From an uncultured Anaeroplasmataceae bacterium (GTDB lineage Bacteria; Bacillota_I; Bacilli_A; Acholeplasmatales; Anaeroplasmataceae): DNA of 64,000 bases. Shown here one piece after another: positions 1 to 64,000 of the stretch; within the stretch, counting starts at the first letter, position 1, and each line of letters starts with the position of its first letter. A program made the position numbers and the translations under genes. The stretch lies in contig CATKXV010000005.1 in assembly GCA_949840955.1 (NCBI GenBank), positions 62,001 through 126,000 of the forward strand, read 5' to 3'. The notes beneath the pieces were generated by a model. That model was not told the origin of the DNA and did no database searches. It saw only the letters and a list, made by a program, of their open reading frames with translations.

Positions 1-2128
1 TATCTAAATATTGCTGAATTTGAGTATTAGCATCCTCTACCAATATTTGCATTGCTTCAACTGCTGAATTTGAAAATATTTTTCCTTTAGTACTAATTAA
101 TTCTTTAGCAGAAAAAACCATCTTTATTTTTTCAATTACATAATCATCTATATTTTTGGGATTAATTCTAAAAATTATATTTGAAGAATTTTTATCTAAC
201 AATTCCTTAATCTGTGAATCTCTTATTTTCAAATCATCAATAATATCAAAAATCAAACCATCAGAATAATTTTTAGATTTTTCCTCCTTATAATATTCAT
301 CTAATGATGATAATAAACTAATCTTTGATGATTCTATATAAATGCATTTATAGAATCGAGTCATTTTATAAATAAAATTATACTCATGAGAAACTACGTA
401 TTTAGAATCATTAAACTTCATCAATAGTTCACTAATATCAGCATTAGCATATTTTGTTTCTGCTAGTTCTGATATCATTCTATTTAGATTAGAGTCAGCA
501 ATTATCTCAAATTCAATTGTATCATTGTTAAAGTTTTTTTTCAAAATGCCCTTCTTAATCAAAATATCTATTTTTTCTGAAATGATATCCTCTGGCATAT
601 TTAAAGATAAAGCTATATTTTTTACTGAGGTATTAAATCTAATTTCATCATTTATTATCTTTATTATAGCAATGGATTTTAGAATGGAATGAATAATTTT
701 ATCCAATCCATTATATGAGTCATTTTCATATATACTTCTTTTTAGTGATTCAACTTTATAATAAAAAGCTTTATATTCGTCATTTGATTTAATAATGCTT
801 TCAAAGTAGTCATAAATTGAATCAATATTTATCAATCCATCTTCATTCGTTTTATTGTTAATGAAAAATCTAAAACCGCTCTCATCAGCATCAGATAAAT
901 ATGTAAACAATGTTCTCTCATTTTGAGCGATTTTTTCAGACACTTGAATTAAAGCATATAAAGTTATTGGATTAAACGGATAACCATTTTTGATTATATA
1001 ATCAATTTGCCTTTTATCGTAGAATACTCCAATAGAATATAATTCATTAATGAACTCATTGCTGGATTCTTTAAAAATCCGATTTAATTCATTATACTGT
1101 TCGTTCTTACTAAATGCAGAACAAATCAATTCATAGTTTTCATCTAATGATCTATCAAATCTAATCTTTTTAAATCTTTCAGAAACTTGCTTAAACTTAT
1201 CTATAATATTTTTATCTTTAGAATATAATGCCATATCCTTATGAATAACACAACAAAAATGCATTTGTGACTCTAGTGATGAATTGTTACATACTTCACT
1301 CAATGTTTGAATTTTATTTAGTTTAATTGAAAAATTAGCAGTTTGATTTTCTAAAAAAGAGCCAAATTCATCAAACACGATAAAAATGCCTGCATAACCT
1401 CTCTTTCTAATTTGATTTAAAACATCCTTGTAAACAGGAACGATATCATCTGTAGCATAAGTTTTATAACTTATTCCATGATTAATGCAACTAAACAAAT
1501 CTAAAAACTTCTTGTATCCATCCACATCATATTTTTTTAGCATAAAAATAAGCTGATTTAATGAAATTTGAATATTTGAATTATTACAACACTCTAAAAT
1601 CCTAGGATCTGAATCAACATTTTTTTGCCAAATAGAAACTATTTCTAACGCTTCTTTAAATGTAGAACGTGGAACGATATCAGTTACACCCTCAGAATCA
1701 AGAGCATTTTTTATTGAAATCAAGAAATTTTTATTCATATCATCATAATAGTTATTATTAATGACAACTGGAAGCAAAAATGTTTTTTTATTTTCTAAAT
1801 CAAGAAGCATATTAAACAATTCTTCATCTATCAATTTGATTTTATTTAATAAAATATTTAATACATTTTTATTTGTTCTCTTCGATAAAAGATAACAAAT
1901 AATAAGCATTAAGTACGATTTTCCTTTTCCGTATGGTCCCTCTAGTATAGTTGATCTAAAATTGCATTTACCTAAGACACACGAAATATAACTTTTAATA
2001 ACGTCGCATAAATCTCTTGTTGGTATGAAATTTTTAATCTTATCATGATTATTCAAATCATAAAGCAAATTAATTGATGATTTGAAATCTTTATTAATAC
2101 TTATACAATCTTTAAACTTTACTAACAT
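1..2128 (-). CDS. sspC: SspC-like P-loop ATPase of a DNA phosphorothioation system (partial, C-terminus beyond window)
   Basis: An open frame of about 709 codons runs without a stop from the ATG at 2128 off the left edge. It has a Walker A motif GPYGKGKS at residues 64-71 and a Walker B-like stretch IFIVFDEFG near residues 247-254, so it is a large AAA/STAND-like ATPase of the kind seen in BREX (BrxC) and phosphorothioation systems. The start has a GGTGAG ribosome site and lies 11 bases after the DUF4007 stop, so the genes are one operon. With a PAPS-reductase-like protein and DUF4007 upstream, SspC of the SspBCD DNA phosphorothioation system is the best fit. In that system the ATPase works with SspB and SspD to put sulfur into the DNA backbone. 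A BrxC/PglY-type ATPase is the alternative. Assignment is from context plus motifs, not from alignment. Confidence 0.6.
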   Translation of the reverse strand, partial: MLVKFKDCISINKDFKSSINLLYDLNNHDKIKNFIPTRDLCDVIKSYISCVLGKCNFRSTILEGPYGKGKSYLMLIICYLLSKRTNKNVLNILLNKIKLIDEELFNMLLDLENKKTFLLPVVINNNYYDDMNKNFLISIKNALDSEGVTDIVPRSTFKEALEIVSIWQKNVDSDPRILECCNNSNIQISLNQLIFMLKKYDVDGYKKFLDLFSCINHGISYKTYATDDIVPVYKDVLNQIRKRGYAGIFIVFDEFGSFLENQTANFSIKLNKIQTLSEVCNNSSLESQMHFCCVIHKDMALYSKDKNIIDKFKQVSERFKKIRFDRSLDENYELICSAFSKNEQYNELNRIFKESSNEFINELYSIGVFYDKRQIDYIIKNGYPFNPITLYALIQVSEKIAQNERTLFTYLSDADESGFRFFINNKTNEDGLINIDSIYDYFESIIKSNDEYKAFYYKVESLKRSIYENDSYNGLDKIIHSILKSIAIIKIINDEIRFNTSVKNIALSLNMPEDIISEKIDILIKKGILKKNFNNDTIEFEIIADSNLNRMISELAETKYANADISELLMKFNDSKYVVSHEYNFIYKMTRFYKCIYIESSKISLLSSLDEYYKEEKSKNYSDGLIFDIIDDLKIRDSQIKELLDKNSSNIIFRINPKNIDDYVIEKIKMVFSAKELISTKGKIFSNSAVEAMQILVEDANTQIQQYLD

Positions 2129-2139
2129 ATTTCTCACCA

Positions 2140-2991
2140 TCATTCAAACATTTCATAATTAAACTCTTTAATAATTTTAGCTGTATTAAGTCCTGCAGTT
2201 CTTGTCATATAAATAAGATTATTCTTCTTCATTTGCTCCAAATATAAATAAAAACTAGACTTAGTTAAATTAAAAATATTTAAAGGATTATCATCTAAAG
2301 AAAAAACATCCTCTATGTTAAATTCATCATTTATATTGTAATCATTTTGTTTTAAGCATAATATAAGACCCAAAAACACAACTTTATAACTTAATCTAAT
2401 AAACTCTGGTTGTATACGGTAATACACTTTGCCACTACCTAATGATAATAATTTTAGACTAGCTAAAGGACAATTCATATTATCTTCAGGATTGGAATGA
2501 TCATCATTAAAATATGATCTAATGGCAACATCAATATCAGATTTCAATGACGAATCAGAAGTGATAATTACACCGTTATTAAGAAAACTATCTTTGATAA
2601 TATCAAAAAGATATTCTTTTTCAAATTTTGAATATTTTAAATTGAAAATTTTATTTAAAACAGGAGCATCATTGTGGTTTGTAACTAAATGGGTATGAAT
2701 AAGCCACCATGAATCTATCCTTTCTAAGTAATTATCATGTTGCCTCAAATAGTTGCCAAATTCAGTTAAGTACGGCATTTTACCAATAGGAAAAATAGCA
2801 ATTTGTGTTGCCTCTAACCAATAACGCAATGATTTAACCATATTTGTACCAATTCCTAAAATGCCAGTTGCATCATTTTTGGAAAAAATGTTCTTTTCAT
2901 CATTTATTAAATTTAAAGCTTTTTCTAGCCATCCTTCTCTAATTGAAAATGTCTCATGTCTTTTCAATTTAATTCCTTTTACTTTTTCCAT
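2140..2991 (-). CDS. sspB: DUF4007 family protein, SspB-like
   Basis: 283 residues. The N-terminus has the pattern of DUF4007: RHETF near residue 11, REGWLEKAL near residue 18, then LGIGTNMVKSLRYW near residues 45-58, which looks like a winged-helix region. DUF4007 proteins are the SspB subunit of Ssp phosphorothioation systems, reported to nick DNA as part of single-strand sulfur insertion. The stop lies 11 bases before the ATPase start, and the start follows the SspD-like stop by one base, with an AAGGAAG ribosome site. This packing supports a stoichiometric complex or pathway. DUF4007 also occurs in other defence loci, so the Ssp name rests on the three-gene combination. Confidence 0.7.
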   Translation of the reverse strand: MEKVKGIKLKRHETFSIREGWLEKALNLINDEKNIFSKNDATGILGIGTNMVKSLRYWLEATQIAIFPIGKMPYLTEFGNYLRQHDNYLERIDSWWLIHTHLVTNHNDAPVLNKIFNLKYSKFEKEYLFDIIKDSFLNNGVIITSDSSLKSDIDVAIRSYFNDDHSNPEDNMNCPLASLKLLSLGSGKVYYRIQPEFIRLSYKVVFLGLILCLKQNDYNINDEFNIEDVFSLDDNPLNIFNLTKSSFYLYLEQMKKNNLIYMTRTAGLNTAKIIKEFNYEMFE

Positions 2992-2992
2992 A

Positions 2993-4738
2993 TTAATCTT
3001 CCTTTTTCGTCCTTAAAACTTTATTGATGTAACATCCATTTTGGAAATGTTTAACACACTCCAAGCACCCAATACATTTATTAGAATCAATTGAGTAAAA
3101 TATAGAATCATTTGAAACATTACCCTTTTCTGTATTAAAAACCTTTATTGCGTCGTGCGTACAAACTGCTTCACAATAGGTGCATCCAATACATGTCTGA
3201 TACTTGTTAATCTGATTTTTTAATAACATTTCAACATTCTTTTTTATTCTAAAAATTTTACTATCATCAACTACTGTAATCTTTAGCAAATCAGTTCCTT
3301 CTCTACCAGAAAGTTTTAAAACAGGCATATTTGTTTTCTTATCCAGTACATATACCTCGTTTAATACTTTTTTACCAATCTCGAAATTTAACTTGCCAAA
3401 CGGAATAAAAAACTTATATAATTCAGGTCCAATAGTTTTAGTCAAATTAAAATTGTAAGTATTGTCCTCTAAAACACAAGGTTTGAAAGTAACAACACTA
3501 TTTTTACTAATTTCAAGACCATTTCCGCCTTGCCTCTTTTTCCACTCACCCTCATCAATATAAGTTTTCCAGTCTGGCTTACCAATACTTTTTGCAAACT
3601 TATATAAGATATTTCTAAATTTATAATATTCATCGTTCATATAAATAGATGATAAATATTCACTCCACGCACTATTATTAGGGCAACACCAACACCCCAC
3701 TCTTGAAAAGCCTTGTTTATATGCGTCATTAAAATCTATGTTATTAGAAAGAATATATAGCCAAACATCAAAATCCATCCAATCAATAATAGGCTCAACA
3801 GCAATTTGTTTTTTTATTTTTGAATCGTTTGATTCTCGATCGTATTTATTTCTAGATGCTGATTCATTTCTTCTAATGCCTTGAAATGTAATCAGTTGTT
3901 TAACATTCTTAAATGTTGAATCAATTTTTTTTGTAATTGCACCCGTCTTAAAAATAGTACAGCACCATCTCATCATTCTAGCAGGAGGTCCTATTAGCTC
4001 ACATAAATTATTAAAATCCTGATCTCTATTTTTAGCAGTTAATAAAGGAATATTAGGATGATTAATCCTAAATCTCTTAATATACGTTTCTGATGTAGGA
4101 TATTCTAAAGTTGTATCACCATAAATGTGTATTATTCTCTTATTAGACAAAGCGTTAATTACAAGGTCACTAGTAACTGTGCTATCTTTTCCACCCGAAA
4201 AACTCACAAACATTTCAGACTCATCTTTATCCTTTGCAATATATCGAATGTATTCAATTGCTTCATATGTAATTGAATTCAATCTGGAACGATTAATTTT
4301 ACAAAAATTAATAACACTTTCGCTTTTCATATAAGAATCAATATATTTTTTATTCTTATCACTATACTTTTCAAGTTCATTAATAACATTCAAAGGATCA
4401 TTAGCATTTCTCAATTCTTTATAAGAAAGTGTCATTTTTTTACCATCAACTATGTATCTACTTCCGCCCACATTCCATATAGAACTATTAGCAAACTTAA
4501 AAGGTTCTTTTAACAACACCTCAAGCAATAACCTTTCTTCAGGAAACACAGGACGAAGATCAGTTCCTATATAATCACAGTTACTTCCGCAACAATTACA
4601 TTTTTTCTCAAAACTAGGAGTGTTACATATAGAGCAATAAAATATCTCTGTCTTTACTAAATCCGTTCTACTATTACAAATAGGGCAAATGCTTGTTTCA
4701 CATTCTAAATTACACTTTTTACATAAATATTTAATCAT
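2993..4738 (-). CDS. sspD: PAPS-reductase-like ATP pyrophosphatase with N-terminal zinc ribbons and C-terminal 2[4Fe-4S] ferredoxin domain, SspD-like
   Basis: 581 residues from the ATG at 4738, chosen because AGGGG lies nine bases upstream; a TTG nine bases earlier has no such site. Three parts are visible. A cysteine-rich N-terminus (Cys 6, 9, 13, 18, 21, 35, 38, 47, 49, 50, 54) suggests zinc ribbons. A PP-loop SGGKDS at 181-186, plus WCC and GCWCCP motifs, marks the adenylating PAPS reductase/DndC/SspD fold. The C-terminus carries CIGCTYCEAVC (516-526) and a second cluster with Cys 555, 558, 561 and 569, a bacterial ferredoxin. Family members activate DNA phosphate for sulfur transfer from a cysteine desulfurase. 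It is the first gene of the DUF4007-ATPase operon. No desulfurase gene is beside it in the window. Confidence 0.75.
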   Translation of the reverse strand: MIKYLCKKCNLECETSICPICNSRTDLVKTEIFYCSICNTPSFEKKCNCCGSNCDYIGTDLRPVFPEERLLLEVLLKEPFKFANSSIWNVGGSRYIVDGKKMTLSYKELRNANDPLNVINELEKYSDKNKKYIDSYMKSESVINFCKINRSRLNSITYEAIEYIRYIAKDKDESEMFVSFSGGKDSTVTSDLVINALSNKRIIHIYGDTTLEYPTSETYIKRFRINHPNIPLLTAKNRDQDFNNLCELIGPPARMMRWCCTIFKTGAITKKIDSTFKNVKQLITFQGIRRNESASRNKYDRESNDSKIKKQIAVEPIIDWMDFDVWLYILSNNIDFNDAYKQGFSRVGCWCCPNNSAWSEYLSSIYMNDEYYKFRNILYKFAKSIGKPDWKTYIDEGEWKKRQGGNGLEISKNSVVTFKPCVLEDNTYNFNLTKTIGPELYKFFIPFGKLNFEIGKKVLNEVYVLDKKTNMPVLKLSGREGTDLLKITVVDDSKIFRIKKNVEMLLKNQINKYQTCIGCTYCEAVCTHDAIKVFNTEKGNVSNDSIFYSIDSNKCIGCLECVKHFQNGCYINKVLRTKKED

Positions 4739-4761
4739 GTTGAACAACCCCTATCCTAGAG

Positions 4762-4801
4762 TTTGGATAAATCAAATAAAATACATCTTGTAATATCCAA
4801 A
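4762..4801 (-). promoter_or_regulatory. Inverted repeat in the leader of the sspD-like gene
   Basis: A perfect 8-bp inverted repeat (TTTGGATA / TATCCAAA) with arms at 4762-4769 and 4794-4801 lies 24 bases upstream of the SspD-like start. It could be an operator or an mRNA hairpin. A TATAAT-like box lies a little further upstream, near 4823-4828, without a convincing -35. The function is inferred from position only. Confidence 0.3.
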
Positions 4802-4947
4802 TACTATATTAATATTATAACAAATGTATTATTATTTTTCTATAATAAAATAAATTATTTTCCTCATCTGTTCCACAGTTAGTCGTAAAAAATTTCATTG
4901 ATATAGACTCTTTCTTAAAAAACTTAAATGATTCAAAAAAAAACAAA

Positions 4948-5688
4948 CTAATCACTCAGTTTATTTCTATTGATAATTTCAATTAACTCATCTAATGTTT
5001 TATCATAATTTACATTTTGAATTCTATGAATCATTCTGTGACAATTAGAACAAAGACATATTAAATCAATATCAGGATTAATTATCTTTTTTCCTTGAAG
5101 AAAGAGAGGACTCAAATGATGAATTTCAATATATTTTTTCCCAATACTCCATAATTCTTTTCAAAGTTAAAACCACACGCTTGACAACTTAAACCATGAA
5201 TCAATATTGCATTTTTTCTATTTCTAGAATTTCTTTCGTATTCGATATTTTGCGAAAGTTTTGCAGTTCCATCATAAAATGACTCAGTATCTTCTAAAAA
5301 ATAATCATCATCAAGATTGCTTAAAGCATCAATAACATAATTATTATCATCAACTTTTCTAAAAAAAAATAGCCATTTCATTTGAATTATATTGTAAGAA
5401 AATAGATGCGAGATCCTTATACCATGCTAAAATTGAACGATTTGATGAATCATTTTTTACAGAAATATATCCTTTATATTTTTTCTCTTGAAAATACAAA
5501 TTTATTTTTTTATGTCTAAAAGAATAGTCTATTCCAAAAAAAGCACAGACATCTTTTTTGGGTAATCCTGTACTATTTCTATCAAAAAAAGTCTTATCAC
5601 AAGTTTTAATAGCCACTTTAGAATTTACATCTACTGTCCAAGAATCTCTTTTTATACCATTTTCATGAATGTAATTATTCTCTTTCAT
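4948..5688 (-). pseudogene. HNH endonuclease gene broken by two homopolymer frameshifts
   Basis: The gene starts at an ATG at 5688 with a strong GGAAGG site and reads about 109 residues to a stop at 5359. The frame continues only if one base is removed from a nine-base run (5361-5369). It then reads through SCQACGFNFEKNYG, breaks again at a six-base run (5134-5139), and with one added base continues as YIEIHHLSPL ... ICLCSNCHRMIH to a stop at 4948. The reconstructed protein is about 245 residues with a C-terminal HNH nuclease (CxxC, IEIHH, CxNCHRMIH). The N-terminal half is not recognised. It sits upstream of the phosphorothioation genes on the same strand, so a sulfur-sensing or methyl-sensing restriction role is possible but inferred. 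Real decay or sequencing error in homopolymers would both give this picture. Confidence 0.75.
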
Positions 5689-5888
5689 AACATCCCTTCC
5701 ATATATCTTTGATTGATTTCAAATACTTTTGTCAATTACTATAGAGAAAAGAAACTGACAAGGATCTAAAAATGCACTTTTTCAATATTTCTGTAATTTT
5801 TTCTGTTCAAAAATTTAAACTTTTCTGCCTAAGTAAACTACAGCTATTGGAATGTGTCTAATTTAATCTATATTGAAATCTATTATAT

Positions 5889-7586
5889 TTATTCATTTTG
5901 AGAGTGTCTAGAGTTAAGTCCTTTTGATATATCTAATATATTCAAATCCAACTTAACAGTTGACATAGATATAAATTGTATGCCTTTAGCATTACACAAG
6001 TCTGATAAATATTTGTAAGCAATATCAAAATTCTTATCGAATGGTTCATTAATGCCGTCAACTATGATAACAGGAATTAGTGGTAATGAAGGAAATTCAT
6101 CTTTAATAAATAAATGAAGTCCTATGAAAGTAATAATCTGCCAACAAGCTTGTCTCGCCTTTGAACCAGGTATAAATTCTACACTCCTAACATACTCTTC
6201 TTCTGAACCAATAATTTCTTTTTCAATTCCAATGGTTTCCATCTTCATTGGAATAAATTCTAACGAAAAATCTCTACGTTTTAAATCCTCATCTACAAAA
6301 GATAACTCTTTTGGCATATTCAAATAATACTTTGTTAAAAATTTATTAAGTTTATGTGATTTTGATGCACCTATTAATTTCTTTTTTGCTTTAATCTCGA
6401 AATCCAATTTTTTCTTTGCCTCTAATAACGAATCATAGTTATCGTTAATAACTATCTTATCAAATTCAGAAAAAAGATACTTTAATTGATCGACAATTCT
6501 GCCAGTTTCATATTCGTTTCTTTCAGATAATGAGTTCATTGTTTTTTCAATCAATAAATCAATTTCTTTTTTCTTAATTATTATTTTATTTATGGACGAC
6601 TCATAATCTTTCATAGATAAAATATCTTTTTCTGTTTTCAACTCACCCAAAGTCTTTTCAATACTATTGTAATATTTTTGATATTCCTCATTTTTTTCTA
6701 TCGAATTCTTTAGGAGTTGCAACAAAGTGGAATTTTTTTGATTTCTTGACCACATTAGATCTCTTTGTTTTGAAAATGTTCTTTCAATTTGAATTTGATT
6801 ATTTAATTGATTGCTTACTTTTAATAAATAATTTAATTCTTTATTTACAGGCTGCTCAACACTATTTTTTTCACCTTTAAGAAATTCGCTAAATATTCTC
6901 TTATTATCATTCATAAAATCACTAACTTGTAAATTTAATTTAGCCATTAATGTAAATATTTCTTTACTTATAAAATCGCGTTTTTGAACACTATTTAGCA
7001 TCTCATCCAATTGTCTATTCTTTTCATCTCTTTCTTTTTCTAGATTAGAAAGCTCAATTAATTTTTCGCTATCAAATAAAAACTGCATTTGCCTTCTAAT
7101 TCTTCTAGCATATCTAAAATCATTAGGGAATAAATCAATGACATTACCAAGAGCATATTGATCAATAAAATTTAAATAAGAAAAAGCTCGATATGTTAAT
7201 TTCTCATCAACTACCTTTTTATATAGTTCAAAACAATCATTATTTGCAATCAGCATTGACTGAATTTTTTCTTTATATAAACTCAAGTCAATTATCATAT
7301 AATTATCACTATCACTTAATTTATAATAACACTCATTTGATTTATTTCTCATAAAATATACTTTTTCATTATTATCAACTACTAATGTTATGGAATAGAC
7401 ATTATCTAATCCTTGCAAATTCCATACTAGTTTTTCGTCATATCCTTTTTCAGAACCAAGCATAAAATACAAAATTTTAAATAATACACTTTTACCTACA
7501 TTATTAGGACCATATACTAATGTAGAATCATCATTAAAAATCAAAGTATCAACATTATCTAATAAAATTTTTTTGATTTTAAACAT
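5889..7586 (-). CDS. SMC/ABC-type ATPase of a Lamassu-like (ABC-three-component) defence system
   Basis: 565 residues. Walker A is GPNNVGKS at 26-33. A long central region rich in charged and leucine residues (about 190-420) should form a coiled coil. A GSKAR signature-like segment lies near 460, and a Walker B strand VIIVDG ends at Asp 510. The usual glutamate after the Walker B aspartate is a glycine here (VDGINEP). This layout fits the ATPase of ABC-three-component systems, which include Lamassu LmuB; these are thought to sense foreign DNA ends or structures and release a nuclease. The gene overlaps the middle-component gene by 8 bases, so translation is coupled. At 565 residues it is short for an SMC. 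No terminator is obvious in the 200 bases downstream. Confidence 0.75.
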   Translation of the reverse strand: MFKIKKILLDNVDTLIFNDDSTLVYGPNNVGKSVLFKILYFMLGSEKGYDEKLVWNLQGLDNVYSITLVVDNNEKVYFMRNKSNECYYKLSDSDNYMIIDLSLYKEKIQSMLIANNDCFELYKKVVDEKLTYRAFSYLNFIDQYALGNVIDLFPNDFRYARRIRRQMQFLFDSEKLIELSNLEKERDEKNRQLDEMLNSVQKRDFISKEIFTLMAKLNLQVSDFMNDNKRIFSEFLKGEKNSVEQPVNKELNYLLKVSNQLNNQIQIERTFSKQRDLMWSRNQKNSTLLQLLKNSIEKNEEYQKYYNSIEKTLGELKTEKDILSMKDYESSINKIIIKKKEIDLLIEKTMNSLSERNEYETGRIVDQLKYLFSEFDKIVINDNYDSLLEAKKKLDFEIKAKKKLIGASKSHKLNKFLTKYYLNMPKELSFVDEDLKRRDFSLEFIPMKMETIGIEKEIIGSEEEYVRSVEFIPGSKARQACWQIITFIGLHLFIKDEFPSLPLIPVIIVDGINEPFDKNFDIAYKYLSDLCNAKGIQFISMSTVKLDLNILDISKGLNSRHSQNE

Positions 7587-7998
7587 TACTTAATACCTCC
7601 TGAATAAAAGAAATTAATGATAAGGAACTAATACAAGATAATATTTCCGATATATTATCTTTATTTAAATATTTATCTTGAACATAATCTAGATTTGTTT
7701 TCTTTATTATTTTGTCATCGAATACTTCAATAAAGCCATTTTTTTCAAGAATATTTACAGATTTAAAAATATAATTAAAATCATAGTAATTTGAAAATAA
7801 AATACTATGCAAATGCTCAAAAAAACCATTTAAAAGATTCCTATCATTCTTTCTTAATTCAATATTTGACGACTGATAATGAAGAATAAGACAAGTCACT
7901 CCTATTTTAAACAAAGAACAAATATTATATTTTTCAATACATGTGCAAACTATATTAAAATATTGAGAAAGTTTAATTAATTCATTTCTATTTTGCAT
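7579..7998 (-). CDS. Middle component of the Lamassu-like/ABC-three-component system
   Basis: 139 residues from the ATG at 7998. That start has GGTGTGGTG just upstream and gives an 11-base overlap with the nuclease gene; an ATG further upstream would overlap it by 56 bases. No catalytic motif is visible. The protein is a small helical protein. Its place between a nuclease-domain gene and an SMC-like ATPase gene, with overlaps on both sides, is typical of the accessory protein called LmuC in Lamassu or middle component in ABC-three-component systems, which bridges sensor and effector. The assignment rests on context and size. Confidence 0.6.
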   Translation of the reverse strand: MQNRNELIKLSQYFNIVCTCIEKYNICSLFKIGVTCLILHYQSSNIELRKNDRNLLNGFFEHLHSILFSNYYDFNYIFKSVNILEKNGFIEVFDDKIIKKTNLDYVQDKYLNKDNISEILSCISSLSLISFIQEVLSNV

Positions 7999-9100
7999 TT
8001 TCACCACACCAATCAATAAATTTATCGTCCTCTGCATCATCACTTGTTAAAAATATATAACATCCCTGATTAAACTCTTTATTTATTAAGATCCTATTGT
8101 CGATTTCAGTATCAAGTGTATTTATAAATACATCTCTAACATTTTGATAAATTTCAGTTTTCTCTAAATAATTACAATTGGCAGTTTCCTCTATTCCGCT
8201 TACTAAAATGTTTTTTTCTATGCCCAAATAAAAATCTCTTAATTCTTTATAATATAATTCGTTGGTTAAGTATTTAGCAACTATCTTATCATTACTATAT
8301 ATTTTTTTTAAAAAAATAGTTTCTCTTCTAGTAGAATAGTCTTCTAAAATATGTGTTTTATTATTTTTAAAAGTATAATAATCTAAAGTAAATTTGTTAT
8401 CATCTATACTTTTAATTGTAACATATCCAATATTTTGAAACATTACATGTTCAATTTTAAATGCCTCTTTTTTTATTATAGATTTTTCAATTGCATCATT
8501 AATCAAAGAATAAAATAGTTCAAATCTACTTCTTTTAGCATATTCAATACATAAATCCGTTCCAAAAAAAGGAATAAAATTATTATAGGAATCATCATCC
8601 AGTTCTCCAACTTCCTTTTTTTCACATTTAAATTTATTATAAATATATTTTAAGTCATGAATAAAAACAATTAAATCTTTAAGATTTTGGAATTTATTAT
8701 ATTTTAAATAAGTTTTATAAATAACTGCTTTCAAATTATGCTTTCCACTTCTCACGTAGGCATTAATATCTTTAAAAATTTCTCTTATAATACGCTTATT
8801 ACTATACAAATCATTCAATTCAGAATCCACATACAAAATATATTCTACTTGTCTATCTTGATTTAACCAATTGGCAAAAACATGCTTCAATGTGGTAAAA
8901 CTTACATTTCCTGTTTTACATTGTATTAAGTGACTATTTATTAAAGTACCAGTTAAATAATCTTTCTCATTATATGCAACATCATCATATTGCTCATAGT
9001 AAAAAATAGTATCAGGCTTCATATTTTTCAGCAATTGATTAATAAAAACTTTTCTTTGATACACAAAGCCATATTGCGTAATTATTCCAGTATCTTCCAT
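7988..9100 (-). CDS. Cap4-like PD-(D/E)xK nuclease effector of the Lamassu-like system
   Basis: 370 residues. The N-terminal third matches the Cap4 type of restriction-endonuclease-fold domain: GFVYQ at 11-15, then E36, D39 and D40 in YYEQYDDV, and the catalytic Q60-C-K62 (IQCKTG). This is the dsDNA endonuclease domain found as the effector of Lamassu (LmuA) and CBASS systems. The remainder (about 180-370) has no motif I recognise and probably contacts the partner proteins. It is the first gene of a three-gene operon with overlapping ends. The start has GGGTGA upstream, and an extended -10 promoter sits 33 bases before the ATG. Activity against phage DNA is inferred from the family. Confidence 0.75.
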   Translation of the reverse strand: MEDTGIITQYGFVYQRKVFINQLLKNMKPDTIFYYEQYDDVAYNEKDYLTGTLINSHLIQCKTGNVSFTTLKHVFANWLNQDRQVEYILYVDSELNDLYSNKRIIREIFKDINAYVRSGKHNLKAVIYKTYLKYNKFQNLKDLIVFIHDLKYIYNKFKCEKKEVGELDDDSYNNFIPFFGTDLCIEYAKRSRFELFYSLINDAIEKSIIKKEAFKIEHVMFQNIGYVTIKSIDDNKFTLDYYTFKNNKTHILEDYSTRRETIFLKKIYSNDKIVAKYLTNELYYKELRDFYLGIEKNILVSGIEETANCNYLEKTEIYQNVRDVFINTLDTEIDNRILINKEFNQGCYIFLTSDDAEDDKFIDWCGENAK

Positions 9101-9132
9101 TATTATTCACCCTAAAATTTATAGTTAACATC

Positions 9133-9161
9133 ATTATACCATTTTGCTAAAAGAAGATAAA
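9133..9161 (-). promoter_or_regulatory. Promoter of the Lamassu-like operon
   Basis: Reading the minus strand, a TTTATC-like -35 (9156-9161) is followed after 17 bases by a perfect TATAAT (9133-9138) preceded by TGG, an extended -10. It lies just upstream of the nuclease gene. Confidence 0.6.
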
Positions 9162-9312
9162 GAAAAAATTCAAATTTCCACAATTTATAATTCATGTTTA
9201 TTTTTCAATATAGCTTCAATCAAAAAATTATTGAACTTTAATTAATACACTCATATAGTATTCATAATTTTTATATAGTCTAAATCGAATAAAAAAATAT
9301 GTTGAAAGAATT

Positions 9313-9338
9313 CCAAAATGACAGTTTTCTCATTTTGG
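9313..9338. repeat. Perfect 9-bp inverted repeat at the island border
   Basis: CCAAAATGA (9313-9321) and TCATTTTGG (9330-9338) form a hairpin with an 8-base loop, five bases past the stop of the CotD-like gene. It could be that gene's terminator, although the T-run follows only after about 17 bases, or a trace of the island junction. Confidence 0.5.
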
Positions 9339-9342
9339 CGTT

Positions 9343-9516
9343 TTACCCAGTTAAGTTGACTACTACATGTGTATGATAATTTGTATAATGAGGAACATCC
9401 TCAACATTACAAGTTTGCACTACCTGATTGCATTGCTGATAGGTGGGTGCACAGGTAGGACATCCATCGTTTCCACCACATCCACAGGAATTAAAATTTG
9501 TGCCTGTGAAATTCAT
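9343..9516 (-). CDS. Short CotD-like spore coat protein, possibly 3'-truncated
   Basis: A 57-residue frame starts at an ATG at 9516 with a near-perfect GAGGAGGT ribosome site. The protein is rich in Cys, Asn, Gly and Tyr (six cysteines in the first 36 residues) and ends with VPHYTNYHTHVVVN, which resembles the start of the His-rich segment of CotD-type coat proteins. Full-length members usually continue past this point, so the gene may have been cut short where the defence island begins. A CATATATTA box (9536-9544) upstream resembles the -10 of the mother-cell sigma factor SigK. The CotD assignment rests on composition and the HTH-type motif only. Confidence 0.55.
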   Translation of the reverse strand: MNFTGTNFNSCGCGGNDGCPTCAPTYQQCNQVVQTCNVEDVPHYTNYHTHVVVNLTG

Positions 9517-9535
9517 TTTTTTACCTCCTCACCTA

Positions 9536-9544
9536 TAATATATG
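9536..9544 (-). promoter_or_regulatory. Possible SigK-like -10 box for the CotD-like gene
   Basis: On the minus strand CATATATTA matches the SigK -10 pattern CATAnnnTA, 20 bases before the coat gene start. No properly spaced AC -35 element is evident, so this is weak. Confidence 0.3.
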
Positions 9545-9574
9545 AATTCAATTAAGAAGTGAATAGGCTAAAAA

Positions 9575-9600
9575 GAAAAAGCTCATAAACTTTATGAGCC
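9575..9600 (-). terminator. Rho-independent terminator of the DUF3737 gene
   Basis: GGCTCATAAA and TTTATGAGC pair around a short loop and are followed by TTTTTCTTTTT on the minus strand. The stop codon of the DUF3737 gene lies inside the stem. Confidence 0.75.
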
Positions 9601-10449
9601 AACTTTTGTTCGGATTCTTATTTTAGCCTTGGCAGGATATTTTGTATCCTCCGTTATAATAACTTCCTTAATCTCGTCTGCTTCTATAAAGCCAGATTTC
9701 GGATTCTTTACTGAATCTATTGAACCTCTTATGGTTGCTTCTACTGAAGAATATTCAAAGGATAAGTCTGTTGCTTCCATTTCACAATCAATCAGCTTTA
9801 AATTCTTGCAGTAGCATAAGGGCTGGGTTCCTATAATCATGCAATTAATTAAGGTCAGATTTTCTGAATACCAGGCTAAATATTCACCTTTTACTATAGA
9901 ATTCTTAACCGTAACATTCTTCGAATGCCAAAAAGCATCCTTAGTATCTAAAGTACTATTATCTATAACCATATCCTCAACATACTGGAAGGAATATTTT
10001 CCTTTAAATTGCATCTGATTTAGCTTTAAATTCTTAGCCTCAAAGAAAAGATATTCACTTTGAATCTGGATATGGTCCGCCTTAATATTTCTACTTCTCC
10101 AGCCAAATTCAGGAGATACGATTTCTGTATTTTTTATAGAAATACTTTCACATTCCCTTAAAGCCTTAATTCCCAAAAGATGTGAATTATTAATTTCTGC
10201 ATTGGTGGTATACCATAGGGCAGCTCTACATTTATCTGTCATAGTTACCTCATCTAATACCACTTTATCATCATGCCATAAAGGATATCTTAAATCCATA
10301 AAACAATTCTTAAGCTCAATATTTTGGGCTTCCTTTAAGGCAGATTCTCCATCCTCTGGTCCTTCAAACCTGCAATTTGCAACTCTAGTATTACTTAAAC
10401 CATATAAAGCACGCTCTTCTCCAAAGCGCTCATTTTGAATTTCTTTCAT
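9592..10449 (-). CDS. DUF3737 family right-handed beta-helix protein
   Basis: 285 residues. The opening residues KEIQNERFGEERALYG and the repeated short strands with alternating hydrophobic and Asn/Cys positions (NCRF, LKNCFM, IKNTEI, VKNSIV, LINCMI, LIDCEM) are typical of DUF3737, a predicted beta-helix of stacked turns. The family has no known biochemical role; the shape suggests a structural or sugar-binding protein. No signal peptide is present, so it is probably cytoplasmic. The start has a GAGGTAGAGG site. It stands alone between two hairpins. Confidence 0.8.
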   Translation of the reverse strand: MKEIQNERFGEERALYGLSNTRVANCRFEGPEDGESALKEAQNIELKNCFMDLRYPLWHDDKVVLDEVTMTDKCRAALWYTTNAEINNSHLLGIKALRECESISIKNTEIVSPEFGWRSRNIKADHIQIQSEYLFFEAKNLKLNQMQFKGKYSFQYVEDMVIDNSTLDTKDAFWHSKNVTVKNSIVKGEYLAWYSENLTLINCMIIGTQPLCYCKNLKLIDCEMEATDLSFEYSSVEATIRGSIDSVKNPKSGFIEADEIKEVIITEDTKYPAKAKIRIRTKVGS

Positions 10450-10472
10450 AAACCTCTACCTCATCTTCCGAC

Positions 10473-10500
10473 AAAAAAAGGATTCTAAAAATCCTTTTTT
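10473..10500 (-). terminator. Terminator downstream of the Bax inhibitor-1 gene
   Basis: An AAAAAGGATT/AATCC hairpin with a T-run on the minus strand lies 10 bases after the stop of the gene at 10510. It is A/T-flanked on both sides and could act in both directions. Confidence 0.7.
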
Positions 10501-10509
10501 ACCTATTTT

Positions 10510-11247
10510 TTAGTTATCACTTCTAGCAGCAATTAGAGCAACTAGCCTTACTACTTCAATATAAATATAGACAATACTTACTAATAGCCCTAAAGCTACG
10601 CTCCATTCGGCATCCTTACTTGCCCCCATAGATACAACCGCATTAGCCTCAGCAAAATTTAAGGACAGGGTAATCACTCCATAGAATAATAGGAATACCT
10701 CAACACCAATCATGATATTTAAATAAGACTCATAATCAATAAATAAAGAGAATAAGCTTACCATTAATATAATTCCTAAAGCACCTAGGGTTAAACCAAA
10801 GCATAAGGATCTAAACTTACTCCCTACTCGCATAACTCCTGTTGCGAATAGCGTGAGCATTACTGCAAATAGGACAATCGTTGAAAATACTGCTGTTGCA
10901 ACAACACCTGGAACATAAGCCTCAACAATGGCAGATATACTACCCAAGAATAAGCCCTCACATACCGCATATATCATAGAGGCATATTTGGCCTTTCTTT
11001 CTGACATCCTACCAATTAGAACTGCAACAAATCCTACAATACTAGAAAACATCAATGTCACATAGAACGTTACAGGATTATGTGTTAAAATTGCTGGTAA
11101 TGCAAAAGCCACTAATGCAGCTACAATTACAGATACAAGTAATAAAATACAGGTTTTAACAGTGATACCCTTATAGGTAGCACGATCAACCTCATCATAA
11201 ACAGCCTCACCTGTTTGAATATTTGAAAATAATGGACTTTGTTTCAA
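10510..11247 (-). CDS. Bax inhibitor-1/YbhL (UPF0005) family membrane protein
   Basis: 245 residues with about seven hydrophobic membrane segments from residue 30 to the end, and the conserved segments GLFLGSISA near 110 and LGLLVSIVYIYIEVVRL near 220. Relatives such as B. subtilis YetJ are pH-sensitive calcium-leak channels in the cytoplasmic membrane; that function is family knowledge. The N-terminus has the short cytoplasmic leader usual for the bacterial members. The gene has a good AAAGGAGGATT ribosome site and its own terminator, so it is probably monocistronic. Confidence 0.85.
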   Translation of the reverse strand: MKQSPLFSNIQTGEAVYDEVDRATYKGITVKTCILLLVSVIVAALVAFALPAILTHNPVTFYVTLMFSSIVGFVAVLIGRMSERKAKYASMIYAVCEGLFLGSISAIVEAYVPGVVATAVFSTIVLFAVMLTLFATGVMRVGSKFRSLCFGLTLGALGIILMVSLFSLFIDYESYLNIMIGVEVFLLFYGVITLSLNFAEANAVVSMGASKDAEWSVALGLLVSIVYIYIEVVRLVALIAARSDN

Positions 11248-11343
11248 TTTTTAATCCTCCTTTTATTAAAGTAACTACATTATATCATAGTCAAGCTTAT
11301 TGTACAATATGCGTCTATAATTTCCCATAATCTCACACAACTT

Positions 11344-14300
11344 TTAGGCAAATGCAAATAATCCAATAGCCTCCTCTGGATCCTCCTCTGGTAAATTACC
11401 AAAGGAATGCATTGTATCAAAAAGCTCATAAAGACTAGAGCTTAGCCTTGTTCTGCTTTGAACATCCTTTTTAGAGGTAAATATCTTCTCCATACGCTTA
11501 TTTACAATATCCACAGCAATACTTTCCCCTAAGGAATCTACCGCTGAAAAAGGAATTCGTAATGCCCCGTTTTCAACCTCAAATACAGTAGCAGAGGATT
11601 TAAGAATATCTACAGGAAGAAATTTGATTCCTCTTACTGCCATTTCTAATGCAACCTGTAATGCCGTCAGCTTATCATCATCTGTAGCTGTACGATCTGG
11701 TTTATTCTGAATTTCCTCCATAGCTGCCTTAATAGCCATCTTTCCACCTAAATAAGCCTGAATTACATGACCCTTGGCTCTTTTTGAAAACCAGGCACTA
11801 TAAAATAATGCTGGAGCATTGACCTTAAACCAGGCAATACGTAAGGCCATAAGGACATAGGCTGTTGCATGGGCCTTCGGAAACATATATTTGATACGCT
11901 CACAGGACCAAATATACCATGCAGGAACATGCTTCTCAAGCATTTCTCCCTTATATTTTGCCCAGGTCTGTGGATCCTTAGAAACCTTACCCTTACGGAC
12001 AAATTCCATAATCTGGAAGGCTGAGGAAGGATTTAATCCGAAGCGCATTAAATCTACCATGATATCATCACGGCATCCAATGATATCCTTAAAATCAATT
12101 TTACCAAATTCAGTAGTGCCTGCAACCAAATCCTGAGCATTGGTATTCCAAACATCAGTACCATGGGAAAGACCAGATATTTTTACCAATTGGGCAAAGG
12201 TCTTAGGAAGGGTTTCTACAAGCATTTGACGGACAAAGTTCGTCCCAAACTCAGGAACAGCAAAGGAAGCTACCTTACTTCCAATTTCCTCCTCCCTCAC
12301 ACCAATAATCTCGGTTTCAGAAAACAACCGATATATATTTTTATCATCAATTGGAATATCTCTTGGATCAGAAAATGGAAAATCCTCCTGATGCTGATGA
12401 ACATAATCCATAAAATATTTAATTAAGGTTGGATCATCGTGTCCGAGTACATCAAGCTTTAACAAATTGTTTTCAAAGGAATGGTAATCATAGTGTGTCG
12501 TTCTCCAGCTATTATCTGCATTATCTGCTGGATACTGAACAGGGGTCACATCATAGATATCTACATAATGTGGAACTACAACAATTCCCCCTGGATGCTG
12601 TCCTGTAGAACGCTTAATTCCAACCAGATAAGAGGCAAGACGATCCATTTCGCAGGAGCGTAAATTTAAATTTTTTCTTTCACAATAGCCCTTCACATAG
12701 CCATAGGCATTCTTCTCTGCAATTGTACCTACTGTACCGGCACGGAAGGCATTTTCTTTACCAAATACCTCACGAATATATTCATGAGCCTGTGCCTGAT
12801 ACTCTCCTGAGAAATTCAAATCAATATCAGGTACCTTATCTCCATGGAAGCCTAAAAAGGTTTCAAAAGGAATATCATGACCATCCTTTGATAATGGCTC
12901 ACCACAGATCGGACATACAGCATCCGGTAAATCATAGCCTGAATCAATCCCTATAAACAAAGGCTGGAAAGGCTTTTCTACATCCGTAAGACCAAATTCA
13001 GCCAATTCATCATCACTCATCTTAAAGGTATGAAATTTACATTTCTTACAGCGATAGTGCGGAGAAAGTGGATTGATTTCCGTAATTTGCATCATCGTTG
13101 CAACCAAGGATGAGCCTACAGATCCACGGGAGCCTACCAGATATCCATCACTTAAGGACTTTTCAACCATCAAATGAGATATATAGTAAACTGAGGCATA
13201 GCCATTGGAAATAATAGAGTTCAATTCTCTATCAATTCTTTTTTGCACAATTTTATGAGGATTATCCCCATAAAGCTTCGTCATATTCTCCTTAACGATA
13301 CGCTTAACCTCCTCTGTAATAGAGGGAACATGAAGGAAGGTATCCTTAAACTCATCATCTCTTGGAGCAAACATATCCTTTTTAAATGCTGGAAATTTCT
13401 CAATTTCATCTGCAACCTTATTGGTATTTTCAACAACAATTTCATAGGCCAAATCAGAATGTAAGAACTCAAATTCTTCTAGCATTTCTTCTGTTGTACG
13501 CAAATGCATATCTGGTGTTGATGCATAATTTGCAAGGGGATGCTGACCTCCACCAACTTGTGGTGATGCAATCATAATGTCACGATATTTCTTAATATTC
13601 GGACGAAGATAATGACAGTCAGAGGTTGCAACCACTCTTTTTCCCTTTTTCTTTGCAGCTTCGATTATTTTTAGAATAATTTCTTTTACACGCTCTTCCC
13701 CATTTGGCATATCATCAAACAACTGACGATAGGCCGTTGGTGGCTGAACCTCAATATAATCATAATACTCTATTTCTTCTTCTAGTTCTTCTAAACTTCG
13801 ATTTAAGGCTAGCTCAAAAACCTCGCCATTGACACAGGAGGAACCAATTAATATTCCATCACGATGTGCTTCAATAACAGATTTTAATGCCTTTGGACTA
13901 CCACTTAAATGATAGGTTAGGGCATCTGAAATGATCTTATACATATTTTTATATCCAACTGGATTCTTTGCCAAAATCGTTATATGCGTTGGAATCAAAT
14001 GACGCCAATGCTCCTTTGGATCAATCAGTGTATTGATATCCTTATAATTATAAATATTTCTTTTAAACAGATCACTCAGCATCTGAATAAAGCACAATGC
14101 TGTAACTCTGGTATCATCTGTTGCCCTGTGATGCTGTTCCTGTTTTACCTTGAAAAACTTGGATAATGATTTTAAATTAAAGGTTTTAACCTCACTACCA
14201 TAGCCTGCACGGAAAAGATTCAAGGTATCAATCACAGGAAGCATATCATACTTTAGGTTATGCTTTTTTATATCCTTATAAATCATACCCACATCAAACT

Positions 14301-15801
14301 TGGCATTATGAGCAACCAATATGGTATCTTTACAAAAATCCATAAATTTGGGTAGAATTTCTTCAATGCTTAAAGCATCCTGAACCATTTCATCCGTGAT
14401 GTGTGTAATCCCCGTAATTTTCTCAGGAATAGGACATCCTGGATTTACAAACACCTCAAAGGTATCAATAATGCCCCCTTGGTATACCTTGTGAGCAGCA
14501 ATTTCAATAATTTCATCATAGGTTTGGGATAAGCCTGTTGTTTCTATATCAAATACAACATAGGTGGCATCCTTTAGAGGAATATCTCTTTCATCTAGCG
14601 TTATAAAATACTTATCATCGTTAATATAATTTAGCTCTACGCCATAGATGGGCTTGAAATCTGGATATTTTTCAATAGCATGGGCTATATCAGGTACACT
14701 ATAGATTCCATTATGGTCAGTAAAGGCCATCGCTTTCCAATCCCAGGAAATCGCTGTTTTAACATAATCCGTTGCCTCTGTGAGTCCATCCATATTGCTC
14801 ATTTTCGTATGGCAATGCAGCTCAACACGTTTTACAGGAGCCGTATCTACAACCTTTTGTTCCTCTTTTTTCCCAAGATACTCTACAGTGGTTGCTGTTA
14901 AAACAACCTGCTTAGCAAAGGTATCATACTCTGCCTTTCCAGTAATTTTTAGTCTAGAGCCAACAACCATATCTCGTTCATATAACTCTTTTTCTGAATC
15001 CGTTCGCAGCCATTTTTTCACTAAAATGGAATCAGTTTCATCCGTAACCTTAATGGTAGCCAGGGAAGATTTTGTTTTAGGAAAGCTTCTTACCTCTATA
15101 CCAAAAATATAGGCATCAATTACGAATACCGCTGGGCCATTTACATTTTGATATACGGAAATATCGTTTTGAGTGTTTGGAATATCCTGTATGAGTGAAA
15201 GCTCTGTAGGCTTTTGTGTCTTAACATACTTTTTTTCTTTTTGGATTTGTTCATTTATTTTTTGAACAGCCTCAGCTTCCTTTTTCTGTTGCTCTAGGGT
15301 ATCCTCAATTTCCTTTTGTAAGGCATCTAATTCTGCCTGAACACTTTCATTTTCATCTCGAATAAAGCCTACCTGAACCTCTAATCCATACTGTTTAAAA
15401 TAGCTTTCTAACGGTTCTAATAAATCCTCAATTCCAGCAGCATCCTTAGGGATTCTAAACATAAATTGATTTTGATGGATTTGGCAATCCTTTGCAGATA
15501 AGCTTTGAAACCGGGCAGATTGTAAAGAAAGATTTTCTAAAGCATCCTCTAAATACGCTCTATACTCCTCCTCTGAAAGCTTATGATTTGCATATTCTAG
15601 ATAAATTAGGCATTGTAAATCCAAAGCTTCAATTGCTTTTCTCACACAAGAGATTAAGGCATTGTAATTGTCTAATACTAAGGCATCCTCTATAGCGATA
15701 TAAACCTCAGCTCTTTTGCTTTTTTTGTGATATTTAATTTTTTCTATTGAAAATTCACAAGGAATGAAGTTTTCTTGCTTAATGATTTCTTCTAATTTCA
15801 T
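11344..15801 (-). CDS. polC: DNA polymerase III PolC-type (Gram-positive replicative polymerase)
   Basis: 1485 residues from the ATG at 15801, chosen because GGAGGGG lies at the right distance; the ATG 12 bases earlier has none. Order of parts: N-terminal domain and OB fold (about 220-310), PHP domain start (VELHCHTKMSNMDG), an inserted DnaQ-like proofreading exonuclease (YVVFDIETTGL near 420, HNAKFD, HHRATDDTR), the rest of PHP, zinc-binding cysteines (CKKCKF and CPICGEP), the polymerase core (PDIDLNFSG carries catalytic aspartates), and the fingers and duplex-binding domains. It extends leading and lagging strands during replication. Length is usual for PolC. It follows a DUF1189 gene by 17 bases, likely one operon. 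Confidence 0.97.
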   Translation of the reverse strand: MKLEEIIKQENFIPCEFSIEKIKYHKKSKRAEVYIAIEDALVLDNYNALISCVRKAIEALDLQCLIYLEYANHKLSEEEYRAYLEDALENLSLQSARFQSLSAKDCQIHQNQFMFRIPKDAAGIEDLLEPLESYFKQYGLEVQVGFIRDENESVQAELDALQKEIEDTLEQQKKEAEAVQKINEQIQKEKKYVKTQKPTELSLIQDIPNTQNDISVYQNVNGPAVFVIDAYIFGIEVRSFPKTKSSLATIKVTDETDSILVKKWLRTDSEKELYERDMVVGSRLKITGKAEYDTFAKQVVLTATTVEYLGKKEEQKVVDTAPVKRVELHCHTKMSNMDGLTEATDYVKTAISWDWKAMAFTDHNGIYSVPDIAHAIEKYPDFKPIYGVELNYINDDKYFITLDERDIPLKDATYVVFDIETTGLSQTYDEIIEIAAHKVYQGGIIDTFEVFVNPGCPIPEKITGITHITDEMVQDALSIEEILPKFMDFCKDTILVAHNAKFDVGMIYKDIKKHNLKYDMLPVIDTLNLFRAGYGSEVKTFNLKSLSKFFKVKQEQHHRATDDTRVTALCFIQMLSDLFKRNIYNYKDINTLIDPKEHWRHLIPTHITILAKNPVGYKNMYKIISDALTYHLSGSPKALKSVIEAHRDGILIGSSCVNGEVFELALNRSLEELEEEIEYYDYIEVQPPTAYRQLFDDMPNGEERVKEIILKIIEAAKKKGKRVVATSDCHYLRPNIKKYRDIMIASPQVGGGQHPLANYASTPDMHLRTTEEMLEEFEFLHSDLAYEIVVENTNKVADEIEKFPAFKKDMFAPRDDEFKDTFLHVPSITEEVKRIVKENMTKLYGDNPHKIVQKRIDRELNSIISNGYASVYYISHLMVEKSLSDGYLVGSRGSVGSSLVATMMQITEINPLSPHYRCKKCKFHTFKMSDDELAEFGLTDVEKPFQPLFIGIDSGYDLPDAVCPICGEPLSKDGHDIPFETFLGFHGDKVPDIDLNFSGEYQAQAHEYIREVFGKENAFRAGTVGTIAEKNAYGYVKGYCERKNLNLRSCEMDRLASYLVGIKRSTGQHPGGIVVVPHYVDIYDVTPVQYPADNADNSWRTTHYDYHSFENNLLKLDVLGHDDPTLIKYFMDYVHQHQEDFPFSDPRDIPIDDKNIYRLFSETEIIGVREEEIGSKVASFAVPEFGTNFVRQMLVETLPKTFAQLVKISGLSHGTDVWNTNAQDLVAGTTEFGKIDFKDIIGCRDDIMVDLMRFGLNPSSAFQIMEFVRKGKVSKDPQTWAKYKGEMLEKHVPAWYIWSCERIKYMFPKAHATAYVLMALRIAWFKVNAPALFYSAWFSKRAKGHVIQAYLGGKMAIKAAMEEIQNKPDRTATDDDKLTALQVALEMAVRGIKFLPVDILKSSATVFEVENGALRIPFSAVDSLGESIAVDIVNKRMEKIFTSKKDVQSRTRLSSSLYELFDTMHSFGNLPEEDPEEAIGLFAFA

Positions 15802-15818
15802 ATACCCCTCCAAAAAGA

Positions 15819-16610
15819 CTATCTTCTTATAACGACCTTTATAATATGACGGAATGTAATCAGTGCATATACTAATGGTAATGCTAAAGCAAAATATACG
15901 ATAATACTTACATTAAATAGGTAGGAAAAAAATGATCCAACCAAAAATACACAGCCATCGTAAAAGCTCAATTTTGCACGCACCCTTCTATCAATCGTAG
16001 GATTGATGGAAATGGATAAGATGTAACAGAAAAATACACAAATAATATAATAAACAAATGTCATTAAGGCTCCTCTTACAAAAGTAGATGCCTGGAAATA
16101 TACCTTAGAGGAATCTAGGATTTGATCTATAAAGCCTCTAAAATTATATGTGTCCGAAGGAGAGTTCATTGCCACAGCCCCTAAATGAAATCCACCCATA
16201 CGAATGTCCTTATAGGCGATCTTAGAAACCTTTGTAATGCCATAATAAATGTAGGCTTCTTCTTCCTTAAGCACTATATTTATAGAATCTCTTCCTACAG
16301 ATATTTTTTCCTCAGTAGGAAGTATAATCAGCTTAAATCCACTACCATCTACAAGAATAGATTCTCCTGTAAGCTTATTTTCCTTAGCATCATAAACCAC
16401 TGTATTATCCCCATGCTGTATAATTGCAGAGGTTACAGCAAGAGAGGAGTATTCATCAAAAGGATTCTCAGTAAAGCAACGCACTGCTTGAACCGATATG
16501 GCTAGGACAAAGAAAAGAACAATAGTCAATATTACTATTCCAGCTTTATCTTTATGATATTTTCCGATACTTCTCGGATGACATATACAATCCTTTATTC
16601 TTTCAATCAT
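15819..16610 (-). CDS. DUF1189 family membrane protein
   Basis: 263 residues. A membrane segment at about 24-44 is followed by a polar domain of about 130 residues and then three or four hydrophobic segments (about 180-260). The layout and the N-terminal DCICHPRSIGKYHKDK stretch suit the DUF1189 family of Bacilli and Clostridia, whose function is unknown. It sits directly upstream of polC on the same strand with a 17-base gap. The GCGAGG site before the ATG supports the start. Confidence 0.65.
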   Translation of the reverse strand: MIERIKDCICHPRSIGKYHKDKAGIVILTIVLFFVLAISVQAVRCFTENPFDEYSSLAVTSAIIQHGDNTVVYDAKENKLTGESILVDGSGFKLIILPTEEKISVGRDSINIVLKEEEAYIYYGITKVSKIAYKDIRMGGFHLGAVAMNSPSDTYNFRGFIDQILDSSKVYFQASTFVRGALMTFVYYIICVFFCYILSISINPTIDRRVRAKLSFYDGCVFLVGSFFSYLFNVSIIVYFALALPLVYALITFRHIIKVVIRR

Positions 16611-16704
16611 AATTAAAACCTCGCATTATTTTTATTATACCAAAAAACAACAATTATTACCACTTAAGATTAAAAATTTGTTATAATATTTATAGGTGAG
16701 AAAA

Positions 16705-17643
16705 ATGACGGAAGAAAAGCACTATAATACCTTAACCGAATACTATAAAAATAAATATCATGCCAAGGTAGCAAAAATAGCCTTAAACGCTAATTTCACT
16801 TGTCCTAATCGGGATGGAACGAAGGGAACTGGAGGCTGTAGCTATTGCTCCAGGCTGGGTAGTGGAGATACTGGAGGAAATCCTCTCCATTCTATAAAAG
16901 AGCAATATAAAGAAATTAAAGAAAAGCTTACAAGCAAGTGGCCTGATGCATTATTTATTCCTTATTTGCAGGCCTACTCGAATACCTATGCTCCTCTTCA
17001 TACCTTAAAAAGGCTCTATGAGGAAATTATCACCTTAGATCCAAAAATCGTAGGTCTTGCTATCGCAACAAGACCCGATTGCTTTACAGAGGAGATCTAT
17101 GACTATTTATATGAATTCAATCAAAAAATCCCAATCACGATAGAGCTTGGACTACAAACCTCAAACGAGGAAACTGCAAGCAGGATCAATCGTTGCTGCT
17201 CTAATGAGGAATTCATCTGCTGTGTCAAAAATTTAAGAAAAAGACAAATTGAGGTTGTTGTACATATCATGAATGGCTTACCTAATGAGACCCAAAAGGA
17301 TATGCTGAATACGATTGATTTTCTGAACTCCTTAGATATACAGGGCATAAAATTTCACAGTCTTCTTCTTTTAAGGGATACCTTGCTTTATGAAGAGTAT
17401 CAGGAAAACCCCTTCCCGATTCTTTCTTTAGAGGAATATACACAAATTGTGGTAAAGCAGATTGCCAGGCTTAAGTCTAGTATCATCATCCATAGGCTGG
17501 CAGCTGATGGAATAAATGAGGATGTTCTTTTGCCAAAATGGCCAATGAAAAAGCTTGTCGTAATGAATGAAATCGACAAGCTTATGCGTAAATTAAATTT
17601 GTATCAGGGTGATGATTTTAAAGAATCCACCCATCATCACTGA
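16705..17643 (+). CDS. YhcC-type radical SAM protein (TIGR01212 family)
   Basis: 312 residues from the ATG at 16705, preceded by AGGTGAG; the GTG at 16696 lies inside that site. The N-terminus HYNTLTEYYKNKY is followed by the radical SAM motif CPNRDGTKGTGGCSYC (Cys at positions of a CxxxxxxxxxxxCxxC pattern), then SNTYAP, GLAIATRPDC and ELGLQTSN, all typical of this YhcC/TIGR01212 group. It binds a [4Fe-4S] cluster and S-adenosylmethionine. The substrate is unknown to me. The gene converges on the LeuRS-like gene with a 26-base overlap of their ends (17618-17643). Confidence 0.88.
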   Translation: MTEEKHYNTLTEYYKNKYHAKVAKIALNANFTCPNRDGTKGTGGCSYCSRLGSGDTGGNPLHSIKEQYKEIKEKLTSKWPDALFIPYLQAYSNTYAPLHTLKRLYEEIITLDPKIVGLAIATRPDCFTEEIYDYLYEFNQKIPITIELGLQTSNEETASRINRCCSNEEFICCVKNLRKRQIEVVVHIMNGLPNETQKDMLNTIDFLNSLDIQGIKFHSLLLLRDTLLYEEYQENPFPILSLEEYTQIVVKQIARLKSSIIIHRLAADGINEDVLLPKWPMKKLVVMNEIDKLMRKLNLYQGDDFKESTHHH

Positions 17644-19627
17644 TAAGGTACTTCCCCTTATAGATTGACTGATAAATATCTTCTGCTAAAAAAGGACAAA
17701 CCGGATATAAAAGCTTTAAATAGAGCAAGCCATGCTTTGCAGTGATGCTATTTTGCCATAAATGCTCCTTGAAAAATGCAATCAACAAAGTTGTATACTG
17801 GCATATATTTTTATCCTGTAAGGCCAGAAGAACACACTCGGTTAGGGTTTGAAAGGAATCCTCTAGCGCATCCTCCTTTACAAAGGGCTTCATATAAAGC
17901 TCTTCTATACTTTTTCTTAAATTTTTGATGCTTGCTAGTTCAGTTTCACTATAAATGAAATCCTGATTGAATGGCTTGCTAAAAAAATACATGCGCATGG
18001 CATCTCCAGAATATTTATCCAATTCCTTTGAAAAATCAAGTAAATTATTATTTGTCTTAGATAGCTTATGATAGTCTTCATCATATACAGGATGGAGTAA
18101 AATTAAATGGTGAAAAAGAGGGGGCAATATGACCCTTTTTTCTTTTTCAATAAAGCATTTAATACATAAAGGAACAAAAACATTCTCATATAATTCATCC
18201 TTAGAAATGGTAAAAAGCTCTATCCCCTTCCACATTTGAAAGCTTCTTATGGCATCCTCAGAGAATATAGAGGTACTTTCTCCAACATTGTCATAAAGTA
18301 TAGCTAAAAAGGGTAATATCCCTGTAGAAAATATATGATTCATACTTCCAGATATCATATTCCCAGGTACATCGATATCTTCGGATAATACAGGTCTAAA
18401 TTTGTTAGATAAAACAAAGGGAAGATACCTTTTTAAGGAGTACAGCTGATCCTCATGATCCACAAAAAAGGGAAGTAAGGCTCCCAGGGAGTCTAAGGAG
18501 GATAAAAGGATTTTATCCTTACTATAATATGATTTAGGCACGGCAATATCTGCCTTTACAAATTGTTCAATAATCAGTTTTCTTCCTTCAGCTAGAGGTA
18601 TCCCATTTAAAAAATCACTTTCAATAAAAACACCATTTTGAACGACATCAATGATAGGTAGCCCTTCCTCCTGAGCCGTAATTCTATCCTTGGGATTTAA
18701 ATAAGGATTCGCAAAATATATCGGACAGTCCTCATTTACACTTAAAAAAATAGGTATTTTTTTTCCTGTCAAAGGATTAATTGCATAGTTTCCTGTAAAT
18801 ACTCCAAAGTCATTGGTATTATCCTCGGATAAATACAATTCTATGGCTGAATATTCCTCATATAAAGTATAGTCTTCAAAATTGATATAATCCGGATGAA
18901 GTAAAATGAAAGAAATTCCACCAATATATTCTGGTTCCTTAAAATTAAACGTCAATTTCGCTCCGTTTGTTGTTGTAAAGCTAATATCTAGACTTTCCTT
19001 TACCTCAAGCATTCCGATGAGTTCTTTTTTTACTTCTTCCTCTGTATTTAATTCTTGAATGCTTTTTAAAATGTCCTCTGTAATCTCTTTTATATCAAAA
19101 TAAAAGCCCTGAATCCGATTTGGATAAAGTGTCTTTTTATAAAAATAGCTGTCTAAAATTTTTTTACCTGCTTTATCCTGATATACATCGATTTGCCCGT
19201 AACGAATAAATTGCCGTTCATAAAATTCTATAAAAGCAAGCTGTAGGGATTCTAAAAAATCCTCATGCTTTAAATCAATTTTCTTCTCCTCATCAATTCC
19301 AATCCCCAAATGAAGCATCTGCTCTTCAAAAACAGAGGATATATCATCATTAATTGTACTGCTTAGTCTTTTATTTTCTAAATAAGAGGTTAATCCCAAA
19401 GAATCAAACCCAAGAGGAAATAAAACGTTATTTCCTATCATTCTTAAATATCTAGAAAAAAAGTCTCCAATCAGTATAGGACGGACATTTCCATCCTGAA
19501 AGCCATATAAATTGGTTTTAGGAAAGCTTGAAAACAGATAGGATTTTGGTTTAATCCGATCCTTTTCCACTCTAAAGTTTTTACTTTTTTTCCATTCGTT
19601 AATCCAGTATTCCCTATCCTTTTTCAA
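17618..19627 (-). CDS. Degenerate leucyl-tRNA synthetase paralogue lacking the HIGH motif
   Basis: 669 residues from a TTG at 19627, chosen because AGGAGGTG ends seven to eight bases before it; the GTG at 19636 overlaps that site. The whole length follows class I LeuRS: IGDFFSRYLRMIGNNVLFPLG matches the segment after HIGH, but the HxGH itself reads QDGN. The editing domain retains GVFTGNYAINPLTGKKIPI, yet the conserved AHDERD region reads YLNPKD. KMSKS is kept as KLSKT. The GGSEHAVGH segment before it is not recognisable. The C-terminal domain of about 70 residues seen in the real LeuRS at 34076 is absent. ATP-dependent aminoacylation is therefore unlikely. The gene lies directly behind acpP, but a terminator separates them. 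It could be a regulator, RNA-binding protein or carrier-protein partner; all are inference. Confidence 0.8.
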   Translation of the reverse strand: MKKDREYWINEWKKSKNFRVEKDRIKPKSYLFSSFPKTNLYGFQDGNVRPILIGDFFSRYLRMIGNNVLFPLGFDSLGLTSYLENKRLSSTINDDISSVFEEQMLHLGIGIDEEKKIDLKHEDFLESLQLAFIEFYERQFIRYGQIDVYQDKAGKKILDSYFYKKTLYPNRIQGFYFDIKEITEDILKSIQELNTEEEVKKELIGMLEVKESLDISFTTTNGAKLTFNFKEPEYIGGISFILLHPDYINFEDYTLYEEYSAIELYLSEDNTNDFGVFTGNYAINPLTGKKIPIFLSVNEDCPIYFANPYLNPKDRITAQEEGLPIIDVVQNGVFIESDFLNGIPLAEGRKLIIEQFVKADIAVPKSYYSKDKILLSSLDSLGALLPFFVDHEDQLYSLKRYLPFVLSNKFRPVLSEDIDVPGNMISGSMNHIFSTGILPFLAILYDNVGESTSIFSEDAIRSFQMWKGIELFTISKDELYENVFVPLCIKCFIEKEKRVILPPLFHHLILLHPVYDEDYHKLSKTNNNLLDFSKELDKYSGDAMRMYFFSKPFNQDFIYSETELASIKNLRKSIEELYMKPFVKEDALEDSFQTLTECVLLALQDKNICQYTTLLIAFFKEHLWQNSITAKHGLLYLKLLYPVCPFLAEDIYQSIYKGKYLISDDGWIL

Positions 19628-19647
19628 AGCCTTCACCTCCTTTTAGA

Positions 19648-19672
19648 AAAGAAAAAGCTGCAATAAGCAGCT
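19648..19672 (-). terminator. Terminator between acpP and the LeuRS-like gene
   Basis: AGCTGC (loop TTATT) GCAGCT followed by TTTTTCTTTT on the minus strand, six bases after the acpP stop codon. The LeuRS-like gene is thus reached only by read-through or its own start. Confidence 0.85.
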
Positions 19673-19677
19673 GATTC

Positions 19678-19911
19678 TTATTTTTTTAATTCTTCAATGT
19701 AAGAAACTAAGTCTCCTACAGTAGAAATTGCCTCAGCCTTAGTATCATCAATTTCTACTCCGAATTCGTCTTCAATATCCATAACGATTTCTACTGCATC
19801 TAAGCTATCTGCACCTAAATCGTCCTTTAATGATGCCTCTAAAGTAACCTTTGCTGCATCTACCTTTAATTCTTTAACTATGATTTCTTGGATTTTTTCA
19901 AAAATTGACAT
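19678..19911 (-). CDS. acpP: Acyl carrier protein
   Basis: 77 residues, acidic, with the phosphopantetheine attachment site [14 protein letters not shown] (Ser in the DSLD motif near residue 36). It carries growing acyl chains in type II fatty acid synthesis. Length and helix pattern are standard. It has a strong own promoter (TTTACA, 17 bases, TATAAT), a GGAGGG ribosome site and its own terminator, consistent with a highly expressed single gene. Its maturation enzyme AcpS is at 56369. It is unusual that no fatty-acid or phospholipid gene is next to it. Confidence 0.97.
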
Positions 19912-19941
19912 TTTAAAATTTCCCTCCTAATTTTTTTTATA

Positions 19942-19970
19942 ATTATACCATTATAATGACAAATTGTAAA
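19942..19970 (-). promoter_or_regulatory. Promoter of acpP
   Basis: On the minus strand TTTACA (19965-19970), a 17-base spacer ending in TGG, then TATAAT (19942-19947): a strong SigA-type promoter with an extended -10, about 30 bases before the acpP start. Confidence 0.85.
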
Positions 19971-19973
19971 TAT

Positions 19974-19998
19974 AAAAACCGTCACTTTATGGTGACGG
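19974..19998 (-). terminator. Terminator of the msmK-type gene
   Basis: CCGTCAC (loop CATAAA) GTGACGG followed by TTTTTA on the minus strand, ten bases after the ABC ATPase stop codon. Confidence 0.9.
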
Positions 19999-20007
19999 AA
20001 ATTATTT

Positions 20008-21114
20008 TTATAAAACAGCCTTTTCAGTTTCTACATCAAATACATGACAATGATTCATATCAAAGGCAAGCTTTACCGTAGAGCCTTTAACCAAATCATC
20101 TCTTGCTGGTACAGAAGCTATAATAGAATCATTTCCAATAGATGCATATATATTCGTTTCAGCTCCTAATAGCTCTGCCACATCAACCGTTACGCTGATG
20201 GTTGAATCTGGATAAGTTTCAAGAACAACAGGATCATCATGAATATCCTCAGGACGAATTCCTAAAATAACATCCTTCTCTAAATAATTTGCTTCCTTAA
20301 GAACGGCTACCTTTCCTTCAGGGATTAAAACCTTTTGAGAGCCATCAGCTGAAGTAAACATTCCCTTTCTATCAACCTTACCATGGATAAAGTTCATTGG
20401 AGGTGTTCCAATAAATCCACCTACGAATACATTTGCTGGATGCTCATAAATTTCCTTTGGTGTACCTACTTGCTGAACTCGACCATCACGCATTACAACG
20501 ATACGAGAAGCCATGGTCATAGCCTCAATTTGGTCATGGGTTACATAAATGGTTGTAGAGCCTAAATTCCGATGAAGCTTCGTTAATTCACCACGCATTG
20601 TAACACGTAGCTTTGCGTCTAGATTGGATAGTGGCTCGTCCATTAAGAATACCTTTGCATTACGAACAATAGCTCTACCTAATGCAACACGCTGATTTTG
20701 TCCACCAGAAAGCTGACGAGGGAAACGATCTAAGAATTTCTCTAGACCTAAAATTTTAGCCGCTGCATCAACTCTTTCTTTAATTTCTTCTCTTGGAACA
20801 CGACGTAGCTGTAAAGCAAATGCCATATTATTGTATACTGTCATATGTGGATATAATGCATAAGACTGGAATACCATCGCAATTCCTCTATCCTTAGGGT
20901 TGACATTATTCATTAATTCATCATCAATATACAATTCACCACTTGAAATATCCTCTAGACCTGCAATCATACGTAAGGTGGTTGATTTTCCACATCCAGA
21001 TGGACCAACGAAAACGATAAACTCCTTATCGTTTATATCCAAATTGAAATCAAATACTGCCTGAACACCATTTGGATAAATTTTATTAATATCCTTTAAT
21101 TTTAAAGTTGCCAT
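20008..21114 (-). CDS. MsmK/UgpC-type ABC transporter ATP-binding protein for sugars
   Basis: 368 residues. Walker A GPSGCGKST (about 37-45), Q-loop in VFQSYALYPHMTV, signature LSGGQNQRVALGRA, Walker B VFLMDEPLSNLDAKLR and the switch histidine THDQIEAMTMA are all intact. The C-terminal 130 residues form the OB-fold/TOBE regulatory domain typical of MalK, MsmK and UgpC. It powers uptake of oligosaccharides or glycerol-3-phosphate. No permease or binding protein is nearby, so it is probably a shared ATPase serving several distant sugar importers, as known for MsmK. It has its own terminator, and a 15-bp palindrome lies upstream. Confidence 0.9.
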   Translation of the reverse strand: MATLKLKDINKIYPNGVQAVFDFNLDINDKEFIVFVGPSGCGKSTTLRMIAGLEDISSGELYIDDELMNNVNPKDRGIAMVFQSYALYPHMTVYNNMAFALQLRRVPREEIKERVDAAAKILGLEKFLDRFPRQLSGGQNQRVALGRAIVRNAKVFLMDEPLSNLDAKLRVTMRGELTKLHRNLGSTTIYVTHDQIEAMTMASRIVVMRDGRVQQVGTPKEIYEHPANVFVGGFIGTPPMNFIHGKVDRKGMFTSADGSQKVLIPEGKVAVLKEANYLEKDVILGIRPEDIHDDPVVLETYPDSTISVTVDVAELLGAETNIYASIGNDSIIASVPARDDLVKGSTVKLAFDMNHCHVFDVETEKAVL

Positions 21115-21139
21115 AATTTATTCCTCCTTAATTATTTAT

Positions 21140-21183
21140 ATTATAGCGTTTTCATACCATAAAAACTATGTGCAAATTGCACA
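21140..21183 (-). promoter_or_regulatory. msmK-type promoter region with a 15-bp palindrome
   Basis: TATAAT (21140-21145 on the minus strand) lies 26 bases before the msmK-type start. Just upstream of where the -35 would be is the perfect palindrome TGTGCAAATTGCACA (21169-21183), which could be an operator. The -35 itself is weak, fitting an activated or regulated promoter. Confidence 0.5.
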
Positions 21184-21206
21184 AAAAAAGCCTTTATCAG
21201 GCCTTT
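21184..21206 (-). terminator. Probable terminator of the PucR-type gene
   Basis: AAAGGCC and GGCTTT pair with a bulge and are followed by seven T residues on the minus strand; the stem includes the stop codon of the gene at 21197. Confidence 0.55.
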
Positions 21207-21742
21207 AATAAATAGATAAGTAAATACAGATCATGGAACCTTTTCAGATCAAATCCCCTAAGCTCATTGAAGCGATCTATCTTATATAACAGGGTATTTC
21301 TATGCATAAACAATTGATTGGAGGCCTTTGATACATTTAAATCCTGGTCTGCCATGGCATAAATGATATTTTCATTCAGCCCCAATCCGTCTGTAATAAA
21401 ATGGAAAACCTCATTTTTTACTTTTCGGCTTGTAATCTGAGGGATAATGCTTTTCAGGCTATAATGACCATAAGGCAGATGCGCCATAGAATCTTCGATC
21501 ATTGCTACTTCCTTATAAGACCGTTCAGTTCCAGTTTGATAATAGCTGATTAAGGTATTTAAATCTTCTTCTAGGGATTTGATGGTTGCCTCAAATTCTG
21601 TTTCCTCTATGGCACTATGCTTTATAATGAAGTAATTCTCTTTTTCTTTTATTTCTATGCTGTTGCCTAAAAGCATCCGTAGAACATCAAGAATATAAGG
21701 AAAAATCTCTTTTGCTGCTTTTATAATACTATATTGCTTCAT
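21197..21742 (-). CDS. PucR/CdaR-type helix-turn-helix regulator without sensor domain
   Basis: 181 residues. The C-terminal 60 residues (DLNVSKASNQLFMHRNTLLYKIDRF near 135-159) match the PucR C-terminal helix-turn-helix, which binds DNA in regulators of purine, sugar diacid and other catabolic genes. The usual long N-terminal sensor or GGDEF-like domain is missing, and the N-terminal 120 residues are short and not recognised. It ends just upstream of the msmK-type gene on the same strand and starts four bases after the RDD gene's stop, so it is the last gene of that unit. Control of the msmK-type promoter is a plausible guess. Confidence 0.7.
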   Translation of the reverse strand: MKQYSIIKAAKEIFPYILDVLRMLLGNSIEIKEKENYFIIKHSAIEETEFEATIKSLEEDLNTLISYYQTGTERSYKEVAMIEDSMAHLPYGHYSLKSIIPQITSRKVKNEVFHFITDGLGLNENIIYAMADQDLNVSKASNQLFMHRNTLLYKIDRFNELRGFDLKRFHDLYLLIYLLKA

Positions 21743-21745
21743 ATA

Positions 21746-22387
21746 CTAAAACACCTTATATTCTGAATCATCCTCTGATGTACCCTCATAAGGAGTCTCC
21801 TCTGCCTCTTCAACTACCGCATCCATATAATCTCTTTGGGGCTCTTCATAAACTTCCTTTTCAGAGCTGAAATAAACAGAATCCACTAATCTTGTTTTAG
21901 CCATCATATCGGATAACGATCTGCCTGAGGTAGCACTAAAATACCAATATAATAACGGGAAAACCAAAAATCCAGATAACAAATTTAAAAATATATAGCC
22001 GCCAACCATTTCTCTTAATAGCAAATGAGTAAGCTGCGCCTTTTCCTCATGGATGGTAACAACCTTGATATGCATCATCCATCTTTCCAGGGTTTGCTTT
22101 TCCCAAAAATAGGGAAGAACAACCAAATACAATACATAGATTGGGATTTGAATCAGCATCATAATTCCCAATACCTTTATAGCACTTTTCATGACTTCAG
22201 TTAGAACTCCTAAATCCTCTGGTATTGCTCCCTGCATGGCATCCTTATAAAAATCAAGTAATGCTGTCATATGGACATCGTACGCAGGAATCAGGCTTAA
22301 AATAAGACTGACAAGAATTTGTATCAGCATAAAGTCTACGAGATAAGCTAAGAATCTTTGAGTCGTTCTGGCATTTATATATTTCAT
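21746..22387 (-). CDS. RDD family membrane protein
   Basis: 213 residues. It begins with RTTQRFLAYLVDFMLIQ, the RDD-type first membrane helix with Arg and Asp, and has two further membrane segments at about 70-95 and 120-150. The C-terminus is a strongly acidic cytoplasmic tail (about 175-213). RDD proteins are small membrane proteins of mostly unknown role; some have been linked to ion transport. The PucR-type gene follows after four bases. Confidence 0.75.
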   Translation of the reverse strand: MKYINARTTQRFLAYLVDFMLIQILVSLILSLIPAYDVHMTALLDFYKDAMQGAIPEDLGVLTEVMKSAIKVLGIMMLIQIPIYVLYLVVLPYFWEKQTLERWMMHIKVVTIHEEKAQLTHLLLREMVGGYIFLNLLSGFLVFPLLYWYFSATSGRSLSDMMAKTRLVDSVYFSSEKEVYEEPQRDYMDAVVEEAEETPYEGTSEDDSEYKVF

Positions 22388-22426
22388 AAATAAGCGCCTC
22401 CTTAAGGTTTATTATATCATATTTCT

Positions 22427-23416
22427 TTACTTATTTATATCGTTTTTTAATAAGAAATGGGAATTCGGGTAGCTTTTTTTAGGCTCAGATAAACAGAATT
22501 TTAAGGAATCCTTAAAAACCTGATTGAAATCTGTAAACAGATACATAGAAAGAGCTCCTGGTGTTGTGTTAATTTCATTGACATAAATTACATCATTAAT
22601 TAAGAAAAAATCAATTCGTATAATACCACTTGCATGAATGAGCTGGTATACCTTTCTTGCGATTTTAGCAAATTCATCATATTTTTCATGCTCAATAATG
22701 CTTTGATGAATGACCTTAAAGGAATCACTATATTTATTTTCAAAGGAAAATATCTCATCCTTTTTATTGATTTTTTCCAGATTGGATAAAGTTGTTTCAT
22801 TGAGCGCTAAATTAAATTCCTCCAAAGCCTCATAATATGGCTCAAGAATAACCTCCTTTGTAAATCCAAAGGCCTCAGCAAGCTTAGAGGAAAGCTCCTC
22901 ATGACTCATAGCAATTTGAATACCAATGGATGAGCCTCCATAAATAGGCTTAATGATACAAGGAGTAAAAGGAACCTTTTTATTTTTCAAAAAATCATCA
23001 TAGGTATACAATACCGTTTTCACCATTTTAATGCCATTTTTAGCTAAATATAAATAGCTACGATATTTATCAATAGATAGGGCTCCTGCGAACATATCAC
23101 ATCCAAGATATCGAATTCCATGGATTCTAGCAAATGCTGAGGCAAGACCATCCTCGCCATTTTCCCCATGCATTGCTCCAACAATCACATCTAGCTTGAG
23201 CTTCTCTAATTTCAGTTTTTTCAATTTTTTCGTATTTCCCAGCTTAAAATCACTTAGCTTCATCCGATCTGCATTGAAGAATTGTCCCTTCAAATCAACA
23301 AATACAAGATGAATCTCATATTCTCTTTCGATTTTTTTCTTTACTTGATAGGCTGTAATTATCGAAATTTCATGCTCATAGCTTGCGCCTCCAAAAATTA
23401 TTCCTAATCTCATCAT
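22427..23416 (-). CDS. D-alanine-D-alanine ligase family ATP-grasp protein
   Basis: 329 residues. It starts with IIFGGASYEHEIS, the Ddl opening with the conserved Glu and His. It has MHGENGEDG, DKYRSYLYL, the ATP-grasp segment CIIKPIYGGSSIGIQ and the metal-binding end YVNEINTTPGALS. Ddl enzymes join two D-alanines for peptidoglycan. The gene overlaps the MurF-like gene by four bases, so the two products probably act in one pathway on a D-alanyl dipeptide or a variant of it. Whether this is the cell's main Ddl cannot be decided from the window. Confidence 0.85.
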   Translation of the reverse strand: MMRLGIIFGGASYEHEISIITAYQVKKKIEREYEIHLVFVDLKGQFFNADRMKLSDFKLGNTKKLKKLKLEKLKLDVIVGAMHGENGEDGLASAFARIHGIRYLGCDMFAGALSIDKYRSYLYLAKNGIKMVKTVLYTYDDFLKNKKVPFTPCIIKPIYGGSSIGIQIAMSHEELSSKLAEAFGFTKEVILEPYYEALEEFNLALNETTLSNLEKINKKDEIFSFENKYSDSFKVIHQSIIEHEKYDEFAKIARKVYQLIHASGIIRIDFFLINDVIYVNEINTTPGALSMYLFTDFNQVFKDSLKFCLSEPKKSYPNSHFLLKNDINK

Positions 23417-24894
23417 ATCAACCCCACTCTATATAAATCCGGTACATCATTTTCTATCAGCAGCATACTATCCTTATAAATGCCTGTTAATGTTAAAAAC
23501 AAGTGATATCCCTCCATAAAATTCCTTACCAAGTAAACCTCCATATTATAGCTCTTCAGCTTCCTATATAGAACATTTGTCTGAAAATATCCTATTAAGA
23601 TGATAATATCTGAGCTACAAACAATATAATCCACCAAATTTGAGAATAATTCCTTTTTGTATTTCCCCAGCTCTACCATGCCTGGAGTAAGTAAAACTCT
23701 TTTATTTGGATGGCCTTTTAAAATGTTTAGGGCTTCAATAAAGCCTTCATAATTGCTATTAAACGAATCATCCAGTAAAGTATAGGTATTCATTTTCTTT
23801 AGCTCTAAACGATTCTTTTCTGTCCTAAAGGATAATGCTCCTCTTTTTAGAACCTCTATATCATAGCCCTGCTCATAAAGATAGGCTAAAATTCCTGTTA
23901 AATTTAAAATCTGATGCTTTCCTGTTAAATTCGTTTTTATATGAATCAGCTTCTGATCCTCTATGAAAAAATCAAATTCCTGGTGTTCTATATTTCTTGC
24001 TTGATATTTTCCATGCTGCAAGCCATAGCTAATAATATGAAGCTTTTTATCAACCTCATATTCTCTAATATAGCTACAGTCATAATTTAAAACAGCTATT
24101 TCTGCTCCCTGTAAAAGACTCATCTTTTCATGAATAATATTTTCTAAATTTCCAAAGGTATCCACATGCATATAGCCAATTCCTGTAACAAAGGCTACCC
24201 TAGGCATAGCAATTTCCTTTAATTTTTTTATATCCCTTTTATGGCTTGCACCAAATTCTAAAACAATGGAATCATAAATCGATAAATCTGCACAATCGTT
24301 GATAAATTTAGATATACCTAATTCTGTATTATAGCTTTTTGGGGTAGTAATCGAATTGGCAAATAAATTCAATGCTTGATTTAATAGTACCTTAGTAGAG
24401 GTTTTCCCATAGGAGCCTGTGATGGCTATGATCTTACCTGAATACGTATTGAATTTCTGCCTAGCACGCTTCAGATAGGGATAATTGATTAGCCTTGCTA
24501 TAAGACGTTCTATCAATAAAATTGGAAGAATGGTAAATTCAAAAAAGACAAGTAGGATAGGACCAGCATAGGGAATAAAGACAATCCCCATATAGAAAAG
24601 ACTCAATATGATAATTCGAATGATTCTTCTTGTAAATTTTAGCCGCATTCTACAGAAAAAATAGAATAAGGCAAACAAGCAAAGATAGATGCTACACAAT
24701 AATACAACAATAAATTCATTATGAATCATTCCTAAAATTAAAACAATAAAAGGAAATAAATCATAAAAAAGAATATTGATAAGAAAATGCTTCAGATATA
24801 GCTTAAATTGGTAATGTGCCTGTTGATAGATATTGAGTATTAAATAAAGCTTACAAAGAGCATATATACAAATACTAATGATCACTCTTATCAC
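23413..24894 (-). CDS. Membrane-anchored Mur ligase (MurF-like)
   Basis: 493 residues. About 130 N-terminal residues contain four to five hydrophobic helices, which ordinary soluble MurF enzymes do not have. The Mur ligase body follows with the ATP-binding loop GSYGKTSTK near 159, TTPKSYNTELGIS (MurF-like substrate region), the LEFGASHKRDI segment, and a C-terminal domain with LLDDSFNSNYEG. MurF adds D-Ala-D-Ala to the UDP-muramyl tripeptide; this protein is a membrane-bound relative. It overlaps the hydrolase gene upstream by 20 bases and the Ddl-like gene downstream by four, a tightly coupled unit. The exact substrate is unknown. Confidence 0.8.
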   Translation of the reverse strand: MIRVIISICIYALCKLYLILNIYQQAHYQFKLYLKHFLINILFYDLFPFIVLILGMIHNEFIVVLLCSIYLCLFALFYFFCRMRLKFTRRIIRIIILSLFYMGIVFIPYAGPILLVFFEFTILPILLIERLIARLINYPYLKRARQKFNTYSGKIIAITGSYGKTSTKVLLNQALNLFANSITTPKSYNTELGISKFINDCADLSIYDSIVLEFGASHKRDIKKLKEIAMPRVAFVTGIGYMHVDTFGNLENIIHEKMSLLQGAEIAVLNYDCSYIREYEVDKKLHIISYGLQHGKYQARNIEHQEFDFFIEDQKLIHIKTNLTGKHQILNLTGILAYLYEQGYDIEVLKRGALSFRTEKNRLELKKMNTYTLLDDSFNSNYEGFIEALNILKGHPNKRVLLTPGMVELGKYKKELFSNLVDYIVCSSDIIILIGYFQTNVLYRKLKSYNMEVYLVRNFMEGYHLFLTLTGIYKDSMLLIENDVPDLYRVGLI

Positions 24895-25600
24895 CTAAAA
24901 GGAAGCTCATAATGATTATAGAGCAAATACTTAATCGTTCAATATAAGGAAAATGGCCACATTCCTCCAATTCAACCAGTTCAGAATTATGGATATTTTC
25001 TTTAATCTGATATCCTAATTTTAAGGGCGTGACTGTATCATTTTTTCCATAGATTAATAATGTAGGAGCTACAATACGCTTTAGCTCTTCTTTCAAATCT
25101 GTATTCACCGCTTTTACAAGCATAATACGACGAACATTATCTGCGCTCTGATAGTCCTTAGAGCCCATTTTAATAGGTACATGACATTTCTTTAGAACCT
25201 TATATACTCTCATTTTAAATCTCTTTGAAAGCCTTAGCTTTTGCTTGATTCCTGCTGAGGATATAAGAATAAGCTTTTCTACTGCATATTTTGATGCATA
25301 ACAGATAGCAATTCTACCTCCATAGGAATGAGATATAAGGATTGGTGCCTCTAAATTTAATTTAATTACAAAATCATGAATTAATTCTGCAACCTCCTCT
25401 ATGCCCAATGGAACACCTATGCTGGATTCTCCAAAGCCTGGCAAGTCTATACTATATACCTTAAAATCACTACTTAATGTTTTTGAAAGCTTTGTAAATG
25501 TCAAAAGCGAGGCTCCCCATCCATGGAGTAAAATGAGATCCTTCCCCTCCCCTACAACCTCATAATGTATTTTTAAATGATTTATATCTATAAAAATAAT
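24875..25600 (-). CDS. Alpha/beta hydrolase with a non-AUG start
   Basis: About 241 residues if translation begins at the ATT at 25600. The frame includes the expected N-terminal strands and the oxyanion motif LLHGWG, then SIDLPGFGES, the nucleophile elbow SHSYGG, the acid near YGKNDTVTP and the catalytic His in CGHFPYIE. An in-frame stop lies at 25610-25612, and between it and the TTG at 25504 no ATG, GTG or TTG occurs. The TTG start would delete the first strands and the HGWG motif. A GGTTGGTG site precedes the ATT codons at 25600 and 25597, so an AUU or AUA start is likely. The substrate is unknown. It overlaps the MurF-like gene by 20 bases. Confidence 0.75.
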   Translation of the reverse strand: MIFIDINHLKIHYEVVGEGKDLILLHGWGASLLTFTKLSKTLSSDFKVYSIDLPGFGESSIGVPLGIEEVAELIHDFVIKLNLEAPILISHSYGGRIAICYASKYAVEKLILISSAGIKQKLRLSKRFKMRVYKVLKKCHVPIKMGSKDYQSADNVRRIMLVKAVNTDLKEELKRIVAPTLLIYGKNDTVTPLKLGYQIKENIHNSELVELEECGHFPYIERLSICSIIIMSFLLGDKSDH

Positions 25601-25727
25601 ATCACCAACCTATAGTAAATATATGGATTCTAAAAATATTTTATGAATTGAAATCCATGATATTTTACTTTCATCTTTATTTCATTTATAGAAAATGCTA
25701 TAATGATTTTGTTAAAGAGGGAAGTCT

Positions 25728-26750
25728 ATGAAAGAAATCGTTATACCATTACTGGATTGGTTTAAAAAAAATAAAAGAGATTTAGATTGGAGAAAAAATC
25801 CAACACCCTATACTGTACTCATTAGCGAGGTCATGCTTCAGCAAACTAGAGTGGAAACTGTACGCTCTTATTATAAAAACTTTATAGAGGCTCTTCCGAA
25901 TTTAAAGGCTTTAGCAGAATGTCCAGAGGAAAAGCTGTTAAAGCTATGGGAGGGATTGGGGTATTATTCCAGAGCAAGAAATTTAAAAAAATGTGCCATT
26001 CAAATTATGAATCAATATGATGGTGTTTTCCCAAAGGACTATAGGAAGGCCCTTGAGCTTCCAGGGGTTGGAATGTATACCTGTGGAGCTATATTATCCA
26101 TAGCCTATCATCAAAAATATGCCGCAGTAGATGGAAATGTACTTCGCGTATTAACACGCTATACTGCCTGTTCCTCCAATATCCTATTGGATAAAACCAA
26201 GCAATATTTTAAAAATAAAATAGAGGAAATCCTGCCGGAGGATGCTGGAGGGTTTAATGAAAGCCTTATGGCGCTTGGAGCAACCATCTGTATGCCAAAG
26301 GTTGTTCGCTGCGATATTTGTCCAATTCATAGGAATTGTAAAGCATATCAAACGAATACAATCCAAAGCTTTCCTAATAAAGCCAAGCCCAAGGAAAAAA
26401 GAATATTCGAATACACCTGCTTATTTGTAACAGATGGAAAGCATTATATCCTTTTACCAAAGGAGGATAATGTCTTAAAAGGAATGGCTTCTCCCTTCCT
26501 AGTAGATCGCTTTTTGTCCTCTAATGATGCAGCAGACTTTTTAGAGGAGCATCAATTTTCTGTATTGCATATAGTAAATCTAAACGATAAAAAACACATC
26601 TTCACTCACCAAATTTGGTATATGAAGGGCTATCTTGTTTTTGTAAGGGATCTTCTTTCCTATCCGAAATATACAAAGGAGCAAATCCAAAATCAGATCA
26701 GCATTCCTATCTGCTTTAAAAAATTTATAGATGAAATAAATCTGAATTAA
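25728..26750 (+). CDS. mutY: A/G-specific adenine glycosylase
   Basis: 340 residues. Contains EVMLQQTRVETV with the catalytic Glu, the helix-hairpin-helix LPGVGMYTCGAI, VDGNVLRVLTR with the catalytic Asp, and four cysteines CDICPIHRNC plus an upstream Cys (CMPKVVRC) for the [4Fe-4S] cluster. The C-terminal 110 residues form the NUDIX-like domain that recognises 8-oxoguanine. It removes adenine mispaired with 8-oxoguanine. It is one of the few plus-strand genes here, has a TATAAT box and GAGGGAAG site upstream, and ends at a bidirectional terminator. Confidence 0.95.
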   Translation: MKEIVIPLLDWFKKNKRDLDWRKNPTPYTVLISEVMLQQTRVETVRSYYKNFIEALPNLKALAECPEEKLLKLWEGLGYYSRARNLKKCAIQIMNQYDGVFPKDYRKALELPGVGMYTCGAILSIAYHQKYAAVDGNVLRVLTRYTACSSNILLDKTKQYFKNKIEEILPEDAGGFNESLMALGATICMPKVVRCDICPIHRNCKAYQTNTIQSFPNKAKPKEKRIFEYTCLFVTDGKHYILLPKEDNVLKGMASPFLVDRFLSSNDAADFLEEHQFSVLHIVNLNDKKHIFTHQIWYMKGYLVFVRDLLSYPKYTKEQIQNQISIPICFKKFIDEINLN

Positions 26751-26766
26751 ATTTATATAATCCAAA

Positions 26767-26810
26767 AGAAAAGGGTATCCAGCATAGAAGCATGAAGGAT
26801 ACCCTTTTCT
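26767..26810. terminator. Bidirectional terminator between mutY and a convergent membrane-protein gene
   Basis: A perfect 14-bp stem, AGAAAAGGGTATCC (26767-26780) with GGATACCCTTTTCT (26797-26810), lies between the two convergent stops. It has A and T runs at both ends. Confidence 0.9.
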
Positions 26811-26836
26811 ACTATTCAAATATTTTAAATATATGG

Positions 26837-27223
26837 TTAATAGCCACAGCTCCAAAGAATCATCTTCACAAGAGAGCTTACAAATAAAAACACACAGCAA
26901 AAAGCTAAGAAATAATTATAGTATCTGACTCCCTTAAGTGTAGACTTTCTATTATGGAAAGCTACAAAAAAGAATATGAAACCAGCGAGTAAAATAAGTA
27001 TAGCAATAAAATAAATACCAATTCCTACGACTCCGACAGTGAAAACAGATACCCCATAATAAATTAATAAGCCCTCTCCCTCTAACTCTGTTTCAGGGAT
27101 TGAAGCGGCCACTTGGCTTAATGCTTCCGTTAAATTGATTGGCAGAAGCCTTATCATCCAAACCATAAATGGAACAATAAGAATACTTAAAATAACTGTG
27201 GATATAATCTTTTTTTCCTTCAT
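26837..27223 (-). CDS. Small membrane protein of unknown function
   Basis: 128 residues with three hydrophobic segments, about 8-25, 55-85 and 100-122, and a short loop rich in Glu and Ser between the first two. I do not recognise a family. It has an AGAGGAG ribosome site before its ATG. It sits 24 bases after the last suf gene on the same strand, so it may be read as the tail of the suf operon. Confidence 0.6.
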   Translation of the reverse strand: MKEKKIISTVILSILIVPFMVWMIRLLPINLTEALSQVAASIPETELEGEGLLIYYGVSVFTVGVVGIGIYFIAILILLAGFIFFFVAFHNRKSTLKGVRYYNYFLAFCCVFLFVSSLVKMILWSCGY

Positions 27224-27247
27224 ATAGCTTCTACTCCTCTCTTGTTT

Positions 27248-28651
27248 TTAACCGATGGAATCGGTCATTTCAAGCTGAATTAAACGATTTAACTCAACTG
27301 CATATTCCATAGGTAGTTCCTTTGAGAAGGGCTCAATAAATCCCATAACAATCAATTCTGTAGCCTGAGCCTCTGTTAAGCCTCTACTCATCAAATAAAA
27401 AAGCTGCTCCTCATTTACCTTGGATACGGTTGCCTCATGCTCAATATACATATCGCTGTTTTTCCCTGTATTGGTAGGAATTGTATCCGAGGTGGAGATA
27501 TCATCTAAAATTAACGTGTCACATTCAATATGACTTCTTGCTCCTAAGGCCTTTGGTCCACAGGAGGCAGTGCCACGATAGTTTACCTTTCCCCCACCAC
27601 GACAAATGGATTTGGATATAATGGTAGAGCTTGAATTTGGGCCTAAATGTATCATTTTAGCTCCTGTATCCTGAATTTGATTTTCAGCAGCAAAGGCAAT
27701 GGATACGGTTGTTCCTTTACTGTAATTTCCCTTTAATACACAGGCAGGATACTTCATATTTAAGCCTGCACCTACATTCCCATCAATCCATTCCATATGT
27801 CCCTCATCATCAACTATAGCCCGTTTCGTAACAAGATTGACAATATTATTGGACCAATTCTGAACTGTGGAATATCGGCAATGCGCTCTTTTTCCTACAA
27901 AAATCTCAACCACTGCGGCATGTAAGCTGTCCTTTGAATACTGTGGAGCTGTACATCCCTCTACATAATGTATATCTGCATCATCATCAACAATGATTAA
28001 GGTTCTCTCAAATTGCCCCATACGCTCTGAATTGATTCGGAAATAGGACTGAACTGGTTTTTTTAATTTCACTCCCTTTGGAACATAAATAAAGGAGCCT
28101 CCACTCCAAACAGCTGAATTTAAAGCTGCATATTTATTATCTGTAAACGGGATTAGCTTTCCAAAGTATTCCTTCATCAAATCGGAATGTTCTCTTAAAG
28201 CTGTATCTGTATCGCAGAAAATAACCCCCAGCTCATCTAATTCCTTTAAATTATTATGATATACTACCTCAGATTCAAACTGGGTAGAGGAGCCTGCCAA
28301 ATATTTTGCCTCTGCTTCAGGAATTCCTAGCTTATCAAAGGTATCCTTGATCTCCTCTGGTACATCCTCCCATTTATGCTCTGTTTTTTCTGAAGATTTA
28401 ATATAATAGGTATATTCATTAAAATCAATTCCAGACAAATCAGGCCCCCAGGAGGGATTGGATTGATGGATAAAGGAATCATAGGATTTCAAGCGGAACT
28501 CCTTCATCCATAAAGGCTCATTCTTGGCTTTGGAAATAAATTCAACAACCTCCTTGGATAAGCCCTTACCAGAGGTAAGCACCGTTTTAGCATCTGTGGT
28601 AAAGCCGTATTTATAATCCCCAACAATTTCATCAGCCTTGGTTTTACTCAT
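27248..28651 (-). CDS. sufB: Fe-S cluster assembly scaffold SufB
   Basis: 467 residues, the normal length. The beta-helix core is visible with [30 protein letters not shown] and [20 protein letters not shown]. With SufC and SufD it forms the SufBC2D complex on which [4Fe-4S] clusters are built in the cytoplasm before transfer to apoproteins such as MutY, the YhcC-type radical SAM protein and the SspD-like protein in this window. It overlaps sufU by eight bases, so translation is coupled. It is the last clear suf gene of the operon. Confidence 0.97.
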
Positions 28652-29081
28652 GAGTCTCTACCTCCTCAATGCCTTTTTCTACACATTTCCATGCAAGTGT
28701 AGCGCATTTAATTCGAGCAGGAAAATCACGAACCCCCTTGTAGGCAATTGCCTCTTCTAGCTTGTCCTCATCTGGAAGCTCCTCTCCCTTTACCATAGAA
28801 AAAAAGCTTCCAATTAAATCCTTTGCTTCTTCTACGGTTTTTCCAATTAAAAGCTCACTCATTACAGAAGCTGAGGATAGACATATAGAACAGCCTTTGC
28901 CATCCTGTCGTACATCGATAACCTGTCCATTCTGTACGACAATTTCCACACGCAAATCATCGCCACAGCTTGGATTGGTCAAATGCACCATATGATATGG
29001 TGCTGAGTTTTTCAGCCCCTTGTTTTTGGGATTTTTGTAATGGTCCATAATGACCTCCCGATATAAGGTTTTTAAATCCAT
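28644..29081 (-). CDS. sufU: SufU-type sulfur acceptor
   Basis: 145 residues. Cysteines in [16 protein letters not shown] and [10 protein letters not shown] are those of the Gram-positive SufU, which binds zinc and takes persulfide sulfur from SufS. The SufU-type insertion between the second and third cysteine segments distinguishes it from IscU. It lies between sufS (nine-base gap) and sufB (eight-base overlap), the usual Bacillota order. Confidence 0.95.
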
Positions 29082-29090
29082 AGTTACCTC

Positions 29091-30299
29091 CTAAAGTGAA
29101 CAAAAAAATTCCTGTGCCTCTTTTACACTCTGAACAAATTTTTCTACATCCTCTAATGTATTATAAAAATAGAAGGAAGCACGTACAGTTCCAACTGTAT
29201 TTAACCACTTTATAATCAATTGGGCACAGTGATGTCCTGCACGTATACAAACATCGTTATTGTCAAAAACGCTAGCAGCATCATGAGGATGGATTCCTTT
29301 AATATTAAAGGAAATAATCCCCGTTTCTGCTGTTTCATTATAAATTTCTATATTAGGGATTTTCTTTAACCCCTCTAAAGCCTTTTGTTTCAAAAAGAAC
29401 TCATAGCGAGCGATTTCTTCTAAACCAATTGCTGATACATATTCAACAGCTCTGCCTAAACCAATCGCTGAAGCAATAATAGGAGTTCCTGTTTCAAACC
29501 GATAGGGTGCATCCTTAAAGGTCATGGAATGTGGATTTACATCATCTGCCATATCCCCACCAAACTCAATAGGTGACATTTTTTCTAAAAGCTTTGTCTT
29601 ACCATAAAGTACTCCAACTCCCGTAGGTCCACAAAGCTTATGACCCGAAAAGGCTAAAAAATCACAATCTAACTTTTTTACATCTACTGGCATATGAGGA
29701 ACTGCCTGAGCAGCATCCACGATTACAATGGCTCCCTTTTTATGAGCAAGGGAAATGATTTCCTCAATCGGTGTAATATATCCCATAACATTAGAAACAT
29801 AGGTTATAGCAACCACCTTGGTTTTATCGGTTAAAACGGATTGAAAGGCCTCTACTGTAATTCTTCCTTCCTTGTTTAAAGGAACATATTTTAATGTAGC
29901 TCCCTTTTCCTTACAGACATGAATCCAAGGCATACAGCTGGAATGATGCTCTAATTCTGTAGTAATTACCTCATCTCCAGGCTGTAATGTATGCATTCCA
30001 TAGCTTGCAGCAACCAAATTAAGCGCTGAGGAAGCTCCTCTTGTAAATACAATTTCCTCAAAGGAAGCATGGATAAAATCAGCAATTTTACCTCTAGCCT
30101 CCTCATAAGCATCTGTTGCTAAATAGCTCAGCTTATACACACCCCTATGAACATTTACACCCAATTCTCTATAATACTGATCAACAGCCTCAATGACGCA
30201 TGTAGGCTTAAGGGTTGATGCAGCATTATCTAAATAAGCAAGCTTAGGATTATTCTTTAGTACAGGAAAATCCTCACGCAGCTTTGCAACATTTAGCAT
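29091..30299 (-). CDS. sufS: Cysteine desulfurase SufS
   Basis: 402 residues. PLP lysine in AFSGHKLCGPTG, substrate segment ELEHHSSCMPW, catalytic Cys in RAGHHCAQ near residue 358. It is a group II desulfurase: it takes sulfur from L-cysteine and passes it to SufU. It is the only cysteine desulfurase in the window, so it might also feed the SspD-like sulfurtransferase, although a dedicated SspA could lie outside. It is four bases from sufD. Confidence 0.97.
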   Translation of the reverse strand: MLNVAKLREDFPVLKNNPKLAYLDNAASTLKPTCVIEAVDQYYRELGVNVHRGVYKLSYLATDAYEEARGKIADFIHASFEEIVFTRGASSALNLVAASYGMHTLQPGDEVITTELEHHSSCMPWIHVCKEKGATLKYVPLNKEGRITVEAFQSVLTDKTKVVAITYVSNVMGYITPIEEIISLAHKKGAIVIVDAAQAVPHMPVDVKKLDCDFLAFSGHKLCGPTGVGVLYGKTKLLEKMSPIEFGGDMADDVNPHSMTFKDAPYRFETGTPIIASAIGLGRAVEYVSAIGLEEIARYEFFLKQKALEGLKKIPNIEIYNETAETGIISFNIKGIHPHDAASVFDNNDVCIRAGHHCAQLIIKWLNTVGTVRASFYFYNTLEDVEKFVQSVKEAQEFFCSL

Positions 30300-30303
30300 G
30301 AAA

Positions 30304-31104
30304 TCACCTCTTCATTATTTGTTCAATCCTTTGATTGATTTCTGTTTTAAGATCCTCTTCTTTAATTTTTTCTATAAAAGGGGAAAGTATACCTTCTAAA
30401 ATCAAAAGAAAAGCCTCCTGCTTCGTTAAGCCTCTACTCATCAAATAAAAGAGACTTTCATCTGACATTTTTCCAATGGATGCTCCATGATTCGCAACGA
30501 CATCATATTCATCAATCAAAAGTATGGGCTTAGAGGTTACACAAGAATGATCATCCATCAGAATCCCTTTAGAAAGCTGAACACATTTGGATTTGGACAT
30601 TCCCTTTGCGATCTGACCTGTTGTATCAAAGGATATTGATCCCCCATGTAAAGCTACACCAAAATTGGATATATTCGAATTCGTATTTTTATGTCTGTGC
30701 TCAATTCTTTGCTTGAATTCACAGGATGTAGTACTCGCTATCGATAGCAATTCTACTGTAGCATTTGCAGCTTCTGCAAGCAGATGAATCCTTAAGTCCT
30801 CTATGCTTTCTTCTAAACAAATTTCAGAAAGATGAACCTCTCCTAAGCAGTCAATGGTTCTTTGTGTGTTTTTAGAATTCAGAATTTGATAGATCAACTG
30901 AGCTCCCTTATTCACTAAAAGAGTAATCCTTTGATTTTGAGTTACATCCAAAAGTCTTGCCGTAACCCCTTCTTCTATGATAATTGTAAGACTATGCTGA
31001 TCTAAAAGAAGATAATCCTCCATAGATTTACTTATGGTAAGCGTATCGTTTTGAAGGCAAAGACCACAGCCTTCCTTTCCTACCAACTGATTAAATAAAA
31101 TCAT
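30304..31104 (-). CDS. sufD: Fe-S cluster assembly protein SufD (short form)
   Basis: 266 residues, clearly shorter than the roughly 420 of B. subtilis SufD. It retains the C-terminal core: QLSKGILMDDHSCVTSKPILLIDEYDVVANHGASIGK and [14 protein letters not shown]. The N-terminal helical domain and part of the beta-helix are missing. It still should pair with SufB in the SufBC2D scaffold. The start overlaps the sufC stop by four bases. Confidence 0.88.
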   Translation of the reverse strand: MILFNQLVGKEGCGLCLQNDTLTISKSMEDYLLLDQHSLTIIIEEGVTARLLDVTQNQRITLLVNKGAQLIYQILNSKNTQRTIDCLGEVHLSEICLEESIEDLRIHLLAEAANATVELLSIASTTSCEFKQRIEHRHKNTNSNISNFGVALHGGSISFDTTGQIAKGMSKSKCVQLSKGILMDDHSCVTSKPILLIDEYDVVANHGASIGKMSDESLFYLMSRGLTKQEAFLLILEGILSPFIEKIKEEDLKTEINQRIEQIMKR

Positions 31105-31922
31105 TGCTTCGTGCTATTATGAGCACAAGAGCCTAAAAGAACATGGGTCTTTTCTTCATCTTCTTTTTCAATTTCTATGCCTAGCTCTTCTTTTACCCAA
31201 TCATAGCCTTTTTGGTCAATTTTGGCAATTAATTCTTTGCCTCCAGTTAAAACAATTCTTCCATTAATCATTATATGTACAAAATCTGGCTGGATATAGT
31301 CTAATAGCCTTTCATAATGTGTAATTAATAGACAGCCCAAGGTTTCATCAATCATTTTGCTGACATTTTCGCCAACGATACGTAAAGCATCAACATCTAA
31401 CCCTGAATCAATTTCATCTAAAATGGCAAACTTAGGCTTTAGCATTTTCATTTGAAGAATTTCATTTCTTTTTTTCTCTCCACCAGAAAAGCCCTCATTT
31501 AAATAGCGATGCGCTAAATCCTCTGGCATTTTAAGCTCCTCACAGGCCTTTTCGTAATTTCGTATAAAGGAAAATAAAGAGACCTCCTTACCACTACAAG
31601 CCTTCATCGCCGTACGAATAAAGTCACTATTGGTTACACCTGGAACCTCTGCTGGATATTGATAGGCTAAAAATATCCCTTTTCTTGCTCGCTCATCTAC
31701 TGCTAAATTCAAGATACTTTCCTTATCCAGAAGAACATCCCCTGAGGATACCTGATATTTAGGTTGTCCCATAATAATTGAGGATAAGGTAGATTTTCCA
31801 GTTCCATTTGGACCCATAATGGCATGAACCTCTCCTGTTTTTATCGTTAGGTTTACTCCTTTTAGGATTTCCTTGCCATCAATTCCTGCATGTAAATTTT
31901 TTATTTCTAAAATGTTACCCAT
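31101..31922 (-). CDS. sufC: Fe-S assembly ATPase SufC
   Basis: 273 residues from the ATG at 31922, chosen for GGAGTTG at the correct distance; the upstream TTG has no site. Walker A GPNGTGKSTL, a signature reading FSGGEKKRNEILQM, Walker B FAILDEIDSGLDVDAL and the switch His in LLITHYERLL. It is the ATPase of the SufBC2D complex. The C-terminus carries about 20 extra residues with Cys and His. It is the first gene of the suf operon; a TATAAT with TGG in front lies 33 bases upstream. Confidence 0.96.
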   Translation of the reverse strand: MGNILEIKNLHAGIDGKEILKGVNLTIKTGEVHAIMGPNGTGKSTLSSIIMGQPKYQVSSGDVLLDKESILNLAVDERARKGIFLAYQYPAEVPGVTNSDFIRTAMKACSGKEVSLFSFIRNYEKACEELKMPEDLAHRYLNEGFSGGEKKRNEILQMKMLKPKFAILDEIDSGLDVDALRIVGENVSKMIDETLGCLLITHYERLLDYIQPDFVHIMINGRIVLTGGKELIAKIDQKGYDWVKEELGIEIEKEDEEKTHVLLGSCAHNSTKQ

Positions 31923-31954
31923 TGTTTTCAACTCCAATTCTTAAAGCATTATGT

Positions 31955-31960
31955 ATTATA
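31955..31960 (-). promoter_or_regulatory. Extended -10 box of the suf operon
   Basis: On the minus strand TATAAT preceded by TGG lies 33 bases before the sufC start, partly against the end of the gene at 31969. No good -35 is visible. Confidence 0.5.
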
Positions 31961-31968
31961 CCACAAAT

Positions 31969-33396
31969 TTATTCTTTTTTTCCATATTTAGCTAAATTAT
32001 CATGATATATTCTTTGAACTTCCTTAAATAAATTTTCAGGTGTATTTTTAGAGACAATTCTTGTACAATTTTTCTTAATCTCTTCATCTACTGAATCTAA
32101 GGTTACACGATATTTGCTTTGCTTCAATAAATGATTCGAATGATTGGAGGAGGAAAGCCCTACAACCTCTAAGCCCTCCTTCTTACAATACGAATGTAAA
32201 ATATCTAGCTGCTCTATTTTTTTACTATAAATTTTCACATACTTTAGCCCTTCTACCTGATTCGTTTCAAAAACATCATAAACTAATATGGATAGCTTAG
32301 AATTCAGCTCTTCCTTCTTTTTCATTTCAGCAAGCAAATGCCAAACGACCTCTTCTTTTTCTACAATTAAAAAATAAAGGATTTCCTTTTTGGGGGCAGG
32401 ACCAGGAATATAGCTACAAAAGGCAGCATTTTTTTTGCTTTGGGCATAGATTCGTTCCCCATCATTATCTAAGCTTTCATTATAGGTAAACAGTACATCC
32501 TCTTCAATTTGATTTACAAAAGGAGAAATATGATTTTGCTGTAAAACCTGATAAATTTCCTCAGCTGTTATTCTGTCAATGGTCTCTACGGCTAAATATC
32601 GCTGCTGAACTGCATCATACAAGGCCGCTCCAGACATACAAACGACAGGATGTGTTATTTTCACATCCTCTAAAAGAGGCATAAAGGTCGTTGGAGTACG
32701 CGTTGTAAATAAGGTGACATTTGCACCAATACGATTTAAATAATTCATTTTATATTGCATAAAGCCTCTAAAACGATCCCCCTCCTTTAACAGCATACCA
32801 TCAATTCCAACACAGAATAATAGGTTTTTGTTGTTATGTCGGTGAGGCAGGCGAAATAGATTGACACCTAAGGCAATTAAAACACCAACGATGGTAGATA
32901 AAATTCGATTTAATCCAAATTGCCATTGCCAATATCCAACATTGATATTAGGATTTACGGTTACAGAAAGAAAGGTCAATATTGCTACAAAGACAGCTTG
33001 ATGCTGTTTTAAGGAAACTCCTGTAACGACAACCGCAATGGTAAATACTGAAATCAAAAGATAAGGTAAAACAAAATTCAAGCTTTCTAGACTCACTGCC
33101 TGCAAATTAGGCCATTTTCCACCACAAAGCTCATAAAAGGTTATTAAAAGAATCCCAATGCCACCACCAATAATAGAGGCTACACATCGATTCTTTGCTT
33201 GATTTATACTGGCTCCCTTGCTCGCATGAACAGAATATGCTGTAGCAATCCCTGCGAAAAATGGATTATACCAAGAAAAAGCAAAATTGGATGGAACTCC
33301 TGGAATATATTCAAACAATTTTAAAAGAACAAAAAATAACAAGCAGCAAAATACACAGATTGCCGTTTTTATCGTTCTCAAGCCTATTTTCTTCAA
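31969..33396 (-). CDS. Aromatic-acid-exporter-type membrane domain fused to a degenerate HAD domain
   Basis: 475 residues from a TTG at 33396 with GGGGTGATG upstream. Residues 1-185 begin GLRTIKTAICVF and contain about five membrane segments, as in the ArAE_1 (aromatic acid exporter) family. Residues 190-475 resemble Cof-type HAD phosphatases: FCVGIDGML (194-202) sits where DxDGT is expected, with the nucleophile Asp replaced by Gly and Thr by Met; LFTTRT follows as motif II. The C-terminal GDGxND motif is not recognisable. The HAD half is probably a ligand-binding or regulatory domain. No partner gene tells the substrate. It is three genes downstream of leuS on the same strand. Confidence 0.72.
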   Translation of the reverse strand: MKKIGLRTIKTAICVFCCLLFFVLLKLFEYIPGVPSNFAFSWYNPFFAGIATAYSVHASKGASINQAKNRCVASIIGGGIGILLITFYELCGGKWPNLQAVSLESLNFVLPYLLISVFTIAVVVTGVSLKQHQAVFVAILTFLSVTVNPNINVGYWQWQFGLNRILSTIVGVLIALGVNLFRLPHRHNNKNLLFCVGIDGMLLKEGDRFRGFMQYKMNYLNRIGANVTLFTTRTPTTFMPLLEDVKITHPVVCMSGAALYDAVQQRYLAVETIDRITAEEIYQVLQQNHISPFVNQIEEDVLFTYNESLDNDGERIYAQSKKNAAFCSYIPGPAPKKEILYFLIVEKEEVVWHLLAEMKKKEELNSKLSILVYDVFETNQVEGLKYVKIYSKKIEQLDILHSYCKKEGLEVVGLSSSNHSNHLLKQSKYRVTLDSVDEEIKKNCTRIVSKNTPENLFKEVQRIYHDNLAKYGKKE

Positions 33397-33423
33397 GCTT
33401 CATCACCCCTATTCCGCAAACAC

Positions 33424-33445
33424 AGGAAGCGAATTAACGCTTCCT
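33424..33445 (-). terminator. Stem-loop after the HAD phosphatase gene
   Basis: AGGAAGCG and CGCTTCCT (8-bp perfect arms) flank a 6-base loop; GTGTTTG follows on the minus strand, so the T-run is poor. It may be a weak terminator before the transporter-HAD gene. Confidence 0.45.
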
Positions 33446-33456
33446 AATTGCACAAT

Positions 33457-34065
33457 CTATAAATATTTTAAAATATCTTGAATAGAATATACGATAATTT
33501 CTGGTTTAAAATCTACACGCTCAAGATTTGAATTCATAAATATCCCCTGTCTAATCCATATGGTATGCATCCCAAGGAAGGTAGCTGGTGCTATATCATT
33601 ATCCAAACGATCTCCTATCATATAGGCTTCCTCAGGAATACAGTTTGATCTTTTTAGGGCAATCTCAAAAATTCCGAGTTCAGGTTTAGATATGCCCACT
33701 TCTTTTGAACAAATAACAAGCTCAAAATAAGTTCTAATACCATATTTTTTTAATCGTTCTTCTAATCCTAATTCTTGATTTGCAATTATCCCTAAATGAT
33801 ATTTTTTTGAAAGTTTTTCTAAAACAGGTATAACTCCATCATAAAGCTTTTCTAAATGTATCGGCCAATCCATAGGCTTTAAATTGAATTGCTTTAGGAT
33901 TTCTTTATAAGGAGATTTATTTTGACTAACGTAAGCCTCAATTCTTTGTTTTAAGGTTCCTTTTAAAGTATTTGATTGTTTTAATAGGTCTTTAAAACGA
34001 AATATTTCACAGTCTCTTTCATCTATAAGTGTAGATCCTAAATCAAAAAATAACCATTTTATCAT
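33457..34065 (-). CDS. HAD superfamily hydrolase
   Basis: 202 residues. Motif I FDLGSTLID near residues 7-15 (here DxGST rather than DxDGT, so the second Asp is Gly), motif II in ANQE, the lysine SKEVGISKPE and motif IV GDRLDNDIAPA. It has the cap of the YjjG/2-haloacid dehalogenase-like subgroup. Loss of the second motif I aspartate is also found in dehalogenase-type and some phosphatase members, so activity is uncertain. It starts 10 bases after leuS stops, so the two are probably co-transcribed. Confidence 0.8.
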   Translation of the reverse strand: MIKWLFFDLGSTLIDERDCEIFRFKDLLKQSNTLKGTLKQRIEAYVSQNKSPYKEILKQFNLKPMDWPIHLEKLYDGVIPVLEKLSKKYHLGIIANQELGLEERLKKYGIRTYFELVICSKEVGISKPELGIFEIALKRSNCIPEEAYMIGDRLDNDIAPATFLGMHTIWIRQGIFMNSNLERVDFKPEIIVYSIQDILKYL

Positions 34066-34075
34066 AAGAAATCTC

Positions 34076-36484
34076 TCATTTTATTACTATATTGACTAGC
34101 TTTGATGGAACATAAATTGTTTTCACAATTTCATGTCCTGCCGTAAAGCCTTGAATCTTTTCTAAGGATAGTGCCTGAGCTATGATTTCTTCTTTTGAGC
34201 AATTTACAGAAACCTCCATTTTATCTCGAAGCTTTCCATTCACCTGAACCACCAAAGAAAGCTGCTCAGCAGCAAGCTTAGACTCATCATAGGCTGGCCA
34301 AGCCTCAAAGGTAATTGTTCCTGTATGCCCTAAATCACTCCACAATTCTTCACCAATGTGAGGACAAATTGGATAAAGTAGCTTTACAAAGCTTTCCATA
34401 TATGGACGATAAACAGAATTTGCCTTATAGGCTTCGTTTAAGAAGGTCATCATTTGTGCAATAGCAGTATTAAAATTCAAGCTATCAAAATCAGAGGTTA
34501 CCTTCTTTACAGTTTGATGATATATCTTATCTAATTCATGCGAATTGGTATCGCTGAATTTAGAAGTATATTCTTCTTGATGATAAAATCTCCATACTCG
34601 ATCTAAAAATTTTCGAGCGCCCTCTAGCCCTTTACTGCTCCATGGAAGAGAGGCCTCTAAAGGTCCCATAAACATTTCGTAAAGACGCAAGGTGTCCGCA
34701 CCATATTCCTTTGCAACATCATCCGGATTCACTACATTTCCACGGGATTTACTCATTTTTTCATTATTTTCTCCTAAAATCATCCCCTGATGGAATAGCT
34801 TTTTAAAAGGCTCCTTTACTGGAACGAATCCTTTATCATATAAATAATTCGTCCAAAATCTTGAGTAAAGCAAATGTCCTACAGCATGCTCAGAGCCACC
34901 TAAATATAAATCTACAGGAAGCCAATGCTTCAAAAGCTCATAGTCTGCAAAGGTATCCTCATTTTTAGGATCAATATAACGCATAAAATACCAGCTAGAG
35001 GCAGCAGATCCTGGCATTGTATTGGTTTCTCGAACGCATGGTTTTCCATGGTAAGAGGTATGTACCCAATCATATGCATTTTCAAGTGGTGCTGAACCAC
35101 TTTTCTTTGGCTTATAATTGTCTAATTCTGGTAAAACCAAAGGTAAATCCTTATCCTCTAAGGCTTCACTAGACCCATCCTCATAGAATACTACAGGAAT
35201 TGGCTCTCCCCAATATCTTTGACGAGCAAAAACCCATTCTCTTAAGCGATAAGAAATTTGTTTAGAGCCAATTTTGTTTGTCTCAAGCCAATGAATCATT
35301 TTTTTGATAGCATCCTCTTTATTCAGTCCATTTAAAAAGTCTGAATTTATGTGTAATCCATCCTCAGTATAGGCTTCTTTAGAAACATCACCACCTGCAA
35401 GTACTGGAATAATTTCTAATCCAAACTGCTTTGCAAAGGCATAATCTCTTTCATCATGGGCAGGTACAGCCATAATAGCTCCTGTACCATAGCTAGCTAA
35501 AACATAATCTGAAATCCAAATCGGAACTGGCTTTTGATTTACAGGATTCATGGCATAGGCACCTGTAAATACTCCTGTTTTCTCTTTATTTAGTTCTGTA
35601 CGCTCTAGCTCACTTTTCATACTACATGCCTTTTGGTAAGCTTCTACAGCCTCCTTTTGCTCAGGAGTAGTAATTTGATTCACTAAGGTATGCTCAGGAG
35701 AAAGCACACAATAGGTGCATCCAAATAAAGTATCACAGCGTGTTGTAAACACGATAAAAGAATCATTTGTATTTTGAACCTTAAATTGAACATGAGCACC
35801 AACAGATTTCCCTATCCAGTTTCTTTGCATTTCTTTTGTTGATGCTGGCCAATCCACTGTATCTAAGCCCTCTAACAGCTTTTCGGCATACTTTGGTATA
35901 TCGAGTACCCATTGCTTCATGTTTTTACGAACAACAGGATATCCTCCACGCTCACTTTTTCCATCAATAACCTCATCATTGGCTAAAACTGTTCCTAATT
36001 CCTCGCACCAATTGACTGGCATCTCTATTTGCTTGGCAAGTCCATCCTGATAAAGCTGTTTAAAAATCCACTGTGTCCATTTATAATATTGAGGATCACA
36101 GGTAGATATCTCCTTTGTCCAGTCATATGAAAAGCCTAGCATCTTTAATTGCTTTGTAAAATTAGCAATATTGGCTTTGGTAAATTCCTCTGGATGATGT
36201 CCTGTTGCAATGGCAAATTGCTCTGCGGGTAGTCCAAAGGCATCCCAGCCCATAGGATGAAGAACGTTGTAGCCTTCCATTCTTTTTTTGCGGCATACAA
36301 TATCGGTAGCCGTATAGCCTTCTGGATGACCTACGTGGAGTCCCTGCCCAGAGGGATAAGGAAACATATCCAGGGCATAAAATTTAGGCTTGGAAAAGTC
36401 TCTTGTATTCACCTCAAAGGTTTTATTCTTCTCCCAAAAATCCTGCCATTTTTTTTCTATTTCTATATGATTATACATCTTCAT
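34076..36484 (-). CDS. leuS: Leucyl-tRNA synthetase
   Basis: 802 residues, the normal bacterial length. HIGH-type motif HVGH within [18 protein letters not shown], editing domain with TTRCDTLFG and [28 protein letters not shown], and [14 protein letters not shown]. All catalytic elements missing in the paralogue at 17618 are present, including the C-terminal domain starting [11 protein letters not shown]. It charges tRNA-Leu. The start has AGGAGG about ten bases upstream. It follows two small membrane-protein genes on the same strand. Confidence 0.98.
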
Positions 36485-36502
36485 AAATCCTACATCCTCC
36501 TA

Positions 36503-36928
36503 TTATTTTTTCAAAAACTTAGGTCCCTTTTGATTCTTTTTCTTTAAATCCGAAATTTTGGTTGCTATTTTGTATACAATATAGGGTAATGAAAAAGCCA
36601 AAAGAACAAGTCCATACCATAAAGCAATTGTATTCGCAAAAACAAAGGTTATATGGAAAAAGCAATACCATAATAAGCATCCAAGTAAAATCGTTAAAAC
36701 CATACATAAGGGCATAAATTTGGGTGCCTCATATTCTGTAATAAGACTTGTTTTAATGAGCATCATAATCAAATAAATGAGCGGATGGGCTAGCAAAACA
36801 GTAGATAAAACAGCAATAAAGGTATTAGGTGATAAAAAGCCCTGGAAAAATCCAACAATCAGAATAACTAAAATATCAATAATCAATAGTACGATATGAA
36901 CTATATTTAATTTCTTTTGCACATTCAT
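36503..36928 (-). CDS. Small membrane protein of unknown function
   Basis: 141 residues with four hydrophobic segments (about 10-30, 35-58, 70-95, 100-122) and a lysine-rich tail. No family recognised. It overlaps the next upstream gene by four bases and precedes leuS by 18 bases, so the three form one transcript. Confidence 0.6.
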   Translation of the reverse strand: MNVQKKLNIVHIVLLIIDILVILIVGFFQGFLSPNTFIAVLSTVLLAHPLIYLIMMLIKTSLITEYEAPKFMPLCMVLTILLGCLLWYCFFHITFVFANTIALWYGLVLLAFSLPYIVYKIATKISDLKKKNQKGPKFLKK

Positions 36929-37446
36929 TCCTCCTCTTTATTTTTCAATATATCTTCCACCAAAAAAGAAAAGGTTTCTTCAAGCATTTCTTTTTTATGA
37001 ATTCTAAAATATAAATAAGGCTTAAGCTTAAATACAAAAATTTGCTTACGCTCCTCAAAAAACATTTTCTCTATGCTATGATAGGAATATTTATTTTCCT
37101 GAATAGACCACAAATCCTCTTTTGTTATTAAAATAAATTCATCATAAATGGAAATTTTAGATTCTTTATATTCTTTTTTCAATCTATGAAGCTTACTGCA
37201 ATTAAAAAATAATCCAAACAGCAAAAAGAGAACTAAGGATCCTAGCAAAAAGCAAAATATAAAATAAAAATAAAGAACCTTTTTTGTGTAAAAATAGCAT
37301 ACCCCGAAAAATATAGTAACCAATAAAAGATAAATATAAACAAAATAATGCTTTAGATACCTTTTCCACATATCAAGATTCGATTTACTCACATAAAAAC
37401 GAGGGGTTGATTTTATATTCTCTATACATCTGTTTTGCTTTTCCAC
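36925..37446 (-). CDS. YcxB-like membrane protein
   Basis: 173 residues from a GTG at 37446 with GGAGGTG upstream. Two closely spaced membrane segments (about 35-52 and 57-78) are followed by a beta-rich cytoplasmic domain with YDEFILITKEDLWSIQ and YSYHSIEKMFFEER, the pattern seen in YcxB-like/PH-like proteins of Bacillota. The function is unknown. It starts the leuS transcript. Confidence 0.5.
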   Translation of the reverse strand: MEKQNRCIENIKSTPRFYVSKSNLDMWKRYLKHYFVYIYLLLVTIFFGVCYFYTKKVLYFYFIFCFLLGSLVLFLLFGLFFNCSKLHRLKKEYKESKISIYDEFILITKEDLWSIQENKYSYHSIEKMFFEERKQIFVFKLKPYLYFRIHKKEMLEETFSFLVEDILKNKEEE

Positions 37447-37554
37447 AAAAACACCTCCGTTTATGCTATATTATACAACAATTGTCCACAAAAATAAATA
37501 AAATATTCACTTATAACAACGATTTCAATCAATTTGAATGGCAACTGCTCAAAT

Positions 37555-37587
37555 TAAAAAAAACTCTACAATCCTGAAAATGTAGAG
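37555..37587 (-). terminator. Terminator of the uxa operon
   Basis: CTCTACA (loop of 10) TGTAGAG followed by eight T residues on the minus strand, about 20 bases past the uxaC stop. Confidence 0.9.
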
Positions 37588-37608
37588 CTTCCTTTTTATG
37601 CATATTTT

Positions 37609-39021
37609 TTAAAATCCAAAGAATTCCTTTGCATTGTTATAGCAAACATCTTCTACGATTTTCCCTAATGTATCCAATTCATCAACAGGATATTGTCCAG
37701 ATTCCACTAGATTTCCTAGCATTTGGCATAACAAACGGCGATAGTATTCATGACGAGGATAAGCTAAAAAGCTACGAGAATCCGTTAGCATACCAACAGA
37801 TTGTGCAATTAAGCCTACCTGCATTAGTGTTTCTAGATTTTGACGCATACCATCCTGCTGGTCTAAGAACCACCAAGCAGTACCTACCTGAACACGACCC
37901 TTTACCCCTTCCTTTTGGAAACAGCCAGATAAAACGGTCAAAGCATAATTATCTCTTGGATTTAGGCAATAAAGAATGGTTTTAGGCAATTGGTCTGTTT
38001 CATCTAAAGCACCCAATAAGGCAGATAGCTTAGCCATATAATTTTGATCTTCAATCGCATCAAAGCCTGTATCAGGTCCAATCTTTTTCAGCATGGATTT
38101 AGAGTTGTTTCTTAAAGCACCAATATGATACTGCTGAACCCAACCATGCTTATGATACTCCTTACCTAAAAATACTAAAACATATCCTTTATACCAATCT
38201 TGCTCAGCCTCTGTAATTTCCTTACCTGCCATACCCTTTTTGAATACAGCATTTGCTTGCTCATAGCTGCATGGAGCATAATGTACCACATCTAAAGCAT
38301 GATCAGATAAGCGAGAGCCCATTTCATGGAAGAAATCAATTCTTTCAGCAAGAGCCTTTTCCAAATCCTTTAATTCTTTAATTTTATAGCCAACAACACC
38401 TGAAAGCTGATTTACCCAATCTGCAAACCAAGATAATTCAACATTAATTGCCTTATCTGGACGAAAAGCAGGACGAACATGAACCTTTAAGGTTTCATCG
38501 GCATTCATCTTTTTATGCCACTCTAGGGAATCAACAGGATCATCTGTTGTGCAAACGGTATCCACCTTAAATTTATACATCATTTCTCTAGCCGTTAAGG
38601 TTTCAAGCTTTTGATTTGCTTTATCCCATATTTTCTTAGCATTCTTTTCATTGATGATATCTTCAATATCAAAATATCTTCTCATCTCTAAATGAGACCA
38701 ATGATATAATGGATTTCCTACAAAGTAAGGCATAGATTCTACAAACTGCATGTATTTCTTATAATCATCATCTGGTCCTGATATAGAATCCTCCTCATAT
38801 CCTCTTGCACGTAGGCTTCTCCATTTATAATGATCTCCATAGCGGTCCCCAGCACCAAGCCAAACCTCGGCTAAATTACGGAATTTTTTATCCTCATAAA
38901 TTTCCTTTGGCTGAAGATGACAGTGATAGTCAATAATGGGCATATGCTCTGCATGCTCATGATAAAGTTTTTTTGCGGTTTCTGTAGTTAATAAGAAATC
39001 CTTATCCATAAATTCTTTCAT
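37609..39021 (-). CDS. uxaC: Glucuronate isomerase
   Basis: 470 residues, full length. The metal-dependent isomerase motif IDYHCHLQP near residue 29, and the segments CTTDDPVDSLEWH and DSRSFLAYPRHEYYRR, are those of UxaC. It converts D-glucuronate to D-fructuronate and D-galacturonate to D-tagaturonate. It is the last gene of the uxaB-uxaA-uxaC operon, 11 bases after uxaA, and is followed by a strong terminator. Confidence 0.97.
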   Translation of the reverse strand: MKEFMDKDFLLTTETAKKLYHEHAEHMPIIDYHCHLQPKEIYEDKKFRNLAEVWLGAGDRYGDHYKWRSLRARGYEEDSISGPDDDYKKYMQFVESMPYFVGNPLYHWSHLEMRRYFDIEDIINEKNAKKIWDKANQKLETLTAREMMYKFKVDTVCTTDDPVDSLEWHKKMNADETLKVHVRPAFRPDKAINVELSWFADWVNQLSGVVGYKIKELKDLEKALAERIDFFHEMGSRLSDHALDVVHYAPCSYEQANAVFKKGMAGKEITEAEQDWYKGYVLVFLGKEYHKHGWVQQYHIGALRNNSKSMLKKIGPDTGFDAIEDQNYMAKLSALLGALDETDQLPKTILYCLNPRDNYALTVLSGCFQKEGVKGRVQVGTAWWFLDQQDGMRQNLETLMQVGLIAQSVGMLTDSRSFLAYPRHEYYRRLLCQMLGNLVESGQYPVDELDTLGKIVEDVCYNNAKEFFGF

Positions 39022-39032
39022 TTTATATCCTC

Positions 39033-40511
39033 CTAAAGTACAACGCCGTCTTTGAAAATAGAAATTTCACGGAAGTTGTTTTGTTCGTTTTTCGCTTGCT
39101 TTTTCCCTGATGCAATATCACATAGTAAATCAATGAAATCCTCTAAAAGCTCATCCATATCCTTTTTATCCACTAAATCTCCTGCATTAAAATCAATCCA
39201 GTTTGATTTTTTTGTAGCTAAGGCTGTATTGGTTGCAATTTTAACTGTAGGTATAAACCCGCCAAATGGTGTACCTCTACCTGTTGTAAACAATACCATT
39301 TGACAGCCACTACAGCCTAAGGTTGTTGTTGCTACTAAGTCATTTCCAGGAGTACATAGTAAATTTAAACCTGTATTACGAATTCTTTCTCCCATTTTTA
39401 ATACATCCTGTACGACTGCGGCACCAGCCTTTTGGGTACAGCCTAAGGATTTATCCTCTAAAGTCGTAATTCCTCCTTTTTTGTTTCCTGGAGATGGATT
39501 ATCATAGATTACCTGATTGTGATTTTTAAAATAAATTTTGAAATCATTAATGAGCTCTACGATTTTCTCAAAAGTAGGAGCATCCTTAGCACGTGCCATT
39601 AAAAGCTTCTCTGCACCAAACATCTCAGGAACCTCTCCTAATACCGTTGTTGCTCCATTCAAAGATAAGAAATCAGAAAAACGGCCAAGCAATGGATTTG
39701 CAGTAATGCCTGACATTCCATCTGATCCTCCACATTTGAGTCCAATTCGAAGCACAGACAAAGGCTTAGCTACACGCTTATCATTTTTCATTTGGTCATA
39801 GAGCTCTTTGAGTAGCTTTGTTCCCTCCTCGACCTCATCTTCAACCTCCTGAGCTATTAAAAATCTTGTTCGTTTTTCATCATATTCGCCAAGAGTTTCC
39901 TTAAAGGTGGATACTAGGTTTTCCTCACACCCAAGACCTAATACCAAAACGCCACCTGCATTCGGATGCTTTACCATATCCTGTAAAAGAGTTCTAGTTA
40001 GGGTAAGATCGGCCCCCATTTGACTACAGCCAAACGGATGCTGGAAGGTATATACACCATCAATACCCTCTGTTCCATACTTTTCTTTAAAGCGTTCAAT
40101 CATATCCTTAGCCATACCTGAAACACAGCCTACAGTTTGAATTACCCAAAGCTCATTACGAATTCCACACTCTCCTGTAGAACGCTCATATACCTCTACT
40201 GTGCGATCAGATTTATATCCTAAAACCTCAGGATATTTTGGTTCATAGGAATATGTAATTACATCGTCTAAATTTGTAGCAACATTATGCGTATGCACAT
40301 GCTCTCCTGGCTGAATGTCCATAGTAGCATGTCCAATGGGAGAACCATATTTTATAATATTTTCTCCCTTTAAAATTGGCTTTAAAGCCACTTTGTGAGC
40401 CTGAGGAATATCCTCTAAAAGAACAACTCCCTCTATTTTCTCGCCTTTTGTAAAAGGGCGAAGTACAACTACAACATTATCCACTGGATTAATGATGATA
40501 TAGTCTTTCAT
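39033..40511 (-). CDS. uxaA: Altronate dehydratase
   Basis: 492 residues. An N-terminal SAF domain (about 1-95) joins a large catalytic domain with QHPFGCSQMGADL, GLKCGGSDGMSGI and CSGCQMVLFTTGRGTPFGG. It is the iron-dependent UxaA, which dehydrates D-altronate to 2-keto-3-deoxygluconate, the step after UxaB. No KDG kinase or aldolase is in the window. Confidence 0.96.
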   Translation of the reverse strand: MKDYIIINPVDNVVVVLRPFTKGEKIEGVVLLEDIPQAHKVALKPILKGENIIKYGSPIGHATMDIQPGEHVHTHNVATNLDDVITYSYEPKYPEVLGYKSDRTVEVYERSTGECGIRNELWVIQTVGCVSGMAKDMIERFKEKYGTEGIDGVYTFQHPFGCSQMGADLTLTRTLLQDMVKHPNAGGVLVLGLGCEENLVSTFKETLGEYDEKRTRFLIAQEVEDEVEEGTKLLKELYDQMKNDKRVAKPLSVLRIGLKCGGSDGMSGITANPLLGRFSDFLSLNGATTVLGEVPEMFGAEKLLMARAKDAPTFEKIVELINDFKIYFKNHNQVIYDNPSPGNKKGGITTLEDKSLGCTQKAGAAVVQDVLKMGERIRNTGLNLLCTPGNDLVATTTLGCSGCQMVLFTTGRGTPFGGFIPTVKIATNTALATKKSNWIDFNAGDLVDKKDMDELLEDFIDLLCDIASGKKQAKNEQNNFREISIFKDGVVL

Positions 40512-40530
40512 ATTTTTTCTTCCTTCTTTT

Positions 40531-41988
40531 TTATTTTACCATTTTTGCTAATGCTTCACGCATGGATGTTGATGTGATTTCATATAAGGAATCCGTAACA
40601 AATTCCAATACACCCTCATATTGAGTCAAATCAACCTCCCAATGCTTTTCTAAGCCTAATACATGCTTTGCAATTCTTTCACAGGAAGCCTTTGAGCCAT
40701 CAAATCCAGCCCATAATTCCTTAAACATATCTAATGCCCATGCATCATCAGCAAGCCGAATATCCTCGTTTCCGCGTTTTCCACGATAGAATACCAGTAA
40801 AGCAGCTAAGCTGAATAATGCATGCTTAGGGAAATGCTTTAAATCCTCTAAATTCTGTAAAACGGTAGGTAAGATTCTTGTCTTATATTTCGTTACAGAA
40901 TTTAAGGCTATGCTCATTAATTCATGTCGTACAAAAGGATTCCCATAGCGCTCTAATACACTATTTGCATAAGAATCCATCTGGTCTCTTGGAATTTGAA
41001 TTGTAGGAACAACCTCATTAAAAATGAAATCTAAAACAAATTGGTTGAGCTGCTCATCCTCAATTGTTTCACGTACTGTATCAATTCCAGAAAGATAAGA
41101 AACAGGAACTAAGCACGTATGAGACCCATTTAATATTTTAACCTTTCTTTCCTTATATGGCTTAATAGAATCCACAAATAACACATTTAAGCCAGCTTCC
41201 TTTGTAGGTAGCTTCTTTTCTAAATCCCTTACAGTTTTCCCATCGATTACCCATAAATGGAAAATTTCTCCTACAACCATATTCTGATCAATATATCCCA
41301 ATTGATTCCATAGCTCTTTATCCTCATTTCTAGGATATCCTGGCACAATGCGGTCTACTAATGTATTGTAATATCGATTGGCATTTTCAACCCAACGAAT
41401 AAATTTAGCATCCATATGATTATGCATAGCCAGCTGAACTAGGGTTTCCTTTAAGGTGTCTCCATTATGATCAATTAGCTCACAAGGTATAATTTCTAAC
41501 CCCTTAGAAGCATCTCCATGAAAGTGATCATAGCGAGCCTTTAAAAAGGCAAGTAATTTCCCTGGAAAGCTATTTGGAGTTTTTGAGAAATCCGTATCAT
41601 TTGGATCAAAGGCAATTCCTGCCTCTGTTGTATTAGAAATGATATATTCTAGCTCCTCACTTTTTGCATAATCTAAATATTTTTGATAATCTGTAAAGGG
41701 ATTAATAAAATCTTCTAAGCAATCTATCACCTGATGTGTTTTAACCGTTTCTCCATTATTTATACCTTGTAGGTATAAGGTGTATAAACCATCCGCCTCT
41801 GATAATTCCTTAACACGACCAAAGGGCATAGGCTGAACCACAACAACTCCTGCATTGAAATTTGCTTTTTTATTCATGGTATCCACAATCCAGTCCACAA
41901 AGGCTCTTAAAAAATTGCCTTCACCAAACTGCATGATTTTAACAGGATGTGTAACCTTTTCAACAATGCTTTTACTTATATTTTCCAC
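40531..41988 (-). CDS. uxaB: Tagaturonate reductase
   Basis: 485 residues from the GTG at 41988, chosen because AGGAGG lies eight bases upstream; the ATG at 42012 precedes that site. IMQFGEGNFLRAFVDW is the NAD-binding start of the mannitol dehydrogenase/UxaB family; KILNGSHTCLVPVSYLSG contains the catalytic region. It reduces D-tagaturonate to D-altronate with NADH. It is the first gene of the galacturonate-degrading operon, which points to pectin-derived sugar use. Confidence 0.95.
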   Translation of the reverse strand: MENISKSIVEKVTHPVKIMQFGEGNFLRAFVDWIVDTMNKKANFNAGVVVVQPMPFGRVKELSEADGLYTLYLQGINNGETVKTHQVIDCLEDFINPFTDYQKYLDYAKSEELEYIISNTTEAGIAFDPNDTDFSKTPNSFPGKLLAFLKARYDHFHGDASKGLEIIPCELIDHNGDTLKETLVQLAMHNHMDAKFIRWVENANRYYNTLVDRIVPGYPRNEDKELWNQLGYIDQNMVVGEIFHLWVIDGKTVRDLEKKLPTKEAGLNVLFVDSIKPYKERKVKILNGSHTCLVPVSYLSGIDTVRETIEDEQLNQFVLDFIFNEVVPTIQIPRDQMDSYANSVLERYGNPFVRHELMSIALNSVTKYKTRILPTVLQNLEDLKHFPKHALFSLAALLVFYRGKRGNEDIRLADDAWALDMFKELWAGFDGSKASCERIAKHVLGLEKHWEVDLTQYEGVLEFVTDSLYEITSTSMREALAKMVK

Positions 41989-42009
41989 TTTTATCTTCCT
42001 CCATATACA

Positions 42010-42028
42010 CATTTTTTAGTAAAAAATG
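42010..42028. promoter_or_regulatory. Perfect 19-bp palindrome, probable operator of the uxa operon
   Basis: CATTTTTTA-G-TAAAAAATG has 9-bp perfect arms and lies between the uxaB -10 box and the ribosome site, where a bound repressor would block transcription. The regulator (perhaps of the LacI or GntR type) is not in the window. Confidence 0.6.
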
Positions 42029-42044
42029 CCAATTTTATAATCTA

Positions 42045-42073
42045 ATTTTACCACGCGAAAACCAAATAGTCAA
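42045..42073 (-). promoter_or_regulatory. Promoter of the uxa operon
   Basis: On the minus strand TTGACT (42068-42073), 17-base spacer ending TGG, TAAAAT (42045-42050). It is close to SigA consensus. Confidence 0.85.
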
Positions 42074-42105
42074 CGAATTAGCACTGAAAAATGAAAGCCC
42101 TTTAC

Positions 42106-43500
42106 TTAAAGTCGAATTTGCAACCATTTCTTCTGCTTAAAACGCCAAATATTGAGTCCCATTCGAAGAACTTGGTCAATAAGCATTCCTATCCAAGCCC
42201 CTATAACACCCAATCCAGCAGGATAGCACAATAGATAAGAAACGAGGGGTCGAATGCATGTTACGCTAACCAATGAGCTTGTTGCAGTAAACCTCGTATC
42301 TCCACTTCCTCTTAGGATTCCTGTAATCACCCATTGAATATTTTGTGGAAGTGTTATAAATGCCGCTATAATCATTATTGTTGATGCCATATTTGCCCGA
42401 TCTTGAGTTTCCGGTTTATACATTCCTATAAGCAAATTACGAGCCGAAAGCATAAAAATACAGGTTAAAATAGCACAAATAAACGAAATCGTCATACTTA
42501 CCTTTGCATAGATAATAGCCAAATCCTTCCGTTTTTCACCCAGCCGATGACCAACAATTGCAGCAGTACCTATGGAAAAGCCATCTGCCAAAGTAAACAT
42601 GAGGGAGTTCAAATCATTACAAATTCCATGAACATAGGTTGCATCATCCCCTAAATAATTTACAATTAAGGCAAATAAAATAAAGCCAATTCTCATAAAA
42701 ATTTGATCAATAAAGCAAGAGGGTAAAATATGACCAATATCCTTTAGGGTTTCTTTTTCAAAATGAAATAAATGCTTCACTTGAAATTTTAAATATGCCT
42801 TTGGAAACAAAATGGTTACTAAGCAAATGATAAAGGCAACCGCATTTCCTATTACTGTTGCAATTGCTGCTCCTGCTATTCCCAGCTCTGGAAAGCCCCA
42901 ATTTCCTTCTATCAATAACCAATTTAGACCAATGTTTACTACATTAGCTATAAGATTGGTCCACATTGAAATTTTTGTTTTACCTATACCTCTTTGACAA
43001 GCATTAATTGTAAGTCTAAGACCATTAAAAATAAAGCCAGAGGCTATAATAGTTAAATATGTCGTTGCATAATCAATTGTATTGGTAGTTGCCCCCATAA
43101 ATTGGCATAAAGGTCTAGCTAAGCAGGCTACAAATACACTTAAAACAACCGAAATTCCAATGCAAAGCTTTAAGCCTTCATGAAGTGTTTTATTCACAGA
43201 AGCTTGATTTTTTGCGCCATATCTCCTAGACACTATAGCAGTTAGGGCTATATTTAATGCCGTTATAAAGCAAATCATAAAATATATAGGCTGCTTAGTA
43301 ATTGTTACTGCTGAATTGGCATCATTCCCTATGGAGGATACCATAATTCCATCAAACATCGTTACTAACGCGACTAAAAAGCCTTCCACCATAGAAGGCC
43401 ATACAATTTTCATTACATCCTTAGTAACCTTAGAATATTTAGGGATTTCACCCTGTATTTCACTTTCTTTTATCATTTTATCTGTTTGAAAAAGTCTCAT
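42106..43500 (-). CDS. MATE family efflux transporter
   Basis: 464 residues with about 12 membrane helices in two similar halves. The first helix reads VTKDVMKIVWPSMVEGFLVALVTMFDGIMVSSIG, typical of MATE/NorM-like cation-coupled drug exporters; RGSGDTRFTA in the second half is the family's loop motif. The substrate cannot be told. It ends 118 bases before the uxaB start, with the uxa promoter between them, so it is separately transcribed. Confidence 0.9.
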   Translation of the reverse strand: MRLFQTDKMIKESEIQGEIPKYSKVTKDVMKIVWPSMVEGFLVALVTMFDGIMVSSIGNDANSAVTITKQPIYFMICFITALNIALTAIVSRRYGAKNQASVNKTLHEGLKLCIGISVVLSVFVACLARPLCQFMGATTNTIDYATTYLTIIASGFIFNGLRLTINACQRGIGKTKISMWTNLIANVVNIGLNWLLIEGNWGFPELGIAGAAIATVIGNAVAFIICLVTILFPKAYLKFQVKHLFHFEKETLKDIGHILPSCFIDQIFMRIGFILFALIVNYLGDDATYVHGICNDLNSLMFTLADGFSIGTAAIVGHRLGEKRKDLAIIYAKVSMTISFICAILTCIFMLSARNLLIGMYKPETQDRANMASTIMIIAAFITLPQNIQWVITGILRGSGDTRFTATSSLVSVTCIRPLVSYLLCYPAGLGVIGAWIGMLIDQVLRMGLNIWRFKQKKWLQIRL

Positions 43501-43526
43501 ATAGCCTCTTTTCCTTTATCTAAATC

Positions 43527-43997
43527 TTATTTATGATAGGTTTCGTGATTGATGATTTTAAAGCTTCGATAGATTTGTTCTAACAAAATAACCTGCATTA
43601 ATTGATGAGGAAATGTCATTTTAGAAAAGCATAAATGATAATCCATTCTAGTTAAAATAGGATCTCCTAAGCCTAAGGATCCCCCTATTACAAAAACAAT
43701 ATGGGAGGTATAATAGGATAATATATGAGAAACCTTTTCAGAAAGCTGAATACTCGTAAGCATTTCTCCCTGTAAATTTAAAGCAATTTTATAAGAATTT
43801 TCAGGTAATTTGCTTAAAAGCCTTGCTGCTTCCTTATTCTTTATATCAGCTTCACTCATATTTTCAGATATTGGCTCGTCCATTACAGAAATAAAATCAA
43901 TTTTACTATACTTTGAAATTCTCTTGGCATAATCATTTATAGCATCCTTCAAATACTTTTCTTTTATACTTCCTACACTTAAAATCGTTATTTTCAT
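43527..43997 (-). CDS. rlmH: 23S rRNA (pseudouridine-1915 N3)-methyltransferase RlmH
   Basis: 156 residues. SPOUT fold with VFVIGGSLGLGDPIL, LCFSKMTFPHQLMQVILLEQIYR and the C-terminal HETYHK that completes the active site. It methylates the stalled position 1915 in helix 69 of 23S rRNA. The overlap of four bases with the WalJ gene repeats the yycJ-rlmH neighbourhood known from other Bacillota. Confidence 0.97.
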   Translation of the reverse strand: MKITILSVGSIKEKYLKDAINDYAKRISKYSKIDFISVMDEPISENMSEADIKNKEAARLLSKLPENSYKIALNLQGEMLTSIQLSEKVSHILSYYTSHIVFVIGGSLGLGDPILTRMDYHLCFSKMTFPHQLMQVILLEQIYRSFKIINHETYHK

Positions 43998-44821
43998 ATG
44001 CTATACACCTTCGTTGGCAAAGGAGAGGTCACTATAAATTCTATCCTTGAGGTATCCATTCCTAAATCATCCATTACCTTTTTCCTAGTAAGCTCAATAA
44101 TTTCAGCCAAATTGCATTCCTGAGAAATGTGAGCATAAAATACAAGCTTCGTTTTTTCTCCTAATACATGAGCAAGTGTTACCGCTGCATCCTCATTAGA
44201 TAAATGTCCATGATCAGATAGGATACGTTTTTTTAAGGAATAGGCTCGGTCTGAAGACATGAGAATATATGGGTCATGATTAAATTCTAAAACGTAACAA
44301 TCCGCATTAGAAATCGTTTCATATAAAGCTTGATGTACATATCCTGTATCCGTAATATAAACTAAGGTCTGATGGCTATCCTTTATTTTAAAGCCAACGG
44401 ATTCTAAAGCATCATGAAATGTAGGTAAGATTGTTATTTCTGTTTTATTTAATAAAATGGGCTCATAAAGTATAGAATTTACCAACCTATTTAATAATAT
44501 AAGAGAACCATTTGCAAATTTTTCCTGTATAACAGGCTTTAAGGATTCATTTTTACCATTTAATATAGCCTGATAGGTTCCATTTGTCATATAGCAAAGT
44601 AGCTTTCCTTTTTTTAATACCGTGCATAAGGATCGAATATGATCATCATGCTCATGTGTTATTAATATGGTATCAATCTGATCAAACGAAACATTTAGCT
44701 TCTCCAATTCAGCATCTATGGTACGTTTGCTGATTCCAGAATCAATTAGAATCTTATGATCCTCTGTTTCAACATAGGTACAATTTCCTGTGGATCCACT
44801 TGCCAATACCTCAATACGCAT
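43994..44821 (-). CDS. walJ: WalJ/YycJ metallo-beta-lactamase-fold protein
   Basis: 275 residues from the ATG at 44821, with CGAGGTGAG upstream; a GTG nine bases earlier lies inside that site. Metal motif THEHDDHI near residue 60, and downstream ligands in FHDA, DTGY and DHGHLSNEDAA. In B. subtilis YycJ lies in the walRK operon and is linked to cell division and DNA replication control, probably as a nuclease. WalR and WalK are not adjacent here. Confidence 0.9.
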   Translation of the reverse strand: MRIEVLASGSTGNCTYVETEDHKILIDSGISKRTIDAELEKLNVSFDQIDTILITHEHDDHIRSLCTVLKKGKLLCYMTNGTYQAILNGKNESLKPVIQEKFANGSLILLNRLVNSILYEPILLNKTEITILPTFHDALESVGFKIKDSHQTLVYITDTGYVHQALYETISNADCYVLEFNHDPYILMSSDRAYSLKKRILSDHGHLSNEDAAVTLAHVLGEKTKLVFYAHISQECNLAEIIELTRKKVMDDLGMDTSRIEFIVTSPLPTKVYSI

Positions 44822-44875
44822 AATTCTCACCTCGAAAAATCATGTCCATTATAACACGAAGATTATCGAAAAGTA

Positions 44876-44899
44876 AAGAAAAAAGCCGACTTCTCGGCT
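44876..44899 (-). terminator. Terminator of the yjcZ gene
   Basis: AGCCGA (loop GAAG) TCGGCT followed by TTTTTCTTT on the minus strand, about 22 bases past the YjcZ stop. Confidence 0.9.
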
Positions 44900-44921
44900 A
44901 AAGATTATATTTAAGGAAGCC

Positions 44922-45014
44922 TTATGCTAACCAAGCTGCACCAATAATGACAAGTAAAATAAATAATACAAGAATTAATGCGTATCCATATTCGTTAGAA
45001 TTACAGTTTGCCAT
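44922..45014 (-). CDS. YjcZ family sporulation protein (30 residues)
   Basis: A 30-residue frame starts at an ATG at 45014 behind AAAGGAGGTG. The protein has a short Asn/Cys N-terminus, then GYALILVLFILLVIIGAAWLA, a single membrane helix. Size, the GYALILVLFILLVIIGA segment and the strong ribosome site match the YjcZ sporulation family. The 370 bases between WalJ and the lipoprotein hold only this gene, its terminator and the divergent promoter. Confidence 0.85.
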   Translation of the reverse strand: MANCNSNEYGYALILVLFILLVIIGAAWLA

Positions 45015-45124
45015 AGATGTGGCACCTCCTTTCCTTTCTACTACTATATTATGAAATAATATAAATTAATTTAGTACTATTTGCCCAAATCTTGAATAAT
45101 TTTGCTTGAAAATAAAGTTATTTA

Positions 45125-45153
45125 TTGCAATTTACTTTCAATAATGATATTAT
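45125..45153 (+). promoter_or_regulatory. Promoter of the giant lipoprotein pair
   Basis: TTGCAA (45125-45130), 17-base spacer, TATTAT (45148-45153), 47 bases before the start of the first lipoprotein gene. Confidence 0.55.
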
Positions 45154-45200
45154 ATATGGTGCTATGGTTTGAAATTCTAATAAAAAGGAGTTATCGAAAA

Positions 45201-48200
45201 ATGTTAAAAAAACGAAAATTAAAAACACGAAGAGTGTGCTTAGTAGCATCTTTCTTCGTTTTACTTATAGCTTTGTCAGGGTGTAGCTCTGCAAATAAGC
45301 CGATGGGAAATCTAGACAAGGATACGGTTTATCTTTCAGCAGGGAATCATACTGTCACCAAGGGAGAGCTTTGGAGTGAATTACGGTGGAGTGCAAATAG
45401 CATTCTTACAGAAAAAATGACTGAAGTCGTTATGAAGGATTATGTAGAAAAGGTTGAGCTTATTATGGACAAGTCCTATACAGACTTAACAGATGAGCAA
45501 AAGAAGCTTTTCAAGGATGAATTCACAAGTAAGGATTATGATGAGTTGAAAAAGACTTATGAGGAAAGACTTGAGGATTATGTCATAAATGATATATATA
45601 ATCTAACTTTTGACACCACAAAGCGTAGTTATGATCAAATAGAGGATATCAATACCTATGATGCTAAAAAGTTAGTTTTAGAATATTGTGATGAGCAATA
45701 TACCAATTATAATTTAAAAAATATCAACAACCAACCATTGCAAAACTTTGTAACGGAGGCTGTTGAAAAAAGAGAAAATTATTTAACTATAGCAAAAGAA
45801 CTTAAAAATATCTATTATCAATCTCTAGCAAAAGAATTATTAGCTTATTCTGTTCTAGAGGAAGATATTCAGGATGCTTATGAAAATCGTGATACAGATG
45901 ACGAGGATGATTTAGGATATTTCACCAAATCTGAATATACTGCGACCTTCAAATCAAAGTTCACAAATCAATCTGATTTAAATTTAATCTTAATTCATTT
46001 TTCTACTGAAAAAGAGTTCAACTCAACATTACGTTCTTTTGGATTAAAGACCTATGATAATAATTTAGTTTATATTCCATATCCAGAGGATGTAAAAACC
46101 TTTTCTGAGTATTGTACCTACTATGATGATTTAACTACGAGTGATCTTAGAGGCTCTGATAAGTATCAAAGCTTAAATACTTTGGCAATTGCTCAAATTT
46201 ATATTCAAATGTACAATTATTTATATGGTGGATATAGAGATTATCTTTATGATTCTTCTTATGTTTCCAATTTTGAAAATGTTGAGGATTTAATTAAAAT
46301 CACAGAGGATATTCGTAACAAATCTCAATCTAGCGGATTAGATGAGGAAACGGAAATCAACAAGATTCGTGATGAATTGGCAAAAAATAAGGATCAATAT
46401 GATGTTGATACCATTTATACTCGTGAAGAAATAGATAAAATTGAGTCTTCTTTCTCAACTTATTTATATGAAACACTTTGTTTACCATTTAAGGCTGAAG
46501 CAGATGATGATAGTCTACCTTATTCTTATACTACGCAAAGCTATAATAGTTCTTATTGGATAGCCTTTAAATTTGACCAGGGCTCTGATCCATATGAGGA
46601 TATTTATAATAAAAATACAGTTGATGATGATTTAATTGAGAGCATCTTTAAAAACGAAACATTAAAGCTGGAAATTGAAGAAAATCTAAAGGTTGAAAAA
46701 ATGACAGAAACCAAAATCAATGAGGCTGTTCAAAAAAGAACAGATGAGGTATCTGTTAGTATTTATGATGAAGCTTTAGAAATAGCTTATGCTACAAATC
46801 ATTCAGATTATTCAAAAACCTATGGAAAAGCTCCTAATTCCAATGTTATTGCAACATTAAAATATGATGGTACAACGTATAATTTAAATATCGTTGAGGA
46901 TCCAAATGACTCCTTAGGCTTAAATGATGGTGTTTATAATATTCTTGAAAGAAAAAATGGTATCACTACAGCAATTGATATTTTAAGTAAAAAGGTTGTT
47001 AAGCAAACAAAGGCCTATGAAGATACAGCTGAGGATATTGATGACTATAAATTAGCCTTAGAATTTGTCCTTGCTGCTTTCTCAAATGACTACTATGCTT
47101 CCAATGGATATTCTTCTACAATAGGTAAATATAACTTTATGATGTTATATTATCACTCCGTAGATATTGACTACATTATTGCAGAAAACTATAGAGTGAA
47201 TGCTGCCGCAGCTAAATTACTTACCAATTATAACTCAGACAAACTATTAGAATTTTTCAAATCTTACTCCGATAATATTTATAACAATTATTTCTCTATT
47301 AGTGGGAAAAGACTTATTGTTTTCCGTGATGCGGATGACGATAATGAAAAGGACGATGTTACAGAATGGACAGATACGCAAAAGAATCTTGCTGAAAAGC
47401 TAATTCGTCAAATTTATAACGAGGTAGCTTCTACTACTGGTTCTCATGCAGAGGCTCTATCTTCTATTGTAACAGAAATTAATGAATCTGCCCGTGCAAA
47501 GTTTGAGAATAACCCAATTGCACCTGAAAATAAATGGGCAGAATATCGTAAAGCTGGATTAAATGTAGAATTAGAGGATGTTTCTGCAAACAACAGTACT
47601 ACATCTTTAGATTTCAAATTAAAGGCTAGACTTCTTGAAATTTACAATTCTCCTTCTTATAGTATTAATCAAACAACTCCAACAGAGTATATGGAGGATT
47701 TACAAGATCCAAATACTAAAATATTAGAAACTAAGGATGGATTTAATCTATTACTTATCACTTCTGCTGATTTCCAAACCTCTGCTGAATTTAAGGAAGA
47801 GGATGATAAACTAGGAATCTATAAGGATCTTTCTGTTTATTATAATGAGGAATATCAAAAAATTGGTAATGTCTACAACGATGGCGAATTATTAAATCTT
47901 GAGCAAATCAGATTATATGTATTAGAATATGTTACAAAACAAACCTCAACCTTATCTCCTTCTGCTCTTTCTCAAGCATTATCTAGCTTCTTAGCACCAG
48001 TTATTACAAGATATACAGGGAATGAAACTCAAAGAGACATCGTTATTTATCTTATTGAAACAAAGGCAGGAGCGTTAAATTTTGGTGAGAATGCAGAAAG
48101 ATATCAAATGATCTTAGATATTAACCATAATAGCGCTGATGAATATTTATCTATATATTTTGAGGAAGATACAACTGGAACATTAAAAACATATGAAAAT

Positions 48201-48263
48201 TGGTGGACTGATCTTCAAAAAATCGTTGCGGATATATTATTAACGGAAGGAGAAAACGCATAA
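45201..48263 (+). CDS. Very large lipoprotein, first of a coupled pair (PrsA/SurA-like)
   Basis: 1020 residues from the ATG at 45201 behind AAGGAG; the frame opens 33 codons earlier but without a site. The N-terminus is Lys/Arg-rich, then a hydrophobic stretch ending in the lipobox LSGC, so it is anchored outside the membrane. PMGNLDKDTVYLSAG and a following SurA/PrsA-N-like helical region open the mature part. The chain is acidic and rich in Asp, Asn and Tyr. Near the C-terminus GFNLLLITSAD is parvulin-like, followed by SSFLAPVITRYTG. The next gene begins within the stop codon (ATAATG) and repeats the same landmarks, so it is a diverged paralogue. Foldase or surface assembly is the best guess. 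Confidence 0.7.
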   Translation: MLKKRKLKTRRVCLVASFFVLLIALSGCSSANKPMGNLDKDTVYLSAGNHTVTKGELWSELRWSANSILTEKMTEVVMKDYVEKVELIMDKSYTDLTDEQKKLFKDEFTSKDYDELKKTYEERLEDYVINDIYNLTFDTTKRSYDQIEDINTYDAKKLVLEYCDEQYTNYNLKNINNQPLQNFVTEAVEKRENYLTIAKELKNIYYQSLAKELLAYSVLEEDIQDAYENRDTDDEDDLGYFTKSEYTATFKSKFTNQSDLNLILIHFSTEKEFNSTLRSFGLKTYDNNLVYIPYPEDVKTFSEYCTYYDDLTTSDLRGSDKYQSLNTLAIAQIYIQMYNYLYGGYRDYLYDSSYVSNFENVEDLIKITEDIRNKSQSSGLDEETEINKIRDELAKNKDQYDVDTIYTREEIDKIESSFSTYLYETLCLPFKAEADDDSLPYSYTTQSYNSSYWIAFKFDQGSDPYEDIYNKNTVDDDLIESIFKNETLKLEIEENLKVEKMTETKINEAVQKRTDEVSVSIYDEALEIAYATNHSDYSKTYGKAPNSNVIATLKYDGTTYNLNIVEDPNDSLGLNDGVYNILERKNGITTAIDILSKKVVKQTKAYEDTAEDIDDYKLALEFVLAAFSNDYYASNGYSSTIGKYNFMMLYYHSVDIDYIIAENYRVNAAAAKLLTNYNSDKLLEFFKSYSDNIYNNYFSISGKRLIVFRDADDDNEKDDVTEWTDTQKNLAEKLIRQIYNEVASTTGSHAEALSSIVTEINESARAKFENNPIAPENKWAEYRKAGLNVELEDVSANNSTTSLDFKLKARLLEIYNSPSYSINQTTPTEYMEDLQDPNTKILETKDGFNLLLITSADFQTSAEFKEEDDKLGIYKDLSVYYNEEYQKIGNVYNDGELLNLEQIRLYVLEYVTKQTSTLSPSALSQALSSFLAPVITRYTGNETQRDIVIYLIETKAGALNFGENAERYQMILDINHNSADEYLSIYFEEDTTGTLKTYENWWTDLQKIVADILLTEGENA

Positions 48264-51100
48264 TGAAAAAGTTAAATAAAGTACTATTCCTTTGTAGTGC
48301 TGGTTTACTTGCACTATCTGTTACCTCCTGTAAAAATAAGGTAGTTCGAAACACAGCTGTACCTATGGGAGATATCAACACTTCTTTAGTTCTTGCTTCA
48401 AGCAAGGATCATAAGGTACAAAATGATGTTTTCTATTCTAGATTACGCTATAAAGGCTATAATACTGTTTTAAATCAATTGAAGAAGGGCTTATTTTCAG
48501 AGGAATATACATTTGTAAAATCTCAAATCAATTTAAATGATTCTGTAGTAAATGATTATGAGCAAGAGCTTTTCGATTTATATGCAAGAGATTTATATAG
48601 TACTTCTTCCTATGAAGCATTGTCAGATTATACAGAGGAGGAAAGAGATACCTATATACAAAAATATATAGATTCCTCCAATACTAAAGGTATATTTATT
48701 ACAAAGGAGCAATGCTTAAGCTATTCAGAAGAAAATGAAAAAATCAAGTTTTCTTACATACCCGAAGAGGTTATAAATGAAAAATTACTTACATTAGCTG
48801 TAAATAAGGCTTCTAAGGATGCCTTGGAAAAAATTGTTGATAACGAAAAAATAACCGATGATGATAATAAATTGGTAAATAATAGCAATTATATTTCTGA
48901 AACGAATATTATGAACTATTATGATAGCCACCAAAAGACCTATGGTACATATCGAGCTATTATAATTCAATTTAACAATTTAAATGAGGCTAGAAATGTG
49001 ATTTCTGCTGTTGAAAGAGAGCTAGGAGCAACATTATCTGATACAAATGCTTTAGAATTCTATGTTAAATTATATAATACCTATTATAATTATAGAAGAC
49101 AGCTAGATCCTTCACATCCTTTTGATAATTCTAATGATTCTTCTAAAACAAATTTCATTGTCAATAAGGATAAAAATGAATTATCTGAAATGTCTTCTTC
49201 TATCTCAAATATTTTAACAAATACTTTAGAAGAGGATGGAGCTTATATTAAGCAGCCATTCAATCAGAACAATAAATATATCATGGTTTATCGTGGTACT
49301 ACTGAATTTGAATTAAATAAAACCTATAATATCACCTCAAATCACAATGAGCAAGTTGAATGGAGTGAATTAAAGGAGCACGAGGAAGCCTATAACAAGG
49401 TAAAGGCTGAAATAAGAGATGAATTAATTGAATCTAAGATTACTGCTTATAATTCAACAATTCTTTCTAAGCGTGTAAAAGAAGCCGAAATAGAGATTTA
49501 TGATCCATATTTTGAGCAACAATTCCATAACAGCTATTCAGACGATTATGAATTAATTGCTCCTGCCAAATTTGAAAACAGCCTAATATTTAAGCTAACT
49601 TCTAAAAACTCTAAGGATGAAGAAGTTATTACTGAATATAAAGTAAATGATTTTTATGCAGAGCAATCCAAACTTAGTGGATTAGATATTGTAGTTGAAC
49701 AGCTACGATTAGACTATGTATATGATTTAAAGGATACCTTATTAACTTCTGATACAATCAGTGATTTAGAGGAGGAATTAAATAAATCCATTTCATCCTT
49801 TAATAAAAATGAGAATACTTCCTATCCTTCTTCTGTTGGATTAGAATTATATCTTCTTGCAAATTTTGGTTACGCTACTAAGGACGATGTATTAAAGTAT
49901 AATAAAATTTCTACTAGAGTATTAACTGAGTATTTAAATCAAAATGTATTTGATGAATGGGCATTAAAAAATGCAGATGGTACTTATCCTGAGGATCATG
50001 CAATCAATTATGATAATTTAAATGCTTTAGATCATATTTTAGCTGCTGGTAATGCAAATTATTCAAATTTATTCTCTATTAATATTGATCATATCCTTAT
50101 CTATATTGATGATAATGGGGATGATAGTCCTGATGATCCAAAGGATTTCTTGAAAAACTTTGATGAATCACAGAAAAAGGAATTCAATAAGGCTTTATTA
50201 GAATTATCCCAAGCAATCTATGCAGAAGCAAATTGTGAGGAATTAACTAAATCCAATACAACCTTAGAGATTCTTCAATATATTGTTGGAGCATACAACC
50301 GTAATGAAAAACTATTCTCTGATGAAACAAAAACATGGGGAGATTATAAAAAATATAACTTCCTATTAAGAGCTGAGTCTTTATCTGCAAGTGGTGATAC
50401 AACACAAAATAATGTTGGAAACTATGTAAAAGAATTTGGTGATTATGTTAAGGAGCTTTATAAAAAGGCTGTTGAAAATGATTTAAAGATTGATGATAAG
50501 AAATCTATCTTCTATTTTGTAGAAAGCCTAGAAAAGGCACCAGGAACAGTTAATAGCTCTGAGGATGAATTGCCAAAGGATTTATGTGCTACTTCCTTTG
50601 GATATCATATGATTGTCGTAAATGATTATGACAAGCCTTCTACAACAAAAAGTACAGCATCCTCTGATACCTATGGATATTATAAGGATATTGAAATTCT
50701 AATTAATGAATTAGATAAGGATACCACTGATGATAATATCTATGTCAAAGTACCTGATACATATAACGATAAAGAAAATGAAGCTACAATGAACCAATTA
50801 TTTACTTATTATGTTCAAAAGCAAAAGGGATTGACTTCTTCTTTAGATTCTACTTTACGTGATGTTTTAAGTGCTATGTTTGATTCAGCAATAACTCGCT
50901 ATACCTCTAGTGGCTTCCAAAATTATCTATTATTTAATGAATTAAATATTAAGGTAGAGGATACGACTTCTATTTTGAATAAACAGCTTCAAAATTATGA
51001 GGGCTACTTGATTCGCTCCTCTCAAAATTATGAGAAGGATGATGAATTTAAAGATTGGTATGATGGTACATTAGACTGGTCTAGACCTTACGATAATTAA
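48263..51100 (+). CDS. Very large lipoprotein, second of the coupled pair (PrsA/SurA-like)
   Basis: 945 residues. Signal peptide with lipobox VTSC near residue 23. The opening of the mature protein, PMGDINTSLVLAS then a VFYSRLRY helix, mirrors the PMGNLDKDT...ELWSELRW start of its neighbour. In the C-terminal quarter SFGYHMIVVNDYD resembles the GYHII strand that closes parvulin PPIase domains, followed by LSAMFDSAITRYTSS, like the neighbour's LSSFLAPVITRYTG. The start codon overlaps the previous stop, so the two are made together, perhaps as a complex. Whether any isomerase activity remains is unclear. It ends at a strong terminator. Confidence 0.7.
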   Translation: MKKLNKVLFLCSAGLLALSVTSCKNKVVRNTAVPMGDINTSLVLASSKDHKVQNDVFYSRLRYKGYNTVLNQLKKGLFSEEYTFVKSQINLNDSVVNDYEQELFDLYARDLYSTSSYEALSDYTEEERDTYIQKYIDSSNTKGIFITKEQCLSYSEENEKIKFSYIPEEVINEKLLTLAVNKASKDALEKIVDNEKITDDDNKLVNNSNYISETNIMNYYDSHQKTYGTYRAIIIQFNNLNEARNVISAVERELGATLSDTNALEFYVKLYNTYYNYRRQLDPSHPFDNSNDSSKTNFIVNKDKNELSEMSSSISNILTNTLEEDGAYIKQPFNQNNKYIMVYRGTTEFELNKTYNITSNHNEQVEWSELKEHEEAYNKVKAEIRDELIESKITAYNSTILSKRVKEAEIEIYDPYFEQQFHNSYSDDYELIAPAKFENSLIFKLTSKNSKDEEVITEYKVNDFYAEQSKLSGLDIVVEQLRLDYVYDLKDTLLTSDTISDLEEELNKSISSFNKNENTSYPSSVGLELYLLANFGYATKDDVLKYNKISTRVLTEYLNQNVFDEWALKNADGTYPEDHAINYDNLNALDHILAAGNANYSNLFSINIDHILIYIDDNGDDSPDDPKDFLKNFDESQKKEFNKALLELSQAIYAEANCEELTKSNTTLEILQYIVGAYNRNEKLFSDETKTWGDYKKYNFLLRAESLSASGDTTQNNVGNYVKEFGDYVKELYKKAVENDLKIDDKKSIFYFVESLEKAPGTVNSSEDELPKDLCATSFGYHMIVVNDYDKPSTTKSTASSDTYGYYKDIEILINELDKDTTDDNIYVKVPDTYNDKENEATMNQLFTYYVQKQKGLTSSLDSTLRDVLSAMFDSAITRYTSSGFQNYLLFNELNIKVEDTTSILNKQLQNYEGYLIRSSQNYEKDDEFKDWYDGTLDWSRPYDN

Positions 51101-51117
51101 TCAAAATAGCTTTATAG

Positions 51118-51149
51118 AAACGGTTTGAGAAATCAAATCGTTTTTTTCT
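51118..51149 (+). terminator. Terminator of the lipoprotein operon
   Basis: AAACGGTTTGA (loop GAAA) TCAAATCGTTT with one G-T pair, running into TTTTTTT, about 18 bases past the second lipoprotein stop. Confidence 0.9.
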
Positions 51150-51195
51150 GCTTCTGCAATTTCTTTTCTGTCCTTATTTCCTAATTTCACAAGAA

Positions 51196-51246
51196 AAACC
51201 CCTTAAGTCCTTCTAGTTCTTTCTACTAGTCCAACTTAAGGGGTTC
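51196..51246 (-). terminator. Long nested stem-loop, terminator of the tex-ECF unit
   Basis: A perfect 12-bp outer stem (AACCCCTTAAGT / ACTTAAGGGGTT, 51197-51208 and 51234-51245) encloses an inner 5-bp stem (CTAGT/ACTAG, 51213-51217 and 51225-51229). On the minus strand TTTTTCTT follows. It faces the plus-strand terminator of the lipoproteins. Confidence 0.8.
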
Positions 51247-51269
51247 ATTTCATTTATTTTTTTAGCTGG

Positions 51270-52034
51270 TTAAAGCTCCAAATCATTATATTTCAAAAAG
51301 GGCTTAATCGATTGATATAAAGGATAAAAGATACAACCTGTAAATGCTGTAGTAACTACAGAGGTAATAATTACACTTGCAAGTCCGCTTAAAGCATAAA
51401 TATAAGCCTGTTCAAAGCTCTCATACTTCGCTTCCATTAGAAAGTATAATCCGGCCTTAATATAAATTTCACCAAAAATATTAAATATCATCGCCAGTGC
51501 TACAGAGCTTATAGCAATTTTAGCGATAGAATTTAGCTTGGAATCAAATATCAATATGAATATATAAAATAAGGAAATTATACCTAAAAATACAGGTATA
51601 GTATAATGAATTTGAATTGTTACATTTAATATATGAATTCCATCTATCACACTAGCAATGCTGGTAAGAATAAGTAAGCTTAGAAATAGGAATAGAAAAA
51701 TAGAATTCAAGACTACTGTACTCCATTTTCTTTTCAAAACAAATCTAAAAAACATTCCCGCGATAAAGCCTAAAGCAAATTTCAATAGGATGGTTCGGAC
51801 TACTCCTGCTGTGAATCCTCCGTAATAAAATATGTCAAATAAGCCCATACCTATGGATCCTGATAGTCCTCCAACTACTCCACCGCATAATAAAGCAGCA
51901 ATGACACATATCAAATTTCCTAAATGAACAAAGCCTACAGGAAGCGGAACACGAATGTTAACTCCAACATAGCAAAGAGCTGCAAATAATGCCGTTACAC
52001 TTAATTTATAAAGTAACCTATGATTTTTATTCAT
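51270..52034 (-). CDS. ECF transporter S component
   Basis: 254 residues with six or seven membrane helices. The start LSVTALFAALCYVGVNI, then VHLGNLICVIAALLCGGVVGGLSGSIGMGLFDI, is the typical S-component pattern (ribU/hmpT-like group). Such proteins bind a vitamin, often from the riboflavin, thiamine or pyridoxine group, and use a shared EcfAAT module not in this window. No riboswitch is seen; the gene starts only 12 bases after tex stops and is co-transcribed with it. An extra loop at 115-150 makes it longer than most. Ligand unknown. Confidence 0.85.
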   Translation of the reverse strand: MNKNHRLLYKLSVTALFAALCYVGVNIRVPLPVGFVHLGNLICVIAALLCGGVVGGLSGSIGMGLFDIFYYGGFTAGVVRTILLKFALGFIAGMFFRFVLKRKWSTVVLNSIFLFLFLSLLILTSIASVIDGIHILNVTIQIHYTIPVFLGIISLFYIFILIFDSKLNSIAKIAISSVALAMIFNIFGEIYIKAGLYFLMEAKYESFEQAYIYALSGLASVIITSVVTTAFTGCIFYPLYQSIKPFLKYNDLEL

Positions 52035-52046
52035 AAAAGCCTTCTA

Positions 52047-54215
52047 TTACATTTTATATAGTGCTAACCCCATTTTATGCTTTTCATAATCGATATCAAT
52101 TACATAAACGTGAATTTCATCTCCAACATGAATCATATCTGAAGGATGATTAATTTTTTGAGGAGACATTTTAGAAACATGTAATAAACCATCGTATTTC
52201 ACACCACAATCAACAAATGCTCCAAAATCAACAACGTTTCGAACAATGCCATCTAGCTCATCCCCTATTTTAACATCCTCAAAATGCATAATATCGCTTC
52301 TTAGCTTTAATCCTGGATAACTATCTCTAATATCACGCAAAGGAGCTATAAAAGCGTCTAAAATATCATTTAATGTATATTTATCAATGCTCAATTCCTT
52401 TTGAAGAAATTCCTTATCTAAAGCTGCTACTGCTTCCTTCATTTCTTCGCTTCCAATATCCTTAGAGGTCTTTCCCATATATTTTAAAAGCTCCTCAGCC
52501 TTTGAATAGCTTTCAGGATGGATTGGAGTCATATCGAGTGGATTGGAGCCCTCAAGAATTCTTAAGAAGCCCACACATTGCTCATAGGTTTTAGGTCCTA
52601 ATTTGGCAACCTTTTTTAATTCCTCACGGCTTGTAAATTTTGTATTGGTTTCACGATAGTCTATAATATTTTTTGCAACACCCTTCGTTAATCCAGAAAC
52701 ATAGCTTAATAGGGATGGTGAACAGGTATTTAAATTTACTCCTACCTTATTTACAGCATCAACCACAACATCCTCTAAGGATTTATTTAATCGGTTTTGA
52801 GCAATGTCATGCTGATATTGTCCTACACCAATCGATTTTGGTTCTATCTTTACAAGCTCCGCTAACGGATCCTGGATTCTTCTAGCTATAGAAATTGCTG
52901 AGCGCTGTTCTACAGATAAATCAGGGAACTCCTCCATAGCTAATGGAGATGCAGAATAAACAGAGGCTCCTGCCTCACTAACAACTACATACTTTGCTTC
53001 AAGATGATTTTCTTTGATGACCTCTGCAATAAAGCTTTCTGTTTCTCTGCTTGCTGTACCATTCCCTATGGCAATAATTTCTACATGATATTTGTTTATT
53101 AACTGAATTAATGTCTTTTTAGAAAGCTCTAGCAGCTTTGGATTTACTACAACTCCTTTGGCCTTTTCATTAGGATATATAACACCAATTTCTAATACCT
53201 TAGAGCTTGGAGAAATTACTGCCAATTTACAGCCTGTACGAAAGGCTGGATCAACACCCAATACGACATGCCCCTTCATTGGTGCTTGTAGCAATAAATG
53301 CTGTAAATTTAATGAAAAAATATGAATTGCCTGTTCTTCTGCCTTCTCTGTTAGGATTACACGAATTTCTCTTTGAATGGATGGAGCAATCAATCGCTTA
53401 TATGCATCTGCTATAGAATCAACTAGTTCTTCGTTAAAAATTGAATTATAATTATGCGTTACGTTGTATCGTATATGCTCAATATCTCTTTCAGGCTGTA
53501 ATCCTATGGTTACGGTTATAACATCCTCATTTTCAGCACGATTCATAGCAAGAATACGATGAGGCTTAATAAAGGCAAGTCTTTCTGTAGCCTCATAATA
53601 ATTTTTATATTTTTCTTCTGGATCTAAATCATTATTTTTCTTTTTTGAAGAAATTGTTCCATATTTTAAAGCAGCCTCACGAATATGCTTACGATAATCT
53701 GCATTATCGGATATCTTTTCTGCAACAATATATTTTGCCTGTTCAATTGCAAATTCAGCTGTTAAGACCTTATCCGTAATAAATTGCTTAGCAATTTCCA
53801 TTTTATCGCCATATCGAGGCAATTCAAGCATAATATCAGCCAAAGGCTCAAGTCCTAAAGCAATAGCTGCGGTAGCCTTAGTCTTTTTCTTTTCCTTATA
53901 AGGGCGATATAAATCCTCTACCTCTATAAGCTTTGTTGCTTGCAAAATGGTTTCCTTGAGTTCATCTGTCATTAGTCCCTTTTCATCAATCAAACGAATT
54001 ACATCATCCTTACGCTTTTGTAGAGAAAGACCATATTGATATTCATCATCAATTACACGGATTTGTTCTTCATCAAGGCCCCCTGTAGCTTCTTTTCGAT
54101 ATCGAGCAATAAAAGCTACCGTACTATCGTTTTCTAATAGCTCTAGTACAGCCTTAACCTGTGTATCCTTTACTTTTAGATTTTCTGCAATTGTCTTTAT
54201 AATAGCCTCATTCAT
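52047..54215 (-). CDS. tex: Tex family S1 RNA-binding protein
   Basis: 722 residues, the usual length. N-terminal Tex helical domain with AFIARYRKEATGGLDEEQIR, YqgF/RNase H-like domain with VLGVDPAFRTGCKLAVI and GNGTASRETE, helix-hairpin-helix repeats (TCSPSLLSYVSGL), and the C-terminal S1 domain (VRNVVDFGAFVDCGVKYDGLLH). It is a conserved nucleic-acid-binding protein acting in transcription and stress. It leads the unit with the ECF S-component. Confidence 0.96.
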   Translation of the reverse strand: MNEAIIKTIAENLKVKDTQVKAVLELLENDSTVAFIARYRKEATGGLDEEQIRVIDDEYQYGLSLQKRKDDVIRLIDEKGLMTDELKETILQATKLIEVEDLYRPYKEKKKTKATAAIALGLEPLADIMLELPRYGDKMEIAKQFITDKVLTAEFAIEQAKYIVAEKISDNADYRKHIREAALKYGTISSKKKNNDLDPEEKYKNYYEATERLAFIKPHRILAMNRAENEDVITVTIGLQPERDIEHIRYNVTHNYNSIFNEELVDSIADAYKRLIAPSIQREIRVILTEKAEEQAIHIFSLNLQHLLLQAPMKGHVVLGVDPAFRTGCKLAVISPSSKVLEIGVIYPNEKAKGVVVNPKLLELSKKTLIQLINKYHVEIIAIGNGTASRETESFIAEVIKENHLEAKYVVVSEAGASVYSASPLAMEEFPDLSVEQRSAISIARRIQDPLAELVKIEPKSIGVGQYQHDIAQNRLNKSLEDVVVDAVNKVGVNLNTCSPSLLSYVSGLTKGVAKNIIDYRETNTKFTSREELKKVAKLGPKTYEQCVGFLRILEGSNPLDMTPIHPESYSKAEELLKYMGKTSKDIGSEEMKEAVAALDKEFLQKELSIDKYTLNDILDAFIAPLRDIRDSYPGLKLRSDIMHFEDVKIGDELDGIVRNVVDFGAFVDCGVKYDGLLHVSKMSPQKINHPSDMIHVGDEIHVYVIDIDYEKHKMGLALYKM

Positions 54216-54230
54216 CTTTTTATCCTCCTT

Positions 54231-54258
54231 AAAAAATAGCCTCCAATCTGAAGGCTAA
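54231..54258 (-). terminator. Terminator before tex
   Basis: TAGCCT (9-base loop) AGGCTA followed by TTTTTT on the minus strand, after the gene at 54265 and before the tex ribosome site. Confidence 0.85.
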
Positions 54259-54264
54259 TTTAAA

Positions 54265-54966
54265 TTATAAAGTCTTAATATAGTTGATTGCGTATAGAAT
54301 AGAAGAATTTAGTACCTCTGTCCATGAGCTTGTAGAAATTTTATGACTTTGCTTAATACCATCTTCATCCTCATATTCAACCTTGCTTTGGAATTGATCC
54401 CCCTTCATATAGATAAAGGCAGGCTCATAGGATGATTGATCCTCTGATAAAAGAGAACCAAATAAATCATCATATAAAATTCCTGAATTTGTTGCACTAT
54501 TTACAGTTACATCTACAACATAAAGCTCTAAATCTACGCCTCTTTGCTTTGCTTGATCCACACTATATTGTAAATCTGCTAAACGTGTAATTAATTTTGC
54601 ATAATCCTCATTATAATTATCTTCATCCTTTTCATCTGCATAAAAAGCATTTCCATCATAGGTGAAAATAAAAATATTTTCAATATTACCATTATTAATA
54701 TAACGGTCAATAGCCATATAATTTTCCTTGTTAAACTTCACTGTATGTCCTGCATTATCAAGTGTTTCCTCATTAAAATAAATTTTATCAGAAACATAGG
54801 TATCATCATCCTTCATTCCAAAATAAACGCCAAGACCTACACCTAATCCAATACCAATCAGTACAACTATTGTAACAATGGCAATAAGCCATTTTTTATT
54901 CAATTTATTCTCTTTCTTTTGGTTCTTCGTATTTGCACGAGACACCTTTCTAACGGATCTAGCCAA
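54265..54966 (-). CDS. Membrane-anchored thioredoxin-like protein without CxxC
   Basis: 233 residues. A very basic N-terminus (about 1-25) leads to one membrane helix (LIAIVTIVVLIGIGLGVGLGV, 29-49), so the rest is outside the cell. The outer domain has the order of a thioredoxin fold: ENIFIFTYDG where the active-site strand would be, a long helix, LELYVVDVTVN, and EPAFIYMKGDQF where thioredoxins have the cis-Pro strand. There are no cysteines, so no redox role. Acidic. The family is not known to me. It has its own terminator. Confidence 0.55.
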   Translation of the reverse strand: MARSVRKVSRANTKNQKKENKLNKKWLIAIVTIVVLIGIGLGVGLGVYFGMKDDDTYVSDKIYFNEETLDNAGHTVKFNKENYMAIDRYINNGNIENIFIFTYDGNAFYADEKDEDNYNEDYAKLITRLADLQYSVDQAKQRGVDLELYVVDVTVNSATNSGILYDDLFGSLLSEDQSSYEPAFIYMKGDQFQSKVEYEDEDGIKQSHKISTSSWTEVLNSSILYAINYIKTL

Positions 54967-55093
54967 GGTTAATCCCTCCTATAGTAAACATCTAATATAT
55001 TATAAGATAAATTGATGAAAAATTCAAGAACTATCCCTAACTTTTTCACCTTGTTTATCTTATTTTACCATAAAACTTTAAAAATATGCAAAA

Positions 55094-55113
55094 GATATCC
55101 CAATTGGGATATC
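55094..55113 (-). terminator. Terminator of the LolA-like lipoprotein gene
   Basis: The perfect 20-base palindrome GATATCCCAATTGGGATATC, followed by TTTT on the minus strand, nine bases past the stop. Confidence 0.75.
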
Positions 55114-55122
55114 CTTAAAACC

Positions 55123-56076
55123 TTATGCAAGAGTTATACTATTTGCTATATTAATATAATCATCAATGGAAAGCTGTTGTGAAAATATAGTTATCTCATA
55201 GTTTCCATTATAGAATTTCATGGTATTATCATTCAAGAAGCCTAAGCCACATTCTAAGAATTCAATGCTATGATAAGTATCAATAGCTACAACCTCATCT
55301 GTGACCTCCACTAAGGATACAATAATAGTATAGGCATGATCTCCACTATAGCACAAAATTGTTGTATCATCCTTTTTGCTAGAGGAAGCCAGCTTGCTGC
55401 CTTCAACAATATAACCAGCGGTTAGGGTAAGACCTGTTTCTTCATCTCCTGGTTTTTCCTGTTGAGCACCTAGATATTTCTTTTCATTGAATTTATCCTT
55501 TCCAGGATTGCTGTTTGGGGTAAAGGTATCAAAATCTACTATGATGCATTCTTCATTGTTTTCATTAAGGAAAACTGTTTTCTTTGGCTTGTAATTTGCA
55601 TCACATGTATATTTCATCTTATTTAGCCTTTGATTTGTCTTATGTGCAATTTTACATTCAATAACATAATCTGTACCATCCATACTTCCTGAGGCTTCCT
55701 TGTCTGCTTTAATGTCCTTATTAATAGCTTCTAATAAATAAGCATGAGAACTATTTAAAGGCCAATTGCTATCAAAACGAAATTCCTTGTTTAGGGAAGG
55801 TGTAATTACATATACGCCTGTATCATTCTTGATAATGAGCTGTTCATTATCCCCTTTAAAGCATACCTTGTAATAGCTTGGAGATAAATAATCCACCTCT
55901 ACCTGAACACTGACATTTTTGTCTGCTCTTTTCATTGTCATGCTTGAAGTCAGACTGTATGAGTTTAAGCCAGATAGATAGTTGGTAACACGAGTTACCT
56001 CATCCACTTTTTGATTGGATTTGCATCCTGTTAATACTACTAAACCTAATAAAATTAAACCTAATATTTTTTTCAT
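55123..56076 (-). CDS. LolA-like (GerS-like) lipoprotein
   Basis: 317 residues from the ATG at 56076, with GGGTGG upstream. Signal peptide with lipobox VVLTGC (Cys near residue 18). The mature part begins with a helix VTNYLSGLNSYSLTSSMTM and continues in beta strands (VEVDYLSPSYYKV, EQLIIKNDTGVYVITPSLNKEFRF), the pattern of the LolA/DUF4367-like fold. In spore formers similar lipoproteins (GerS) act in germination. Acts at the outer face of the membrane. Which role applies here is unknown. Confidence 0.6.
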   Translation of the reverse strand: MKKILGLILLGLVVLTGCKSNQKVDEVTRVTNYLSGLNSYSLTSSMTMKRADKNVSVQVEVDYLSPSYYKVCFKGDNEQLIIKNDTGVYVITPSLNKEFRFDSNWPLNSSHAYLLEAINKDIKADKEASGSMDGTDYVIECKIAHKTNQRLNKMKYTCDANYKPKKTVFLNENNEECIIVDFDTFTPNSNPGKDKFNEKKYLGAQQEKPGDEETGLTLTAGYIVEGSKLASSSKKDDTTILCYSGDHAYTIIVSLVEVTDEVVAIDTYHSIEFLECGLGFLNDNTMKFYNGNYEITIFSQQLSIDDYINIANSITLA

Positions 56077-56184
56077 TTTTCCACCCATCTTCTATAATCA
56101 ATAAACAATATGCTTTAATTTAAAGAACTATGCATAAAGTAAACTCTTTTCGTTAAAACTACATAATAAAGGAGGAATTAGAGA

Positions 56185-56397
56185 ATGTCTATAATACAAA
56201 AAATAGCCCTTGTCTTTACCATTATTGGTGGAATAGCATGGGCTGTCGTAGGAATATTTAATTTTAATATTGTTACATGGTTATTTCAAGAAGGATCTGT
56301 TCTTACAAGAATCGTATATATCTTTATAGGAATTTGTGCCTTATTTAATATTGTAGCCTTATTCTTACCTAATCGTCATCACTTGATGGAAGAATAG
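56185..56397 (+). CDS. DUF378 family membrane protein
   Basis: 70 residues with two membrane helices (about 5-27 and 38-61), GGIAWAVVGIFNFN and RIVYIFIGICALF being typical of DUF378. It has an AAAGGAGG site. The 3' end overlaps the convergent acpS gene by 29 bases. Confidence 0.8.
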   Translation: MSIIQKIALVFTIIGGIAWAVVGIFNFNIVTWLFQEGSVLTRIVYIFIGICALFNIVALFLPNRHHLMEE

Positions 56398-56710
56398 CAA
56401 TAGCAACACTATACTTATCCGTATGGGATAAACTAATTTGGAGTTCTACTTTCTTATTATATATAAGAGCATAAGGAGCTCCATTTTCTTCATTTACTAT
56501 TGTAATATCCTTAAAGGCTAATCCCTTTTGATAGCATTTAAAGATAGCTTCCTTACATGCAAATCTAGAGGACAGATATTCTGTCCTTCTTTTTTTATTT
56601 GTGATTTGATTAAAATAATTGAATTCAGTCTCTGTAAGAATTCTTTTAATAAATCGAGCATCTCTTCCTTCCATATCCTGATGCTCAACAAGGTCAATAC
56701 CTACACGCAT
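56369..56710 (-). CDS. acpS: Holo-[acyl-carrier-protein] synthase
   Basis: 113 residues. GIDLVEHQD near the start gives the metal-binding Asp, and SSRFACKEAIFKC the second motif. It transfers 4'-phosphopantetheine from CoA to AcpP (19678 in this window). The C-terminus SLSHTDKYSVAIAI is standard. It follows whiA by a single base, so it is read with the hprK-lgt-whiA unit. Confidence 0.95.
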   Translation of the reverse strand: MRVGIDLVEHQDMEGRDARFIKRILTETEFNYFNQITNKKRRTEYLSSRFACKEAIFKCYQKGLAFKDITIVNEENGAPYALIYNKKVELQISLSHTDKYSVAIAILPSSDDD

Positions 56711-56711
56711 A

Positions 56712-57647
56712 TTATTCCTTCCTCCTTGCCTTAAAATCTAAAGCAATTTCCTTGATTTTCCTAAATCGGTGATTTAATCCGGATTTTGTAATTTGCTCGT
56801 TATAGGTCGTATTTATAATATCAACAAGCTCGTTTAATGAAGCCTCTTTATTCTCCTTTCGAACCTTCATAACCATCAGCAGCTTTCCATCTAAGCGTTC
56901 AAGAGGATAATTATACTCTAGAAAGGAAATATAACGAAGCTGCTCCTCTGCACTCTGATTTGTTTTTTGCTGGTTGGCAACATCCGTGTTCATCGCACGA
57001 TTTATATTGGCTGATATTTCCCTTTTGATTATGGCGTTTTCAAACTCATTCATCGTTACATTGGCACCAATTCTTCTTAAAAATTCAACAATACAATCCT
57101 TTTCCTTCATATATACAATTAAATGATTTCTTCTTTTCGTAATTCTTGCATTTAAATTATATTGATTCATTAATCTTTGAAGAAATAAAGCCTCCAGCTC
57201 CTGATTCAATGAAATTTCTAAATGATAATTTGAGGTACAGGGATTGTTTACACTCCCCTTAGCTAAAAAAGCACCTCGAAGATACGCAAGAGTTAAATTA
57301 GACTCCTTTACGATTTCATCTTTTCTTATAGTAATCGGTTCTAATAGATTTAAATCCTCTATAATAACCTGACTTGCTTCTTCAATAACACAAGAATAAA
57401 TCGTTCTATGGGAAAGCTTCTGCTGAACCTTAGATATAATTTGAAAGGAAATATTCGAATAAAACTGTTTCATTATTCCGATATAATACCTTAATATGTG
57501 AAGATTTGAGCTTGAAAAAACGAGTCTAACTGGTTTTAAATAAATTTCCTTTGTAAGTCTTAACCAAGCCTCTAGCTCAACCAGATGTGAGGAAGAGTCA
57601 AGATTCAATTTTAATATATCTTCCTTTACATCAAATGAAAAACTCAT
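56712..57647 (-). CDS. whiA: WhiA-type DNA-binding regulator
   Basis: 311 residues, the usual length. N-terminal LAGLIDADG-like domain with YLRGAFLAKGSVNNP, then a helix-turn-helix with LNELVDIINTTYNEQITKSGLNHRFRKI. In Bacillota WhiA binds DNA and affects cell division and chromosome arrangement. It is three bases from the lgt-ppaX gene. Confidence 0.95.
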   Translation of the reverse strand: MSFSFDVKEDILKLNLDSSSHLVELEAWLRLTKEIYLKPVRLVFSSSNLHILRYYIGIMKQFYSNISFQIISKVQQKLSHRTIYSCVIEEASQVIIEDLNLLEPITIRKDEIVKESNLTLAYLRGAFLAKGSVNNPCTSNYHLEISLNQELEALFLQRLMNQYNLNARITKRRNHLIVYMKEKDCIVEFLRRIGANVTMNEFENAIIKREISANINRAMNTDVANQQKTNQSAEEQLRYISFLEYNYPLERLDGKLLMVMKVRKENKEASLNELVDIINTTYNEQITKSGLNHRFRKIKEIALDFKARRKE

Positions 57648-57650
57648 AAT

Positions 57651-59129
57651 CTACTCCACTAATATCGTTAAAATTTCATTTAAGCTATGAATGGTATATG
57701 TTGGCTCTGCTGCAAGAATTTTATCCTTTCTGTCAGAATATAAAACACCTATTGTATCTATTTTAGCATTTTTTCCTGCCTCTATATCACCGACACCATC
57801 TCCAACATATAAAGCCTTTTTGCTTTGAAGCACATCCATGGCCCTTAAAATACCCTCAGGATCTGGTTTATTCTTTTTTACATCCTCTTCGCCAATGACA
57901 ATGCGAATCTTATCTAGCATACCAAAAAGCTCTAAGCCATGCTCCACCAAATCTGTTTTTTTAGAGGAAACCACCCCTAGCTTATAGCCCTTCCGTGCTA
58001 GAGTTCGGATAAGACTCTTAGCTCCTGGAAAAGCTGTTACTAGCTCATCATGCATTGAAACATTATATTCTCTATAATAGTCAATCATTTCCCTGATTTC
58101 CTCATCATTCTGACTATATTTAGAAAAGGTCTGATAAAGGGACGGTCCAAAAAAAGAATCTAGCTCCTCATCTGTAAGAATTTTGTCTGGACGAAAATGC
58201 TCAAAGGTGTGAACAAAGCTACGATAAATCAAATCCTTTGTATTTAAAAGTGTACCATCCAAATCAAATAGAATTGTATCATACTTATTTTCTTTAATTT
58301 GAAGCATAAGCTCATAGTAATTTGTTCTTGGCCCTATAAACCGTTTCATAACTAGAAAGGCTATACCACATATAATAAAAATAACACTGATAAGGATAGA
58401 CATAGGAATAGGCCCAGCCATTAAAATTTCATTAGCCCCACTATGGCTTCTTAAAAGCTCTACAGGAATTCTTACAATACCATACCATATAAAATAGGCA
58501 CCAATTAAATCCCCAGATTCCAATTTTTTAACCTTTCTTCGAGCAACAAGCATAAGAATAAGTCCGACTAAATTCAATAAGGATTCATATAAAAAGGTAG
58601 GATGACGATAGGCTGTAGTAATACGATCTGTAATATACATATTCTCTGTAATAAAGCTTGGCAATAAACTTTTAAATAGCTCTACGTTTTTCACTACTGG
58701 TCCATACAGCTCATGATTACAAAAATTTCCCCATCTACCACAGATTTGTCCAATTAAAAATCCTGGAGCTACAACATCTAAAATCCGATAAAAGGAAAAC
58801 TTTCTAACTCTACAATAAATATAAATAGTTAAAAGAGCTGCTAGAACTCCCCCTTGTATTGCAAGTCCACCATCCCATATTGCAAAAACATCGATAAAGC
58901 TATGGATTTTATCAGCATTAAATATGTCCCACCAAAGCCTTGCTCCTAAAATTGCACAAGGAAGTACAATTACCACCCCTGTATAAATATAGTCACTTGG
59001 AATACCTATTTTCTTTCCCTCACGGACTCCTGCAATCACAGCAAGCAAAACACCCAGTAATATGCAAACTGCATACCAACGAATCTCTAGTCCAAATAAG
59101 GAAAAGGAAGGATTAATGTAATTCATCAT
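57651..59129 (-). CDS. lgt: Fusion of prolipoprotein diacylglyceryl transferase (Lgt) with PpaX-type HAD pyrophosphatase
   Basis: 492 residues. Residues 1-265 are Lgt with about seven membrane helices, DGGLAIQGG (87-94) and the signature GRWGNFCNHELYG (131-143). Residues 280-492 are a HAD phosphatase: FDLDGTLLNT (288-297) with both motif I Asp, VVSSKKT, KNKPDPEG and GDGVGDIEAGKNA. In B. subtilis lgt and ppaX are separate neighbours behind hprK; here they are joined in one frame with no break. Lgt lipidates prolipoproteins such as those at 45201, 48263 and 55123; PpaX hydrolyses the PPi that HprK makes when it dephosphorylates Ser-P-HPr. The fusion places the phosphatase at the membrane's inner face. 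Confidence 0.95.
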   Translation of the reverse strand: MMNYINPSFSLFGLEIRWYAVCILLGVLLAVIAGVREGKKIGIPSDYIYTGVVIVLPCAILGARLWWDIFNADKIHSFIDVFAIWDGGLAIQGGVLAALLTIYIYCRVRKFSFYRILDVVAPGFLIGQICGRWGNFCNHELYGPVVKNVELFKSLLPSFITENMYITDRITTAYRHPTFLYESLLNLVGLILMLVARRKVKKLESGDLIGAYFIWYGIVRIPVELLRSHSGANEILMAGPIPMSILISVIFIICGIAFLVMKRFIGPRTNYYELMLQIKENKYDTILFDLDGTLLNTKDLIYRSFVHTFEHFRPDKILTDEELDSFFGPSLYQTFSKYSQNDEEIREMIDYYREYNVSMHDELVTAFPGAKSLIRTLARKGYKLGVVSSKKTDLVEHGLELFGMLDKIRIVIGEEDVKKNKPDPEGILRAMDVLQSKKALYVGDGVGDIEAGKNAKIDTIGVLYSDRKDKILAAEPTYTIHSLNEILTILVE

Positions 59130-60054
59130 TTTGATCTTTCCCTTCTGCTTTTTTATCTACCTTTTGTATAAATTCCTTTGCTGCAAAATGACCCATTAGC
59201 TTAAGCTTTTCATTCATAGCTGCGGATTCAACTAATAGAGAAACACTTCTTCCTGGTAGTACAGGAATTGTTACCTTGGTAATTTCTGTGTTAAAATACT
59301 TTATCTTTTGTTCTTCTAACCCCAATCGGTCATAGTATTTATCCTCATTCCAAGCCTCTAATTCTACAACAAGTCTTAAATTCTTTCTTTCACGATACGC
59401 ACCAGCACCAAACATTGTAACCACATCAACTATACCAATGCCTCGAATTTCCATAAATCTTTTTAATATTTCTGGAGCCCTACCAATTAAATTGCCAGGC
59501 TCCTTTTCTAAAATTTCAACCAAATCATCTGCAATAAGCTGATGGCCTCTTTTAATTAAATCGAGAGAGGTTTCTGATTTCCCTATACCACTTTTACCAA
59601 TGATTAAGGTTCCCATACCATTAATATCTAAAAAGGTCCCATGAACTGAGATGGTCTGACCTAAATGATCCTGTAAATAATTAAACAGCTTAGAGGAGGT
59701 TGGGGTTGTTCTAAGATTACTTTTTAATACACAGATTCCATATTCATCTCCAAGCCTTTTAAAAAGCTCTGGAACTACAACCTTCGTGCTAAACACTATA
59801 CAGGGAGGTTTAAGCTCGAATATTTTTCGAACATTCGTTTCTCTTACTATAGGATCCTGTTTGCTAAAAAATGTCGCATCCTTTGATCCAACCAAAACAA
59901 CGCGCTTGGGATCAAAATAATCAAAAAAGCCTGAAAATTCTAATCCTGGTCTAGAAATCATCTCCTCTACACAGTGACGATTTAACCCCTCTTGCCCACT
60001 AATTAATTCTAATTTATTTTCTGTCATCAATTGTTCTATTGTAATATAATCCAT
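59113..60054 (-). CDS. hprK: HPr kinase/phosphorylase
   Basis: 313 residues. N-terminal domain, then the P-loop GKSGIGKSETSLD (about 153-165), KRGHQLIADD, and the family signature MEIRGIGIVDV. It phosphorylates Ser46 of HPr and reverses this by phosphorolysis to control carbon catabolite repression. It overlaps the lgt-ppaX gene by 17 bases. Confidence 0.97.
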   Translation of the reverse strand: MDYITIEQLMTENKLELISGQEGLNRHCVEEMISRPGLEFSGFFDYFDPKRVVLVGSKDATFFSKQDPIVRETNVRKIFELKPPCIVFSTKVVVPELFKRLGDEYGICVLKSNLRTTPTSSKLFNYLQDHLGQTISVHGTFLDINGMGTLIIGKSGIGKSETSLDLIKRGHQLIADDLVEILEKEPGNLIGRAPEILKRFMEIRGIGIVDVVTMFGAGAYRERKNLRLVVELEAWNEDKYYDRLGLEEQKIKYFNTEITKVTIPVLPGRSVSLLVESAAMNEKLKLMGHFAAKEFIQKVDKKAEGKDQNDELH

Positions 60055-60064
60055 AAAGCTTCTC

Positions 60065-60610
60065 CTATAAAAAGATTTTTCTTTGTATCCATAAATCCAA
60101 CCCGATAAAGCTGAGCCATACTATAGTTGCGAGTAAAAATGAACTATCTAATGTTCTGCATAAATGAATCCAATAGGAATCAAGAAAAGCTAAACCGAAG
60201 ATGCTAGTAAAGCTAAAAAGTAACAGCACAGAAAATGGATTCCAGCTTGTATGATTCATGATCATCACTAACAATCGCATAAGGATTACAAGAAGTAAAG
60301 AAATACTAGGAATGATATATAAAAATTTATAAGGCGAAATTGGATTCAATAAGGAACTAGAAAATCCAAAAATTGCAGCAATCCATACAAAAGAGACTAA
60401 AAAGAGAAAGAGTGTACCCAAAATGAATTTTACAATCATTTTTCTAGCAAAGCCTTTAGGAAATTCTCCTTCTAATAGAGAAGAAAGCTGATTAATCATT
60501 TGTTCATAAGTTTGATAATTTCCATTAGGATCATTTTCCTTTAATTGCTCTAATTCCTTTTTTGCAAATTCAATGCTTTTTTTAATTTCTTCTTTTTTCT
60601 CTTCCTTCAT
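60065..60610 (-). CDS. Membrane protein with N-terminal coiled coil, upstream of hprK
   Basis: 181 residues from the ATG at 60610, with AAGGAGGTGAG about ten bases upstream; the earlier ATG lies before that site. The first 55 residues are Lys/Glu-rich and helical, then a soluble segment QTYEQMINQLSSLLEGEFPKGFARK, then four or five membrane helices. The layout resembles DUF1129/DUF1700-like small proteins, but I cannot name the family. It starts the hprK unit. Confidence 0.55.
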   Translation of the reverse strand: MKEEKKEEIKKSIEFAKKELEQLKENDPNGNYQTYEQMINQLSSLLEGEFPKGFARKMIVKFILGTLFLFLVSFVWIAAIFGFSSSLLNPISPYKFLYIIPSISLLLVILMRLLVMIMNHTSWNPFSVLLLFSFTSIFGLAFLDSYWIHLCRTLDSSFLLATIVWLSFIGLDLWIQRKIFL

Positions 60611-60685
60611 AGTGCTGCTCACCTCCTTCATATTACCTTAATATTATAATATATTAATCATAAATTAGCAAATAAATAAAGAAAA

Positions 60686-60702
60686 TCTCTTAAGACAAGA
60701 GA
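60686..60702 (-). terminator. Stem-loop after uvrA
   Basis: TCTCTT/AAGAGA with a 5-base loop and TTTTC on the minus strand, just past the uvrA stop. Short stem, moderate. Confidence 0.6.
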
Positions 60703-60704
60703 CT

Positions 60705-63515
60705 TTACTTTAATAAAGGCTTTAAATATTGTGCTGTATAGGAGCCCTTGATATTAACCAATTCCTCAGGGGTTCCTTGAAAAAGAACAGTTCCCCCTCG
60801 ATTTCCACCCTCAGGTCCTAAATCTATAATATAATCTGCAAGCTTTATAACATCCAAATTATGCTCTATTATAATGACAGTGGCTCCAGCATCAGCAATT
60901 CTAGAAATAACCTCCATTAATCGTTTGATATCATCCACATGAAGTCCTGTTGTAGGCTCATCTAAGATATATAAGGATCTAGAAGATATTTTAGAATGCA
61001 ATTCATAGGCAAGCTTTACACGCTGTGCCTCTCCTCCAGATAAGGTCGTAGAGGACTGTCCAAGCTTAATATATCCTAAGCCGACATCATAAATTGTTTT
61101 AAGCTTAGCCTTGATTTTTGGAAAAGAATCAAAGAATTCTACTGCATCCTCTACAGTCATATCCAAAACATCAGCAATACTTTTCCCTTTAAATTTCACA
61201 TCAAGTGTTTCTTGTTGATACCTAGTCCCATGACAAACCTCACAAGGAACGAATACATCTGGTAAAAAATGCATAGAAATCCGTTTCATTCCATCTCCAG
61301 AGCAGGCCTCACAGCGTCCACCACGGACATTAAATGAAAATCTAGATTTATCATACCCCTTTATTTTGGCGTCTGTGGTTTGACTAAATAAATCACGAAT
61401 ATCATCAAAAACACCTGTATACGTAGCTGGGTTACTTCTTGGAGTTCGACCAATTGGCTGTTGAGATATATGAACAATACGATCTATATTTTCTAAGCCT
61501 TCAATTTTCTTAGCTTGTCCAGGAGAAATTTTTTTTGCAGAATAAAGCCGGACATACGCATTTTTATACAAAATTTCATTAACCAATGTAGACTTCCCAG
61601 AGCCAGAAACACCTGTTACACAGGTAATCACCCCCAAAGGAAAGGTTACATTGATATTTTTTAAATTGTTTTCCTTTGCTCCAATAATTTTTATATATTT
61701 TTTATTCCCTTTTCTTCTTGTCCTTGGAACTTCAATGCTCATTTTCCCTGATAGATAGGCTCCTGTTATACTATTAGACGAACGCATAACCTCTTCTGGT
61801 GTTCCTGAAGCAACAACCTCACCTCCATGGATTCCTGCCTTAGGTCCAATATCAACCAGATAATCGCAAGCCTTCATTGTTTCATCATCATGCTCTACCA
61901 CAATTAGGGTATTTCCTAAATCACGCATCTCCTTTAGCGTTTTTATCAGTCGAGCATTATCTCTTTGATGTAATCCTATGGAAGGCTCATCTAATACATA
62001 TAAAACCCCTGTTAGCCTTGATCCAATTTGGGTGGCAAGACGTATCCGCTGTGCTTCTCCCCCGGAAAGAGTTTCAGCACTTCTACTCAATGTCAAATAT
62101 TCTAACCCAACATTCTTTAGAAAGGATAGGCGATCACATATTTCTTTAATAGCTAGCTTAGATATGACCTTTTTCTCTTCACTTAATTCTAAATTCATAA
62201 ACCAGTCATAAAGCTCATCTATAGGCATAGAACAAACATCAAAAATATTTTTATCATCAATATAAATATTCAATATACTTGGATTTAAACGAGCTCCTTT
62301 GCATGCCTCACATTGATTTTCTACCATATAGGTTTCAATCCAATCCCGAATCCAATCACTATTGGTTTCAATATACCGTCTTTGAAAATTTGAAATAATC
62401 CCTTCAAATTTTTCTTTTTTATCATGGATTCTACCACTGGTAGAACGTAATTTAAATTCAATAATATCTTTAGATCCATAAAGAATTGTCCTTTTTTGCT
62501 CATCAGATAAATCCTTAAACGGCTTTTTCATATCAATATGATAATACTTACAGGTTTGTTCAAGCATTGCATTAGTTAAGTTTTCCTTATCCTGATTTCT
62601 ATAAGGAATGATGCATCCCTTTTCTAAGGATTTATCCTCCTCAATGACTAAAGTTGGAGAAACAGTTAGCTTTTTCCCAAGACCATTACACTCAGGACAT
62701 GCCCCCAATGGATTATTAAAGGAAAATATTCTTGGTTCTAAAGTCGCAAGAGAATATCCACATTCTGGACAAGCATGAACTGTTGAAAAAAAAGTTGGCT
62801 CATTATTACAATATACCTGAACATATCCATTGGAATATTTAACAGAAAGCTCAACTGCCTCTGCAACTCGACTGCGGATACCTTCCTTTAAAATCAAACG
62901 CTCTACCACTATTTCGATGGTATGCTTCTTATTTTTTTCTAATGCAATCTGCTGATCTAAATCCATCAGCTCCCCATCAACAATAGCTCTTACAAAGCCC
63001 TCTTGTAAATACTTTGAAAAGATTTGCTTATGCTCTCCTTTTTCACGAAAAATGACAGGAGAGGTAATAAATATTTTTGATCCCTCAGGAAGCTCAAGTA
63101 TTTTATTCACGATTTGCTCGTTGGAAAATGAAGAAATAGGAATATGATGTGTAGGACAATAGGGTGTTCCTATTCTAGCAAATAAAACACGAAGGTAATC
63201 ATATATTTCTGTAACCGTACCAACCGTAGAGCGTGGATTATGGCTTGCTGATTTTTGATCAATTGAAATCGCTGGAGAAAGGCCCTCAATACTATCTACA
63301 TCTGGTTTGTCCATTGATCCGATAAATTGCCTAGCATAGCTAGATAAGGACTCCACAAAGCGTCTTTGCCCTTCTTGATAAATCGTATCAAAGGCTAAAG
63401 AGGATTTTCCTGATCCTGAAAGTCCTGTCATAACAATAAATTTATTTTTAGGAAGTTCTAAAGAAACATTTTTTAAATTATTTTCTCTTGCTCCCTTTAT
63501 AATAATTTGATCCAT
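60705..63515 (-). CDS. uvrA: Excinuclease ABC subunit A
   Basis: 936 residues, full length. Two ABC modules with P-loops GLSGSGKSSLAF and GVSGSGKSTLV, zinc fingers (CPECGY...CPEC and CEACSGDG...CEVC), signatures LSGGEAQRIRLA and LSGGEAQRVKLA, and Walker B LDEPSIGLHQ and LDEPTTGLH. It recognises bulky DNA damage for nucleotide excision repair. It follows ligA by 13 bases. uvrB is not in the window. Confidence 0.98.
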   Translation of the reverse strand: MDQIIIKGARENNLKNVSLELPKNKFIVMTGLSGSGKSSLAFDTIYQEGQRRFVESLSSYARQFIGSMDKPDVDSIEGLSPAISIDQKSASHNPRSTVGTVTEIYDYLRVLFARIGTPYCPTHHIPISSFSNEQIVNKILELPEGSKIFITSPVIFREKGEHKQIFSKYLQEGFVRAIVDGELMDLDQQIALEKNKKHTIEIVVERLILKEGIRSRVAEAVELSVKYSNGYVQVYCNNEPTFFSTVHACPECGYSLATLEPRIFSFNNPLGACPECNGLGKKLTVSPTLVIEEDKSLEKGCIIPYRNQDKENLTNAMLEQTCKYYHIDMKKPFKDLSDEQKRTILYGSKDIIEFKLRSTSGRIHDKKEKFEGIISNFQRRYIETNSDWIRDWIETYMVENQCEACKGARLNPSILNIYIDDKNIFDVCSMPIDELYDWFMNLELSEEKKVISKLAIKEICDRLSFLKNVGLEYLTLSRSAETLSGGEAQRIRLATQIGSRLTGVLYVLDEPSIGLHQRDNARLIKTLKEMRDLGNTLIVVEHDDETMKACDYLVDIGPKAGIHGGEVVASGTPEEVMRSSNSITGAYLSGKMSIEVPRTRRKGNKKYIKIIGAKENNLKNINVTFPLGVITCVTGVSGSGKSTLVNEILYKNAYVRLYSAKKISPGQAKKIEGLENIDRIVHISQQPIGRTPRSNPATYTGVFDDIRDLFSQTTDAKIKGYDKSRFSFNVRGGRCEACSGDGMKRISMHFLPDVFVPCEVCHGTRYQQETLDVKFKGKSIADVLDMTVEDAVEFFDSFPKIKAKLKTIYDVGLGYIKLGQSSTTLSGGEAQRVKLAYELHSKISSRSLYILDEPTTGLHVDDIKRLMEVISRIADAGATVIIIEHNLDVIKLADYIIDLGPEGGNRGGTVLFQGTPEELVNIKGSYTAQYLKPLLK

Positions 63516-63528
63516 ATTTCACCTCAGT

Positions 63529-64000
63529 TTATTCCTTTAGCTTAGCTAAAAATTCTTCTTCTTCCATAATATAAATTCCCAGCTTTTTAGCCTTATCATA
63601 TTTACTACCAGGATTAGCACCTAATATAAGAATATCTGTTTTTTTACTTACAGAATCAGATAAGCTTCCACCAAAGCTTTCTATCCTTTGCTTTGCCTCA
63701 GTTCTCCCCATAGCATCTAATGTTCCTGTTAAAACACATTTTTTATTTGTAAAAAAATTCTCATGAATTTCAACAGATTGATATGTCATTAAAAGCCCAT
63801 ACTCCTTGAGCTTTCCGATAAGTTGAATGTTTTCATCCTGACTCATATACTCTACAAATTCATAGGCAATAGCCTCTCCAATATCATCAATATTAGCCAA
63901 ATCCTCCAATCTAGCCTGCATTAAAGCATCCATTGTTTTGAAGTTTTTACAAAGGATTGTTGATATTTTCGCACCACAATGCTTAATACCCAAGCCAAAT
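63529..64000 (-). CDS. ligA: NAD-dependent DNA ligase, C-terminal part (gene runs off the right edge)
   Basis: About 157 codons are visible, open to the window end. The segment begins with helix-hairpin-helix FGLGIKHCGAKI, LANIDDIGEAIAYEF and continues to the C-terminal BRCT domain KKCVLTGTLDAMGRTEAKQRIESFGGSL ... TDILILGANPGSKYDKAKKLG, both typical of LigA. The catalytic adenylation domain lies outside. The ligase joins nicks during replication and repair; it is followed by uvrA. Confidence 0.95.
   Translation of the reverse strand, partial: FGLGIKHCGAKISTILCKNFKTMDALMQARLEDLANIDDIGEAIAYEFVEYMSQDENIQLIGKLKEYGLLMTYQSVEIHENFFTNKKCVLTGTLDAMGRTEAKQRIESFGGSLSDSVSKKTDILILGANPGSKYDKAKKLGIYIMEEEEFLAKLKE

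Follow-up and report, generated by a model that had tools for sequence, protein, structure and literature searches.

Proteins that resemble aminoacyl-tRNA synthetases usually originate from a spare duplicate. Several relatives of this kind bear comparison with the protein described here. In the Sulfolobaceae a second LeuRS, LeuRS-I, stands alongside the active enzyme without charging tRNA, and is changed in both CP1 and the C-terminus (PMC9437257), whilst Halobacteria possess a divergent second enzyme, LeuRS2, whose role is uncertain (PMC9437257, PMC3436685). HisZ and SLIMP, relatives of class II synthetases, serve as regulators, and a 2022 review of duplicated synthetases gives no paralogue function for LeuRS in its table (PMC9437257). 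The protein studied here, which we term pseudo-LeuRS, resembles LeuRS-I in that it is a second LeuRS, predicted not to charge tRNA, which persists alongside an active enzyme and has an altered CP1 and C-terminus, but LeuRS-I is archaeal and of other origin, makes leucyl-adenylate and binds tRNA-Leu (PMC9437257), whereas in pseudo-LeuRS the adenylation site is lost. With LeuRS2 it shares divergence and uncertainty of role; LeuRS2 differs, however, in retaining weak charging activity and tRNA affinity (PMC9437257). The likeness to HisZ and SLIMP, a synthetase fold without catalytic residues that is kept by selection, is one of kind only, since those proteins are of class II, descend from other parents and have a known partner and role, whilst any regulatory role is putative here. 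Bacterial LeuRS (TIGR00396), especially those of the Acholeplasmataceae, share with pseudo-LeuRS a common origin, a genome position and a predicted fold that extends through the anticodon bundle and includes CP1, but pseudo-LeuRS lacks HIGH, the synthetic-site histidines, a conserved KMSKS, the editing threonines and the C-terminal domain, and scores far below the cut-off of that family. What is unusual is that, in a family of gut bacteria, a foreign LeuRS has apparently taken the place of the ancestral enzyme, and that it is this ancestral enzyme, rather than a duplicate, which persists as a pseudoenzyme throughout the family; in the open-access literature we found no description of a displaced native LeuRS kept in this way in the Acholeplasmatales.

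The pseudo-LeuRS gene (669 codons) occupies 17618..19627 on the minus strand of the window, a stretch of 64,000 nucleotides from an Anaeroplasmataceae genome, and is defined by its open frame, its match to TIGR00396 and its AlphaFold2 model. The TTG at 19627 is assigned as its start because a Shine-Dalgarno sequence, AAGGAGG (19636..19642, minus strand), precedes it and is overlapped by the upstream GTG at 19636. The gene is preceded by acpP (19678..19911, minus strand), which encodes the sole PP-binding protein found in the genome, and is followed by three members of the ancestral leuS cluster, namely the convergent radical-SAM gene mnmL/ytqA (16696..17643, plus strand), a gene for a membrane protein (15819..16610, minus strand) and polC (11344..15813, minus strand). 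The membrane protein has no Pfam match, and its gene adjoins polC in most examined genomes of the order. About 15 kb from pseudo-LeuRS in the same genome lies the gene for an active LeuRS (34076..36484, minus strand; TIGR00396, 1070 bits), in which HIGH, KMSKS and the editing site are all present and which, from its position in the tree, is probably imported.

This arrangement can be compared directly with that of two other families of the Acholeplasmatales, f3 and f5, where the sole LeuRS found is a complete one. Most genomes examined from these sister families carry, whole or in part, the cluster acpP-leuS-(ytqB)-mnmL-membrane protein-polC around their native, HIGH-bearing enzyme (loci L179, L180, L183, L184, L190, L191 and L193), and the adjacency of acpP and leuS is present even in a phytoplasma. 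In the window's family pseudo-LeuRS fills the native leuS slot without a change of orientation, and the gene for the active LeuRS lies elsewhere, so that families with an active form at the same locus offer a built-in comparison.

The preliminary description, which was made from the window alone, had taken the protein to be LeuRS-like over nearly its whole length, and alignment with the window's LeuRS bears this out (22% identity across ~650 residues, E 5e-34). TIGR00396 is likewise its best NCBIfam match (E 2.6e-31), yet the score of 108.6 bits lies below the curated cut-off of 548.4. The losses described at the HIGH and AHDERD motifs and at the C-terminus are all real in the alignment. The HIGH position (19487..19498, minus strand; residues 44-47) reads QDGN, and among 24 copies of pseudo-LeuRS the first histidine is found in none and the second in one; the C-terminal domain is absent from all complete copies, which end near the conserved W/WP position where that domain would start. 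The AHDERD position reads YLNPKD in the window, although the last residue of the motif (E. coli D345) is retained in 24/24 copies; its equivalent here, the invariant Asp314 (18686..18688, minus strand), could owe its conservation to helix capping alone. Two further statements hold in part. The GGSEHAVGH motif is indeed absent, but the segment has been replaced by unrelated residues rather than deleted; and KLSKT does stand at the KMSKS position of the window copy (18053..18067, minus strand), but is not conserved in the family, where the first lysine is present in 3/24 copies and the second in 6/24, arginine being commoner at the second position (13/24).

Further residues are lost at both active sites. 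The synthetic-site H533 and H537 are not conserved among the 24 copies compared, and of the editing threonines (window LeuRS numbering) T247 and T252 are found in no copy and T248 in two; H343 is likewise missing throughout (0/24). Only 23 of 180 near-invariant LeuRS columns are retained in at least 80% of the 24 copies. Compared with LeuRS, the proteins are also more acidic and have lost some positive charge. Taken together these sequences predict a protein without catalytic activity, in which both adenylation and editing are lost, and formation of leucyl-adenylate is unlikely because the residues for adenylation are lost.

The AlphaFold2 model of pseudo-LeuRS (pLDDT 89.8) nevertheless predicts a LeuRS fold that includes the anticodon bundle and retains CP1. 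It matches LeuRS structures with Z scores of 34-35, that of Mycoplasma mobile at Z 35.2 and an rmsd of 2.9 over 510 residues; the alignment with other LeuRS covers ~650 residues, but at an rmsd high enough to suggest that a domain has shifted. The CP1 editing-type domain (approximately residues 205-365; 18533..19015, minus strand; pLDDT ~90) is the best conserved part. Mean pairwise identity among pseudo-LeuRS is highest in CP1 (0.38), followed by the KMSKS half (0.29) and the anticodon bundle (0.27), whereas the active LeuRS of f3 and f5 show the reverse, their KMSKS half being the most conserved region and CP1 the least. Ten residues are invariant across the pseudo-LeuRS of families f1, f2 and f4, and seven of these lie inside CP1, where stretches such as NPL[T/N] and SDF[L/V][N/D]G are retained. 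The most decayed copy, that of f4 (L034 2314-3867; 517 aa), combines a badly eroded Rossmann core with an intact CP1, and its model is correspondingly poor in the core and confident in CP1, which can be superposed on a LeuRS editing domain over 155 residues (Z 20.8, rmsd 2.4). Selective constraint has moved in pseudo-LeuRS from the synthetic core to CP1.

Strong selection on an enzyme that is predicted to be dead, yet has not left its ancestral site, implies a job other than tRNA charging, and the earlier suggestion of a recruited role for an inactive synthetase relative is reasonable for a protein that is predicted to be dead and is both intact and selected. We consider it probable, at roughly 0.6, that pseudo-LeuRS is the displaced native LeuRS, kept as a non-catalytic protein whose action is to bind a small ligand or another protein, mainly through the CP1 module on the old Rossmann platform. 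The frame is intact and under purifying selection, catalytic residues and promoter are lost, the gene is the positional orthologue of native leuS and its product is nearest to the native enzyme, and constraint has shifted to CP1; to these observations the retained LeuRS fold is added by prediction, whilst inactivity, expression by read-through and binding via CP1 would follow from them. On this account the native gene would be the original leuS of the Acholeplasmatales; the lineage leading to the Anaeroplasmataceae and a related family would have gained a second LeuRS from elsewhere in the Bacilli, which took over the charging of tRNA-Leu; and the native enzyme, at its old locus, would have shed its synthetic site, its editing chemistry, the promoter of its gene and the tRNA-binding domain at its C-terminus, to act through the CP1 that it retained, with the invariant Asp314 and the two conserved stretches as candidate binding elements. 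Were its partner or ligand found, LeuRS, and CP1 especially, might prove to have a non-catalytic role that essentiality masks elsewhere.

A tentative extension is that the native LeuRS already had a second, non-catalytic job that could not be transferred to the import, and was stripped down to that CP1-centred job; this we regard as possible but doubtful. Family f4 has an active LeuRS unlike the f1/f2 type beside its own decayed copy, which hints that displacement has perhaps occurred more than once. Were such a prior job real, the pseudo-LeuRS family would isolate a hidden moonlighting function of bacterial LeuRS.

The same structural model leaves some room for a regulator or trans-acting factor that binds tRNA-Leu, as LeuRS-I and LeuRS2 do without efficient charging (PMC9437257), given that the LeuRS fold is retained with its anticodon bundle. 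We judge this unlikely. No complete copy has the C-terminal domain, the anticodon bundle and the KMSKS half are the least conserved regions, acidity is higher than in LeuRS, and the editing threonines are lost; binding of tRNA-Leu or of leucyl-adenylate is thus unsupported (tRNA-Leu and leucyl-adenylate analogues had been put forward from the window), the residues of the synthetic site having gone as well. A trans-editing factor was also considered and rejected, again for the loss of the editing threonines.

Expression of pseudo-LeuRS appears to be tied to acpP. Between the two genes lies a terminator-like hairpin with a U tract (19646..19672, minus strand), and a hairpin follows acpP in all 25 family spacers examined, the rest of the spacer containing little beyond the ribosome-binding site. 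An exact TATAAT occurs in 6/6 native acpP-leuS spacers of f3 and f5 versus 0/25 acpP-pseudo-LeuRS spacers, counts that are not independent because the loci are related; in shuffled sequences the hexamer arises at 18% and 8% per spacer, respectively. As judged from these spacers, pseudo-LeuRS has lost the leuS promoter sequence. Since its own promoter is lost and that of acpP is well formed (TTTACA-17-TATAAT with extended TG; 19942..19970, minus strand; presumed to serve both genes), transcription that continues through the acpP terminator is the probable route to expression of pseudo-LeuRS. A search with Rfam gave no match to a T-box or other leader RNA in the window or the family loci, the one match being a tRNA in L034. 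A precedent exists in gluQ-rs, which lies behind dksA and whose expression through a terminator has been shown (PMC3542578); it too is a synthetase relative without its own promoter, read through the terminator of an upstream gene, although GluQ-RS is an active enzyme and read-through in pseudo-LeuRS is a prediction.

This dependence on the acpP promoter, together with the adjacency of acpP in most loci, might suggest that pseudo-LeuRS acts on the co-encoded acyl carrier protein (ACP), either as a ligase-like enzyme or by binding it. The genome has one ACP, the lone PP-binding gene product, with AcpS and PlsX, and no ketoacyl synthase was found in it, so that the ACP probably works outside ordinary fatty-acid elongation. 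We nonetheless think a role of this kind improbable. The fully active LeuRS of the sister families is already encoded next to acpP; acpP is not the neighbour of the f2 copies or of two copies in f1 (L031, L043); and the ATP and amino-acid site that a ligase requires is destroyed. The acpP neighbour, whose conservation the preliminary description had proposed to check, is no evidence for such a role because the adjacency is ancestral and older than the loss of catalysis. Membership of the amino-acid:carrier-protein ligases, for which a class II core with an intact site is required, was rejected, as the fold found is that of a class I LeuRS with a destroyed site. The acpP adjacency, combined with a LeuRS-like annotation, would accordingly mislead function prediction. 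PADLOC gave no match that would mark pseudo-LeuRS as a defence gene.

The preliminary description had regarded the protein as a paralogue of the LeuRS at 34076, and a fast-diverged duplicate of the family's active LeuRS would be consistent with the presence of both genes, ~15 kb apart, in one genome. Similarity scores point the other way: all 27 pseudo-LeuRS compared (from f1, f2 and f4) score best against the LeuRS of f5 or f3, with clearly poorer scores against the active enzyme of the family from which each comes. Trees likewise place pseudo-LeuRS with the f3/f5 LeuRS on one side, and the active f1/f2 LeuRS with those of all other Bacilli on the other, and a tree restricted to the slower f2 copies groups these with the native f3/f5 LeuRS with support of 99/98. 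When the long-branched family copies are included, however, a clade that unites pseudo-LeuRS with the active LeuRS of f1 and f2 is not rejected by an AU test (p 0.68). The tree alone consequently does not settle the origin, since this test is neutral, and the argument is carried by synteny, similarity scores and the f2 copies. Pseudo-LeuRS sits in the ancestral leuS cluster with the active gene outside it, and many copies keep at their N-terminus the END.IKPK.Y stretch of native LeuRS. Duplication is therefore disfavoured, and we consider it quite improbable; from the cluster position, the 27/27 scores and the placement of the f2 copies, the native leuS would have been displaced by an imported LeuRS and retained in place. 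The active LeuRS is most likely the newcomer, and pseudo-LeuRS the positional orthologue of the leuS native to the order.

Of the 40 genomes from the window's family with a completeness of 80% or more, 37 carry full-length pseudo-LeuRS, and in the other three (G016, G032 and G133) it was not found; nearly all of the family's genomes are draft MAGs. A single-protein query of the genome contigs gave no match, whilst an alignment query recovered the relatives. All frames are open in the 37 genomes, which span several genera, and that of G131, for which a stop had been reported, is intact over 665 codons; conservation in relatives, proposed earlier as a check, is thus found without decay. The closest pair has a dN/dS of 0.048 at dS 0.28 and further close pairs give 0.07-0.10 (Nei-Gojobori). 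These ratios, 0.05-0.10 among close pairs, indicate strong purifying selection on the 669-codon frame, for which selection had been claimed earlier. The missing catalytic motifs, C-terminal domain and promoter, and the absence from three family genomes, might indicate a functionless relic in decay, but this is very hard to reconcile with these ratios or with the want of any broken frame across 37 genomes, and we discount it.

Among 55 genomes of the window's family, 52 yielded a true LeuRS. Two genomes, G130 (99% complete) and G035 (95%), carry pseudo-LeuRS and gave no LeuRS match at 1e-40, for which an assembly gap is the most likely cause. L040, from a family member of genus g7 without detectable pseudo-LeuRS (G016), has a LeuRS of another type, which groups with the G038 enzyme and may represent a second import. 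The f2 copies, L033 2535-4646 (703 aa) and the contig-cut L036 2485-4332, are less decayed and are also without HIGH and KMSKS, and that in L033 lies a few genes away from mnmL; the two provide the best material with which to date the displacement of LeuRS.
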